NCBI RefSeq assembly: GCF_019649055.1
Contig: NW_026570222.1
Location: 806,001 to 870,000 of the forward strand
Source of the DNA: Paramacrobiotus metropolitanus
Lineage: Eukaryota; Tardigrada; Eutardigrada; Parachela; Macrobiotidae
DNA length: 64,000 bases
Direction: 5' to 3'
Shown here: piece by piece, positions 1 to 64,000 of the stretch
Layout of the letters: every line of letters starts with the position of its first letter
Position numbering within the stretch: position 1 is the first letter of the stretch
Program-made: the position numbers and the translations under genes
The notes under the pieces: generated by a model
What the model saw: the letters and a program-made list of their open reading frames with translations, nothing else
What the model was told of the DNA's origin: nothing
Database searches by the model: none

Positions 1-178
1 AAACCGTAAGAAAATTTATTGAGGACAACTGCTTTAACCACTATCGGTGACTAAATAATTTATGGCATTTTATCATCAATTTTTTGCGCTACTTTGCTGA
101 TCCACTGTTTTACCCTCACACTGCCAGATCTTGTGATTGAATCCTAGTAAATTTTTCCATTTTATTAACATTTTACAG

Positions 179-367
179 ACAATTGACAAAACAACGGCAA
201 TTGTGGACAAAAACCAGACTCGTTTAGAAAAGGAAAATGCGAAATTGGCGGAGCAGACAAAAAAGAACACAAGTTGGTGGGTGCTGTTCTTCTTGATTGG
301 ATTGTTTGGCATTTTTGTAATGATGGTACTCTTTATGAGATTGTTTCCCAAGCCACGGACACGATAA
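179..367 (+). CDS. USE1: USE1-type ER SNARE, last exon (partial)
   Basis: This is the 3' terminal exon of a gene that begins left of the window. It opens after a tttacag acceptor at 172-178 in phase 0 and ends at a TAA at 365-367. The 62 residues comprise a heptad-like polar SNARE stretch (DKNQTRLEKENAKLAEQTKK), then W-W and a roughly 22-residue hydrophobic tail (VLFFLIGLFGIFVMMVLFMR), ending with a short basic luminal tip. That is the C-terminal anchor layout of USE1/Slt1, the SNARE for Golgi-to-ER retrograde fusion, whose tail also ends in a basic R-x-x-P-K-like sequence. An AATAAA follows at 507-512. A different tail-anchored SNARE is possible because only this exon is visible. Confidence 0.72.
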   Translation, partial: TIDKTTAIVDKNQTRLEKENAKLAEQTKKNTSWWVLFFLIGLFGIFVMMVLFMRLFPKPRTR

Positions 368-589
368 AATTGTTGAAGTGCCGGGGAAACCGCCTGTATA
401 ATAAGATCATTTGTATGAATTCTCTTGTGCAGTCTTTCGAGCGCCGGTATCCTGCCAGTCAGTTGCAAACGTGCTCTTCTATTCGCTCTGTAAAACAATT
501 TACACAAATAAAATTTAGGGAAGTTTTGGGAGTCACCGAGTTAGTAAAGTTACTATCCTGGAGACAGATTGACTAAGAATTGGTAGTAA

Positions 590-3094
590 TTAAATCAGTA
601 ATTCGAAAATCAGATTTTTATATAGAGTCTGCTTGCCTTGACATTTTTCGCATTTAACACTGCAGCACCAGACGAATTTACACCGGCAATCTTTCTCCAC
701 TTCTTTACCATGGTACGATATCCTCTTCCGCAGCACATTAAACTGCAGCCATCAATACCGCGACTGGTCTTGTTGCACTTTCTCCCTCTCGTTCCGCCAA
801 TTCCGTGTTTCATATTTCGCTCACAATAGTCGGGTGACCTATCCAGATAGACCAAATCGTCCTTTGCGGGAATTTTGTCACCGCGATATTTTGGTTTCAG
901 TTTGCCTTTTTTGCGATTCATTCTAACCTAGAAAGTGGGAAAACGCTTTGCAAATTGAACTACTTCGTACTTATACTTACTACACAGCGATGTACTTTAT
1001 AAAACCTTGGTAAGTACAGATACGTCGTATGCATTAATAAGTTCGGACTGGGAATTGATTTTATACTGTAACAGTGTAACTTCTACGATTAAAGTACAAG
1101 TAATCATTAATTTATTTAGCTTAAGAACAGAAATCTGCCTTTCGTGTGAAAAACTCAAAAGTAAATTCCAAGAAATGCTAGACCACTATTTGTTTACTTG
1201 TGAAGCGCTTTCAAATTTGCTGCTCAGCGAATCGCCGATTTTGTGGAACATGGGTAGTTTTTGCCAGCAAAACTTCATAGAGCAGGATCCAGAAACACCG
1301 TGACATTTGCATAATATTTGCATATTATTCCGGACATGCCGTCTTCCTGCTTCATTGTTGTGTAAATTCATAAGTCCTTCCGGATGACGCGAAGTTTCTT
1401 TTGTGTCCACGAAATCCCGACTGAAACGTTCGCCGATAGTAATATCATCGCTGCAGCCGCTCCAGTGAAACCGTCCGTGTGCCGGCTTGTTGTTTAAGCG
1501 GTCGTCGCACATGCAGTCCAAAATATCACCTAGGTAAAGATCCCGCACTCGTCCGCGCTTAATTAACTTTGTAGTTACACATAACCATTCGTTAATAATA
1601 TTCCTTTACAGTTATTCGTTCCTTCCAAATTAAAAACAGAGAGCTAAACAATATCGAGAAAACATAAAAATAAAAGCATCTATCTAGATCTATGAAATAC
1701 ATAGATTTTGTATTAAGTACAATACGTAACTGGAAGAATACTACAAATACGGTATCCATGCATCGTGCAGGCGTACATAGACAGTATTAGACACCCAGAA
1801 GATACAAAAGAAACTTAATATTGTACCTTGGCTGCACGCTTTGGTAATGGAATACGCCACTCCAGCAGAACTTATGGCATAAACGAAAGCCTTCTCCCGG
1901 CTATCTGTTGGAAACAGCGTAAAGGGAAAAACGTTACCTGCTCCATCTACCGATTTCAGTTTGTTTACAAAATTATTTACTTACATGTGTTTATTTTGAA
2001 GCCAGTTTATCTTCTTCAAAATAATAAGTGTTATTATCAGATTTTTAATAATTATAAGAAGCACTGGCATCACATGCAGTTTCGTTGTCAATCACTTTTT
2101 CATTTAAGAAAACGTTTCGTTTATACCAATAATGTTTTCAGAATTTTCTACGAACGTACTTATATTCAACACCGGTCCAAAACCATTGGATGAATTGCTG
2201 ACACCGGTAGACGTCAACGAACAATTCCATCTCTGTTGCTGGAACTGTTGCTGGCATTCTGTTATGCCCGTTCTGACTCCCGCAATTACCTAATGGTTTA
2301 CACACAAAATATCTTTAGCTTGTCCTAGGCGCATTCTTTAATTTATGTCTACGCCGTGCAAGTAAAGAGCTTCCTGGTGGTCCGCGAATTATTAGCGCAT
2401 GCGCTCGAGTAATCCTCTTGACATTTTCTTGCACCAGAGACACACTCAGTCACTCTGTACGGCGTAGAGTTTCGACCGCAACTTATTGTGAAGCCAGAAA
2501 ATGTCAACGAATCTCATTACCGTTTTCAAAACATTGTGGTCAGCCACACAAAGCTGCTTCTGTTTGTCTCCCAGGTAATCGAGATTTCGGCAAACTGATT
2601 GATACGCTATGACCTTATTTGAACTGTCATCGGAATTTGACGCAACATGCACAGCTGATGTTCCCAGTAACCTGTAATAAAATCGCGGCATTGTGCATGT
2701 GTTGCAAAAAAAGATGTAGCGGATTTGCAATACATTAATCTTTTATGTATGTATATGCATATGCACATATATATAAGCACATTTATTTTATCGTTACGCA
2801 TACAAAGTATTGCTCTTGCGCTGTAAGGCGTAAATTATATGCCGGTAAACAGTTAATTTTTTGCATTGATACTGTGACCTCTGCATATGCAGTATATATA
2901 TTTATTGTTTCAAAAAGTATTCAAAAATTTACTATATATGTAGCCTTCATGTGTTTGTTTCCTATTTCAACTTCAAAATTAATAAAAGCGAGACCTAATC
3001 GCGACAGGGGTTCATCATCAGCTTACCACCACGACGAAAATGCCGGTCGAAAAATTTGTAGCAGAATAAGTCCGGAAACAACTGGATCCACCAT
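590..3094 (-). CDS. Wnt secreted signalling ligand, six exons, one frame break
   Basis: Secreted lipid-modified ligand for Frizzled/LRP receptors. Exons on the minus strand: 3027-3094, 2521-2671, 2184-2289, 1827-1904, 1198-1529 and 590-927. All junctions are GT-AG and phases agree. The start gives a hydrophobic signal-like N terminus (about residues 7-38). Recognisable Wnt blocks follow in order: [32 protein letters not shown], the GCSDDI segment, [12 protein letters not shown], the [10 protein letters not shown] loop carrying the acylated serine, [12 protein letters not shown], and [11 protein letters not shown] with the CCGRGY motif. After CCGRGY the frame breaks at 704-706 (see findings). 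The -1 frame holds the expected [17 protein letters not shown]. Corrected length is about 357 aa, normal for Wnt. The usual final Y-x-C is not seen. The subfamily is uncertain: Wnt4, Wnt16 or WntA types look closest. Confidence 0.88.
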
Positions 3095-4444
3095 AAATAC
3101 ATGGGAACTTGTCATTTTGTTCCTCAGCTCATATATACCAAATAATAGTATCATAAAGCTGAGATAAAAAAAATCAGGCTCCAGTTAATCCTGGTTCACA
3201 TGTTTGGACCATGCATGAGTCCAGTTCCAGTTCGTGATTCAAAGGTGTCACTTGCCTTCACTTGGCAGGATGCCCAGTCCTGCTTTATACTCAATAATAA
3301 AGGTTTGTGAAAAGAGCAACAGCCGCAAAATTGATTCCTAACAGGATTAGCTTTTGCAAATTCTGGGAGTATCACTGATATGATACGTCTTTACACATTC
3401 CACACGGCCTACTCGGCCGATCGGACTACACATATCCATTCAACAGATTGTTACAAATCGCGGGTTGGGCAGAGTTAAGCTCAGTCAACTGAGCCCCAAA
3501 GTTAATAAGACGGTATTAAATGCTCAGTGTCCATCTGCTTAGATAATCTGACCATTCTCCCATTGGAGTAGCGCTAGCTTCGTCGACGCAGGACACGATA
3601 TTATATCTGTGCTTGTCCATCATAATTAAGCGGGATAGGACATTTCTCTAATCAACGTTTACATTTTCATTGACCAAACACTGATACGAAACTGCACACA
3701 CGGACACACTTGGTCAGACATTGGAAATGTGGTAGCCCAAGCATGATGGATTGATTACGCACCATGAATTCTTTTGACATGTGATTGCTTTATTAGAAGC
3801 TGGCTTCGGATGGGACGACCGTCAGGTTCTGCGGTGCAAACGGTTTTGCCGTAACACTGCTTGTGTACAATTAATTACACTATACTTAATTATACACTGG
3901 TTTTTCCGTATAACTGCTTGTGTACATTGAGTTACATTTCACTTAACAAGACGGAAGAGACAAAAAAAAATTTTATTTATATTTCAGGCTATTTCCTTGA
4001 TTCTGTCGCACGACACCGTTTCCATTTGACGAATAGCCATCAATTACGCTAAAAGACCAATCATAATTAACACATAAAAAAACAAAGAGAACAAACACTG
4101 GGCAACCATTGCTGGATGTTTTGAGCTCACAAAACCTCTCGACAACCAAGCTTTCTGAAAAATACACAGCATGATCACACAAAGTCACAAACAATCGCAT
4201 CGCAATGCTCTGCTTAGCGGGCATGACTGACAGGTTTGCGGCTGACTGACTACGACAACTGGCCGGGTGTCGCATCGCCTGACGATGGATGGATAACACA
4301 ATGGAAAAGGCGGATATCATGTTAGTATGGTAAACGCGCTTTGGATAGGAAGACATTTCTGTTCACCGCAAATAGTGACGAGAGCACCACACATTTATCC
4401 AAAATCGGAGACAGCAAATCAAGACAATCAGTTAGCGGAGCGCT
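3095..4444. other. Intergenic between Wnt and ELP1, with a short tandem repeat
   Basis: No convincing coding exon was found on either strand. AT-rich, with one imperfect tandem duplication near 3848-3955 (described separately). Wnt regulatory sequence would be expected here, but no specific motif can be named. Confidence 0.5.
3848..3955. repeat. Two imperfect tandem copies of about 55 bp
   Basis: The phrase ctgcttgtgtaca followed by an attacac-like stretch and the cacttaa/tacttaa end occurs twice about 58 bp apart, each preceded by a ggttttgccgtaa or ggtttttccgtat variant. It is a simple local duplication with no coding content. Confidence 0.55.
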
Positions 4445-7400
4445 TCAGTCATCCAGCTGATCCATCTTGCATTCATTCCATTTTGACACATTATTCAGTT
4501 CTGGTGGAATAAACAAGACCAGATCGGACAACGACAGGTTCCCAATCTGTCCGTCGGAAACAGATGAATTCTGCATATCAGCGGCTATCATGTTCGAAGT
4601 TGCATTTGGTCCATATGCCTGCAAAACTGCGATTACTTTCTGTTGCTCGTTAGAATATTCAGTTGTAGAGAAAATTCTTTAGTCACTGCACCTTACTTTA
4701 CAGTACGAAAAAAATTAACAAGCACCGCTTCTTGAAGTACTTTTTCGTAAACGTGAATGTCAAAAAAGTACAGTCCACACCGGCTCCATGCGTACTACCG
4801 GCAACAATAGCTGTCCAAAAAACAAATAAACTCAAAACTGATAATGCGAATTTTAAGAACCTTCACATTCGTTTAACACCCATTCTGCTAGACTTATAAG
4901 GTAAAATAATAGGACTTACATAGCCTCCAGGACGGACACCCGTGACATTCAGCAGACTCTGCACACTCCATACTACAGATCGCTTCGCGGCCAGCTCCTG
5001 TACCAAACTATCGAACTGCTGGAAAAGATTCTTTGCAGCATTCGACAAACCGATTAAGACTGATATCTTCAGCAAACTTTCGATATCTTTCATCATCACG
5101 TTTGCCTGGTTATACAGGCTCCTGATGGTATCCAGCAGTGCCAATTCTTCATATGATCCTCCTTCTCGCAGACTACGCTTCTTCTTCTCGTCTTTCCGCT
5201 TACTTTTACTGGAGCTCTTGCTCAGCTTGCTCAGTTTAGAACCACGAGAGTGGTCCGAAATGGAACTTGTCTCTGAAGCGGTATCTACGTAATCTTCTCC
5301 ACTATCCTTCTTATCTTGCTTCATTTGTCGCACAACTACTAAGCGACTCGAATATTTTTTTAAGCTGGTCTTGATCTCTTCAATTTCATGCAAAAAATCT
5401 GCATGGCACTTCTCAGCTGTCAATTTTAGGCGAGGAAATGTATCTTCCTTGACGTTCTGCCCGCTAGCTATCAATAACAGCAAATCGTCCCAGCATCTTC
5501 CTGCCAAAAACGTCTCTGTTGCTTGTACAGAATTATTCGAAAAACGTAGTAATAGATTTCCAGCTTCAGCGTGCCTGCTGTTCGATTGTAACTGCAAGGC
5601 TAACTGCTGTGCCAATTTCGATAGTCTTTCAGTCTCCCAGCCGGCACGATGGGCGCACGACATGGCCAGCTGCCAGTCCAGTGATTTTCGATACGAATCC
5701 ACTGCTTCCTCAAAAAACTGTCCTTCCTCATAAGCCACACCCGCTTCAAAGGCTCTCCGTTTTTGTTTATTTAAATACTCTCCATATAAGAATAAAATTC
5801 GACTTCTTTCACTGCTCTGCTCAGGAAATATCTGCAATGCGTCTTTGTACAAATTATGTCGCGTCATAATATCCACAAACTCTTCAAAATATTCCGGTCC
5901 CAACCTGGCCAAATGTTTTAACGCTTTGGAATAGCGCTTTAAGTGCTTATCAATCTCCAGAAACTGTCGCGCTTCAGGCTGTAGAATACGGAACTGATTC
6001 AAAAACGGAATGTACTCTTTTGGATCCTTCCGCGACTTTCCGGCCACCATTAAAACCAGTTCTAGATCGTATGTTCCGAGAGCAATATTAAACAGCTCGT
6101 TCACATCAGCGGAATACAGAATAAATTTCAATGCTTCTTCGGCCGAAATATATGGCTGACTTGCACCACGTAGATCTTTCACTCTGAAGAGGGCTGTCTC
6201 CAACTGAGAAGGTTTCTTGTATATGTCACAAGCTAAAAGGGAAATGAACATTTTTCCCAAAGGCTGGCTGCCAATAATCTTCTCCAACCGATCCAGGACG
6301 GTATTAACTTTGTTCGAGACAGAAGGCGAAGCCTGCGCAAAGTGCGCCGCGTAAGTTGTGCTCGTCACATTATCGTTGTTCAACTCAGCAATGAAGATAT
6401 TCATATTGGCCGAGTCGTTCAACTGCTCCACAAATAATTGGACATCGTTTAGGAAAGTATTTACGTTGTAATCAACGAGGAGATTCATGTCCACACGATG
6501 GCGGCGAGCTAACTCAAAACCGAGAGCATAATTCTTCTGGTTTAGAGCCTGGCATATTCGGAATATAACCAAGGCTCGTGGATGGCTGCAAACAAAAACT
6601 CATTTCGATCCTACAAAAGTAACATAACGAAAACGCAAACCCAATGAACAGAAGGACATACATTGTCTCCAGATTACCACGTGGAAGCTGTAAAATCACA
6701 TCCGTCCTGTCCGAAACCACTGTCACAAGCCGCGATCCTCGCTCCACTTCTCTTTCATCTCTTAACGCTCCAAATTTTTCGATTCCACGACGAATGGATG
6801 TCAATTTGTGATGATGTGTTGTGTACAGCAAAAAATTATGATCGACAATGAATGATGTACATGAATCGCTAATTAAATCCTCTTTCCGATACAATCGCTT
6901 AGACGCACTGTGTAATCCAAATAATTCTTCCTCAGAAACTATTTCCACTCTGTCACATGGTAAGGGAAACCTGAACAACTTGGAAACAACCGCGCCGGTC
7001 AAGTTGTCCATCAGTTTGAAGATCACACCGTTGCAAGTCGCTACAACAAAAAAATCCCCGCGCGGTATGCAATTCAGAATGGGTGCATCAAAATATGCCA
7101 GCAATCGACATGTTTTGTCTGCTTCCAGAAATTCCATTGATGACAATGATTCCAGTTCCATTTGTGATTCATGTTTCACTGAAAACACCCACAAACCCCA
7201 TAAAGGAACTCCATTTTGGTTAGCTGGTTCAACTACGGCCAACACTTGGGGACCAAACCAAAATATTCGGGGATAATTCGCAAACGGGATAACGCAAGTC
7301 TTCCGCAATATGGGTGCAGCTGTTGGATCCAAGCGGCTCGAATAAAATATCGAAACAGATTTCTTGTCCGTTACAACCGCAAGCTCATAAAAATCATGGG

Positions 7401-9191
7401 TAGAATAAAACGCCACTTGATTAATGAAGGAGTCCAAGGTCAAAAAATGGGAAGACGAAGGAGGAGGAACAATTCCGGAAGCAAAATTTGTCAATAAAAC
7501 CCTCGTTCCATCAATTACGGCAACCGTCGAGGAACTATCTTCGCTGCGACAGCAGCTCCATGTCCATTCTACTGTGGACAGACTTCCCGAATCGAGAATA
7601 TAGAGAACATATGGTTCGTGCTGACTCCAGCGAGCCGCTGCAATCTGATCCGCACCGGTGCGCGGATAGCGCAAAGTCTGTTTAGCATACCAATGATAAT
7701 TGTTCACAGTCCATAACTGAAGACAATCACAAAGGCCAGTCGGCTCATTGAGCACAATCCACACCAAAAGAATTTCGGACGTTGAGTTCCATTGCAGATC
7801 TTTCACAGCTGATTGTTGAGCAGGAAAGGGAAGAGCGAATTCGCCGTGCCGCAAACCATTCTTTTCAAAAAACTGAATGTGTCGTTGATCTGATTCGTAA
7901 ATCGAGGAAGCGATCAGAGCTCCGGAAGGTTTCCAAGCTAGGCACCATTCCAGGCCGTTAACAGGTTCACTGGTGCTCTGCAAAACTCCCTGTCTATCGT
8001 ACACGCGAATAAGCCGACTGCGGCGCAGCTCCGAAATGGATCCCACGGCAAAATACTGACCGTCGCCTCGCCAAGATATTCGTGGAATCGCATCATCTTC
8101 CCCCATTATTCCACCCGTTATCTGTATTAAAGCAAATCATTTCATATTCGTTTTGTGCTTGTTATTTACGTATCATTAACCAGAACCGACTACTAATTTC
8201 ATAAAATAAAAGACAAACTTGGGGAACACAGGTAACAAAGAAATTCTTCAAAAGAAGGAAATTACAAAAGCAGCATCTCTGTTCAGACACCACTGGACAC
8301 CACCACCACCACTGTTCAGACACCACCAAGTCCATAATACGTAGAACAGAGCGAACTTCGTGAAACTCAGTAATAGTACAACAGCATTTTCACTGTTTCA
8401 CACCCTATTCAAATTAAGTAAATAACTGCAAAATGTAAATGCCAGTTCGAGCTTGGAGTTGATAGTAACACTTTCGTTACTCACAGTGATACCACGCAAC
8501 TATTGCAACTTAAATTTCCCGGAACAAACAAAAATCAGGCAATTCATACCTGTGTTTTCGCTTTCGCAGCTTCCTTGCCTTCACTCCCATGAAACTGCGT
8601 TTCTTTCTTACCCCATCCGACAGTGACGGGCATTTGTTCCCCGAACTCCTCCGACTCCATAGGACTGGTAGAAACCGCCAGCCAGTCAGCTGTCATGACG
8701 ATCAAATGCGGTCCTCCGTGTGTATGGCGAGTGGTCAACGCTAATACTTCTTGATCCGCACTCCATTTACACGCACTGACACCCTCCGCAATGTGGCACA
8801 TAACAGACTATAACAAAATAAACACATTTTTTTATTTCACCTACAATGCTTCTAGAAGAAGCGTCCGCCAGGAGCGACGATCAAGTGACGCAAAAATACG
8901 TACCACGTCGTTCCCCCAAGAAAGCGCAATCGTTCCTTCGACTGTTGCGATAAACAACGCGGCTTCCGCGACAAGATAATCGATGTCCACAATGTGCGAA
9001 TGCTCCGGAGGGATACCAAAGACGGTTTCTTCCTCATTTCTTATGAAAACATAACCTGAATTACTGGCGGCCGCTACCGCTCCAGTGGTGTCTGAACAGA
9101 GGAACTTGGACTGATTGTCACCAGCATGCTCTGAAACAGTACCGAACGGCAACGAGCGGTGACGCTCGGAAACAAACTCTAAATTCCTCAT
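4445..9191 (-). CDS. ELP1: Elongator complex scaffold ELP1 (IKAP), five exons
   Basis: Scaffold subunit of Elongator, which makes the mcm5/ncm5 modifications on wobble uridine of tRNAs. Exons on the minus strand: 8904-9191, 8550-8807, 6662-8121, 4920-6585 and 4445-4618. The lengths sum to 3846 nt, an exact 1281-aa frame (human protein 1332 aa). The N-terminal half is the WD40 double propeller, with VGWGKKETQFHGSEGK, ISWRGDGQYFAV, SEPVNGLEWCLAWKPSG and FFEKNGLRHGEF. PRGNLET marks the shift to the alpha-solenoid half, which holds SAEEALKFILYSADVNELF, LVLMVAGKSRKDPKEYIPFL and the basic C-terminal stretch near KSKRKDEKKKRSLREGG, a tRNA-binding and dimerisation region. A small last exon supplies the conserved LFIPP tail. 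Stopping at 4863 instead would omit that tail and read through a good GTAAGT donor. Confidence 0.95.
8275..8330. repeat. Short internal duplication inside ELP1 intron 2
   Basis: The phrase ctgttcagacaccac occurs twice (near 8279 and 8312), separated by a caccaccaccac run. It is intronic low-complexity DNA. Confidence 0.6.
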
Positions 9192-10009
9192 TCTGAAAAA
9201 ACAGCAATAGCAACGTTGTAGCACTCTAAAGAACCAAATAAAACCAGATTCAAGACTCTATATGCAGAAAGATTCAAGATTCTATATGCAGAAAAATTTC
9301 AAAAAAGATTTCTTAGTTTCTGAATGTCCTCAATCTAAAATCTTACACGTGAGGCAGCTCGTACAACACCCGCCTGGGGGCGGCGATATTTTTGGATGTA
9401 GTCACAGTGCCGTCCTAGGCGGTTGGTTGACCACTACAGGACGCGAAAATTTCCCGAACTTTGTAGCTTCACTAGTTTGCACTTCTGAACTTCCAATTGT
9501 TTCTGCATTTTAATGAATGATATTTAAACGGATCAACGGAATGCACGAAGTTAAAACCTCGTGAAATCTCAAACCCGCAAAACTGGAACTTGGGTTACTG
9601 CACAGGCCGCAGACTTTTCGTCTTATAGTTCTGTTTCCGACTCAGAACTATCAGACGGGAAAACAATTGGGTAGACTGACCACTTGCTTGTCCATCTTCA
9701 GTCCACCATCGGGCAGAACATTGCGACAGCAGCCGTGTTGCAGATTTTTCTACTATCAGCTATCTCGTTGTAACGGGTATTAGCTGCATGTTGCATATTA
9801 CTCCATCAATCCATAAACATAAATAAAGGCTGTTTTGCGGTGCAAAAGCGAATTTGAGCGTCCATCATGCTTTTTTTCGCGCGCGTATATACAGAAAATA
9901 AAAAAAAATAAATTACAGATCACTCAAAACCAAGGGTCTTCCTTGTTAATTACAATCATACAACATTGTGCTAGAAAAATCAAACGATCAGACTAGGTCG
10001 ATTTATGAA
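9192..10009. other. Intergenic between ELP1 start and TMEM9 end
   Basis: No coding exon or RNA gene was recognised. It contains the ELP1 upstream region. A 22-bp direct repeat (agattcaaga-ttctatatgcag type) lies at about 9248-9290. Confidence 0.4.
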
Positions 10010-11068
10010 TTAGTTGTTCAAAACTGTCCGACGTATATAAACATTTCCTCTTTGCTGCGTTACTGCTCGTTTCCAGCGTGCCATCTGATCGCTCAAACGT
10101 CCAGTTATTGACAAGGTTCTCCGACGTTCACCACCGTTCCGTCCATAACCCTGCAAAAGAAATTTTTGGGATTAACGGAAACTCCTTGAAAATGTAGTAA
10201 AAAAGCACCTCAGAATCGGAGAGCAGCTGCTTTACCTCGTCGTCGAGATGCTGCTCGTAGGGAACGGAAGTGTCCTCCACGACGGCTTTGGTGGGCTTGA
10301 AAAATCTGGCTTCCAGCAGTAAATATACCATGTAAACCATGAGTATTCCCGTAATCACAATAAACGCAATGACAACAATCTGAAACGGCAAAAAGACAGT
10401 AAAGGATCGAAAGCAATGAGAAAAAATTGTTGAACACTATGTTGTGGCAAACCCGCTTAGTAACACTGATACCTTTTACAGTTTTACTAATTAATAACAT
10501 GTGACCATGTCACACCGTCAAACGACATCGCATTTTTATTACCTTTATTGTTAAAGAATTCCTGTTCTGGTGTTTACACTGGCACTTCGCACAGAATTCA
10601 CCCGCGGTGACTTTCTGTCCGTCCGCCATACTGGTCACATTGGGCAGGACAACGTGGTCACAGTTACTGTTACAGCACAATGAAAGCAATGGTAAATCAA
10701 CGCGACATGTTGAGTTGTGTGAATTTCACTTGCTTACCATTGTTCAGGGTTTACGTTCCTGATATAAACAGCACGTCCTGTGCCGTTGATACGGGGACAA
10801 ATACATTTGCAACGTTTGTCGGAATGATCCTTAAGCAGAAATGCAAAATGTGTAACAAATTACAAACAAGACCAAACTCTCATAATAAGTTCCTGGGTAT
10901 GCGATCAATTCCTCAAATTTTACTGGTTTTCAGGTTTTGGAAGAATTTTCGTACCTCATTGTCATCAGTTCCATACGCCCTCGTGGTCACAAATAGCAAT
11001 AACATCGAAACAATAATGAAATTATAGGAGCGCCATGTTTTCAAAGCCCGTGCAATATTAAGATCCAT
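10010..11068 (-). CDS. TMEM9: TMEM9-family lysosomal membrane protein, five exons
   Basis: Type I membrane protein of late endosomes and lysosomes. Vertebrate TMEM9 binds the V-ATPase and affects acidification. Exons on the minus strand: 10955-11068, 10738-10829, 10543-10666, 10209-10379 and 10010-10150, giving 213 aa in a closed frame. Residues 1-33 hold a signal peptide (IIVSMLLLFVTTRAYG). The luminal part has the family cysteine pattern, with DKRCKCICP, then CNCDHVVLP and FCAKCQCKHQNRNSLTIK. One membrane span follows (IVVIAFIVITGILMVYMVYL). The cytosolic tail carries YEQHLDDE and ends in MARWKRAVTQQR, the counterpart of the family's QQRWKLQVQEQR block. It lies upstream of ELP1 on the same strand. 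Confidence 0.92.
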
Positions 11069-12261
11069 GTCGCCCTCAGTTGATGGTGAGATAAGTCACG
11101 AAGCACTTACGTTTTTATGAGTTTAGGAACTGCAGAGCAGCAGATTAAAGAAATTAATGGAATATGATTACCGCTTACGCAGTCCAGGAAGCGAAACGTA
11201 CCTCCAAAACTTTTTTGCAGGTACTAGTTAGTAAGGTAACAGTACCAGTACTAGTTCTAATGTAAGGTAACCGTAGATTTGGTGCTACGAGCCTACGATC
11301 GCTATTATTAAAAAAAGTACCTAAAATTAGCAAAGGGAAGAATACTACAAATTACAAGATTTAATATAAAACTTCGGTATATGTAAGTGCCCATATTTTT
11401 TTTAGTTTGTGATTTCAAATTAATTTTTGAAGTCGCGCTTAGCCAACCGCAGTCACAGACCATGCCGCAGTGCTCACCAGATTGCTGTAGAATCCGCCTC
11501 GGCGCCTCCCCAGAAGAGTGGCATTATTTTTACAGCAGTCGCCGTCATTGACTGACGTAATATTGACTAGACCGCGTGCGATGACAAAGTGCTGCTAGTG
11601 GCAAAATTCAAAATGCACCATTAATTGGATTTACGCCCATTTTTTTACTGGAATTTTCAATATTTTTAAGTTAAGCAGTTTGACATGGTAAAGGTGCTGT
11701 GCGACTGAAAAAAGGCAGTAGCAAATAAGCAGGGCGCTATCCACTGGAAACCCAGAAACGGCTGAAAAAGGCGCCGATGGGGGAATCGAACCCCGGCTAC
11801 GTCGTTAGATCCGCGTAGGCAGTACCACTGCACCACGGCGCAATACGTTGAAAACTTGAAATCATTTGAAAGATTTTGTCGCTGTACGTGAGCCGCTTCT
11901 CCGCTCACACTAGCAATATGCACGGAGAAAAATAAATTCAAAAATTGTTATACGTAACTGCTAGACAACAGGAGTACGGCACGACGACACAGTAGATCTG
12001 GAATTTCCGACACTCTCGGCATCTCCCCGAAGACGGGAAAATGAAAATTCCAAAAAGTCGGTTTTTTGGAATTTTCAGAAGATGCCACGTTCAGCCAAAA
12101 TGCTTAGCCTGGCAAATTTCCGAGCCGAGCTAATACTCTGACCAATCACAGCTTCCTTGGCGTGACGTCAATTTCAATTTTCGGTATCACGGTCATTTTC
12201 GACTTCCGGCTGCATTTTGCTTTGGAGCAAATCGCACTAGGTATACTGTACTCGTACTGAC
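11069..12261. other. Intergenic between TMEM9 and the hAT MITE
   Basis: No protein-coding exon was seen. It holds the tRNA-like sequence at 11770-11842. Around 12004-12085 there is an imperfect inverted repeat (gaattttca/tgaaaattcc with a disrupted loop) that may be the remnant of a small mobile element. Confidence 0.4.
11770..11842 (-). tRNA. tRNA-like sequence, probably a pseudogene or SINE head
   Basis: The minus strand has a B box ggttcgattcc matching consensus exactly and an A-box-like tggtgcagtgg at the right distance, 73 nt overall. The acceptor arms (gcgccg/cggcgc) and the D arm (gcag/ctgc) pair, and ctacg/cgtag form a stem. However, that stem encloses a 12-nt loop instead of 7, and the T stem and acceptor are separated by extra bases. 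No confident anticodon can be given. It is more likely a degenerate tRNA or tRNA-derived repeat than a working tRNA. Confidence 0.5.
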
Positions 12262-12797
12262 CAGAGGTTGCCCATCTCCATTTTTATACGGGAATGGATC
12301 CCATTTTTCCCCCATTTTCCATTTTTCCATACTAAAATGGTATGGATGGAAAAATTGCATTTATGGATGGGGATGGATGGGGAAAACGAAGAAATGGGCG
12401 GAAATGGGAAATTTAGGAAATATGATGAAAATAACGAATTAATAGATTTTTACAACCACTTTCGTTGCCCCAATTCACAAAAACCATCGCGCGCCCATAA
12501 AAAAACTTTCGCGCTTCGCGCGAAATTGTAATAACTTGAAATAACTTCTAAATGGTACGATCGAAAAACGTTCGGCAAAAACAGCGTTGAATTCACGCTT
12601 CGCTGAATAGCGGATTGCCTCGCAACTCGGTTTTTGCTTGTTCGTTTTTAATTTTATTTTTAAAAAATGGGGCGCTGAAATGGGAACGGAAGAAAATGGG
12701 TCCGATCCAAAAATTATGGAGCGGGAATGGGTGGGAAAAGCTTCAAGAAAATGGGGTATGGATGGGATATGGAAAAAGCAGAAATGGGCAACCTCTG
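12262..12797. mobile_element. hAT-type MITE, 536 bp, with perfect 8-bp target duplication
   Basis: The element starts CAGAGGTTGCCCAT and ends ATGGGCAACCTCTG, a perfect 14-bp terminal inverted repeat of hAT character (CAGNG-type ends). Immediately outside, gtactgac occurs at both 12254-12261 and 12798-12805, the 8-bp target duplication expected for hAT. The inside has no transposase. It is rich in atgggg/ggatgg runs and their complements, so it is a non-autonomous copy. It lies in the roughly 1.9-kb gap between TMEM9 and the MKRN2OS-like gene. Confidence 0.9.
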
Positions 12798-12976
12798 GTA
12801 CTGACCCAATATCGTTGCGTCCATTCCATTCATAAAATCAATTTTTGTGACCCGTTTTGGCGTTTTGCAAACATTTACGTCATTTGAGTTTGGTTTCCTA
12901 ATTCCTGGCTTCGTCAGAATTGTTTTACAATTTAAATTAAGTACCTCAATTAAATAAAAGACGAAATTTTTTTACA

Positions 12977-14322
12977 ATGCGGCCAATCAGTATCGTCCAT
13001 CAGGATCCTTGTCTGACAGTTTTCAAGCATTGCAGCAAAGATACTGTTGTCATTTGTATGGGTTCGCCCGCAAGCTGTCCTCTGTGCGATGGGGAATTGA
13101 AGGACTGGATGTTCTCCTTTCGCCAGATTTTTGCTCCATGGAAAACTTCAGAGTCGTGCCCCTGCACGATTGTGATCCGTCCAACGAACGGGAGATTTCT
13201 CCAGTAAGTTTTGTTATTATGTATGTACTTGCGAGTATTGAACCCGTCGCCAGTGCCTGCGATAGTTAAATTTCAATCAAATATTTAAATGCATAATAAA
13301 TTTTTAAGGAAATGATACCAATAATGTTGAAGTCGTCGAGGTTTTTGACAAATGTTCATGTTTTTATACGCATTAAACATCGTTCTGACTGCAGGGATTA
13401 CACAGGAGTAGAGGATTTACACATCGGAATTGCGGATAGCGACGGTAACTAGATGGTACTACGGTAATTATGATAAGTATATAATGACAGTACTGTTTTT
13501 TCTTGTTTTTAAATTTTTATTTATGTTCTGTTATTTTAATATCGCGCGCTGCCGCTTATCTTGCTGACTGCTTGCGCCAGAACAAGATTTTTTTGTAATT
13601 ATCATTTTCCTATCTCGTACGTAACGTTGCTAAAAGTCTTGAAGTACGTATTTCAGCCTCCCTAGTACACTTTTACGAATCTGCGACCCACCACCATTAT
13701 TTCAAATAAAAAAATTGTTGTTAGTTCTTTTGGTAATTAGGAAATTAAAAATAGTACTTTTTGTAAATTTTCTGATGTTTAATGAATTACTTAGCTGTAC
13801 CTGATACAAGTGCTTCGCAAAATTTAATGTGCAGTTGTTACTGAGTTGTAGGGCAAGTTTTGCATTATGACGATAATGGAATCAAGCGAGACACGTTCTG
13901 GCCGGAATGTCTGCCCGTTTGGTCACAGCCGGATGCAGATTTATTAACGTATGGTTCCGGAAGTATCCCAGATACGCAGCGGTGTAGATGGAATAACACA
14001 TTAACGTTACACACACTGTCGTGGAGAATTGACAATCATGCGTAAGAATTAGCACGGACTGACAAGTACGTATTCGGCTTTGGGTGATGAAAGCTGCTAA
14101 ATTTTTAACAGGTACAACGAACAGGTTCGGAACTGTTTCGATTTTGCGCTTGGGTTTGTTCGCGCTTTGATAACTGAAACCGAGCCGTTCGGAAACAAGG
14201 AAATGTTTACCTCAGAAGTCATTCTCCCCAAAATTCAGCGCTTATTACGTTTTCTGGAGTTATACAAAAAAGTTTGCTCAACTGCACGGTCATGGATAAT
14301 TCAGGATACCAAGGATATGTGA
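12977..14322 (+). CDS. MKRN2OS-like (DUF4796) protein, four exons
   Basis: Similar to the small uncharacterised MKRN2OS family. Exons on the plus strand: 12977-13203, 13395-13444, 13852-14041 and 14112-14322, with GT-AG junctions and consistent phase; 225 aa as read. Family blocks: FKHCSKDTVV and SCPLCDGEL near the N terminus (a Cys pair), VIRPTNGRFL, then DLHIGIADSDG on a 50-nt exon, LHYDDNGIKRD, and YNEQVRNCFDFALGFV in the last exon. A TGA closes the frame at 14320-14322. Adding one A to the run at 14266-14271 would open a further 37 or so codons (SGYQGYVIDRWLAGDCATK onward) to a stop at 14435, giving 263 aa. Molecular function is unknown. Confidence 0.75.
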
Positions 14323-14435
14323 TCGATCGTTGGTTGGCTGGTGACTGCGCTACCAAACTGAGAAATACCATTGAAATGCACGAAATGTGGCTTCGCATTG
14401 CTGGTTGGGAGGTACAGCCGTTATTTCGAAAATAA

Positions 14436-15812
14436 ACACTCTTAAAGTTAAGGTAGCGGAAAAGTTCTTGTTGTCGTAGAATGGATCAAGACTTGTTAAA
14501 CTTGCATTTTCCTGGAAGCGAATGAAAGAGAAGCTATCCTAACGGAGGGCGCTGTAACATTTTGTGTGTGAAATCTTCCTGCGAAGCACAGTTTTGAAGC
14601 TGGAAATGATGTGCCGTTTTGTTCTGAATTTTCAGCATTGGAATTGAACTCAGAATAAATAGCAGAATGATGGTTTTGTTGCCTTGCTCCTCCTGGAGCG
14701 CTCTATCTCTTTATTTAACTGTCTAAGTCTCAAAGCTCTTGCATTTCTGTTTGTTTAATTCTCTACTTGCATCGGAATCGCGTCGACAAGACGAACTACA
14801 ACTACGTGTGCAACACTTTGAACTCACTTTTTTAAGCAGGTAACTTAAAATCAACACATGTTTTTTTGTGTGTTTGATCATTGGAGCTTTATTTTTTCAA
14901 GCAGTTATGATTCAACTTGTGAGTACTGATGGTGGACGATTTTGTACCTAAAAGCCACAATACATGCAAGCGTTGATACACTCTCATACAACGGTTAGTA
15001 TTGCGTTGCTAACAAAATAAATTTAAAATACGAAGTCTTTAGCAAGTTTTACAATTTACGTTACGGTTTGCGTGAGCAAAAAAAACATCTGAATTTTAAT
15101 AAGCTGAGATTCCAGACTGTTCAGTATCACTCCTTCGGCGTCATTTGAAGCCCCTGGAAAAGAAACAGACATGCATTAGGGAGAGATACGCAGTTGTTTG
15201 TTATTCTACATAGATCGGAACGAATGGATTATCGAACACACTACAAGCGCATTCGGTATTTAAACTTTGCTATGCATTTGATACTATCATACTAAAAATA
15301 AAATGCTTTAAGACGGTATATATACTTTTAGGGTAGTTGAAAACATTTTACCTTAAGTAATTTATCAAAAGTAAATGCATAGCGTATACGATTATAATGA
15401 TTGTAGTAGTAAGTTTGCAAGGTTTTGCCAACTTTTACAGCATATCTATACTCAAATATCGCAAAAAGAGACATATTTTTTTCGAAAAAAAGTTCGTAAC
15501 CGGTTTAAAATAATTTTATTCAACCGTTACAACCACAATAACTTGCAATTAGACGTGTTTGATTCTAAGGTACTCTTAGTTAATTAAAGGTAATTCGCGA
15601 CTGGCATTAGGGCTTAACGGTACATAACAGGAGACTAACGACCACCGACATCATTTTTCAAATACCTGAATATTAGAAATTTTTGTTGCTTGATTGCTTA
15701 TACGTACTATCGTACGAATGATAAGACTTAACCGAGAGTTTGTTTATTCGAATTCATAGCTTTTCTACAAAATTAATTGTAATTTTACAATGGTCATTAA
15801 GGCAGAACTTAA
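14436..15812. other. Intergenic, AT-rich
   Basis: No exon or RNA gene was recognised. Its AT-rich sequence has many short open stretches without family similarity or splice logic. Confidence 0.4.
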
Positions 15813-18122
15813 TCAGTGTGTAAGGGATGCATAGAAGTATTGTTTTACTTTGATTAAAGCATCCAGCTCCGTTTCTAATTGCGCGTAAAGGTCATTTGCA
15901 TTTGGTCCAGTTTCGTTGTTGCTTGTTTGCTGATCGAAAATGCGCTCAATAGGGATTTCAATACCACTAGAAGATTCCTTCAAAAGAAAGCAGTCCATGA
16001 TCAGTTTCAGTACAAATTAGAATAACAACTTAATCGCGGCTGGAGTAATGGTTGTTACTGTCAATCTGAAATCTATTCCAAAGGCTCTACTACTTGATGT
16101 TTGTTATAAATTCTAGATAAGTTTTTTTTTGCGTATTCATTAAATGAAAATAATCCAGCACACTGTACCAAAGCGGTATAGCTGATTATAAAGGGCAAAG
16201 CGGCATCATTGTTTGCGAGTAGAAGCTTAATTATGTTTTGGTTGCAGAGTTTGTTTTAACCAAAGCAGATTATAATGATCCTGCCCAGGCTTAAACGAAA
16301 CATAAATTTCAGAAGGTCGATGTACAGTATGGTGAAAAACGATAATTTCGCATGGCGAACTAGTCATTTTCAGGAGCCAGTATGCATATATATAGGGAAA
16401 CAATTCAAATTACAAGAGCGAAAACTTTGGGCTGCACCACGTGCACTTCCCATGGCCATAATTATGTACTGTATATCTTTTAAAGAAAAAGTGGCAGAAA
16501 TGCCACATAGCAGAAAGTCTTCGATTTTCAGTTGTTATGAATGTACACAGTAGAATTACTGTACACGATGATGGCGGCCATAAACAGTGCATACTGCATA
16601 GTCAGTCATGAAGTTTCTGTGCGGACCATATACTAGTACAATACATATGCAGTAAAATCAACGCTAAAACGCTTACCTCACTACTGGCATTTTCCGGTTC
16701 AGAAATCCGTTGAGCATGTTCGAACACCGGCTGATCAAAGTTTTTCCTGCCAGGCAAAAAAGGGTTTTGATTCTGCTGCATTAACTGGTGATAAGGCCGC
16801 TCGTTTTGAATTGTATTTTTTCTGGTTTCTTGGGCTATACCCTCATCATCATTCTGGTATAAAGGATTTTTCATCTGCAAATCAGGATTGACTGGTTACT
16901 GACTGTACTAAAATAACTGATTTGTTAGGCAGATTTTTGACTTTTTCATGTATCAAAAAATATTATCTGGGCGATGGAAGAGTGGGAGCACAAGGCAGTT
17001 GTACTGCTATATATATAGAAATTATGCAACTGTATTAATGCGCCAGCGTCAAGCCGGTCAAAGATCGATCTTACAATAAGAATGTTTTACTGTAAAAAAA
17101 TACAGTAACGCACTAACATTGTCCTTGAAATACTTGTCATAAGGACAAAATTAATTATTGTTCATATAGTGCACAATATCGTCACAGGACACGTATCTGC
17201 GCGGTGCGATACTATCATTGTAATTAATCTTTAGTATACAGTAGACAGTTAAAACAAATTTGCCACAATGTCATTATCTGTGTACAAACTGGATTAAACG
17301 CTCAAAAGTATCGAAAGATAATATCTTGAAAAAATCAACGGAAAGCGTGTTTATTTTTTTGAGGCGAAATTTGCTGAGTTTCAGCAAGACTTAGTAATAT
17401 AACTTAGTGAGTAATATAACTTAGTGTACATTTATATTGTACAGATACACGCTTAACGGTATACCAGATTCTCGGATGGAAAAGTACATACAGATATAAT
17501 ACTAACGCGACCTTACCTCGTCAAAAACAGCCACTCCCGTACTCCGTCGGCTTTCCCGAAGTCCCCGGCGATTTCTTTGATTTTTGCTTCGGGTTGCTCC
17601 ACTCATTTTGGCTGTCAGCTTTTTGCGGGTTGTTTCAACCGAATCCCGTCTCTCGCTTTCCAACATCCAGGGATTAAGGTTGTCGGGAAAAGTGTCATCA
17701 CATTCGTCCGCCGCTGACGTTTCGTAAGCCACTGGCGCCGGCGTGCGCATGGCTCGGAGTAAGCCCTCCGTGAGCAATTTGGAATTTTTCCTTTCCGGTT
17801 GACGGCTGTCCACATTGTTCAGAATATCAGCATGCAGATCGCGATCCGTTAAGTCTTCTGTGAAACTGTTACCGTCCGCGGAGGGGAAATTCAACCTTAA
17901 CCTCATTGTCATGGTGTTTTCGTGGAGAATTGATTTGGGCATATTTTGTAACGTGGTGAGCGGTGCCGTCATAATCGCATCAGTTGCATGTTGAGTATTG
18001 ACGATAGGATTGTCGGCAATGTGGTTATGGTTATGCGTGATGCTGGCCGAGCCAGCGTCCGCTGATGATTGGCTGTTATTAATATTATGGTAAGCGTTAT
18101 TGTGATCACGGTTGCTTTCCAT
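15813..18122 (-). CDS. Unrecognised, largely disordered protein, three exons
   Basis: I do not recognise this protein. A consistent minus-strand model has exons 17517-18122, 16677-16874 and 15813-15977, every intron in phase 0, giving 322 aa. The first 100 residues are rich in N, H, S and T. The middle has acidic then basic patches, with TRSKNQRNRRGLRESRRS near residues 177-196. The second exon begins MKNPLYQNDDEG, containing an NPxY-like motif. The C terminus ends in a short predicted helix (DLYAQLETELDALIKVKQYF), possibly a coiled coil or docking helix. There are no membrane spans and no enzyme motif. The acceptor of the last exon (ttttgaag at about 15985) is the least certain part. Confidence 0.55.
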
Positions 18123-18685
18123 TCAGATTTCGATTTGCTGATTGGACCTAATAAACAGCGTGTGTACATGATAGCAACAATAGGCCGCAAACAGTAACCT
18201 ATAATGTTTGTACTAATGGTCTCCATAGGTATGCGCCACATAACTTAATTTTTCGGGTCATCAATAAATTAAACAATTGCGCACCGGTTGCAAATGGAAT
18301 TCGGTTAAATCTGGCTTCCGGCTGCAGTGTTAGAAGTAGACGCTATTGGTGGAATATGGATATACATAACTAACATAAGAATTGCAGTGTCGCAATCGTA
18401 TTGGATGGGCACCTGTGTATACACATTACACACAATATTATTTGCGTATAGTCGAAAATGAAATTATCGTCTGGCTTGATTTCATACCGTATGTATTTTG
18501 GTACCCTATATATTTGTTCCCTTGCACATAATTTGTGCCAATTACAACTTTACACAAATAAGAATACGAAAAATCAGCAGGCAAGACCAATAACTATCCT
18601 TGTCGAATCCGACAGGAAAAAAACCCGGAAAAATAATTTAATTCAATACTGTATTTGGTAAAAATGTTGCACTATATCGACAAAC

Positions 18686-18747
18686 CGACAGTCAAAAAAG
18701 TTAATATCAGACTGCATATGCAGTCTGATATTAACTTTTGACTGTCG
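18686..18747. repeat. Near-perfect palindrome, about 30-bp arms
   Basis: Arms pair around the centre gcat|atgc at 18717/18718. The only asymmetry is two extra A's in the left A-run. It would fold into a hairpin with almost no loop. Confidence 0.85.
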
Positions 18748-18759
18748 AGTTTGATCTTG

Positions 18760-18817
18760 GTTGATATTGTTACTGGAACTTCATGATGCATCATGAAGTT
18801 CCAGTAACAATATCAAC
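18760..18817. repeat. Perfect 58-bp palindrome
   Basis: All 29 positions on each side of the centre at 18788/18789 (catgatg|catcatg) are complementary. It lies 12 bp from the previous palindrome and has a different sequence. Confidence 0.9.
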
Positions 18818-20269
18818 TAACCATAAGTACTTATTTGACCTGCCGGGTAGCTATGCTCAAGTACGAGTATGTATACTGTGCATACAGAACGCTCACCGTC
18901 GACCGGGCTACTTTTAATTAATCCTACGCACCGTCATGAAAACAGAAGGAAGTTATCCAGGATGGAACCTGAATAAGTGAATGAAAGTAGTGCAATTTGG
19001 ATTAGTCTTTTCCAACAACGAGCGCAATAATGATTTAGCGATCACTTGAATTCACGTACAATGAAGTGAGATTAGACGCAGACGTGATCGCCGTTACTTT
19101 TTGATTACTTATCCCTTTCTAATCAAATACACACGAGATAATCCAATTCAGAGCAGATATATAAACAAAAAGTGGGTTGTGAAACGTATTGCAGCATCAA
19201 AAGATTCTACAGGTTACCAAAAACAGGAAGCGGATATTGTATTCGTAGATACTCATAAACCTCTTTGGTAGTTATGTTATCAAAAGATGAATGTTATGTT
19301 TAAGTTGCGCATAACGTAAAACATCTTTAGAGTACTTCCAGACTGGTGAAAGTGAAATGAGCCAGATTGGTTTACATACACACAACCGATGTAGTGATGC
19401 TACAAAGTAATACACAGCAGTTTTCAAGACAGAGGCTATTTAATGGAACTTTCGTCACAGGGTTAACGGCAGTACGCAGAGCGTCGCGGAAAATGTTTCC
19501 GAGACGAATAATTAGATATATAGAGTTGCTGGATTCTGTGCATGTCCATGTCGTGCGCCGTACTTTTTTGATGACGGGAGATTTTAAAAATAGACTACTT
19601 AATCTGACTTCCTCCTAACGGCAAGATACGCGGACTTATTAAAGAAGTGCAACTAGGTTTTTGCATCGCCGGTCAGCTGAGCATTGGCTATATAAAGCAC
19701 CAACATCCCCACTTGTTGCGAAATTCATCGGCACTGCAGCCGGAATTTCATGCATGCACGTCGCGTCGGAACGACCTTGTCGACAGGACGAAATCTTTCA
19801 AGCGTTCGAGTGAGACACATTTGTGTACACATAAAAGTCGTGAAACAAAATGATTTGGTGAGAAAACATAGGCATTATAGCGTTCAGCAGTGGCACATAA
19901 ACATTTTGTTATTACTGAACGAACCAGGCAAAGGTGAGCAATAATTGTTTATCAACCTTCGCTTTTATAATTGTATTCTACGCTTGGATATGCGCGCACT
20001 TCTACGCTACATAAATTAACCCACACTAAAAAAACAAAACTGTATAACATGAAAATATGTAACAATAAAGTAACGAAATTAACCGGTTTTTCCACCAAAG
20101 TGTGATAAATCCAACTGAGAATTAAATTCTATCCGTTTGGTATGGCGAGATATACTCCATATTGCAGAAGACAAATATACCAGAAGAGTTCGTATGTTAA
20201 CAAGGAATCCATAAACGAAACCAGATCAAAGTCAGCCAAAATAATCGGAAAGTCGCAGCGTAACATTTA

Positions 20270-22321
20270 TCAAAGCACGCTCTCCTTCTTTCCTTTTGCT
20301 GATCTCCCACGATACAAGCTCGTTTTCATCTTTATAGACACTCTGCAGCATAAAAACATCCATTTAAATCCAAATGGTAGATCAGTTACAGTGGTCGTAA
20401 AATTCCTAATGATATCGTACATTTTCGGAATTATTTGGCAATAACCTATTCAGTACGTAGGGGTAAGCCCCAGACACTCATAGGGTCATACCTTTTGCTT
20501 ACTGCTCAAAAACAACAAAAAGCAAAAATAAAAATTGTACAAATTGTACAAACGCCGCATACAGTTTTTGAAACAATTTAAAATACGTACGCCTGTTGCA
20601 CAATTTAAAATACTTACGCGTTATATTTCAGATCGGCAGAGCTCACTTTAAAACGTTTCGGGTTATCAATGTGACGCTTTACGGAAGTATCCTCCTGAAT
20701 GTCGAAATGGGGAGGTATATCACCTTTAAGGTCTGTAACGAGAAACAGTTACAAGATGTTCGACAATCGACAGTACTTGTAGTCATTTAAGCAACTAAAT
20801 TCAAGAATAGAATGGTTGCAAAAAATGGCTCTAGACATTCTATAAACAGTTCTTATTTTCATCAAATACATCAGCTTTAAGATTGCTTTTTCTTGTATAA
20901 ATTTTTAAAATTACTGTTACGCTCAATAAAAATTTTACCGGAGACTGTTCGTTTGCAGTTAGTTAAGTTCTACGTTACTCTTTTATGTTGGGGTCACTAT
21001 TTCTTTACTGAGCTGCGAGTATGGCCGACTCACGAGTTTCGAATCATTGTGAAACAGAATTTGAAATATTCTGAGCGTTTGGTAAAGAAAATTTAAGATC
21101 TCTTATAACACAATGTTACATCAAGGTACGAGCAATTTTTTAAGATATATTGATACGCACAAGCCTCCTTGGTGTAATGCACGGTCAGTCCCAAGCGAAT
21201 GTCATTGTTTTCGAAATCTATCGGCTTGACGGTCTTCATTGCATCTCGAATCTGCAAAAACAGTACAAACATTTACATCACGATTTCCGGTACACAACGC
21301 TTTTCAATTTTCGCAACAACTAATTGGGTGACAGACTGAAAGTAGTACCATTCCAATCGTGCGCGAGGCCATCTGCGACACTTCGGAGTCACTCAGTTTG
21401 GGCTTAACAAATTTCTGCGAGCCGAAGTCCAGTCTGCAAAGAAAACTGCTAATTAGACACTTGAACGAAGCCACGCCCGCCAAGGAAAATGTCCAACTGC
21501 CAACAGTTCCACTCCTACGTTTTGTCGAGATCCGGCACACCCCGGGATCCTGCCACCTTCGCAGTCATCTGCTTCAGCTGATCGTCATCGCGGTGTTCCA
21601 GCTCAAATCGCCATTCTTCGTACAGTTTCTGCAGAGTGCAAACCAACGCTATAACGCTTAACTTGCAATTCGATAACAAAGAGCCATTATTATCGGTGCA
21701 CTTACGTTCATATCCTGTCCGTCATGGAACTGCGGAAAGAAAAGTACAAAAACAAAGGCTCACAGACAGAAAATCGATTAAGGTGAAAAAATTTTCGCTA
21801 TGGGAAGTTTTTACCTGCAGAATTATCGCCGTGACCTAAGGACGGAATAAAGTAGGGAGGTTTTGATTTCATATCAGTAACGGATGGTCTTCAAACGCGG
21901 CTTACAAAGAACAAATTGCACGGTACCTGATGCGCGAAAATTCCTTTGAATACTTTGGACAGCATGTCCAGCAATCGGTTGACGGCCTCCTGGTAATCTT
22001 CGAATTCGCCCTTCAGGTTTTGGCGTTGCAGAGCCACCACGGTGTTTTCTAGATATTTATTACCGTAAACGTGCGTCCCAGTAAGCATCCCTGCTGACTG
22101 CGTTACCGGCACTGCTTTCGTTATGAGAGTAAAGAAGCATACTTACCGTCTCCCAGATCTGTTGACTGGAACGCATCGGCTGGAAATACGTGCCGTTCTT
22201 TCAGTATCTCAGAGATTGACCAGGCGAGAATTCTGGCGGTCACGCGAGAAGAGGTCTCTGCACTGGTCACTTCTAAAGTATTCGTCTTAGGCGGCTGAAT
22301 TACTTGCTGCTGAGTGGCCAT
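20270..22321 (-). CDS. HORMA-like domain protein, eight exons with a 24-nt microexon
   Basis: Exons on the minus strand: 22147-22321, 21927-22090, 21706-21729, 21519-21628, 21349-21433, 21161-21251, 20618-20732 and 20270-20342, exactly 278 codons plus stop with consistent phases. The order of motifs fits a HORMA fold, the peptide-capturing domain of Hop1/HORMAD, MAD2 and REV7. It has an N-terminal helix leading into HVFPADAF, the KLYEEWRFELEHRD strand (compare the Y-x-F-x-F strand), a helix around SQMASRTIGMIRDAMK, the strand DIRLGLTVHYT followed by PPHF, and a late strand VSIKMKTS. The C terminus is short and basic. The assignment rests on pattern memory, so another fold is possible. An alternative acceptor could add 7 codons to exon 2. 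Confidence 0.55.
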
Positions 22322-23230
22322 CGTCAAGATTAGTAAATTAGCAACTGATTTACACTTGAAAAAACTAATCAAAACTGCAGCAGCTCAGAAATGCGCCACA
22401 AGCACTACAATGTTCTGCTTGCAATCGATAGTTATTAGTTACTCTACGAGTAGAAGTTACAAGGGATAGCTTTGGTTTTCCCGTGCCTGTGGCGCGGCAT
22501 TAATGATGAAATTAAACCAATAATTATCACCAAAATCACAAAACAACTTGAAACTTGGTAAGTGCTAAAAGAGGAAGAAGCCGCAACAGTGCGTAACCTT
22601 TCCTTAGGGAAACCTGATCAAACATCAGTAACCGAACGGAAAGCGATTCATAATCACTGTATTATCAAAAATTCGGAATTACCGCACCATAAACATAAAG
22701 CACGTTTGTGCTGCTGTACGGTACGGCTGTACTCTGGCACGCACAATTCGTAACCGTCAACTGGGTGGGGTAATGGTTTTAAAAAAGCTGCAAAGGAAGT
22801 ACTAGTACTCGTACAGTCGTACGTACTTTATTTTAAGTTTTAAAGTAGTGCTTGTGCTTGTACTAGAGTACGAGTACGAATATTTTTGACGATAAAACAA
22901 GTACTGTACATGAACCAGACTACCAGGGTGCCCGTACGTTTTTGCAATTATATTTTACAAATTTTTTGCGGCAGGTTCATTGAACCGTGACAGGTTCTTA
23001 TATGCGGTATACAACTAGAATCAGTTGCAGCATATATGAAACTGTAGTTTCGGTTTTTGGTCTTCGATATCCGTGTGTAAACAAAACTAATTTTTGGCGC
23101 CCGTAAAGTACGGAAGGGTCCGGCCGGTTGAAGGAAGCGGTGGGGCCTAACAGTCATGTGACATGAGTCATGTGACAAGAGTCGAGTAACGATGCGTGAA
23201 ACTTGTAGATGGCGTTGTTAGCTCGGCATG
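22322..23230. other. Intergenic with a GTAC-rich inverted patch
   Basis: No exon was recognised. At about 22798-22915 the sequence is dense in gtac/tacg/agtac words (for example gtactcgtac and gagtacgagtacg), partly as inverted copies. Confidence 0.4.
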
Positions 23231-23247
23231 TTTTTTAGTTTACATTA

Positions 23248-23482
23248 TGTGCTCCTACATTATGTAGGAGCACATTGCATCGGTTTCATCGGTTCTTGTA
23301 GGAGAAAAACGGAATTGTAGTATCCAAACAAACGTAATCCAATATGCTCCTGCAATGTGCTCCTACATATGTAGGAGCACATTGCAATGTGCTCCTACAT
23401 ATATGTGCTCCTACATATGTAGGAGCACATTGCAATATTCTCCTACATAATGTAGGAGTACATTGCAGGAGCATATTGTATG
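23248..23482. repeat. Cluster of palindromic tgtgctcctacat / atgtaggagcaca units
   Basis: The 13-bp word tgtgctcctacat and its complement occur repeatedly, mostly as closed palindromes (23248-23274, then several between about 23346 and 23482), interspersed with cattgcaatg. Degenerate units (ttctcctacat, aggagtaca) lie at the right edge. It is built like a foldback or subterminal-repeat array and borders the Helitron-like element. Confidence 0.85.
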
Positions 23483-23780
23483 TGGAGATTATAAGGGGTA
23501 GGAATATAAAGTGCTGAATAGAGAATTTAATAATATAGTAAATTATATTAAGGTGATATGTTTGACGAAAAGTGATAACGAAGAAAGGGTGTACTAATCC
23601 AGTGTAGGGAAGAAAGAGTCTACATTGAACTAGGGTGAGTTTTACTGTAGTATGGTATAAATATATTCGACCTTGTGGTTGTTCGTATTTGACTGTTTAA
23701 TGAAGTGTTACAGGAAGTGGAGCGTGTTGCGGGTTGTAGATAGTGATGGATTATTGTGGAAAATTCGAGAAATTTCGAGA

Positions 23781-26143
23781 AAGTTGATTGCTTAATGGAG
23801 CAGATTATTATGTTTTGCTCTGATAGTCTTGGATGTGTAAGAACAGGTGGTTTGTATATGGAAAGTAGGTTGGTAGGTACATTAAAAGGTTGTTCGAGAA
23901 AATGTATAGTTTAATTGGTTTGTTGACTGGATTTTTTGAGTTCGGTGGGTATAAAAGAAGTTAAGGAATCTTGTGTTGGAGTTATTATGGAGTGGAGGAA
24001 GTTGAGGAATCTTGTGTTTGAGTTATCATGGAGTAGACGAAGTATATAAAGTGAGCGAAATAATTTTCTTGTTAGTTATTTTTTGGTGGCCGGTGTGGAT
24101 TTGTGGATACTTACTGATTCAGGTTGCTGTCTTTTGTTTGGCTTTGGTAAGTCTTTTTAGGTTGAGTATGGTTTAGTAAGTTTTCTTTCATACATGATTT
24201 TCGTTTAAGAATTCTTTTTTAATAAAATAATGAAAGGTGGTTGTGATCGTAAGAAGTACATGCGTGAGTATATGCGTGATTATAGAAAGAAACACAAAAT
24301 AGAAACTGATGGTAGTTGTAGCAGGGAGGACAATGTGGGGAGTGGTGATGATGTTAGATATGAGAATGTAAAAATTAAAAAACAAAAATTTAATCGGAAT
24401 ACTAAAGGTGGTGCGTTTTCTGGTATGTTTGGAACAAATTATTGGAAAAAGGTCATGGTTGCTTATGTGCCGTGCGATTGTTGCAATATTTTAGTTGCAT
24501 CTGATTTGATTGGTGATAATTCAGACATGTCACATAGTGACTAAAAGCCGATGCTAGGCTATGTGCAGGATGTATGAGTTTACATAAACATAAACATATT
24601 AATTTTTGTGATTACGATTTACGGCGGAATTGTTTAGATGTTGGTGAAGAAAATTGGTTAACTAATCTTGGTTACATGAAAGTACAGGCAGTGCGTTTAT
24701 TACAGCCTTTTTCGACAATATTGCATTTGAAAAATAATTTAACAAAATGTGTAAGGCAATTTCTTCATGTAACTAGTGATCCTAGTGAAAATTTCGAATG
24801 TTTGCTACCACGTCCGGCTACAGATTGTTTATTAGCTGTATGCCAGGCAAAAAAGAATGATTTTGATAATTGTATTCGAAAAGTCACTTATTCTGTTGAT
24901 TTTGATATCGTCTATAAGGCGCTTGATTTTTTGATTTGTAATAACATGTTTTACGGGAACTGTAAAATCCGCGATTTGAAAAATTTAGAAACCAGTGAGT
25001 CTGAAAGCAAAGTGAAAATTGATATTATGGATAGTGCAGCTTTATTAGATATGAATAATCAATAATGTTATACCCCTAAAGTATACTGAAGGTTATGAGG
25101 GTGTTTTACCTTATAATGATAATTTGTTTGGGACTGGAAATCAGAAACTGGATTGGAAGAAAAAGCGTATCCTAATTAATTTCCGTTTGGTTATGGTGGT
25201 TTAACTGATGATTGGCCTTATAGTATTTCACCTGAAAAATATTTTAAATTGCGTCTTTTAAGTGCAGACAATAAGTTTCAAAAAGATTGCTCATACGTTT
25301 TCGAGCTCTAAACCTTTATCAACGGGATCAGGTAGAACGGACGATTAATTATGTTATTAAAAATGACAATTTTTGTAAAGAGAAAGATTTAGGTAATAAA
25401 AGTGTTGCTAAGTTTTTATATCCAAAAATTGGAAAGGCTACACGAGGCAGTCAAGCATATTATAATGGTGCTGAACGACATTTTCGGAGTATGTTAATGT
25501 GTAATGGTTGTTCGGATCTTTTCTTAAGCATTACTTTACGATTTTATCCTGAATTGTTGTGTTTTGCTGACCCTGTTAAGTTTACATTTTTGTTTTTTAA
25601 CTTTATATTTTCATGTCTAACATCATCGCTACATCATTATCTTCCTTGCTATAATTACCATCAGTTTCCATTTTGCGGTTTTTTTTCTATAATCACGCAG
25701 ACACTCACGCATGTATTTCTTGCGATCACAATGAGTTTCCATTATTTTATTTAAAAAAACAATACTTAAAAGAAACTATCTATGAAAGAAAACTTACTAA
25801 ACTATACTCAACCTAAGAAGACCAAAGCCAAACAAAACACAACAACCTGAATCAGTACACTTCCGAAAATCTAAACCGGCCACCAGAAAATAACCAACAA
25901 GAAAAACATTTTCTTCACTGCATATACTTCGTCAAATCCATAATAGCTCAAACACAACGTTCCTCAACTTCTAATATACCCACTGAGCTCAAAAAATCCA
26001 GTCAACAAACCAATTAAACCAAACTTTTTCTCGAACAACCTTTTAATGTACGTCCCAGCTTACATCCTTACAAACCACCTGTTACTACACATCCAAGACT
26101 ATCAGTGCAAAACGTAATAGTTCGCCCCATTAAGCAATCAACT
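23781..26143. mobile_element. Defective Helitron-type element with inverted duplication of its 5' part
   Basis: The left arm (about 23781-24405) and right arm (about 25600-26143) are diverged reverse complements of each other. They cover a presumed 5' leader plus the first codons of an ORF (compare the codons after 24230 with the complement of 25700-25754). Between them lies a Helitron replicase N-terminal region on the plus strand, so the element is one 5' half plus a second 5' end facing it. No Rep HUH motif (H-x-H), helicase or Helitron 3' hairpin with CTRR end was found. The copy is non-autonomous. Confidence 0.75.
24230..25600 (+). pseudogene. Helitron replicase N-terminal fragment, several frame breaks
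   Basis: Pieces of one protein lie in different frames. The first, from 24230 (104 codons), has a basic start (RKKYMREYMRDYRKK) and a CDCCNILVASDL zinc-knuckle-like pair. After a stop at 24542-24544 the frame continues with a CAGC pair, then NFECLLPRPATDCLLAVCQ and DIVYKALDFLICNNMFYG, resembling the DUF6570-type region ahead of Helitron replicases. A third piece starts near 25180 with FPFGYGGLTDDWPYSISPEK. After a further break, ATRGSQAYYNGAERHFRSML and CSDLFLSITLRFYPELL match the Helitron-like N-terminal domain (RGS-x-AYW, G-x-P-x-LF-x-T). Coding stops where the inverted copy begins. It is a broken gene. Confidence 0.75.
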
Positions 26144-27710
26144 GTCTTAACTACACAAACTACTAATACACAAATTACTACTACCGAAATGACTGTGTAC
26201 TTAGAGCACGATAAAGAACAGCGAATAATGTAAATTCATGGGTTACGCCAAACAACATACTACGCCACGACACGTCACACTCTTTAAACACGTAACATGC
26301 TTTTGGCTGGCTGGTGGCTTGGTGCATGCCATATATTTTAACGAGTGTAATCGTAATTGCCTGGCGGAAGGTGGCTAGAAAACAGTCGGTGCAATAAGGG
26401 ACAATCTTACTGCGGAGCGCATTTACGCATTGTGGTAGACGTAGTGTAGTGGCCAGCGTGCTATGCGCTTACATCGCGCTTATTATGCATTAGCTGTTCT
26501 CTATCGTGCTCTAACTCCGGACCGGCTTGTAAACCTATGGAAAGTTACAGACCACACGCGCAATTTTCAAGGTCTCAACTATAGTAAAGGAACACCCACA
26601 ACATCTCATGTCCTTCATACACTCACAAAATTCTTTCCCCTACTATTATTATTCCTTTTATATACACAAATCCGAAATTATTTTAAATCCCAGTATTCCT
26701 CTTTCTTATCCCGAACCTGCCGCTATACAATCGAGAGATTGTCCACGCAGTGTATTTAAGAACATCCATGCAGCCTACTTAATTTACGAATGTCTGCCAG
26801 TATTCCGGTATTCTCTTCTCTGTATGAGCGTCAACAGAGTCGTAAAACACTCCAAATTAACGACGTCGAAATCTTCGGTAGGCATTTTATTTCACGCGAA
26901 TTGCGCTCCCTGTTTTACTTATGGCTAATATTATAATCACTCCCGAAACAGAGCAAATGCAAAATTAGAGCAGACATCCCAGGTTCTACTGCAGTTATTC
27001 AGTTCTACATGGAACCTGACAATTGTGAGACAAAATTAAAAACGTTTTCTACGCACGACGATAGCTTCCTGCATGGTAGTGCTTGTACATGTCCAAAAGT
27101 AAGTACAGTACTACCGTTTTATGTGAAGACTGAAGGTATAAAAAAATACCCTTTAATAATGTATTTTGTTGGCAAGTGCAGCAGAAGGTCACACGTACCA
27201 AACCAGGACGGATTGGTCTACTACTGAATGACAGCCTCCATTTTGGTAAATTTAAATCAACTTTTTGTTCCATGCCTACAATATTTGTTTCGCAATCGTT
27301 AAAATTTTCAGGTAATATGTAAGCAAACCGATTTGAAAATACACACAATGTACTCAAAAACTCAATAATTTTAGATAAACACAGTACAGATTTTCACAAG
27401 GGCAAAACAACAAATTTAATATCCAAAAATCTGGACTGTTCTCCATCGTTTATATTTTCTTTCGATACAACTAACATACAAACAGGCTCGAAATGAACAA
27501 TTTCTAAATCATTTCGCAAATCGTATTTGATACAAATAATTAAAAAAGAACATTCTCTGTGAAAATTCAAAATCAACTTTTGGCGCAATTATAACACAGA
27601 ACCGTAGCTGAAAGCAGCCATTAAGTGCCGGTACAGCAGCACCACATGCCGGATTGCTCTGTCCGCTAAGATCATACACCACCTAATTAAATACAAAACG
27701 CCGACAAAAT
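26144..27710. other. Intergenic
   Basis: No supported exon. The left end borders the transposon zone, and the right end contains sequence downstream of the ORP5/8 gene stop. Confidence 0.4.
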
Positions 27711-30700
27711 TCATAGAATACGCCACACAACAGCTATACAGCATGCAATGCCAAAAACAGCGGCGCTCCACAGGAAGAACTGAAATTTCTGAATGAGGGA
27801 ATCAAGTCGACATTCCAAACTGGAATGGGAAACAGTACGCTGAATGACCGGCCGCATACCTTGCAGCTCCGAAAGAATCTGGGATTGCTGCACTTGTAGG
27901 GCCTGTATCGCCGGCCAAAGGTTGCTGTCGACTAGTTTATCGGCAGTGAAAGCACGGGGAACTGTTGCACCGGATATAAGTGCCGATTTACTCGCTACAA
28001 GATATAAACTGAACTTCAGTTAATGCACTTATTGACACAAACTTTATGAAAACATATCATGATGCTAATTATTCGAAATTTTTATTAGAGCAACAAACAA
28101 CGGTACAGGTCAGATGACAACTTATGTAAAGTACTCACCATCAGTTGTCGCAGTTCACAATTTTCATTTATTTTTTTAACACTTATCTATATTTACAAGG
28201 CATCTGATAATCAGCAAGAAAATAACGTCACCTACAATCATTACGTTCCATAATTCCATCGCTGGATGTATCCGAGTCATTAGGAATATTTCTCCTTCTG
28301 GCTTTAGACCCGTGCCGCACCGCAGCTTTCGTAATCCGAATTGGCTCACTGGTCCCATCTAACACTGCCGGTTTCATTTCCATTGGAGGTCCAACTGGGA
28401 GTGGACCTTGGTGGCGTGTTTTGGTCTGGATGCAAAAATCATTTTCAAACTGATGTAGATCTAACAATGGATCCCATGGTCGAAAGCTAAAAAATCACAA
28501 ATTTTTTGAATTTAAAATCCGCACATATAGCAGTAACGCCAACATGTATCTTACTCGGCATATCGGTAGCACCATTCTCCATTTTCATCTTGAGCAAAAA
28601 GACGCGGAATCCAAGATTCTTTCTTGGCTAGGCGCTCCTTCGCTTGCTCTCGTTGGTTATCTTCTAAAAAAGTTTTCTCGTGCGTAGCTTCTAGTTGATT
28701 GTTCACGGCAAGGGCTGCCGTTACGCGGGACCATAATCTGTCGACAATGACAAATATGGAATGCAATAACGAAAAATTCACTAATCCAAGTAGGTATATC
28801 AGAAACATTTAAACTCTCGCTCAGTAATGTAGCTCTTCAACAACTATTCCTACTTCCTAGCACCACACTCACTTTTCGGATTCAAAGTCGCTTTGACGAT
28901 CAAAAGTGACAGTTAGGCGATTTAGTCTAGCTTCCGGTATCGGTTTCCAACATAGCTCCGTACTCTGTTAAACAAATTAAATTAATGATATGGGCATGCT
29001 GTGCTCTGAACTCCTCGTGTTCATGTTCTATGCGTATTCTTACTTTTAATTTCATATCCGTTACGAACATCTCTCCATCCCAACTACCCTGCAGAGTTGC
29101 CATCACTTCGTTGCCGAGTTTAATTCGGCCCTCCACCGGATTCACCGTGCGTGTCAGCCAGACAGAAAAATTTAATTCCGTTGAGTAGCCGGTCGTGGCA
29201 CATGCTATGGTCACTTTTCCGCCGAGATCCATCGATAATTTGCCAAACAGCATCCCTTTACATATCAAATGCGGCATGGTAATAATATACTCTTCCCCGC
29301 GGCTCAACAATTTCAATTTGGCGCTTCCGTCAAGGATCGCCAGAATAGAATTTCCTATAATACGCCAAATAACAAGGTACAGATGCATTAAAAGCTTTGG
29401 TTCTTCCGATTATGTGTATCGCTTACGAGACACATGCAAAAACAACTAATTCTTAGACTATTACCTTTGTATTTGGATTTGGTTAAAATAGCACCACTTA
29501 TTGTAAATCCCTCCTGTCGGTTGGAAACATAAAATGCCGATATAGGCGGATGGTGAGAGACCTTTCAAATGTACACACTTCCATATTACACAACATACCC
29601 AAATCCATATCTGCCAATTGTCGTGGCTGACAACCGCGTGCAGGCACACTTACTTGTTCAGCCACATAAAAGGTACGGGATTTCTTCTCAGGATGCTCCC
29701 ACGCGCAACGAAATACTTCTCCCAAGATAGGATTATATGGCTTTTTCACACCCTGTATTCCACGTCAACAAGACAAAATGCTAAAGGGCATGGACACTAT
29801 TAGCTCGAAATGCAGCTATCACCTTTGGCTTTTTATAAAATCCAGACAAATACCACACGACAATGCCTTTCATCCTTTCGAAAGGACTGTCATACTGAGA
29901 AGCTCTGGAACAAGTCAGAGTCAGACACGAAAACAACGACAAAGCGTCTGTGTTCAACTTTACTTGGAAAGAAGATCAGCATGGTAATAATAATCCGACA
30001 ATTTATCAAGCAGAGATCGCGGATCCAGTATAAAAGTAGGTAAAACAACCTTTGATAAGTCCATACCAGGGCGTACCTAAAACAAAGATATCATTGACAC
30101 AAACATGTCAAATTGTACATAAAGTCTCATGATGGAACAGCTGTCGCGATGCACTTACTTGTAACAAAAGATGCCAGAAAAGACTGCAATAACACCGTAA
30201 GAAATCATTAAAATTCAATTCATACCGTAGACACAAGAAACATTACCTTCGCTCTTCTTCTGGAAGCTTTTCTTCCAAACCTTTCCCGTGCTACAACAAG
30301 TTTTCATACGTTAAAACACTTTGCATGCTTGCGTAGTACGAATATCTCCATAAATAATTGTTGTGCGTAAACAACAAACCGTTGCGCGCATGACTGCAGT
30401 GCGTTAATTACGATAAAGCACTTATGCTCACCTGGCCCAGCTCTTCTTTATGGTTAAGCACGTACGATGTCTCCTGAATAGCATCTGCCAAGTAATCTTC
30501 AGCCTCGACGAACTGTTCATTATGGTTACTGCTATCGTTTCCGCTAACATTCTCTTCCTCATCGTCTTCCTCTGCAATTACAACTAATTACAGGTGCCCA
30601 TAGGAAAAACACAAATAACACGTACCTTGAGAATCAGTGTCATTCCAGTGCGATGCACCAGAGATAGGAATGGGAGATTCAGTCTGGGTAGCGCCCTCTT

Positions 30701-32943
30701 CAGCCGTAACCGAATCGGATTCCGAACGCATACGCTGTAACAAACGGCTCTGATCCACCCCAGTGGACGCCGTCCGTCGTACACCGTCCCTTTTCAACGT
30801 GCCCTGACCACTTTGAGACTGTGTGAAATAATCCGGCGAATGTTTAACAACCAGCTCGATTTCAGACAGCCATTCTCTTCCTGAAAAATAACATAAACTG
30901 CTATTCTGTGTAGAATATGAAAACATAAAACATTCTCGCTATAACTCCCTACAATGACACGTATTTCAGCACTGTACTGCACTGCATGTACTGCAATGAT
31001 TTTTGCAACAAAGCCAAAATACTTGCAATTAGACAATAGAAAAGTCACAACGCTTATTAAATTCGCACTATAAAGATTTTAGAAACAAAAACATGCCTAA
31101 CTATAATGCATAATTTTGATAGGTATCGTACCCTTTAAATCGTTAGCCGCTCGAAAAATAACATGATCAACCGGCAGTGGAACACCGAAAGCTTTCATCC
31201 CAAAAGTCTCTCCATGCGGCCCTTTGTTTGTCCAAATATTTTGATCCAGGGGATGGTAAATTTTGAAACAAAAGCCTTCCTTTTTACTGGGTCGCTCAAT
31301 GATTCGGCAGATATTAAGAAGAATGGTTCCAACCCAAATACTTTCAGTTGTCTACAAAGAATTCGACATATTGAGAATCTCTGAAAACTCTTGTATAAAA
31401 ATCTAAAATCAACCGAATAAAAAATGTTCAATATTAAAACAAGAAACCGTGTAACACACTTCTTGCACATAGCGCTATAAACAGTGAAGCACTTCCTATA
31501 AAAAGCCACAAGAATCACCTGCTATGCTGTATTTAATCTGTTGTGCAAATGAAGAATATGTATGTAAAAGCGAAAAAAGTCATGCCAGAACATTTTGTCA
31601 TGACAATTACAAATTGTCTTCATCAACCGGAAAACAGCACTCCGCTTAAAACTGATGCGATTTGGTTTACTCTTCTCACCTCATTAAGACGTTCATTTTT
31701 GTAAAGAATCAATCCACCTGGTTTGAGTTCACACCATACTTTCGTCCACGTCTTAATAGTCGTGCGCGCCTTTAGCCAGCCAGAATCTATAAGGAATGTC
31801 GACTCGGATAATATCTGCATCACTTCATCGGTAACGCGTTTCTTTTCTTCCTTATACAGGCGTTTCTGTTCTTTGTACGTTCCCGTGCGTGCCAACTTAT
31901 AATGTCCGGCTTCGGCGCCTTGCGGACCTTCGCCGGAGCTGTCATCGCGCAGTTTCTCTTTTCTGGCACTGTTGCTTGTCTGAATGTCCTGAACGGCATT
32001 AACACCTAGAAAATCCGATTAACCAACATCAACATTCATCCAATATTACCGGCGGCACTTAGAGATCACCGTCAGTTAGTGGGCATGCTAAAAGCACCGG
32101 GAGAAAAAAGTGACATTTACTCGACATCATGCGACTGTGCTGTCGACTGTCGTCAATCCCGCTTATTGAAATTCCCGCCATTACCGCGCATCGACGAACG
32201 TCTTTTTCCTTTAATTTTCTAAACCCGGCAATGCACTGCCGGGCATATACGGTGTGCAGTGTGCACAAAAACATGCAGATGGGATTTCCAGTAACGCAAA
32301 TATCCTCGGAGCATTATCGTGTGATTATGATATCCAGTGATTCGGGGAGAAAACGTGAATGTCAACATGGAAGCAAATTTGCACAATTACTTACTCCTGC
32401 CGATGCGAAACAGTGCTGGTGTCAAAAAGGGAAAAAATGCATGCACACTGTACACACACGCGTACATATATAGTGCTGAGTGTACAATACATATTGCCAA
32501 TGCAACCTGTGAGCCGCAATTCCATCTGACTGCAGTCACACAATCGCCGAGCGGAAATTGTGCATGAAAATCGATCCATAAGTATCCAGCTCGCTTACTC
32601 TTTACGAGGCCTACAATCCGCCCCAGCTAAGGCGCTCTGTAATTTAAGCCCATTCAACTGTTGGCGGATACTGTTTTCCTAAACCAGGTTCCTAAGATCC
32701 CACGTATTTTCCGCCACCAATTGCCAGTTGCTGCAGTCAGTGCGCGGCGTAAGCGACACACCGCACTCGATGGGAAGACGCAGGCGCCAGCCTCATTTCA
32801 AAGTGATTTAAACTCTAGCACTGTCAATGGCTATGCGACGATAGCTTACCGCTCAGTTCGCGTTGCAGGTTTTCTTCCAGTTCTTCCCGTTGTTCCCGCA
32901 GAGCAACACTTCCGGTGCGATCACGAGTAGGTTTCTCGGTCAT
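27711..32943 (-). CDS. ORP5/ORP8-type oxysterol-binding-related protein
   Basis: ER-anchored lipid exchanger (PS/PI4P) at ER-plasma-membrane contacts. Minus-strand exons resolved: 32850-32943 (start), 31680-32005, 31132-31351, 30626-30880 and 30432-30571, several small ones from about 30300 to 28560, 28245-28486 and 27711-27994 (stop). The PH domain spans exons 2-3 ([35 protein letters not shown]). The lipid-binding ORD has [62 protein letters not shown] (HH signature), [13 protein letters not shown] and WCYRYAEFRPWDPL. The last exon ends with a helix and a C-terminal membrane anchor ([20 protein letters not shown]), which sets ORP5/8 apart from other ORPs. The first intron is about 840 bp. 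Confidence 0.93.
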
Positions 32944-35011
32944 TTTCTCGTCAGGTTACAACAAATGTGGGCGATCATATTCTACCTCCTTCCGCTGGCA
33001 TGCATCTTCATAAAGTTTTCATGAATAATCACGAGAATGCAAATTATTCACAGATGATGTACGTAACGCAAACAACTGCTTCGGGGATGAATTATCGATG
33101 CGTCCATACTAAACCAGCACTTGCAACACAATAATTTCATGCACACATTTTATGTGCTCGCATGATACGATAAAATTAACACTCAAGGGAAGGGCTGTCG
33201 TGTACGCTTGGAAATTGCAACAAACTTAAACGATGATATGACCATAAAATTTATCTCTGATAAGCATACCATTATTTACGATCGGCAACCAGCAAAAATA
33301 ATCACTCCGTCAAACTGCGTAGTAATAATGGGACTGTTAACCGTAAGTAGTAATCGTAAGTAATAAATTAGCCAAACCAGTTTTGAATCAACAGCTGCAG
33401 CAGCAAGTCTGTTCTTTTCGGCGCGAACGAGAACAAGGCATATTTTGCAGCTGGGCAACCGCGGGACTGGTTGCTGCTGGTATACTACACACACAAAGAG
33501 CAATTCAGCAAACCCATGTTCACACATGCATAATAAAAAACATCAACAGATTTCGACATCCATGATCCATCTCCGTCAGCGTCGCAAGTCCGTGACTGGC
33601 TGAAGCACCATCTCGTGATCCATCTAGTAAGAACTGCTAAGAGCTAAATGGAATCAAGGCTGCACAGGATGAGATATACGTATGCGTATTTGCCAATTTT
33701 ATCCTTATTTTGGAGCTCGCTTATAGTCCGGGACCGACCGATCGATTTCCGAAGGCTGACTGGGAGATGACGACTATGATGGGCTATCAGCCTCTGTATC
33801 GGGAAACATCCCTTCAGGCGACAGGCCGGCCGCAACGAGTTAAACAACAACAAAAAGCTTCTCAGCGCCCATAGCGGCAGCATAGCCTGAAATCCGCTAG
33901 GATTTATGCATAGGCCAGCACGGCTGCTGTGGCTGAGATATGACTCGTAATTGTTATGTAAAGAGTGCGTAATTAACAGTTATTAATAACGTTAAGAATA
34001 TAGATATACATTGCACTAGGTATATAAATGAGGTTAATTACTGCTACTGTAACTTTATTGTCTTCCCCAACAGAATTACGCCAGGTAAGTTCTGCAGCTC
34101 CAAAAATTCTGGCAATGAGTACAATTTGGAATACAGTGCAGACTGCACTGTGCAATCAATAGTAAAACTTTAAAAAGCATAGTACATAATACATACTTAT
34201 CGTTAATAACCGATTTGCAACAATCAATAACAAATCATTCAGGAGTCAAATTTTGTGGTAACTTTGCAATGTCACTCCTTATTAGTCATCACACTACTTC
34301 TGTAGGCAGTTCTACTACAATCTGTACTCGTACGTTTATTGTAAATTTACAATGATCGAAATTCTTATTCTCTTTAGTTAACGTAATTGCGTAACTGACT
34401 TCTGAAATTTTCTCGATGTCTTCATTTCTGATATCATTGATACAAGTCACCGCCGAATTCTGCTCTGGACAAAGCAAATTTATTTCAAGCAGTTTGCGCA
34501 AAAACTAAGAAATACTGCATTATTAAATTTTTTCTGAAAAATAACAATTTGGATGGAAGTTATTCATGTTAGTTGCACAGTGCTGTACATATTTTTTCTA
34601 TACTGTATCACTTCTGTTGCATCTTCATTATGGATACTAAATAAAAATACCGCGCGCAACTTTTGTATATTCGATGTATATCATGTCATCTTCGCATTCA
34701 GTTTTTGTTTTCATTCATGCTTTGGAGACCCTACCGGCTCAATTTGGAAAAAAAACACATCAAAAGTAATTATTCAAAATCCAACTGTGATATAAATAAT
34801 TAATTAAATGCATTTAACTGCAAAGAAGACCTGAGAAAGGAAAAGCAAACATCACCGCTCCACAGCAGTACTTCGGAACGATTCAAAAACTTTCGCATGC
34901 CAAAAACTGTACTTAATCATACTCATACAAAATGTGAAAAATCATAACAGAACCAGACATTACAATCAATTGGGATTACTGCTACGCTGTTGATCATGGA
35001 AAATGGTCAGT
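32944..35011. other. Intergenic between ORP5/8 start and RBBP5 stop
   Basis: No supported exon, RNA gene or mobile-element end was found over 2 kb. Short open frames here have no family similarity. Confidence 0.4.
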
Positions 35012-37532
35012 CTACGATTGTGAATCCGATCGAGACCGTCCACTGTCTGCGCTGGCAGGTGAATCCATCTTAGGTCGTTTTGGTGGATAACCGGTCTGTG
35101 AATCCTTGCGACTCCTGGGTCGTTTAGGTTCCGCCGCTTTCGGTGGGCTTGCCGGGGGTGCAGGCATCATAGGCGGTATGTATTCCGGATACATCTCCAT
35201 CATCCAAGCAACGTCTTCCGGGTCTTCTATTTCAGGAGTAATAGGAATATACAGCACTGCCCCGGGATCTTCTTCCTCCTCATCGCTGCTGCAATATGCC
35301 GTATTCTTTTCCACGGTGACAACGTCCACGTAATCGTTTTCATCCCTAATTTCTTCCTCTTCTTTAACGCTGCGATCTTCATCTTCCAAATCGAACTCAC
35401 TTTCTCGCTCCTCATACTCAACGTTCTCGTCCAACTCACGGAAATCTGGTGTAAATGCGCTCCAGTTTTCAATGTGAGTTTGTGACCAAATGGAGACAAT
35501 TCCTCCCGACACGGAAACTATGATTGGTCGCACGGGATGCCATGCTGCATCCATAAGCGTTTCACCTTTTGTTCCGTGAAGAATTTTTACCAATGTGCCC
35601 GTATAATTCTCCCAGATATGCAGTGCATACCGCACTGACCCAGCACAAACATATTCTCCATCACCTGAGAAAAAGGCCTTTTTCCATGCATTTTTATTAA
35701 TCAAATCTTGCAACCTTTGGTAAGGTTCTGGGTCACCACCCTGGCCAGCACAAATAATGTCCGACAGTCTGTATACACGGATAATCCGATCAGCGGTGTT
35801 TACAACCATATTTCTGAAATAAAAACAAGTTCTTAAATCACCCTGCAGTCGAGACAGCACCGCAAGAAACGTACTCTAGACGTCGAGAAACTTCAATAGT
35901 TCGAATAGCTGTAGCAGTAGCCGCGGCAGTCATAATCCGAAAAGAGGCACGGACTTGCATGGTCACAGAATCCAGTACCATTACGTGACCTTTGGGATTG
36001 CCGGTAATGATGTAATCGCCCCGCCTGCTGTACGTCGCGTATGTGTGGTAATCGTCGGCACCGTCTTCGGTCGGTAAACGGGTGAAGCCAGGCCGTCCCA
36101 GCTTGACTACCAAAGCCAGCTGTTTGAAGGGAACGACGACGTATTCGTCCCTGGAACGAAGAGTTAAAAAATTCAACTGGGGGCACATTAAAATAATATT
36201 ACGTATATTACTTTATTAAGGTATAATTAAACAGCTACTGCTGAGTGCGAAATAAAGACCACCCGAAACCACACGAAGAAAGCCACAACATGTCAGTAAT
36301 AGTTTTTCAGATATTCTGAATTAGTCCGTGAACGTAATGCATGGAATTCAGTATCCTTTAAGCGCTGAAGAAATAACAACCTCGTAATATAGTTTTTCGA
36401 TCTCCAAAGTAGTTTTCAAGTACTTGCCAACTCACAGTCAGGTAATTTTCTAGTCTATTTTGAACACAAGAATTTCTCCGGGATAACCTACACAACATTA
36501 AAAGATTCTCAAGAACGAAACCTAATTTGCAAGAAAAGAGAATGCCAGATGCGTGCACGTTGTATAGGCGAAAATTACTCAAGTTAGCAAGCTCAGTGAG
36601 TTGACTCAGGTAACCGCGCGCCTTGTGGTAAGGAAGTACTGAACAACTGTAATTAGGAAAATTAAAAATGCCAATTCGAAAACGTCAAATGCCTTATTAA
36701 CAATACCAAATTCTTATGGTCCAAGTAAAAATAAACTAAATAATTACATAACCCTAAAAAATTAATAACAACCAAGTTTTAATGAGATTTCCAGTACGAG
36801 TAATGCACAGAATCACGCCAACTTTCTCATCTCTCTCAAATTCAATTACTACAAAGAACGGAACAAGCACATAGCAGAATACTCAAATTATTTACTTCCA
36901 CTTTCCACACCGAAGTACTTGCTAATAACAAGTGCTACCTAATGCAAACTCACATGTTTCGCGGGTGGCACTGGACTTTCATGATAGGTGTGGAGAAGTT
37001 GTACTGCCAAACTGGTTCGCCACTCAACGTATCCCAAATGCACACCTTGCTGTCCGTGCTGCAGCTGGCTATACGCTGCCCATTACGACTCCAGCTCAAG
37101 GAACATACGGGATGCACGTGTCCCGTAATAATCTTCGCGATGCATCGCGTAGTGAAGTCCCAGATACAGATGCGCCCATCGTTGCAGCCCACGGCCAACA
37201 ACGTTCCCTGTCGATTGAAAGCACATGTCAGCGCAATGCTGATACAGTCCAAAGTTCCATGTTGTTCCTAAAACACACGGAAATCATGAAAAAGAGGTAC
37301 GGTGAGAAATGAACGGCTGTTAATGCGTACTTCAGGATAATTCTGTCCAAACGAATCAACTGTAATAACAGAAAAACCCCGGTTATTCAGTAGTCAACTG
37401 TCGATTTACCGAAGTAGTTCATAATAACAATATAACTGCTTTAAGTTCTCACGACAGAGCATATCCTAAAAATCGGCAATCCCACAAAAATGCATACTTA
37501 CGAAAAAATTCCAGATTGCTCGAAAGAGCCAT
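35012..37532 (-). CDS. RBBP5: RBBP5, WD-repeat core subunit of MLL/COMPASS H3K4 methyltransferase
   Basis: With WDR5, ASH2L and DPY30 it forms the core that activates SET1/MLL methyltransferases in the nucleus. Exons on the minus strand: 37502-37532 (31 nt), 37332-37360 (29 nt), 36954-37267, 35875-36210 and 35012-35813, closing at 503 aa (human 538). Conserved segments: DSFGQNYPEE, TLLAVGCNDGRICIWDF, HVHPVCSLSWSRNGQRI, the RRGDYIITGNPKGHVMVLD repeat, NTADRIIRVYRL, AWHPVRPIIVSVSGGIVSIW and ENWSAFTPDFRELDENVEYE, followed by the acidic DLEDEDRS segment that contacts ASH2L. The tail is shorter and more serine/arginine-rich than in vertebrates. A 743-bp intron separates exons 3 and 4. Confidence 0.95.
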
Positions 37533-38196
37533 TCAAATACTACAAGGGCAACAACTCTTTTCTCTTCCTAGAGAAGGGTGCAGAGTTGCAGACTGATAAG
37601 ACCCGGGGTCGTGGTTTCAGCTCTTGGAGTTATACCTTGTGGTGGGTGTCTCACATCAGTCATAAATTCATAACGTGGAAGTGATAAAATAACCGTATAT
37701 TTTAACGATTGTTATTCACAAAAAAAGGAAGACGCGGGATAAAAGCGATAACTGACTAGATGCACATCCTTTTGAGGGTGTGCACTGTGCAGCCGTTTCT
37801 GGCTTAGGATCAATCAATTAAGAAAGTTGAAGAAACCAAAATTTTCTGTTAAAATAATCATATTAACTAACTTTTTATAGCGTATTACTATCAAGTCATC
37901 AACTGTCGATTTTTAGCATCGCAAATTCGAAAATATTCAAAACAAAAACTTTCAAAAGGCTTGGATCGAATTTTTCGAGTTGGTGGTCCACTTCGTACGT
38001 ACTTCGTAACTCATTCAAAGCCATTCCGCGATGACGTCAGTGGAGGCCGCCCAAAAGCTTCTGGCGATGGTGGTGGTTAAAATTTAAAAGACACTGTCCA
38101 ATAAAAGTTAGTAGTTTTTAACTGATTATATGTACAGCCGATCGCGGAATTAACTAATCAACCTAACGGGCGAAATGTTCTATTTCCTCAGAGGAT

Positions 38197-38457
38197 TTAC
38201 CGGTTACATAGTCCAAAATCCAAATTACCCGGAGCTGGTGCTGTCCCCATGACAGAGGCCGCCTTCCCGCGTTGAACATTGATGCTGATCCGCTGCTGAC
38301 ACTCGGTCGCCTGTATTACGCCTGTTTCATGTCGTATCTCCTTGACCAAGCGGGAGACATCCGGTCCGGAAGGACCTCCGAGTGTTTCGACGTCTACTGC
38401 ACGGAATATGTAGTCTCGACTCTTTGTGTGAGGTTCCGATACTTTTCGGCACTTCAT
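38197..38457 (-). pseudogene. Possible retroelement ORF remnant
   Basis: An isolated 86-codon frame holds LGGPSGP and, near its end, QQRISINVQRGKAASVMGT. That resembles the Q-R-I-x-x-x-x-QRGNAAxVLGT phrase I associate with the C-terminal part of non-LTR retroelement polyproteins. There is no flanking RT or endonuclease, no splice context and no neighbouring exon of the same strand in frame. It could equally be an exon of an unrecognised gene. Confidence 0.3.
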
Positions 38458-38913
38458 CCGCGCCCGCTGCTACTGTCCCCGCTTGTTTCCATGTTGCCGT
38501 GATAGAGCTGCCGATAAAGATTGAGTACTTTTTTAACCGATAAAGATTGAGTACTTTTTTAACTCTAAATTTGAGTGAAATTGAAATAAAACTGCTTACC
38601 GATACAACATATGCAGTGAATTTTATTTTCCATATTATTACACAAGCACTGTTTCAAGCATGCTTCAAAGCACCAATAGTACAAGTATCGAAGATGTCGA
38701 AAAAATTGCGATTAACAAAAAACAATCACAATTTGTTAAGGTTCCAATCGAAAGTTATTTTGTCGACCTTTTTTCTTCGCTTCCGCTTTGATTATGGTCT
38801 GGCTGCCTTTCCAAAAGGTCGTCCGGCCGGCTTCACTTGCTTTTTTGAATTCCACGATCTACTCCCAGTCTCCAAATGATGTACGTCACCAAGATGGTGG
38901 AACTCAAACATCA

Positions 38914-38971
38914 AGCAATCCGGAGAAATTACATGTACTGCGGCACATGGAATTTCTCCGGATGTTTGATT
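38914..38971. repeat. Imperfect inverted repeat, about 22-bp arms
   Basis: tcaaacatc-aagca-atccggagaaatt is answered by aatttctccggatgtttga across a loop of about 20 bp. The left arm has a 5-bp insertion. It is probably a degenerate hairpin or the end of a small element. Confidence 0.6.
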
Positions 38972-39386
38972 TTATACAACCGCCCAGCTCTACACTGTGG
39001 AACAGTTATGTGACCGTATGTCTGTATGTGTATGTAGATTAATATGTATTGTGCAGTAATTAATACAGTTCGTTTGACCACGACTGAATTGTAATTATAC
39101 TGGTAGACCTGCGGACAACCCGGTACTATTTTCTTAACAAGTAAGTGACATGTAGCGAGCGATGTTAGAAATCACCGAGGTCACTGCAAGCACAATCGTG
39201 CACTAAAGCAAACAATCCCCGAATAAAAACCTTCTTAAATTAAAACAAGGGTCAAGCCGTCTAAAAATCCTTCCATCTTTCGAACTATGCAACTGCAAAG
39301 TCCTATTTTTCATATCAGCTAACAATAACAGACTTACAAAGCGCATGTGTGCCTGTATGCATCTCCAGAGCTTATTGAACACACAT

Positions 39387-40623
39387 TCAAAACAACTTCT
39401 TTAACTTTGCTAACTCGGCTAGCTTTTCATCTCGCAGACGACGCCGCTCGTGCAAACGGCCTAAAGGAATAGTTTTCTCCATTTCCTGGCAAATAAGCTT
39501 TCCCACGTCGGTCTGGGAAGATAGTCGGGGTGTTTTGCCCAGCGTTTGTGACACGTTGAAAATCGTTTCCCCGTAGCGGTCGCAGTAATTACCGACACCC
39601 TCCGCATTCAGGTGAATCGTTTCGAAAACACCCATAAAGCGTAGCGCGGTCCGAGTCCGTCTTTCATGAGCTTGTCAATATCCTCCACACTCAGTAGCCC
39701 ATCCTGCACCATGCTCCAGCACTCGTTAATGATAGCGTACTGTATGCGATTTAGCGCGAATCCGGCGATTTCATTCCGCAGTGTGACTGGCGCCTGTCCA
39801 ATGACTTCCTGTATTTTGCGCGTTTTTGCTGTAATGTGCTCGGCTGTCCACGGCGCCGGCACTATTTCCACCAGCGGTACAAAATACGGTGGGTTTATCG
39901 GATGTGCCACCAGAACTTGTGAGCGGTGCTTTAAGTTTTCGGAAAATTTTGAGGGTGGAATACAACTGGATGAACTCGCCAGAACAATGTCGTCATCATC
40001 GACTACATCATCAATTTCGCTAAAAAGCGGAAAAAGCACCAAAAGTCAGCTGTGATCTACAAACGCAATGAGTACAAGGAATGATTCTGGCGCATGTGCG
40101 TAAAAATTTTTTTACTGTATTATATAGATAAAATTTAAAAGGCATGTATATATAGATCTATATATAGTGTTTGTTACATAATATAACATAGCGGCAAGAT
40201 ATTTCTGGTTGGTTGTACGTACTGCTGAAGTCTGAGCAACCCGTACAATCAAGTACAATAACATTATCGTTTCACCAAGACATGTACTTACCGGAAAACC
40301 TGTTGTTTTAACTCCAAAACTTCGGGTACACACTCCTGAATGTAGGTTGCGTTTAATACGCAGTCTTCCAAGGAATGCGCTTCCGTAATCAGTGCATATT
40401 GTTGGCCGACAGACAACTCCCCACGCAAAAGTCCGCGTTGCTGGAGAGTGTCGAGCTGCTCTTCGATAGCTTTCAAGGCTTTTCCAACAGCGTGACTGTC
40501 CACATCATACAGTGAGACACGGTATCCAGCCGATGCAAAAATCATCGCCCAGTTACGCCCTATTAAACCACTTCCGATGATGCCGATTTTTTCGTTAAGT
40601 ATGCTATCTGATAAAAGAGACAT
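39387..40623 (-). CDS. CRYL1: Lambda-crystallin / L-gulonate 3-dehydrogenase
   Basis: Cytosolic NAD-dependent enzyme of the 3-hydroxyacyl-CoA dehydrogenase superfamily that oxidises L-gulonate to 3-dehydro-L-gulonate. Two minus-strand exons: 40292-40623 and 39387-40019. The N terminus is a Rossmann fold with [13 protein letters not shown] (GxGxxG) and YDVD after the second strand. The central block SSSSCIPPS and [18 protein letters not shown] carries the catalytic His of the HPxNPP motif. The C-terminal helical domain has [18 protein letters not shown] and later [15 protein letters not shown]. The frame breaks at 39636-39638 within the RYAFMG equivalent. One added base gives exactly 321 aa (human 319). 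Confidence 0.92.
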
Positions 40624-41655
40624 TTTTCGAATTTAATGCTTGAAGGCCCACAAGAGGAAGATGTAATAAAATGATATTCTTCGGTACAAGGTGGGCTGTA
40701 ATAGTCACAAAGTGTAAGTAATAATTGTGCGGTACATAGGCTGCAACATCACGAGCGGCAATATGAGATGCCAGCAAGTGTTGAGTTTCAGCAGCAGCAC
40801 ATTTTGCAGCATTACAGCCAAAAATTAAAGGCAAGTGTGCATGAACTCAAGTCTGATTGCAGCAATCGCATAATCGCACCGGTCAGTTCCAAAGTCGGCG
40901 ACGCGAGGCGTTCGGCAACTGTTTTGACTATTTTCTAGGTCTCCCGACCGGTACCAAATACCGAACATTCGCCACCCAAAGCTAGAGCCTACGTGCAGTA
41001 TCAGAGCTAGATTAAGTAATAATCACTGAACGTGCCGCATACTATTGGCAATGCTATTGGCGTACGTTGCTTGTAATCAGGATGGAAGATGTTAAGATAA
41101 CTTTAACGGTAAACACAGTAGTAATTATCTTATCCGATATCGTGAATGACTACTACGAGTACTGTTGTTCTCCGCGACAGCAAGTCCAACTAAACTATAA
41201 TTTAACACAAATATAGAATTAAAAAGCAGTTACTTATTATCTACCGGTTCGTCAGTCGGTCATGAGATTACAATCCGAAAAGTTACAAGAAAAATGACGG
41301 TTTAACAAAACGAAAAACCAATGTAAAAGAGCGCAGTATATCGCTTCACATAACACTTGTTGTAAATTATATTAATCACATTAAGGCACCATTGCTAGGT
41401 CGGCTGCAACAGACCGACCCACCATGGGCCGACCAACGACCCCACCATCACTCATTTGCTCCTAACAGACCGCCCAAATCGCATGCCAGTCTTCATTCAA
41501 TGCGTCCCACACTGGCAGAAGCGTCAGCATCAATAGATGCGTCCTGGAATAACCATTTGACTAGAATTTCCGGTTTCAATAATAACAATTTTGCTGGCAA
41601 GCAGCTCTCCGCAATTCCATACGACATTACAAATTGATATGCGAGATCACTCAGC
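40624..41655. other. Intergenic between CRYL1 start and MBTPS2 stop
   Basis: No supported exon or element. Confidence 0.4.
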
Positions 41656-43388
41656 TCACGACAACACAAATCCCAGAAAGACATCCGCGCATAAAAGAAA
41701 GGTGCACAGAGCAGTGATCATCTGCCCAATTCTAACCCTGTGTGGTGTCCATGCTGCTGGGAGATACTGCTTGGCAAAGAGCACGTCGAGCCAAATAGAG
41801 AAGATATGTTGTCCATCCAGCCCGACACAGGGGACGACATTCAAAATCGCCAATGCTAAGGATACGGACACAATGTATTTCAGCCAAATTTCCACAATTC
41901 CCGGCAGCCACAGCGGTAGAAGGGATTCAGCTTGGGAATAATTAGATACCCTCAGTGCGCGTAGCAAACCAGCAGCATCGCCCACAAATAGTACCGGACC
42001 TGCGGAAGTGTTGAAAAGCAGAACTCGCTCACTGGGTAGCAAATATGGCACATAACATTCTTCCGCTGGCCACATCCGACACTCCAGAGATACGTTGCAC
42101 CGCTGTTTGTATCGCACTTTTTCTACCTGTATGATAAATCGTCCACAATCATATTAAAGAAATGGAACAACAGTAACTAGCATACTAACCTGAAGACACT
42201 CCGGGGATATGCTTCGCGTTTGGTTGGAGTAATCCGCAATCTTGGTTTGCATATAAAAGCACAGAGATGACGAAGTATTCCGGCAACACTCTAGCACTGT
42301 AGAATTTTCCGTATGGAAAGATTCGCTGGGTGTCTGCTTGTATTTCACAGGCGGAATGAAATCTCCGCGCGCACTCTTAATTGCTTCAGCGCTTAAGCAG
42401 AAACCACCTTTGTTGTAAGCAACGGCACAACGTTCCAGGGCGCGGCTATTGTTTGCACTACACTGATTGATGCTGTAGATTTCCATACCCACATGGAATG
42501 GAATACTGTGATTCGCCAAAGCAGCATGGGAATCTAGCACCGCTGTGACGGTTACGCCGCGCCCGGAAGTGTACATCAAACCGGTCAGAATCGGCATGCT
42601 CCATAAAAATGTTCCAGCAATTGTCGCCAAAACGAGATTATGCCAAACTCCGGCGGCCATAATTCTTAGCTGACGAGATAAAGCTTGTGAATCCAGATTT
42701 TTTACTACAACGAATGCTGCGGGAAAAATACCCAAGACAGCCACTCCCATACCTCCCACTTCGGTCAGTTCGGATGCGGATGAAATGCCGTGACCCATTT
42801 CGTGAACAACAGTGCTCAGTAGGACGGAACAGAAAAACGGCACAATATGGGATAACGGCAAATTAATACCGGGAATAATGGGCATCAGGCTGGGACCGCC
42901 AGCTGATATACTAGCAGCAGTAGTCTGTAGAGAATCAGCGGTCAACATAAGATGGCAACGGCAGGGCAAATAATCATCTAATAATCTAATCTTACCGTGT
43001 AAAAAGCAGAGTTGCTTATAGTTGATGATCCTGGTGTTAGCACAGGACTAACAGGAGTTGGTGCATAATGCATAGCGTGAGCTTGGTGATAATTGTGCCA
43101 AATACGAAAGGAATGGGAAAGAAATAAATACAATAGAAAAAGTACGGCCGGCAAGATCAGGATGGAAGATAACAAAGCGCCACAAACAAACCACACTCGC
43201 CACAGACGCACAATACGACTCCATGCGCCCAGACGTTGCAGCGGCCTGTTCAAATGCTGGAATGTCAAATACAAGCGGCCAAAAGAGACCTGAATGGCTC
43301 CGGTGCGGACCTGCTGCTCGTACCAGTGGAAGTGACGGCAACACCACCTATGTAACACAATGACCACCAACCTAAAGGGAAACAACAT
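41656..43388 (-). CDS. MBTPS2: Membrane-bound transcription factor site-2 protease (S2P)
   Basis: Intramembrane zinc metalloprotease of the Golgi that makes the second cut releasing SREBP and ATF6. Exons on the minus strand: 42996-43388, 42190-42924 and 41656-42126, a closed frame of 532 aa (human 519). The catalytic HExxH motif is VVHEMGHGISS in the second exon. The second metal ligand motif, NVVPCVGLDGQHIF (N-x-x-P-x-x-x-LDG), is in the last exon between hydrophobic helices. IPGINLPLSHIVPFF and LRIMAAGVWHNLVLA are also conserved. The cysteine-containing luminal loop between the two motifs is present (CCRNTSSSLCF). The vertebrate serine-rich linker is replaced by a short one. The start chosen gives an N terminus running directly into the first membrane span. 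Confidence 0.95.
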
Positions 43389-45278
43389 TTTAGTCGCGAA
43401 GTATTTGGTACTGGTCAACAAATCAATACCAAAAGAAAATGAAAAACGCTGCAAAACTCTGCAACGCAGCATAGTCCTTGGCTCGCGTCGATGAGTGTGC
43501 ATGAGGACGGCCTCGAAAGGCTGGGTGGAAGGGCCCAGGCGGTGCAATGGTGGAATATAACCAGCTCAGTCCATCCTGTTCATTCCGGAGCGACGAGGCG
43601 GACGCAAGTGGAATCATGCTTGAATTACTGCACTATGTCCCAACCATAAGACTTAAGAGGTTATGATTCCATATGACTGTGATCCACAAACTTAGGATAT
43701 GACAACCCTCCAACATTTCCTACAAAATAAAAACAAAAAACACAAACATACGAAACATTCAACAAAGTTTCACACGCTAACCATAAGAAGATGTGGAAGT
43801 TGCGTGCTATGCATTAAGCAATTTTATAAACACACACAAGCCAAAAATCGCCTTTCATGACAAATCAGAAACATCAGACTTGCTGCTTGTTGATAGCAGT
43901 TGTACAAGGAGGGAATTAATCAAAATGCAGGCTGGTCGTTAGCTCAGGCTGCATAACTTCCAACAAGAACAATTCGTTTGAGAGCAAATTATCGATGTTT
44001 TGGAAATAAATGCAAATTTCAGTGTCTACACTGCAAAAATAACTCGAATGCATTCAGTAAGCTTTTTTTAGCAGTTAAAAAGGTACGATCGGATCGATTT
44101 CTAATTTTCTACTGTGATTTCTCACCTTGCCCTCGTTCCATCATGTTAAACGATTTGCAGACTCATTTGCTGCATTTACTGATTTACAGTTTTACACCTC
44201 CTGTCGTGTACGCTGTAAACTGTGGCGTAACAACATGGTGTTGTACAAGTTGTTCAACCAGTTTACAAAACTCCAGACATCCTTTTATGCCATATCCGGA
44301 TCCGCATAAGTTCAGTAAATCGATAGCCAAATACTGCTTAAAACTGAAGGGGCAAACTGATTATCAAAGAAAAATAAAGAGTGGATGGGTCTGGTTCCAC
44401 CGTTCCCATGCCAAGAGTAGCACATATCACTAATATCAGAAGAAAGAAATGCAATAATAACAGATAATAATAGGGTTGAAAACCTTAAAACTATAAAATC
44501 CTTTTATGAGCAATTACTAATACTTCGCTGTCAAACCAAGGGCCGTCCTGTTCAGCGAAGAACTGACTGATTAACAATAAAAAAACTGAAAACTGGAAAA
44601 AATTAATGCGAAAAATGCAGTTTTCTACATATCGGGAAAACTTCATGGTTGCGACTGCACGCGACTCAAGTAGTACATGACAACCGGTGTCAACAGCCCA
44701 CCCACGGCGTTTTAAGAGCTTAAAACATCAGACCTCGTTTGTAAGTTTTTCCGTTTTCGCCTAATTTTTTGCTTATGGGTAAGGTTTCTGCTTGTAACCT
44801 TGTTGTCCATAAATGCCACAAACGTGTACTGTCTTGCGAGCAAGCCACGAGGACATCAAAACTCCTGCTCGAGAAAAAGAGCATGGCGCAGTGTGGAGAG
44901 GGTCAACGCTTCAGCTTGTGCGGTAGCCCTATGTTACGGTGTTACCGGAAGTCGTGCAGTACGGTACTGCAACAGAAACAGATGTAGATAAATTTTGAAG
45001 GTTAATTTTTTTGAATTTCCAAAATTATGGCGCGACCGGTGATTAAAGTGTTTTCTACCGTAGTGACCGTCTCCTTTTACTTTGAGTTAGCTCCAGAAAT
45101 GAGTGTTTTTTAAGCTTACATACTTTAGTCTGTAGTGCTATCACATGCTTCCTATCCCTGGAAGTCTTTCTTGAAAAGTAGACTGCGAAGTTTCTGCTCA
45201 GACTGCTAGGAAGCTATCAAATTGCAGTCCTTACTGTACTTACTTTGTGCCACTGCCACAGTGCCACTCATCGGAACT
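43389..45278. other. Intergenic between divergent MBTPS2 and WDR75
   Basis: A 1.9-kb gap between divergent starts presumably holds both promoters and 5' UTRs (there is open sequence just upstream of MBTPS2 to 43617). No TATA or other motif is named with confidence, and no further coding exon was seen. Confidence 0.4.
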
Positions 45279-48200
45279 ATGCCTCCAAACAGAAAGAATG
45301 ACTCTACAGACTCAGGAAGCGAACCTATGGATCTCAAAAATGATGGAAAACTCGCCAAGGGGAATGACAAAGTGGCTGTTAACAGGATCGGTGGATCGAG
45401 GAAAATGTGCCGGCGTTGCTTATTGTCTCCGGATGGCAGGTAAAGTGCCTGCTTGTTGTGTGAGAGCTATATGTCCCCATGCATACAACATCCCCATCCT
45501 TTCAGGAAAGTGTTAGCCTTGGTGGATCATGCAATCATTCAAGTGTTTCGCACCTCCGACGGAAAGTTGTCGCACTGCATTGATCTGAACCAAGAGCCTG
45601 GAGCCACGAAGCCGTATTCGAGCTGGTGCTCGCTGGTATTGTGGCCACACGATCCTAACCGGTTAATCTGTGCCGTTTCGGAAGACGGTTGGATTTTGTT
45701 GGTTAGTTACGATTGTGCATCGACGGCAGTAGAGTCGCGCTGTTGCGCACGCTGGAAATTGGTTCTGCCGTCCAAAGCGAAACCCGCGGCTGACAGTGCA
45801 GGAGACTGTGCACAGCGCTTAGCTGGGATTCATTTTCAACATCCTCAGCAGCCTGCCGACCTTCGGTTAAACAGCTGCTCGGTTTTTGGTTTAGTGCGGT
45901 CAGTTGATCGTGGAGGCGAAAATTCCCAGAAATCTGATGAATCTGGTTAGTGTGGAATTGAACAGATTGCAGCGTTTGTGCTGGTGCTGCTACGAAGAAT
46001 AACTCTTGTGTATGGCTTTTACAGACACGAATGCAAAATCTAATGGTGCCACAGATCATTGCGTGATTCCCTTTTCGTTATGTTCGTTAACCATGGATAT
46101 GACGGTTAAAGTGCATCAAAGCGCTTCTGATAAAATTGGTAAAGTGCGGCCCAAGAACGGTCTCATCCATCAGCTAACTCCGGATTTGGATAAAGTGGCG
46201 TTTCATACATCGGTACATGGGCTTGTAGGAGTACTTATGTGCGGGGGCGTATTTTATTTGTTTTTAATGAACAGGGAGAATTCGTTGCTGCCATATCGGA
46301 GAGCGAATTGAAAATGTATTTTTTCAACCAGTCCACTTTCAGAAGGTGAGGAAGGTTTTGTACATTTGCAGATTTCTGTTGAGCTGATTTGTTTGACGTT
46401 TTTAGACATCTTTCGCCAGGAAAAATCCAGTTTACTTGCTTGACATCTCATCCCACACAACAATGCGTGGCCACCGGCGATCGTAGAGGACGCATTATAT
46501 TATGGTATTTTGGAATCTTTTCTATGTGTTCGTTTGTTGGATATATTCTCTCACAGGTATGGCTTGGAAAATCCGTCCAGCGTTACACGATGCATTCTTC
46601 ACTGGCATTCTTCAAGTGTCGGCGACGTGGTATTCTCCAGCCAGGGTTCTTTTCTATGGAGTGGTGGATCCGAAAGTACCCTGGTGCAATGGTCTATGGC
46701 CGACACTGCCCATAAAGATTTCCTGCCCAGAATGGCTGCGCCCATTGAAGGACTTTCATTTGTACCCACGAGTGGTGGCAGTACTGTCGCTGTTCACCAT
46801 CGCAATAACAGTAAATTTATCCAGAAAACAGTGATCACTTCAATTACTAACCGATACATTTTTTAGCAATAACTCTGGTGGGAGCGCAGCGAAATATCCT
46901 TGCACGAATTGATGATTTGTGTTCCTCGTTTTCTTCTTCGACAAACAGCGAAAGTATTCATTTTGTGCGATATGATCCAAACAACGCAGCGCTGGTTCTT
47001 CCGGGACAACCGGGCCAACTAGCTTTTTACGGTCTTACAGACCGGAATCTTATCGATAGAGTAAGCGGATATTGCTTGGCCTTGCTGTAGTTATGTCCTC
47101 ATTTCTCTATGATATTTACTTATTAGGTTGATGTCACTGGGCAGAACGTCATATGGAGTGCAGTGGAAGGCTGGGATAGTGTCAATTCCAAAATAGATGC
47201 GGTCGCTTTTCTACCGTCTGTGAAAGGATCACCCGGTTGGATGATAACAGCTGATTCGATAACTACGAAGCACATTGGATGTACCTTGCATCTCAGATTT
47301 TGGACTTACGGTGCTGAGCGTAATAAGTGAGAAGCTGAAATGAATAATAATTTTGTGTATCATTTGTTAAAGTCGAATTTGTGGTACAGCAAGTATAGTG
47401 TCGAGAGCTTGGTTCTGGACCCACACGATGGACAAGAGATCCGCAGTATTATTGCTTGCCAGTCAGCAGAATCACCCATCGTCGTCACTTTAGTCCCTGA
47501 CGGTTTCAAATTGTGGATTTTGTTAAAAGGTGAAGATCTTCAGTTTTATATGCTCTTGAATAATATTGGTTTAACAGCCTTTTTTTAAAAATTTTTGGGT
47601 TCCTTGTCTAGCACCGAAGCCACACTGGATATGCACCGGACAAGGGCGATTTTGTGATTTGCCGGTTTTTGTTGAAGAATCCACTCATCCCTGTGTTGCG
47701 GTTTCTTTTTCGGGATCCAAAGATGGTGTTTTGGCTGTGGCATTTGGAACGGTGGTGGTTTTGTTTGAAGTTGGGCCGGTTTTGAGGAGGCGAAATGTTC
47801 TGTTGGAAGGGCTGACACATCCGGTAGTTCCCGGGTACGGTGACCTGTCATGTCCTAACATGTTCAGATTTCTCAGCCCGCTATTGACGTATTGTTTATT
47901 TAGAGGACTTCGGTTTGTGAATGGAAAGAACAATCAGTGCTTGCTGTATGCGGTCACCAAAAGCGAACTAGTACTTTGGAATATACGCGCAGGCCAAGGT
48001 TAGAATGCTTTATTTTGTCATGGCTTCCCTTATATAATCCAATTTATTCAACAGCAATAAAAAGGTTTCCGTGGAATTTTACGGTGATTTGCCTGGATTT
48101 TTACAGTCGCTGGCTGGTTATTGGTGGAAATAAATCTGGTAAGCAGTATAGCATTCTTGTGCTGGTTGCACAATTTTTTGAATCGCAATTCTTCTGCGCC

Positions 48201-48994
48201 TAGTGGCTATCATGGACGTGGACGAATGGGCATCTCTGGCTACCGACATCGGAACAAATAGCCCCCCATCGTTTACTGTATTAGAAGAAAGGGAGAGTGA
48301 AATTATTTCATGTTTATGTGTCCCACGGTCAGAAAATGCGGATCTGTCATCAGGGAGCTGGGACATTGAATTCCGAATTGTTGTGCTGACCAACAGAGGT
48401 GAACTCTGGTCAGTCGGGCTTGGAGATGAGCCAGTAAAACCGACAGCTGAAAAAGAGGATGCGAAGAGTTTCTACGAAGAAGTGATGAAAAATTTAGCAG
48501 TACAGAAGATGATATCACCCGATGTTTCGGATAACCTGCAATTACAGGGCGGAAACAAAACGCAACTAAACTTTGTGCAACAGGTTGGTGTTCATTTTCT
48601 TATTTTTTTATTAATGCCCTTCTGTAGTAGGCAAACTAGTGCCCACTAGTAATGAGTAGTACAGTACCGAAGTTATTACTCGTACCTGTAACAGGTGATT
48701 TCCGCGCCGGCTTATCTTATGCCGTCAGTGTCGTTTCTGGTTGGAGAAGTTATCAAAAGTATGATTCATGAAAAAGATAGTGTTCAGAATATTCCCACGC
48801 CCGTGGAAGCAGTGCCGACGACAGTCAATCTCAACCGAGATGATGACGACGATGCCGAACCTATGGATACAGAAACGATTATTACTAAGGAAGAATCAAG
48901 CGGAATTACAAAGTTGATAGACGAATTTTCTGCTGATTTTGATGACGTTGAAGATTGGTCGTTTTTGAAAGCTGAAGTTTTGATGTCAAGGTGA
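45279..48994 (+). CDS. WDR75: WDR75 (Utp17), t-UTP subunit of the small-subunit processome
   Basis: Nucleolar double-propeller WD40 protein needed for pre-rRNA transcription and 18S processing. Plus-strand gene of about 12 exons: 45279-45439, 45506-45945, from 46025, and further exons to the TAG-containing end near 48994. Diagnostic stretches: FTCLTSHPTQQCVATGDRRG then RIILW (compare F-T-C-V-x-x-HP in the family), VTRCILHWHSSSVGDVVFSS with LWSGGSESTLVQW, KDFLPRMAAPIEGLSFVPTS, LVLPGQPGQLAFYGL and ISAPAYLMPSVSFL near the C terminus, which matches the family's T-P-A-H-x-LPS-x-x-FL. It ends with an acidic segment. Exons between 46300 and 48650 were followed by similarity, and not every junction was checked. 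Confidence 0.87.
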
Positions 48995-50640
48995 TGTAAT
49001 GATTTTTATGATAAACCGTCTCTCTTCCATCGTTATTTATGTTTTGACGAAAAAGAAACATAAGGATACAAATCATACAATGTCTGTGGTTTCGGTGCAT
49101 CCAGAATACTATTGTTTGAAAGATTTGCACTGAGCTTTCCCAAAACACCGAAGGCTTGTGAGCTGTTGTTTTTGTTGAGATAAAATTATGTTTTCTTCTG
49201 AGGTTCGGTTCTTTCGATCTTCCTTCGACTGCAACGCATCGCAACAGCTGATATGTATGAGTACTTCATTATGTTACGCAGCGGACTACGTCATCGTCAG
49301 CTGATCGGCAATTAAACAAAATATTTACTACGCTACTCGTAAAACGCTGTGCACATACAGTACGTACTGGTGGAATGATTCTTTATAACATTCCGGGAAT
49401 GGAGCTTTTAAATTTTGAACAAATTAATTTTTCCTAGAAAATTTCAGCATTTTTTCGATTTTTCTGTAAGTACTTTAAAAAAGCAAAATCCCATTCTTTA
49501 TACTAGTACTTTGTAGTTTGTAGCGTTTAGCATGGCCGTTCACCGTGCAGTGCGGCATTTGCAGTTGCAGCTAATTTTGCTCATATCTTAATGCCATTCA
49601 CCATGATTTTACGTATGACGGACATTTCACAATCTATAATGATGCGAATGCGAAAACACAGGGCGTGCTGCTGGCGATAAATGTTTTTGATGCTGTCGGC
49701 GGAAATTAAAAATTCATGACGTCACTGAACGATTGTGATAGGCTAGCCATTTTCGTCCCGTTTGGAATCTTGCCGTGCTCGGCAGCATGGCTCTGGCAGG
49801 CAGCTTCTGATGTTGCCAAAATCTCTAAATTTTGGCAACATCGTTTTGGGGTGTGGGGGGAAGCTGGGGGTTGTTGCCGAATATGTCCGAAATTCAGATT
49901 ATGTATGTGTCATTGCTCACCTACCTTCATCTTGCCGTTACGAATATCGCCGTTTGAATTTACAACTTTACCGTGCAGATTCCTTTTGCTTTTCTCGTAC
50001 GCACAGGTCTTTTTTTAAGTAGAATTTCCTGCTTTTACAAAATTGAAGCTGCTTTGGATAACCTGGGCGGATACTGAATTAACGCTGCAACTTGAAACTT
50101 GCCGCAGACAGCAGCTTGCTTTCGCATTTCCGTCAATATATCTATATTTGAGAATGTACGTGGATACGAGTGCATCATATTCTACGGCGTACCTGCTATA
50201 TTTCGAGTTTGACTTTGGATAAGATAACACCACTGTGCATTTGTGCGGTGTTATCGTCTTTTAGATTTCTTTTGTAATATTGGTGGAACTTGGTCAGTGT
50301 TTATCAAAGATGGCAACGATTTGTCCATTATTTTACGACCCACGACGCGGACGCCATTTCTCAGATTTTACGATGTTGGTGATAAGCGACTTGTTTGTTT
50401 GAACTTGGTCCTATTATTGTCCATTCATTTTTCCAACTATTTCCTGCTGCATCTCAGCGTTGGAAGTCTTTTCCATCGCCGGACGATTGCAGCAGTTATT
50501 TTTTTGCCTAAGGTGTGTAAATTGTCCTGTGAATTTTCTAGGCGAAAATACGATATGTCGGGGTTTTTGTGCTTCAGTACTCGTGTTCAACAATAAGCAC
50601 TTGACTGTCGCCAGGTGTTTCCGCTTTGGCCACTCCAGTC
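48995..50640. other. Intergenic, with one short hairpin
   Basis: No supported exon. At about 49808-49845, gatgttgccaaaat and attttggcaacatc form a perfect 14-bp inverted repeat with a short loop. A G-rich patch follows. Confidence 0.45.
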
Positions 50641-52826
50641 ATGTCGACATTTTCTGACTCCACCGTGCACGATCCAACAGTTCCGTATCATCGCCATGGT
50701 TCGATTAGCTACAATCCGGACTGGAATGCGGATGACGGATACGTTGTGGCCAGTCATGATCGGCTGGATTCCGATGCGTCTACAAGTGTCGTGCGAGTGG
50801 AGGTAAGGAAAACAAGTGATTGTTAACTGGCAGATGCAGATACCTGCAAGCTGTGGATATTGGGTGACAATTTTTCCTGTGCGACTGTGTTCACTGATAT
50901 GGACAATAACAGCAGCCAGCAACAAAATAGTGAGCCAGCTTCCCCTAGTCGGAAGCTGGGTGGGATATTGTCTGTGGAATCTGTTGTGGAGGTGGTGTTG
51001 ATATTTAGCTGGATTTCCTAATTATTTGTCATTGTTTTTTTCAAATTTGGGATTCTCATTGAGCAAATTACTTTCCGAGAAATTTAACATTATTTTTTTA
51101 TAAAATTGTTTGATTCGTAGATTTGCGATTTGGATGAGCGAACGCATACAACAACAGGTGTTTTACGATGGTGTCAACAGGTGAGAATTTTTTGTGTTTA
51201 TATTAATTTTATTTGTATCATAAGTGAGTCTCCTTTAGGCATTTCCGTCTGTTGTAGTTTTCATGTTTGGCATTAATTTTAATTTTTCGTTAACCGAAGT
51301 CAGTTATACTGGGCATTTATTATTAAACATTTTGTTTTTGCGCAGGTTATTTTGAATCCGTATGCAAAACTTTTGGTGGTCGTGGGCTGGCGATCGTGGC
51401 TGAAAGACAGTATTAATTATGGATCATGGCCCATTCGTCTTTTGAACCTTTTTACACCATGGTGATAATCTTCCTGCAACTGTACACCTTTGTCTACCAA
51501 GTGATTGCCTGTGAGGGCAAACTGGTTATCAACCAAGGAACACCCACGACGACGCTCAGTCCCAATGGGTCGGAGGATCGGATGGCCACCATCGAACCGT
51601 CCGTCCAGCGACGCCAGTGTTACCATATTACGACAACCTACATTGTGCCGGCAGTGCTGCATTTTGCAGTTTATATCATGGGTTTTATGCATTTCCGCGT
51701 CCAGGAGAATGAACAACTGTACTCTTTGATGGAAAAGGTTTGAAATGAACATAGACAACGGGTCAATAGTTTTTTACACAATAAAATTTCAGGTTTTTCT
51801 TCGGCAAGCGCCGGTACACCGTGCCTTGACGCAGTCCAGCGCCATAACCGGCGCTCGTTGGTATTTTTATTGTGGACTGGTCTGGAGTCTGTTGGCTGTT
51901 GCCTTGCAAGGACTGTCGGCTGCTGCTTTTGGAATGACGCCGACAATCTGGTTTTTGGATTCCGTTGAAGAGTGGTGGACATCGTTTTTGTTCGCGTTCC
52001 AGTTACTGGGTTTTCTTTTTGTCTACCTCGTGCAAGTGGCCGTTATTGTCAACTATGCCGCACAGTGTGAGCTGCTTATTGCTCTGGTCAATGGAATCTG
52101 TATGCGGTTGCGGGAAAAGTCCACAGATTTGCGTGTTGCGATGCATGTAAGTCGTTTTTTTTGGCAGCAGTGTCTTTGGCATAGTAAGTATATGCATGAC
52201 TTTACCCTTTAGGACATTTTGGGTGTCCGGGAAGGTATTAGTATGCTAAATGGAGTCATGGCGCGAATGACGGCTATTGGCGTTTTAAGCTTTACGGAGT
52301 TGACCATAATGGGATTATGTTTACTGGTCCTTAACGACATCTCCAATACATGGGCCTGGATGTATCGCGCCCTGTATCCCATTGTTTTTGGCACGGCATT
52401 ATTGTTTCCGTTAGTGCAGGTTTGTATTTTTTGATATTATTAGCAGCAGAATTCCTTCCCAATACCGTATATAAGTTTTTTCAATGATTAGGCCGCCCGA
52501 GTTGCTTCCACCGGTGACAAACTGAAGCAGATTTGCTTTGAAATGCGAGTATTTGGATATAAGGATGCGTCTCAGTTGGATCTCGATTCATTTGTACTGT
52601 TCGTCAACCATGCTAGTCTTCGTGTAAGTTAAAGCAGGAGCTGCTTTACATGCGTGACCTGCAGTGAAAACTGTTATTCTTCGTTCATTGAGTTTTTTTT
52701 CAGACGAAACTTTTCAGCATACCTATCAAGTTCGGGATGATAATGGCCTTTACCTGCGGAATTTCGCTGATATTACTGGTGCTCTTTCAAATGGGTATTA
52801 TTGCCGGAGCCAATATTCTGTTTTGA
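50641..52826 (+). CDS. Gustatory-receptor-like seven-span membrane protein, eight exons
   Basis: Exons on the plus strand: 50641-50802, 50920-50991, 51121-51180, 51346-51737, 51793-52146, 52213-52419, 52492-52623 and 52704-52826. All introns are phase 0. One frame break lies in exon 4 (T run 51449-51453). Corrected length is 500 aa. The hydrophilic N terminus of about 120 residues is followed by seven hydrophobic spans: MVIIFLQLYTFVYQVIA, YIVPAVLHFAVYIMGF, LVWSLLAVALQGLSAAAF, FAFQLLGFLFVYLVQVAVIV, LSFTELTIMGLCLLVL, YPIVFGTALLFPLV and FGMIMAFTCGISLILLVLF. A cytosolic N terminus, seven spans, a long loop before span 5 and almost no C-tail fit the insect GR/OR and animal GR-like (GRL) channel family. 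Ligand unknown. The exon 2 acceptor is inferred from phase. Confidence 0.65.
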
Positions 52827-53653
52827 TTGTGATTTTCTTTTAACTGATCTTGTTTTGCACTTTTTTGCTGATGCCGGTCGTTACGGACAAGCCTGTATTT
52901 CAGCTTGTTAATGTTTTTCAACTTACTTGCCATGGTTCGTTGTGCTTTCCAATGGTGTGCTCAAATAATATTTTCCAGTGGTAAATCTCTTGGATTTCTA
53001 TTCTCGTTTTACTGTACTCAAGTTTTTTGACAGTTTTTTTATTGCTATTTGCATGGAAAAATATGTGTGAAGCAAAGAAAAGAATTGGGCAGCAAAAGTT
53101 TCGAAATTGTAGAGGAACTCCAGTTTGCTTTGCACTTCAAAGAGTACTTCTAACCATATGAACCTTTTGATCAGTAGTTTATTTATGTACTACTGGGTAG
53201 TACTTGTATGGCAGTTAATAATTCACATAACTTATTCTAAGTGCAAATTCCAGAGACACAATAAAAATGCAAATGAGAACATCGATTTGAAAGACATTAC
53301 AGAGACGATAAGAAAACACACACAGAAATAAGGATGAATAGTGGACCGGCGCAGAATCCACCGTAACAATAAATACCTGAGAACAGTTTTGGCATGTGTA
53401 ATAAAAAAATTTACTGAGGTCAAGTACGATACCCATAATATTTACTGTCTGTTACTTGTATGCGAAATCAGATCGAGCACCGTTCCGGCGACCGCAGAAC
53501 TCAGGCTACACCGCTTCCGATCGCCTCCGATACGTAAGAACTAGGGGCAATTCCTGGAACCAAATAGAAGTACTCGTAAGCGTAACTTGGTATGACAACT
53601 TATTTTACAAAAAAATTCACATCAAAATCGTACAAATTCAAAATTTCATCCAA
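52827..53653. other. Intergenic between GR-like and PCGF genes (convergent)
   Basis: No supported exon. This is the 3' flank of both genes. A further small PCGF exon could lie here if the GTACGT at the end of exon 5 is used as a donor. Confidence 0.4.
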
Positions 53654-55002
53654 TTAACGTACCCTGAAATTCCAAAATACCAGTTTGATATACTGAAGGG
53701 TGTGATTCCGTCCAAGCATAGAAACATCATTGCACATAATATCCAGCTAACATAAGAAAACTGTTTCCGTCATCTTCGTTACATAACACTTAGTAAGTCA
53801 AAGTAATATAGAGAAAATGTTATTTAAGATTTAAAATACAATAAAACGTACCTCCTGCCATCGGGAGGTATTGTTAAACAGCTGTGCCGCAAGGAACTTT
53901 TTCAAGTGATGGATTTCCGTGAATATCGAACACAGTAGATAACGTCTTTTCAACGGTTTCAAAGCGCTGCTCTTGCACTCCAGCTGTACACTGATTTGTA
54001 CGTCGTTCCGGTGGCAATCAGACGCGGTTATTTTGCGCACAGGCAGCACAGCTGGTTGGGATCCGGAAACGGCGGGGAAAAAAGCAGCGCCGTTCTCACC
54101 CATGCGAGGATTGGGAAGCTCAGGATGCTCAAGATAAAACTGACGCTCGCGTTCCAGTTCATCTACATATTTCACAGCTTAACGATACGGCCAAATTCCC
54201 ACCAACTGCCGCATACATGTCTCGCGGATACGCTTACTCTTTTTGATTTCCGGAAGAAGAGCATCCACTACATCTTGAAAAGTCCGATCATGACTGAAAA
54301 AGAAAAATACGAAAATGTGCATAATGCCACCATTTAATCACTCTATTTTAATACTACGTATTTAACTGTTACCATTAAGCTAATAACCACACTAACCATA
54401 AGGCACATTTATACCGTGTAAGTACTCCGCAACATTACTGTTCCTAACAAGCTAATTATGCGACAAAAGCGCTGCAGATATGTTGAACAAAACTTTCAAA
54501 ACAAAACACAAATTAGAAACCGTAAAAAATCCAAAATTATATCCAGAAGAAATGGTCAGAAATCACTGTGCAAAACAGTAAACTGAAACTACAGCCGCAA
54601 GCAACTATTGGAATATTAGCACTTATAATTCAAACCACAAACTGAAACAATGCGCGCAATCAGTGACTGTAATAATTTAAAGTTAAAATTGATTTTATTG
54701 TGCGTTTACGGTTAAGTACCTAATACCTTATATACTGATAGCGAAGGGCTTCGCTTTGGTGCACAACATTTCCACACATCGGACAACTGTCGGCCTTCTG
54801 CAGATGTTTAACCAAGCAAGATTTGCAAACTGCAAAACCAACATGGAATTTGCTTCAGCGAACTGTATTTTTCTCTCCAGCTAAGGAACTTACACGTATG
54901 GAGACACTCAATTATGGTTGTGGAATTGACCAGAACTCCGTTGCAAAGCTTGCACTGAATCAAATGCAAGAAGTCCTTGGCTGGAATTTTTCGTTCGGAC
55001 AT
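53654..55002 (-). CDS. Polycomb group RING finger protein (PCGF3/5 type), five exons
   Basis: RING partner of RING1A/B in variant PRC1, supporting H2A K119 ubiquitination. Exons on the minus strand: 54894-55002, 54727-54829, 54238-54293, 53852-54162 and 53654-53746, closing at 223 aa (human PCGF3 242). The RING domain comprises CKLCNGVLVNSTTIIECLHT, FCKSCLVKHL and CPMCGNVVH, with C3HC4 ligands complete and one intron after CLHTF. The conserved DRTFQDVVDALLPE follows, then a short linker. The C-terminal RAWUL ubiquitin-like domain has VQISVQLECKSSALKPLKRR, IHHLKKFLAAQLFN, LDIMCNDVSMLGRNHTLQYI and a final hydrophobic strand. The last codons could instead be followed by another exon, since a GTACGT donor overlaps the stop. 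Confidence 0.9.
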
Positions 55003-55556
55003 TTCAAAAACAAAACCCTCAAGAGTAATCGGGAATCGCAGTTCACAGCGTAGAACCTGAATGCACACCGATTACCAGCACCTCATATTAAGACAACCGA
55101 CAATTCCTCATACTCAAAGATAAGTAGAACTAGAAGTGCAAAATAATATTGATAATAGTAATAATATTAATTCCAATAAAAATGCAAAATCACAAAATTT
55201 CACAACTTTAAATAAACTTTTGTAGAGCGAAATTGCGTTGCAGCGATTTCGTTGCTGCTGAAGCCGAAGCTACAAGCAGTAAAAATGAAAATCATGTTAT
55301 AATTCGTGATTAAACTTCATAGCATTTGTTACAGTAATATTTGTACCGTACACACTACTACACAGTACAGTTGTACATTTAAAATATAGATATGAGCACG
55401 CTTTTTAAATACTCAAAAATAAAGGTGAGAACAAATAAAGGCTCCAGTTAGTATCTTTTCATATCGATAAACACATTATTACAGTAACAATATTGTAAAT
55501 TTAATGCTGTAAAAGGAATGCTTTCGCTTTTTCGTTATGAAAACAGTCTAAGCTTA

Positions 55557-56289
55557 CCAGTAAAGTTTATTTCGTCGCATATTCACCAAAATATGAGACT
55601 TATATCATCTTGTAGGATAAAATCTGTAGTATTTTAATAAATTTTTTATTTTCCGGTAAGTATTACCAGTTTTTTGTAATAACCATCTAAACTAAGTATG
55701 GGAGAACGTTCGGTGACGTCAACGCGCACACATCAAAGATACCGCCCATCGCGCATCTGAGATACCGATCTTCATTAATGCTGATCGCGGATATGCTGCA
55801 TCGCCTGGTTATCAGTTGGCAGATCATATCCGCGGATTCAGTGCGAGCTGAAGCGAAGTCAGCTCTACCTTCTGAGCACTGAACGGCATAATTTTTGTTT
55901 CTGGTTTGCAGAACCAGAAAAATTGCTGTTCAAAGAATTCTAGATTTCAAAATCCAGAAAATAATAATAACGTGTCGGCGCCCTATGTAAAACGAAACTA
56001 GAACGAATAAAAATTATTCTTTTATCACTAACGCAGCTGCCGTACAGGCAGGCCAGCGCTCAGGATCGGAGTGAAGATCCGTATCTCAGGTGCACGATGG
56101 GCGGCATCTTTGATGTGCGCGCGTAGACGTCATCGAACGTTCTCCCATACTTACTTTAGATGATTATTACACAAAAACAGTAATACTTACCGGAAAATAA
56201 AAGAATTTTTAAAATACTGCACATTTTATTCTACTAGGTGGTGTAAGTCTCATATTTTGGTGAATATGCGCTGATTTCAACTTTACTGG
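55557..56289. mobile_element. 733-bp MITE with long inverted termini and TTA duplication
   Basis: The left end CCAGTAAAGTTTATT and right end AACTTTACTGG are complementary, and the inverted similarity continues inward for roughly 200 bp per side (for example catattcaccaaaatatgag against ctcatattttggtgaatatg). Both ends are flanked by TTA (55554-55556 and 56290-56292), the 3-bp TWA-type duplication of PIF/Harbinger. No transposase is present, so it is a non-autonomous foldback-like MITE. TA-duplicating superfamilies are an alternative because TA is inside TTA. Confidence 0.85.
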
Positions 56290-56719
56290 TTAGCAGCGAG
56301 CTGCCGCTTCCGGTTCATACTGCTTTGTAGGTACAAGTTCATGGCAGCTTATGGTTAGTGTCCTACTGTCGCGCTGCGCTCGGCGGCCTCGGCCAATAAG
56401 TTATTAACTAAATTTTATAAATTCTTAATTCTGCCATCAAACAGTTGGGTATTAAAGGGAATATTGAGTGTCTGGACCTTAAAAATTTTCCAGCACATCA
56501 AGCCACTACGTACTGTACTGTACAGTTTAATTCCGCATACGGGCATAGTTTGAAAATTTTACGCTTAAATAACTAAAACAAGGAATACGGCGCTCCTGAT
56601 GGAGCGATCATGAAAACTAACTTACTGTAAGCAACCGCCACATATTAAACCGTAAAACCAGAGCAGAACATTTAACAAAAAAATAAGTTTAAACAATTTA
56701 GCGACAACATATATCAAGC

Positions 56720-59700
56720 TTAAGGACTCCTACGACGCGAGCGGTCAGTATCGCGGTCTCGATCTCGTGAAAATCTGCGCCTCTCTGGCGAGCGACGCCT
56801 ATAATCCCGAGATTCCAGTTGAACTCTCTCTTCGTTACGACCTCCATCACGTCGTGACTGCTTTGTATCTGGTGAATCTCTTCTCCGTCTTTTTTCTTTG
56901 AAATGAGGAGATTCAGAATCCTTACGTTCCTGTTTGACCTTAGGCGATTCTTTCTTTCGTCTTTCTTCCCTCGTTTCCGGGGATCGTCGCGGTCGTTTGC
57001 TCCTATCGAAATCCCTTGCAGCGCCTGCCTTCTTTAAAGGCTGCATTTTCCGACGGTTATCCTGTTCTGATTCCGATGAGGTGCTAGAGCTATCTGAGCT
57101 GCCAGATGAAGAATCCGACTCGGAATCCGAACTGGAGTCGCCCTCGCTTTCCGCAGTAACCGGCGCAGCCTGAGGTTTAGGCATGCTGCTCAAATGTTCT
57201 CGAAGAGCATCCCTGCAATAATTAAAAGAGTTATTAATATCAGCCGATTTCAGTAAGAAAAAACAGACATACGTCAAGCCTCCTAATCCAATGGAAGTAA
57301 AAAAATTAATGGCAAAACGGGTGTTTTTTGGATTGTTTCGAGGAAAGAGCCCTTCGAACGCTTCCTGCAATGCACTACAACAAAATTCAATGAATTGTAA
57401 TGCAAACAATAATAAAAATGCTTAGGACGAATGTCAACGAAACCCTTACGGATCGGAAATTCTTTCCATCAGCTCTTTCATTCCCATAAATTCAGCTAAC
57501 TCCTGGAATAAAATTTTGACGAAAATCCTGCTCGACGAAGTAGTGTCTTCTTCTGACAGCTTTATGTGACCGAGCACCTAGTACACATACCAGTTTCAAG
57601 TGTTCATCGTGAGTCGTAGTATCGCAAAACAATTTTGCAATCTTACCAGCCAGGAAATGGCGTCAGACCATAGAAGGTGGGCAAAAAATTTAGCAACATT
57701 TCTCAATTTATTCGTTTCCAAACGGTGAATCGTGTCGTACGAATCGATGAAAATTTTCTGGTATGGCTCAATGTAGGTCTGGTGCAACTGACAGAAGCGG
57801 CCTGCCAGCAGACCGAAAAACTTTTCGTATGTCCGCTGTTGTGCACAACAATCCACAATCATATGGCAAATCTCTGTCTGCAAAAATATTAGCTTTGAAT
57901 GTAAACTAACGCTGCTAACTTTAACAGCAGCAATAGGGACAAGCACGTTAATTACTCAAGCAGACTTAATCAGCACACTTAATAATCAAATGCCTAAATA
58001 CGTAACGAAATCTTACTTCTTGTCCAGGTTTAAGCTCCAATTTCAAAAGTTTGTGAACACATTCTTCGAAATTCAGGCTGGACTGAATGGTCAAGTAGAC
58101 ATTTCGCCGGAGTGCAACAAGATTAGTTTCGGTGCTGTCTACAATTGCCGTGTCATTTTCAGTTGCTGGTTTCTCTCCTTTTTCCTCATCACTCTCTTCA
58201 TCGCTTTCCCCTTCTTCGCCTTCACTTTCAGATTCACCAAGAATCTGCTTGCGAATACTTTTGTACTTATCCTCATTGACTTCATATTCTGGATCAAACT
58301 TGAACACATCTGCAATAAAAAGATTGAGTGTACCCGTTAGGAGATCAGCAAACTAGACTAGTTTATTACTCAGAATATCTTCCGAATCATGTTCGTCTTC
58401 CAGCGTTAATGTGTGGGTAAACTGGTCTTCTTCGTCCACCAAATCCAGACCAGGAGCGACAGCAGGATGGTCTTTAAATCCATCTTTCCGGATCTGGGCT
58501 AACACTTCAAGCATATACCCAACTCGCTTGTCCAAATCACTTTCATACGCCAGCGTTCGAAACTGATCGAATATAGCTGCAAACACAAGCCATTTTCCAC
58601 TAATCGCAGCGAAAGGCACAAGCGGACAACCATGCAGTATTTTTTTTGCTGTCCCGACTTCTCGAAAGACTGAATAACTAGACAGTATAAGTCTTACCAT
58701 TGAGTCCCTTCGGCGTCGACTGCTGAAGCTTATTTCCGCATTCTTTCAAAAAACCAACAGCTAATTCAATAGAATCCAAGGTATGATTTTCCAAAAGAAG
58801 CGTTACGATTTCCAAAGCCACAATTTCATCAGCCTGAAAGAATGTCAAGCATATACTGCTAACAAAAAATAATGAGATAACAAAACCCAAAACTGCTTCA
58901 TTCAACTTCGACCAGACTTGAAAGTGTTTAACTAAATCTGATGGGGTCGACTGCTCTTTTTAATACTGTAATATTACGAAGGAAAAGCAGGAGAAGATAA
59001 AACCTTATTATTCATTTTACAATTTTTTACAGGAAAGTACAAACTACTACTCGAGTAGTACTTACCACTTGTTGGTTGACGAGATGTGCTATGAATCTGC
59101 ACGCAGATAAACAGGCTGTTTTTTGGTTGCGCCGGTATCCTTTCCGAAAATTGTTAATTAATCGTTTAAGGATCAACTCGCCAATCTGGGGAAACTGCAG
59201 AAAAACAAACAAAATTCTATTGATTTCCATAATAAGACTCAATCACCAGTGCACCACTTCAATAGGATGAAATCGAAGCGCTTTTGATAGTTCAAACAAA
59301 ACCACAAAAACATTCACAGTCCTGTTTGGTAGGTCTAATCAAACCACAAACTCCAATCAGTAACTGCATCTACCGTGCATTTTATCCGATTATCGCTCAA
59401 CGTGTTTTTCTCAAAATCTCACCTTCGTATTGATCACAGCAATTAGCGCAGCGTAAACATGCGTGAATGTAGGAGACTGGGTTTGTGCATCGATACAAGA
59501 TTTCACCAACAGACCGCGACCACGAACAATATTTTCCTTAAGGATTTCTTCCGTAACTTTCACTATATTTTCCACGTTGATTTTGTTGATCATGCCGTGC
59601 AGGCTCTTTTTAAGTGCTTCCCACGAGATTCTCTGGTAAGCCACACTATAAACCCACAGATTATCATGGAATGTGATGTTACTAACTTTCCCTGACGGAA

Positions 59701-59862
59701 TCGTAAGTCATAACTTCCGTACCTGCTTTTATCAGTAACCTGAGCTTGCAAAGCGCGCAGGCGAGCGGGTGGAATATAAGCTCCTCCTGTGCGTGTGGTG
59801 AGCGCCATGATCTCATCGTCCGTTTTCGCCTTTTTAGCAATGGGTTCCTCCATAGTTTTCAA
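56720..59862 (-). CDS. CWC22: Spliceosome factor CWC22
   Basis: CWC22 recruits eIF4A3 to the spliceosome and is needed for exon-junction-complex loading. The minus-strand gene has about 11 exons: the start (59862), a 59425-59647 block, 59066-59190, 58697-58834, 58370-58577, 58016-58310, 57650-57880, 57447-57590, 57271-57374 and 56720-57213. The N-terminal MIF4G domain includes [49 protein letters not shown] and [17 protein letters not shown]. The MA3 domain includes [36 protein letters not shown] and [19 protein letters not shown], and [17 protein letters not shown]. The last exon is an acidic-serine then RS/RD-rich tail. A second in-frame ATG three codons after the first could also be the start. 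Confidence 0.95.
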
Positions 59863-60697
59863 TAATGGAATAATACAAGAAATCTGGTAAAGATTGATGT
59901 ATCCGTCACGGTAGTGTCCCTTTACTGTCTTGGGTAAACGATGATTTACAGGAATCCAGTTTGAAAACTGTGTATCAAGAGGGCGATTTCATCAACGAAA
60001 TTTTTTTCTACACAAAATCATAGAACCAGCGTAAACGAAGATCAAGAATAACTTGTGACTAGTTAACTAACAGAACAACCAAAAATTCGGAAAATATAAT
60101 AATTATTATGGAAATTTTAGATTTTCAAAAATTCAAGTTTTCAAAAGGCGACGCTTAAACGGTTTAGTCGAGAATAGTGCGACAGGACTACCGTGAGGCA
60201 AACATCGCCAGAGATACACCCCCAAATCTTTTTTGTTGCCAGCTTATGAATCTTTATTCTTTTATCAAATTATGCTTTTTTACATTTTTTTAAAAGATGT
60301 CCTAAATTCTTGTGGCTATAAACCTTTTTTGGGATGTGTTACGAGAATTTCTGTAAATATACTTTGACTTCTACCGGAAAAGTGCTTTGCAGCTCAGGAC
60401 GACGTCGTGCACTACTTGCCGCGTAGCAGAATCCATCCTTGAAGATTTTAGAGTTTGTAATAATAATTTGTTGTCGATTTTGAATGTTTTATCTTCCAGA
60501 ATTTTGTGCAGTATTAAAACGTGGCTAACCATAAGATTGTTTTGATTGGACATTTTTTTATGTATTGTGCCAATAATTGTTAATTGAAGTTGCTGTGTAT
60601 TGGCGGATTAAAACATATCAAACAACTGCTGCACTGCAAGTTTGCAACCGCGCTTCGTTAGACTATATTTATTGTTCCACATCGTATTTGCTGCAAA
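59863..60697. promoter_or_regulatory. Divergent promoter region of CWC22 and ARP3
   Basis: The two start codons are 835 bp apart and face away from each other, so the interval must carry both upstream regions. No further exon was found, and no specific motif can be named. Confidence 0.5.
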
Positions 60698-63509
60698 ATG
60701 GCCGGAAGAATGCCTGCATGCGTTATCGACTGTGGAACGGGGTGCGTGTGCGACTGTGCATTGAGATAGTCGATAGCGTTTACAACTTCTTGATGAACGT
60801 TTTTCTTAGATATTCCAAGCTGGGGTATGCTGGAAATACCGAGCCACAGTTCATTATTCCATCGGGTAAGAAGCTGTCCGTAGCCTGTTGTGAGGGTTCC
60901 TCCCCCTTTAATTCTGTATGGTCCATTGCTTGTTGTGGTTTCCGACGCGCTCCGATTATTGCCTTTCTCTTTGTGTGCAATTAAAATCAATCCGATTCAC
61001 TGTTGAGCTTAAAAATGTTCGTTCTTAGCGATTGCCATCAAGGAGAGCGCAAAAGTAGGCGATCAGTCGCAGCGACGATTGGGACGCGGAGTGGAAGATC
61101 TGGACTTCTTCATCGGAGATGAAGCGCTGGAGCAGCCTTCGTACGCCGTCAAAGTCAGTGTCTCTGCAGGCTCTTTAATGGTAATATCAAGCGCTCTTTG
61201 AAAAATCGAATATTTTACAGTGGCCCATTCGGCATGGTATCGTTGATGACTGGGATCTTATGGAGCGATTTTACGAGCAATGCATTTTCAAATATCTCCG
61301 ATGTGAACCAGAAGATCACTATATGTTCCTGGTTAGTGCCTTTTAAGATACTTACTTAGTAAGATATCCGTATATGTAAAAAATTGACAGTTGTCGCGAA
61401 AGCGCTCGTTTGATTTGATACATTAATGGAAGGTAGCTCTTGCTTCAGCAATATTTTCGTAGTAGGCTGTTAATAAGTATCACGATACAAGTACAAACAT
61501 GGTACCAATGTAAAACAGATTTTAAAACAAACACTTCCTCTATGCTTGCGACACACTTGCGATTCTTGCAGACGTCGTCGCTAAGACATGTTTGGTTTTG
61601 ATTTACAGTAATTTGGAAATTCGTTGTGGTATTGTTTTATTTACGTGGTATATAATTTTTTTTCCACAGACGGAACCGCCGTTAAACACTCCAGAAAATC
61701 GAGAATTCACTGCTGAAATTATGTTCGAGACGTTTAATGTTCCGGGATTATACATCGCTGTTCAGGCAGTTTTGGCTTTGGCTGCTTCTTGGCTATCGCG
61801 TCCTGTTGGTGAACGCACACTGACTGGAGTTGTTGTGGACAGTGGCGATGGAGTTACTCATGTTATTCCTGTGGTATGTTTTAAAAAAAAAGTATTGTGC
61901 ATTCCTTAGGTAGAGTTCGGAAAGATAATGAATTTCAGAGTTTGAATGAATGAAACAAAATCGTCTGATATGATCCTTCTATACGTACGGATTGTCTTGC
62001 TGGCAGTGTTTGGAATGTGTTTTTTTACATATAATTTTACTTACTGGGTTAAAAAAAGATTGGCAGAAGAAAGTAAGGAAGGCAAATAGGTTTTTTCTAA
62101 GTTGTAATTTAGTAAATTCTGGATCGTGTGCAGGCGGAAGGCTATGTTATCGGCAGCTGCATCAAGCACATTCCGATAGCTGGCCGGGACATAACGTATT
62201 TCATTCAGTCTTTACTTCGAGAGCGGGAAACTAAAATTCCTCCCGAGCAGAGCATGGAAACTGCAAAAGCTATAAAGGTGCGTGACGATGGTATTCTGTT
62301 GAGAATTATGCTGCTTTGGAAATGTGCTGGAAATAATATCGTTTGATTTTCAGGAGCGCTATTCGTACATTTGTCCTGACATTGCTAAGGAGTTTGCGAA
62401 GTATGATCAGGAACCGTCTAAATGGATCAAACAGTACGACGGAGTGAATAGTATCACGAAGCAGCCTTTTTCTGTTGATGTGGGATATGAACGGTTTTTG
62501 GGTCCAGAAATCTTTTTCCATCCAGAGGTAACTTTTCGGCATTCTTGCTGGGACCATGGATTCACTGCCTTATTCGTGTTCTAGTTTGCCAATCCCGATT
62601 TTAACACCCCGATTTCTGAAGTAGTGGACGACGTCATTCAAAATTGTCCGATTGATGTTCGCCGGCCATTATACAAAGTACGGTTTCTGCTTTACGTGGA
62701 CTAAGGGAGATTTTTTTCCGCATAGTTCTTGCTTAAGGTGGTGCTTCCTTTCAGAATATCGTTTTATCGGGCGGTTCAACCATGTTTCGCGATTTCGGTC
62801 GTCGCATGCAGCGGGACATTAAACGCAATGTCGATTTACGGTTGAATTTGAGTGCGCAGCTGAGCGGCGGAAGGATAACGGTAAAATGCTTACAATGCTT
62901 TATCCAGACGATACTGATCGAATTTTTTCGGCTTTCAGCCTAAACCCATTGACGTTCAAGTCATTAGTCACCAGATGCAACGATACGCTGTGTGGTTCGG
63001 TGGTAGTATGCTGGCCTCAACGGTACGTTTAACTAACGACAACATATTATTATCTTCTGGTATATACCGGTAATTGCTTTATGTAATTTTGTCTTTTTTC
63101 CTTTATTCCTGTGATGCAGTGGCATTCGTGTTTTTCTTGAGACATTGTTAATGCTTTTGTGGTGCATTTTCGAATGATTCATTTGCTCACACAACCTAAG
63201 ATTTTTGTAGTCTACGTATGTAATTCATTACGTATTTATTCTTCATACTCCAAGTAATTATTTTATATTAAGTGCAGCCAGATACTAAGCTGTTTTTGCA
63301 AATCTTTATGACCAATCGGACGTAATGTTTTGCGGCTTCTGTTGAATGATTGATATTTATTTAGTACGAGTACAAGGCACTGAAATTGCAGTTCTGAGTG
63401 TTACGTTTTGTAGCCTGAGTTTTATCAAGTCAGCCATACAAAAGCGGATTACGAGGAATATGGCCCGAGCATTTGCCGTCACAACCCAGTGTTTGGAGTG
63501 ATGTCATGA
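60698..63509 (+). CDS. ACTR3: Actin-related protein 3 of the Arp2/3 complex, eleven exons
   Basis: ATP-binding subunit of Arp2/3, which nucleates branched actin. Exons on the plus strand: 60698-60741, 60810-60865, 61029-61153, 61221-61331, 61670-61873, 62134-62277, 62354-62527, 62585-62677, 62755-62880, 62939-63022 and 63414-63509, summing to 418 aa, the same length as human ARP3. The nucleotide-binding phosphate loops are ACVIDCGTG and [57 protein letters not shown] and [12 protein letters not shown] are near-invariant. The end HNPVFGVMS matches the family exactly. One local departure is [12 protein letters not shown], where most ARP3 proteins have RVMKGVDDLDFF. No frame break was found in this gene. 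Confidence 0.97.
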
Positions 63510-64000
63510 TCGACTGCATCCAGACCAATCGTTTGATGCCTTTCTGTTTGTTTTACCTTTTTTTGTGTCCTGCTTGTTTTTTTGTACCGCCTATCTTGTA
63601 TTTGTGACAGATTCGTGCACTGCTTTCCTGGTGACAAACTGCGACAGCTTGTTCCAAATTCGTTTTCTTTCTTGCAGTTGACTTGATCAGTTTTTATCAA
63701 CTTAAGCTTTTTATATCCTGGTAGCATACGGGTATGTAAATGCTGAAGTAACAGTTGATCGCATGCACAACAAATAAATAACAAATCACTTTAAAACCTG
63801 AAAACATCACCTATGTACATTGAAAACCTCAAAAGCAGGAAAGAACGGGAACAAAATTAACGTAACAATGACGGCGCAAAAGCGTTAAGCGGTACAAATG
63901 GCGCAGCTCGTATCTAGCAAATGGAAGAATTCAGAATTGCACCTAACAGTGCCTTTCCAGCAAAGTGAAATTCCGCATCCTCTTCGGACAGGATCAAAAT
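63510..64000. other. 3' flank of ARP3
   Basis: About 490 bp after the ARP3 stop, AT-rich, including a caacaaataaataac stretch near 63768 that could serve polyadenylation. No other gene was recognised before the window ends. Confidence 0.4.

Follow-up and report, generated by a model that had tools for sequence, protein, structure and literature searches.

Helitrons of Caenorhabditis are reported to carry heat-shock elements that respond to HSF-1 (PMC6927752). Helitron-like ends in an inverted arrangement are found in maize Heltirs, whose repeats are reported to resemble Helitron 3' termini (PMC3422177). Inverted terminal sequence also occurs in Helitron2-like elements such as FoHeli of Fusarium, where it is described as short, asymmetric repeats of 12 or 13–16 bp (PMC5148889). 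The maize locus Mu killer, which derives from Mutator and not from a Helitron, combines two copies of one element end with a partial, inverted transposase gene and was proposed to act via a hairpin RNA (PMC3440606). AAV 5' snapback genomes, which are viral replication products, are reported to hold the promoter and part of rep in a snapback arrangement (PMC8235507).

The locus presented here lies in the window, by which we mean the whole 64-kb stretch of DNA that was analysed. With Caenorhabditis-type Helitrons it shares heat-shock-element units in the 5' region, and with Helitrons in general a replicase N-terminal domain, which in one comparison locus (L020) is found upstream of the HUH part. 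It differs from Helitrons in having two inverted 5' ends; the HUH nuclease, the helicase and the 3' end were not found in the window. Its repeats are 5' ends of about 600 bp, unlike the 3'-like repeats of Heltirs and the short repeats of FoHeli. Its arms are 14% diverged, in contrast to those of Mu killer; and they are old, diverged and chromosomal, unlike AAV replication products. The titles and abstract openings of the papers listed in literature searches, a scope with few papers of subscription journals, yielded no precedent for head-to-head 5' Helitron ends.

Architecture of the locus

The sequence from 23778 to 24393 matches the reverse complement of 25582–26147 at 77.9% identity over 620 columns (blastn, E 1e-147). 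The local alignment score of the two arms is 365, compared with a maximum of 67.5 across 200 base shuffles of one side. A global alignment places identical bases in 484 of 561 ungapped columns (86%), with 77 differences and a further 60 gap columns; the Jukes–Cantor distance over the ungapped columns is 0.15. Each arm comprises about 450 bp of leader followed by the beginning of a coding region, which in the left arm accounts for 164 bp; an unpaired loop of 1188 bp separates the arms. Used as separate blastn queries, the left, middle and right parts found no additional match in the 64-kb window at E 0.01. The positions of the features are collected in Table 1.

Table 1. Features of the locus in window coordinates, with the observation on which each rests.
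Feature	Position	Strand	Basis
Leader-like G-over-C extension outside the left arm	23452–23777	+	Skew scan; right-side homologue not found
Run of five adjoining heat-shock-element units (GAAnnTTCnnGAAnnTTCnnGAA) across the left arm's outer edge	23759–23781	+	Pattern scan, shuffles
Left arm: Helitron-type leader and first 164 bp of coding sequence, reading inward	23778–24393	+	Inverted match to 25582–26147
Broken replicase N-terminal coding region	24230–25581	+	Translations; HUH and helicase not found
DUF6570 (PF20209) segment	24541–25062	+	hmmscan E 1.2e-5, 26.2 bits against a cut-off of 24.3
Segment resembling the pre-HUH part of Helitron Rep, ending at the junction	25302–25581	+	Weak match to L020, E 0.074
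Junction: left coding copy stops, inverted right arm starts	25575–25590		Start of blastn match; shift in GC skew
Right arm: inverted copy of leader and coding start, more lesioned	25582–26147	-	Inverted match; about three frame changes
Small MITE-like inverted-repeat element just outside the right arm, TA flanks on both sides	26204–26511		Arms 26201–26226 and 26489–26514, 92%
Possible mirrored C-rich outer segment past the MITE	26593–26732	-	Marginal skew evidence

This arrangement had been proposed from the letters alone, and part of that sequence-only reading stands. Inverted, diverged arms of about 550–620 bp around a replicase start were borne out by blastn and the shuffle test, and the inverted match of both leader and coding start supports the idea of two 5' ends facing each other. 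The junction, which had been put near 25600, is now placed at about 25581, and the edges at 23778 and 26147 proved sharp. The label 'first exon' did not hold: we saw nothing that points to an intron, and the frame changes resemble mutations.

The junction is also marked by base composition, the GC skew passing from 0.45 (25461–25520) through 0 (25521–25580) to -0.54 (25581–25640). A chimeric inverted read was considered as a source of the arrangement and rejected: such an assembly artefact is expected to leave near-identical arms, and the mismatched and gapped columns counted above are incompatible with it.

The left leader contains a TATA box at 24043. It also holds a 41-bp tandem duplication (23957–24038, units 88% alike), to which the right arm offers a match of about one unit.

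The replicase fragment and its relationship to Helitrons

The left coding copy starts at an ATG at 24230, and its first frame stays open for 104 codons (24230–24541). By a hand count from the translations it extends to about 25581 with some five lesions. The segments that are open or nearly so are 24230–24541, 24541–25062, about 25159–25310 (with one internal stop) and 25302–25581. The right copy starts at the ATG whose complement lies at 25742 and, by hand reading of its translations, changes frame about three times over the part homologous to the left copy.

The second open segment matches DUF6570 above the Pfam cut-off. When the segments are joined into one read-through with X at the breaks, the domain scores 23.3 bits, slightly under the cut-off of 24.3. 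The segment that follows DUF6570 has no Pfam match. For comparison, sequence loci were collected with an HUH motif pattern, which returned four viral and 15 prokaryote-genome stretches; 14 of the 19 were translated, the remaining stretches being L006, L008, L010, L018 and L019. Five of them, all from genome records (L007, L009, L011, L014 and L016), contain Helitron HUH sequence as judged by eye. The four genomes behind these five loci contain DUF6570 in two places, both in a single genome and one of them in L020; the domain was found in none of 14 control genomes. In L020, DUF6570 lies upstream and an HUH motif, read by eye, lies downstream in another frame.

Among the window's open reading frames of at least 30 aa, the one at 25275–25751 ranks first against the Rep part of L020, weakly (E 0.074), and its alignment continues past the junction into the right arm. 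As placed by eye against L020, the left coding copy would end some tens of residues short of the position of the HUH motif. Because of the Pfam match to DUF6570, the association of that domain with a Rep in L020 and this second, weak match, we assign the locus to the Helitrons; its predicted product is a Helitron-type replicase N-terminal domain. The proposal of a Helitron-type replicase start is thus upheld by the DUF6570 score above the Pfam cut-off and by the domain order of L020.

Other comparisons returned less. The replicase read-through had no tblastn match at E 10 in the 19 fetched loci. The DUF6570 sequences of L020 and L021, used singly, did not recover the window's DUF6570 ORF; a two-sequence profile of both ranked it second at a non-significant E of 0.76. 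A profile built from the five HUH loci, which belong to another clade, did not match the window replicase.

No HUH Rep nuclease was matched when the window ORFs of at least 30 aa were compared with the Rep part of L020 or with the five-Helitron profile; that profile also missed the window's own replicase. Pfam was run on all 53 window ORFs of at least 120 aa and on some of the shorter broken pieces; it returned neither Helitron_like_N nor any family of Helitron Rep or helicase. Thirty ORFs of seven Helitron-bearing loci, whose helicase content was unchecked, gave nothing below E 0.15 against the window. Under strict criteria, which asked for CTRR preceded by a GC-rich hairpin, no Helitron 3' end was found in the 64 kb. 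The sequence-only reading had named a full-length parent with an insertion at 25600 as the case that would count against it; this was not seen, the scans above having found no HUH, no helicase and no strict 3' end.

The sequence to the right of the element was considered as the place of a Helitron remainder and rejected: of eight ORFs there, seven of which lie no more than about 2.3 kb from the right arm, none has a relevant Pfam match.

Edges and flanking sequence

Homology between the arms stops abruptly at 23778 and 26147. The flanks beyond them do not align in any of three pairings (P 0.69 with 1000 shuffles; P 0.125 and 0.885 with 200 shuffles each), and the outer parts remain unaligned when the MITE is cut out (P 0.24, 500 shuffles). 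Among 3191 segments, each 180 bp long and offset by 20 bp from the last, those with a GC skew of at least 0.5 in either direction all fall at this locus. The G-rich segment on the left starts at about 23452 with weights k=1.5 and k=2 and at 21726 with k=1, its left limit thus varying with the weight chosen. The C-rich segment on the right exceeds the best C-rich segment elsewhere by 35 to 33 at k=1.5 and by 32 to 24 at k=2; at k=1 it does not stand out.

No target duplication was found where the arms end: exact words of at least 5 bp are limited to AAATT, which sits 25 bp beyond the right edge. The outer limits of the skew share one 6-bp word, GAGATT. Helitrons have TC at the 5' end and insert at AT; here a TC at 23775, near the left edge, is preceded by T, and the right edge differs. 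Conservation does not rise toward the arm ends (P 0.41), and on this ground constrained, true transposon termini were rejected for these positions.

A palindromic repeat array with a unit like ATGTAGGAGCACATTGCA occupies 23247–23481 and ends about where the G-rich skew starts.

A run of heat-shock-element units at the left edge

The five-unit run at the left edge is the only run of at least three units in 64 kb. In 100 shuffles the longest run was of four units and occurred once, while runs of three were common. A four-unit pattern has one match in the window and none in 100 shuffles; with one mismatch allowed it has two matches, a number attained in 4 of 100 shuffles. These counts describe a run that was noticed post hoc and is defined by its sequence pattern. 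A right-side counterpart of the five-unit run was not found. Within the arms, a two-unit site is common to both (23893 and 26028).

Divergence of the arms and origin of the arrangement

In the coding part that the arms share, their differences are distributed 8/8/8 over the three codon positions, and divergence is similar in non-coding (53/403) and coding (24/158) columns. For lineages under selection we assumed a third-position share of 60%, and the counts reject it (P 0.0075). The divergence looks neutral: the arms have diverged mostly without selection, and the even codon-position pattern rules out two lineages under selection as its source. Given this pattern, arm divergence is no guide to whether the locus began as two related elements or as one old inverted duplication. 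The claim that the arms differ enough to be two elements instead of one duplication is therefore unsupported, the pattern fitting decay after the arrangement had formed. The right arm carries three of eight lesions on 164 of 1516 coding bp, more than the rate in the left copy predicts, which gives a borderline hint (P 0.047, with frame changes counted by hand) that it is older or decaying faster.

To the reading that the locus is a dead relic, in which two related Helitron-type 5' ends were joined head to head and then decayed, we give slightly better than an even chance. The left fragment would have retained the leader, promoter-like sequence and replicase start, and the right fragment the leader and coding start in inverted orientation. 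Both would have been cut at a single junction near 25581, most simply by deletion or end-joining between converging copies; after joining, decay without selection would have followed, with a small MITE just outside the right arm. We infer this order of events, as well as the loss of mobility. A single template-switch event would also leave one junction, which counts against the relic of two copies, as do the unmatched Helitron_like_N domain and the failure of the five-Helitron profile from another clade to match the replicase. Such a switch is the core of a rather unlikely alternative, a snapback, in which the nascent strand of a single Helitron under replication jumped to the opposite strand as template and was extended back to the 5' end, so that one event would produce the leader, the rep start and the inverted leader. 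The single junction, the outer ends that are both 5' ends and the unpaired loop agree with it; neutral divergence is compatible with one old event; and AAV provides a parallel in its reported 5' snapback genomes with promoter and partial rep (PMC8235507). It is at odds with the excess of lesions in the right arm and with the edges, where homology stops although the leader-like skew continues at least leftward. Two related copies are favoured because homology ends abruptly while the skew runs on outward, clearly on the left and marginally on the right. If a snapback were the whole story, homology should extend on both sides as far as a common 5' end; the edge pattern therefore leans toward two copies.

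If the relic of two joined copies is set aside, the locus could belong to a non-autonomous family, of foldback or Heltir-like type, whose members, each with two 5' ends, are moved as a whole by the replicase of full Helitrons. Helraiser is reported to need its left end and not strictly its right (PMC4778049), so that two left ends in one element would not be mechanically absurd, and maize Heltirs offer inverted repeats, though of a kind said to resemble Helitron 3' termini (PMC3422177). We nevertheless regard such a family as very improbable, since the window holds a single copy, the arm edges are without a target duplication (apart from the GAGATT word at the outer skew edges), the arm ends are conserved no better than the interior and relatives were not found in viral contigs. 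Scarcely less doubtful is a hairpin-RNA locus, in which a long foldback RNA of leader and rep could silence intact Helitrons in the manner proposed for Mu killer; this reading is compatible with relic status. In a predicted transcript of 24075–26147, folding is predicted to pair 283 of 319 left-arm bases to the right arm, in a long hairpin with an energy of -648 kcal/mol; five controls whose right arm was shuffled range from -417 to -434. Any comparable inverted repeat would fold in this way, however, and the locus is without a sign of selection. In the arm alignment, moreover, the right arm reads TATATGCAG at the position where the left arm reads TATATAAAG, and Mu killer too has been given an alternative model that does without a large hairpin (PMC3440606). 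That the two-5'-end derivative might be a heat-inducible source of hairpin RNA, driven by the heat-shock element at the left edge and silencing its own family, strikes us as a long shot; it would then be an animal, rolling-circle counterpart of Mu killer. The arrangement is real and somewhat unusual, and it is probably inert.

Even if the locus is only a relic, it documents head-to-head Helitron 5' ends and is informative on how such elements break. If it were recurrent or hairpin-producing, Helitrons could give rise to inverted derivatives that move or silence their parents, and recurrence or hairpin RNA would also tie the heat response of Helitrons to self-silencing.

Other sequences searched and neighbouring genes

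No relative was confirmed in viral contigs: one search gave three pattern stretches and two others, one of them with a stricter HUH pattern, gave none. Phage records contained no match, and neither did solved structures. The Helitron sequence in L007, L009, L011, L014, L016, L020 and L021, all labelled bacterial, is probably eukaryote contamination.

Elsewhere in the window there are pieces of host genes, of which the Wnt piece suggests that the host is an animal; they belong to the Wnt, ELP1, oxysterol-binding protein, 3-hydroxyacyl-CoA dehydrogenase, peptidase M50 and actin families, at 1186–1605, 4863–8136, 28927–29409, 39608–40045, 41656–43047 and 61526–61909.
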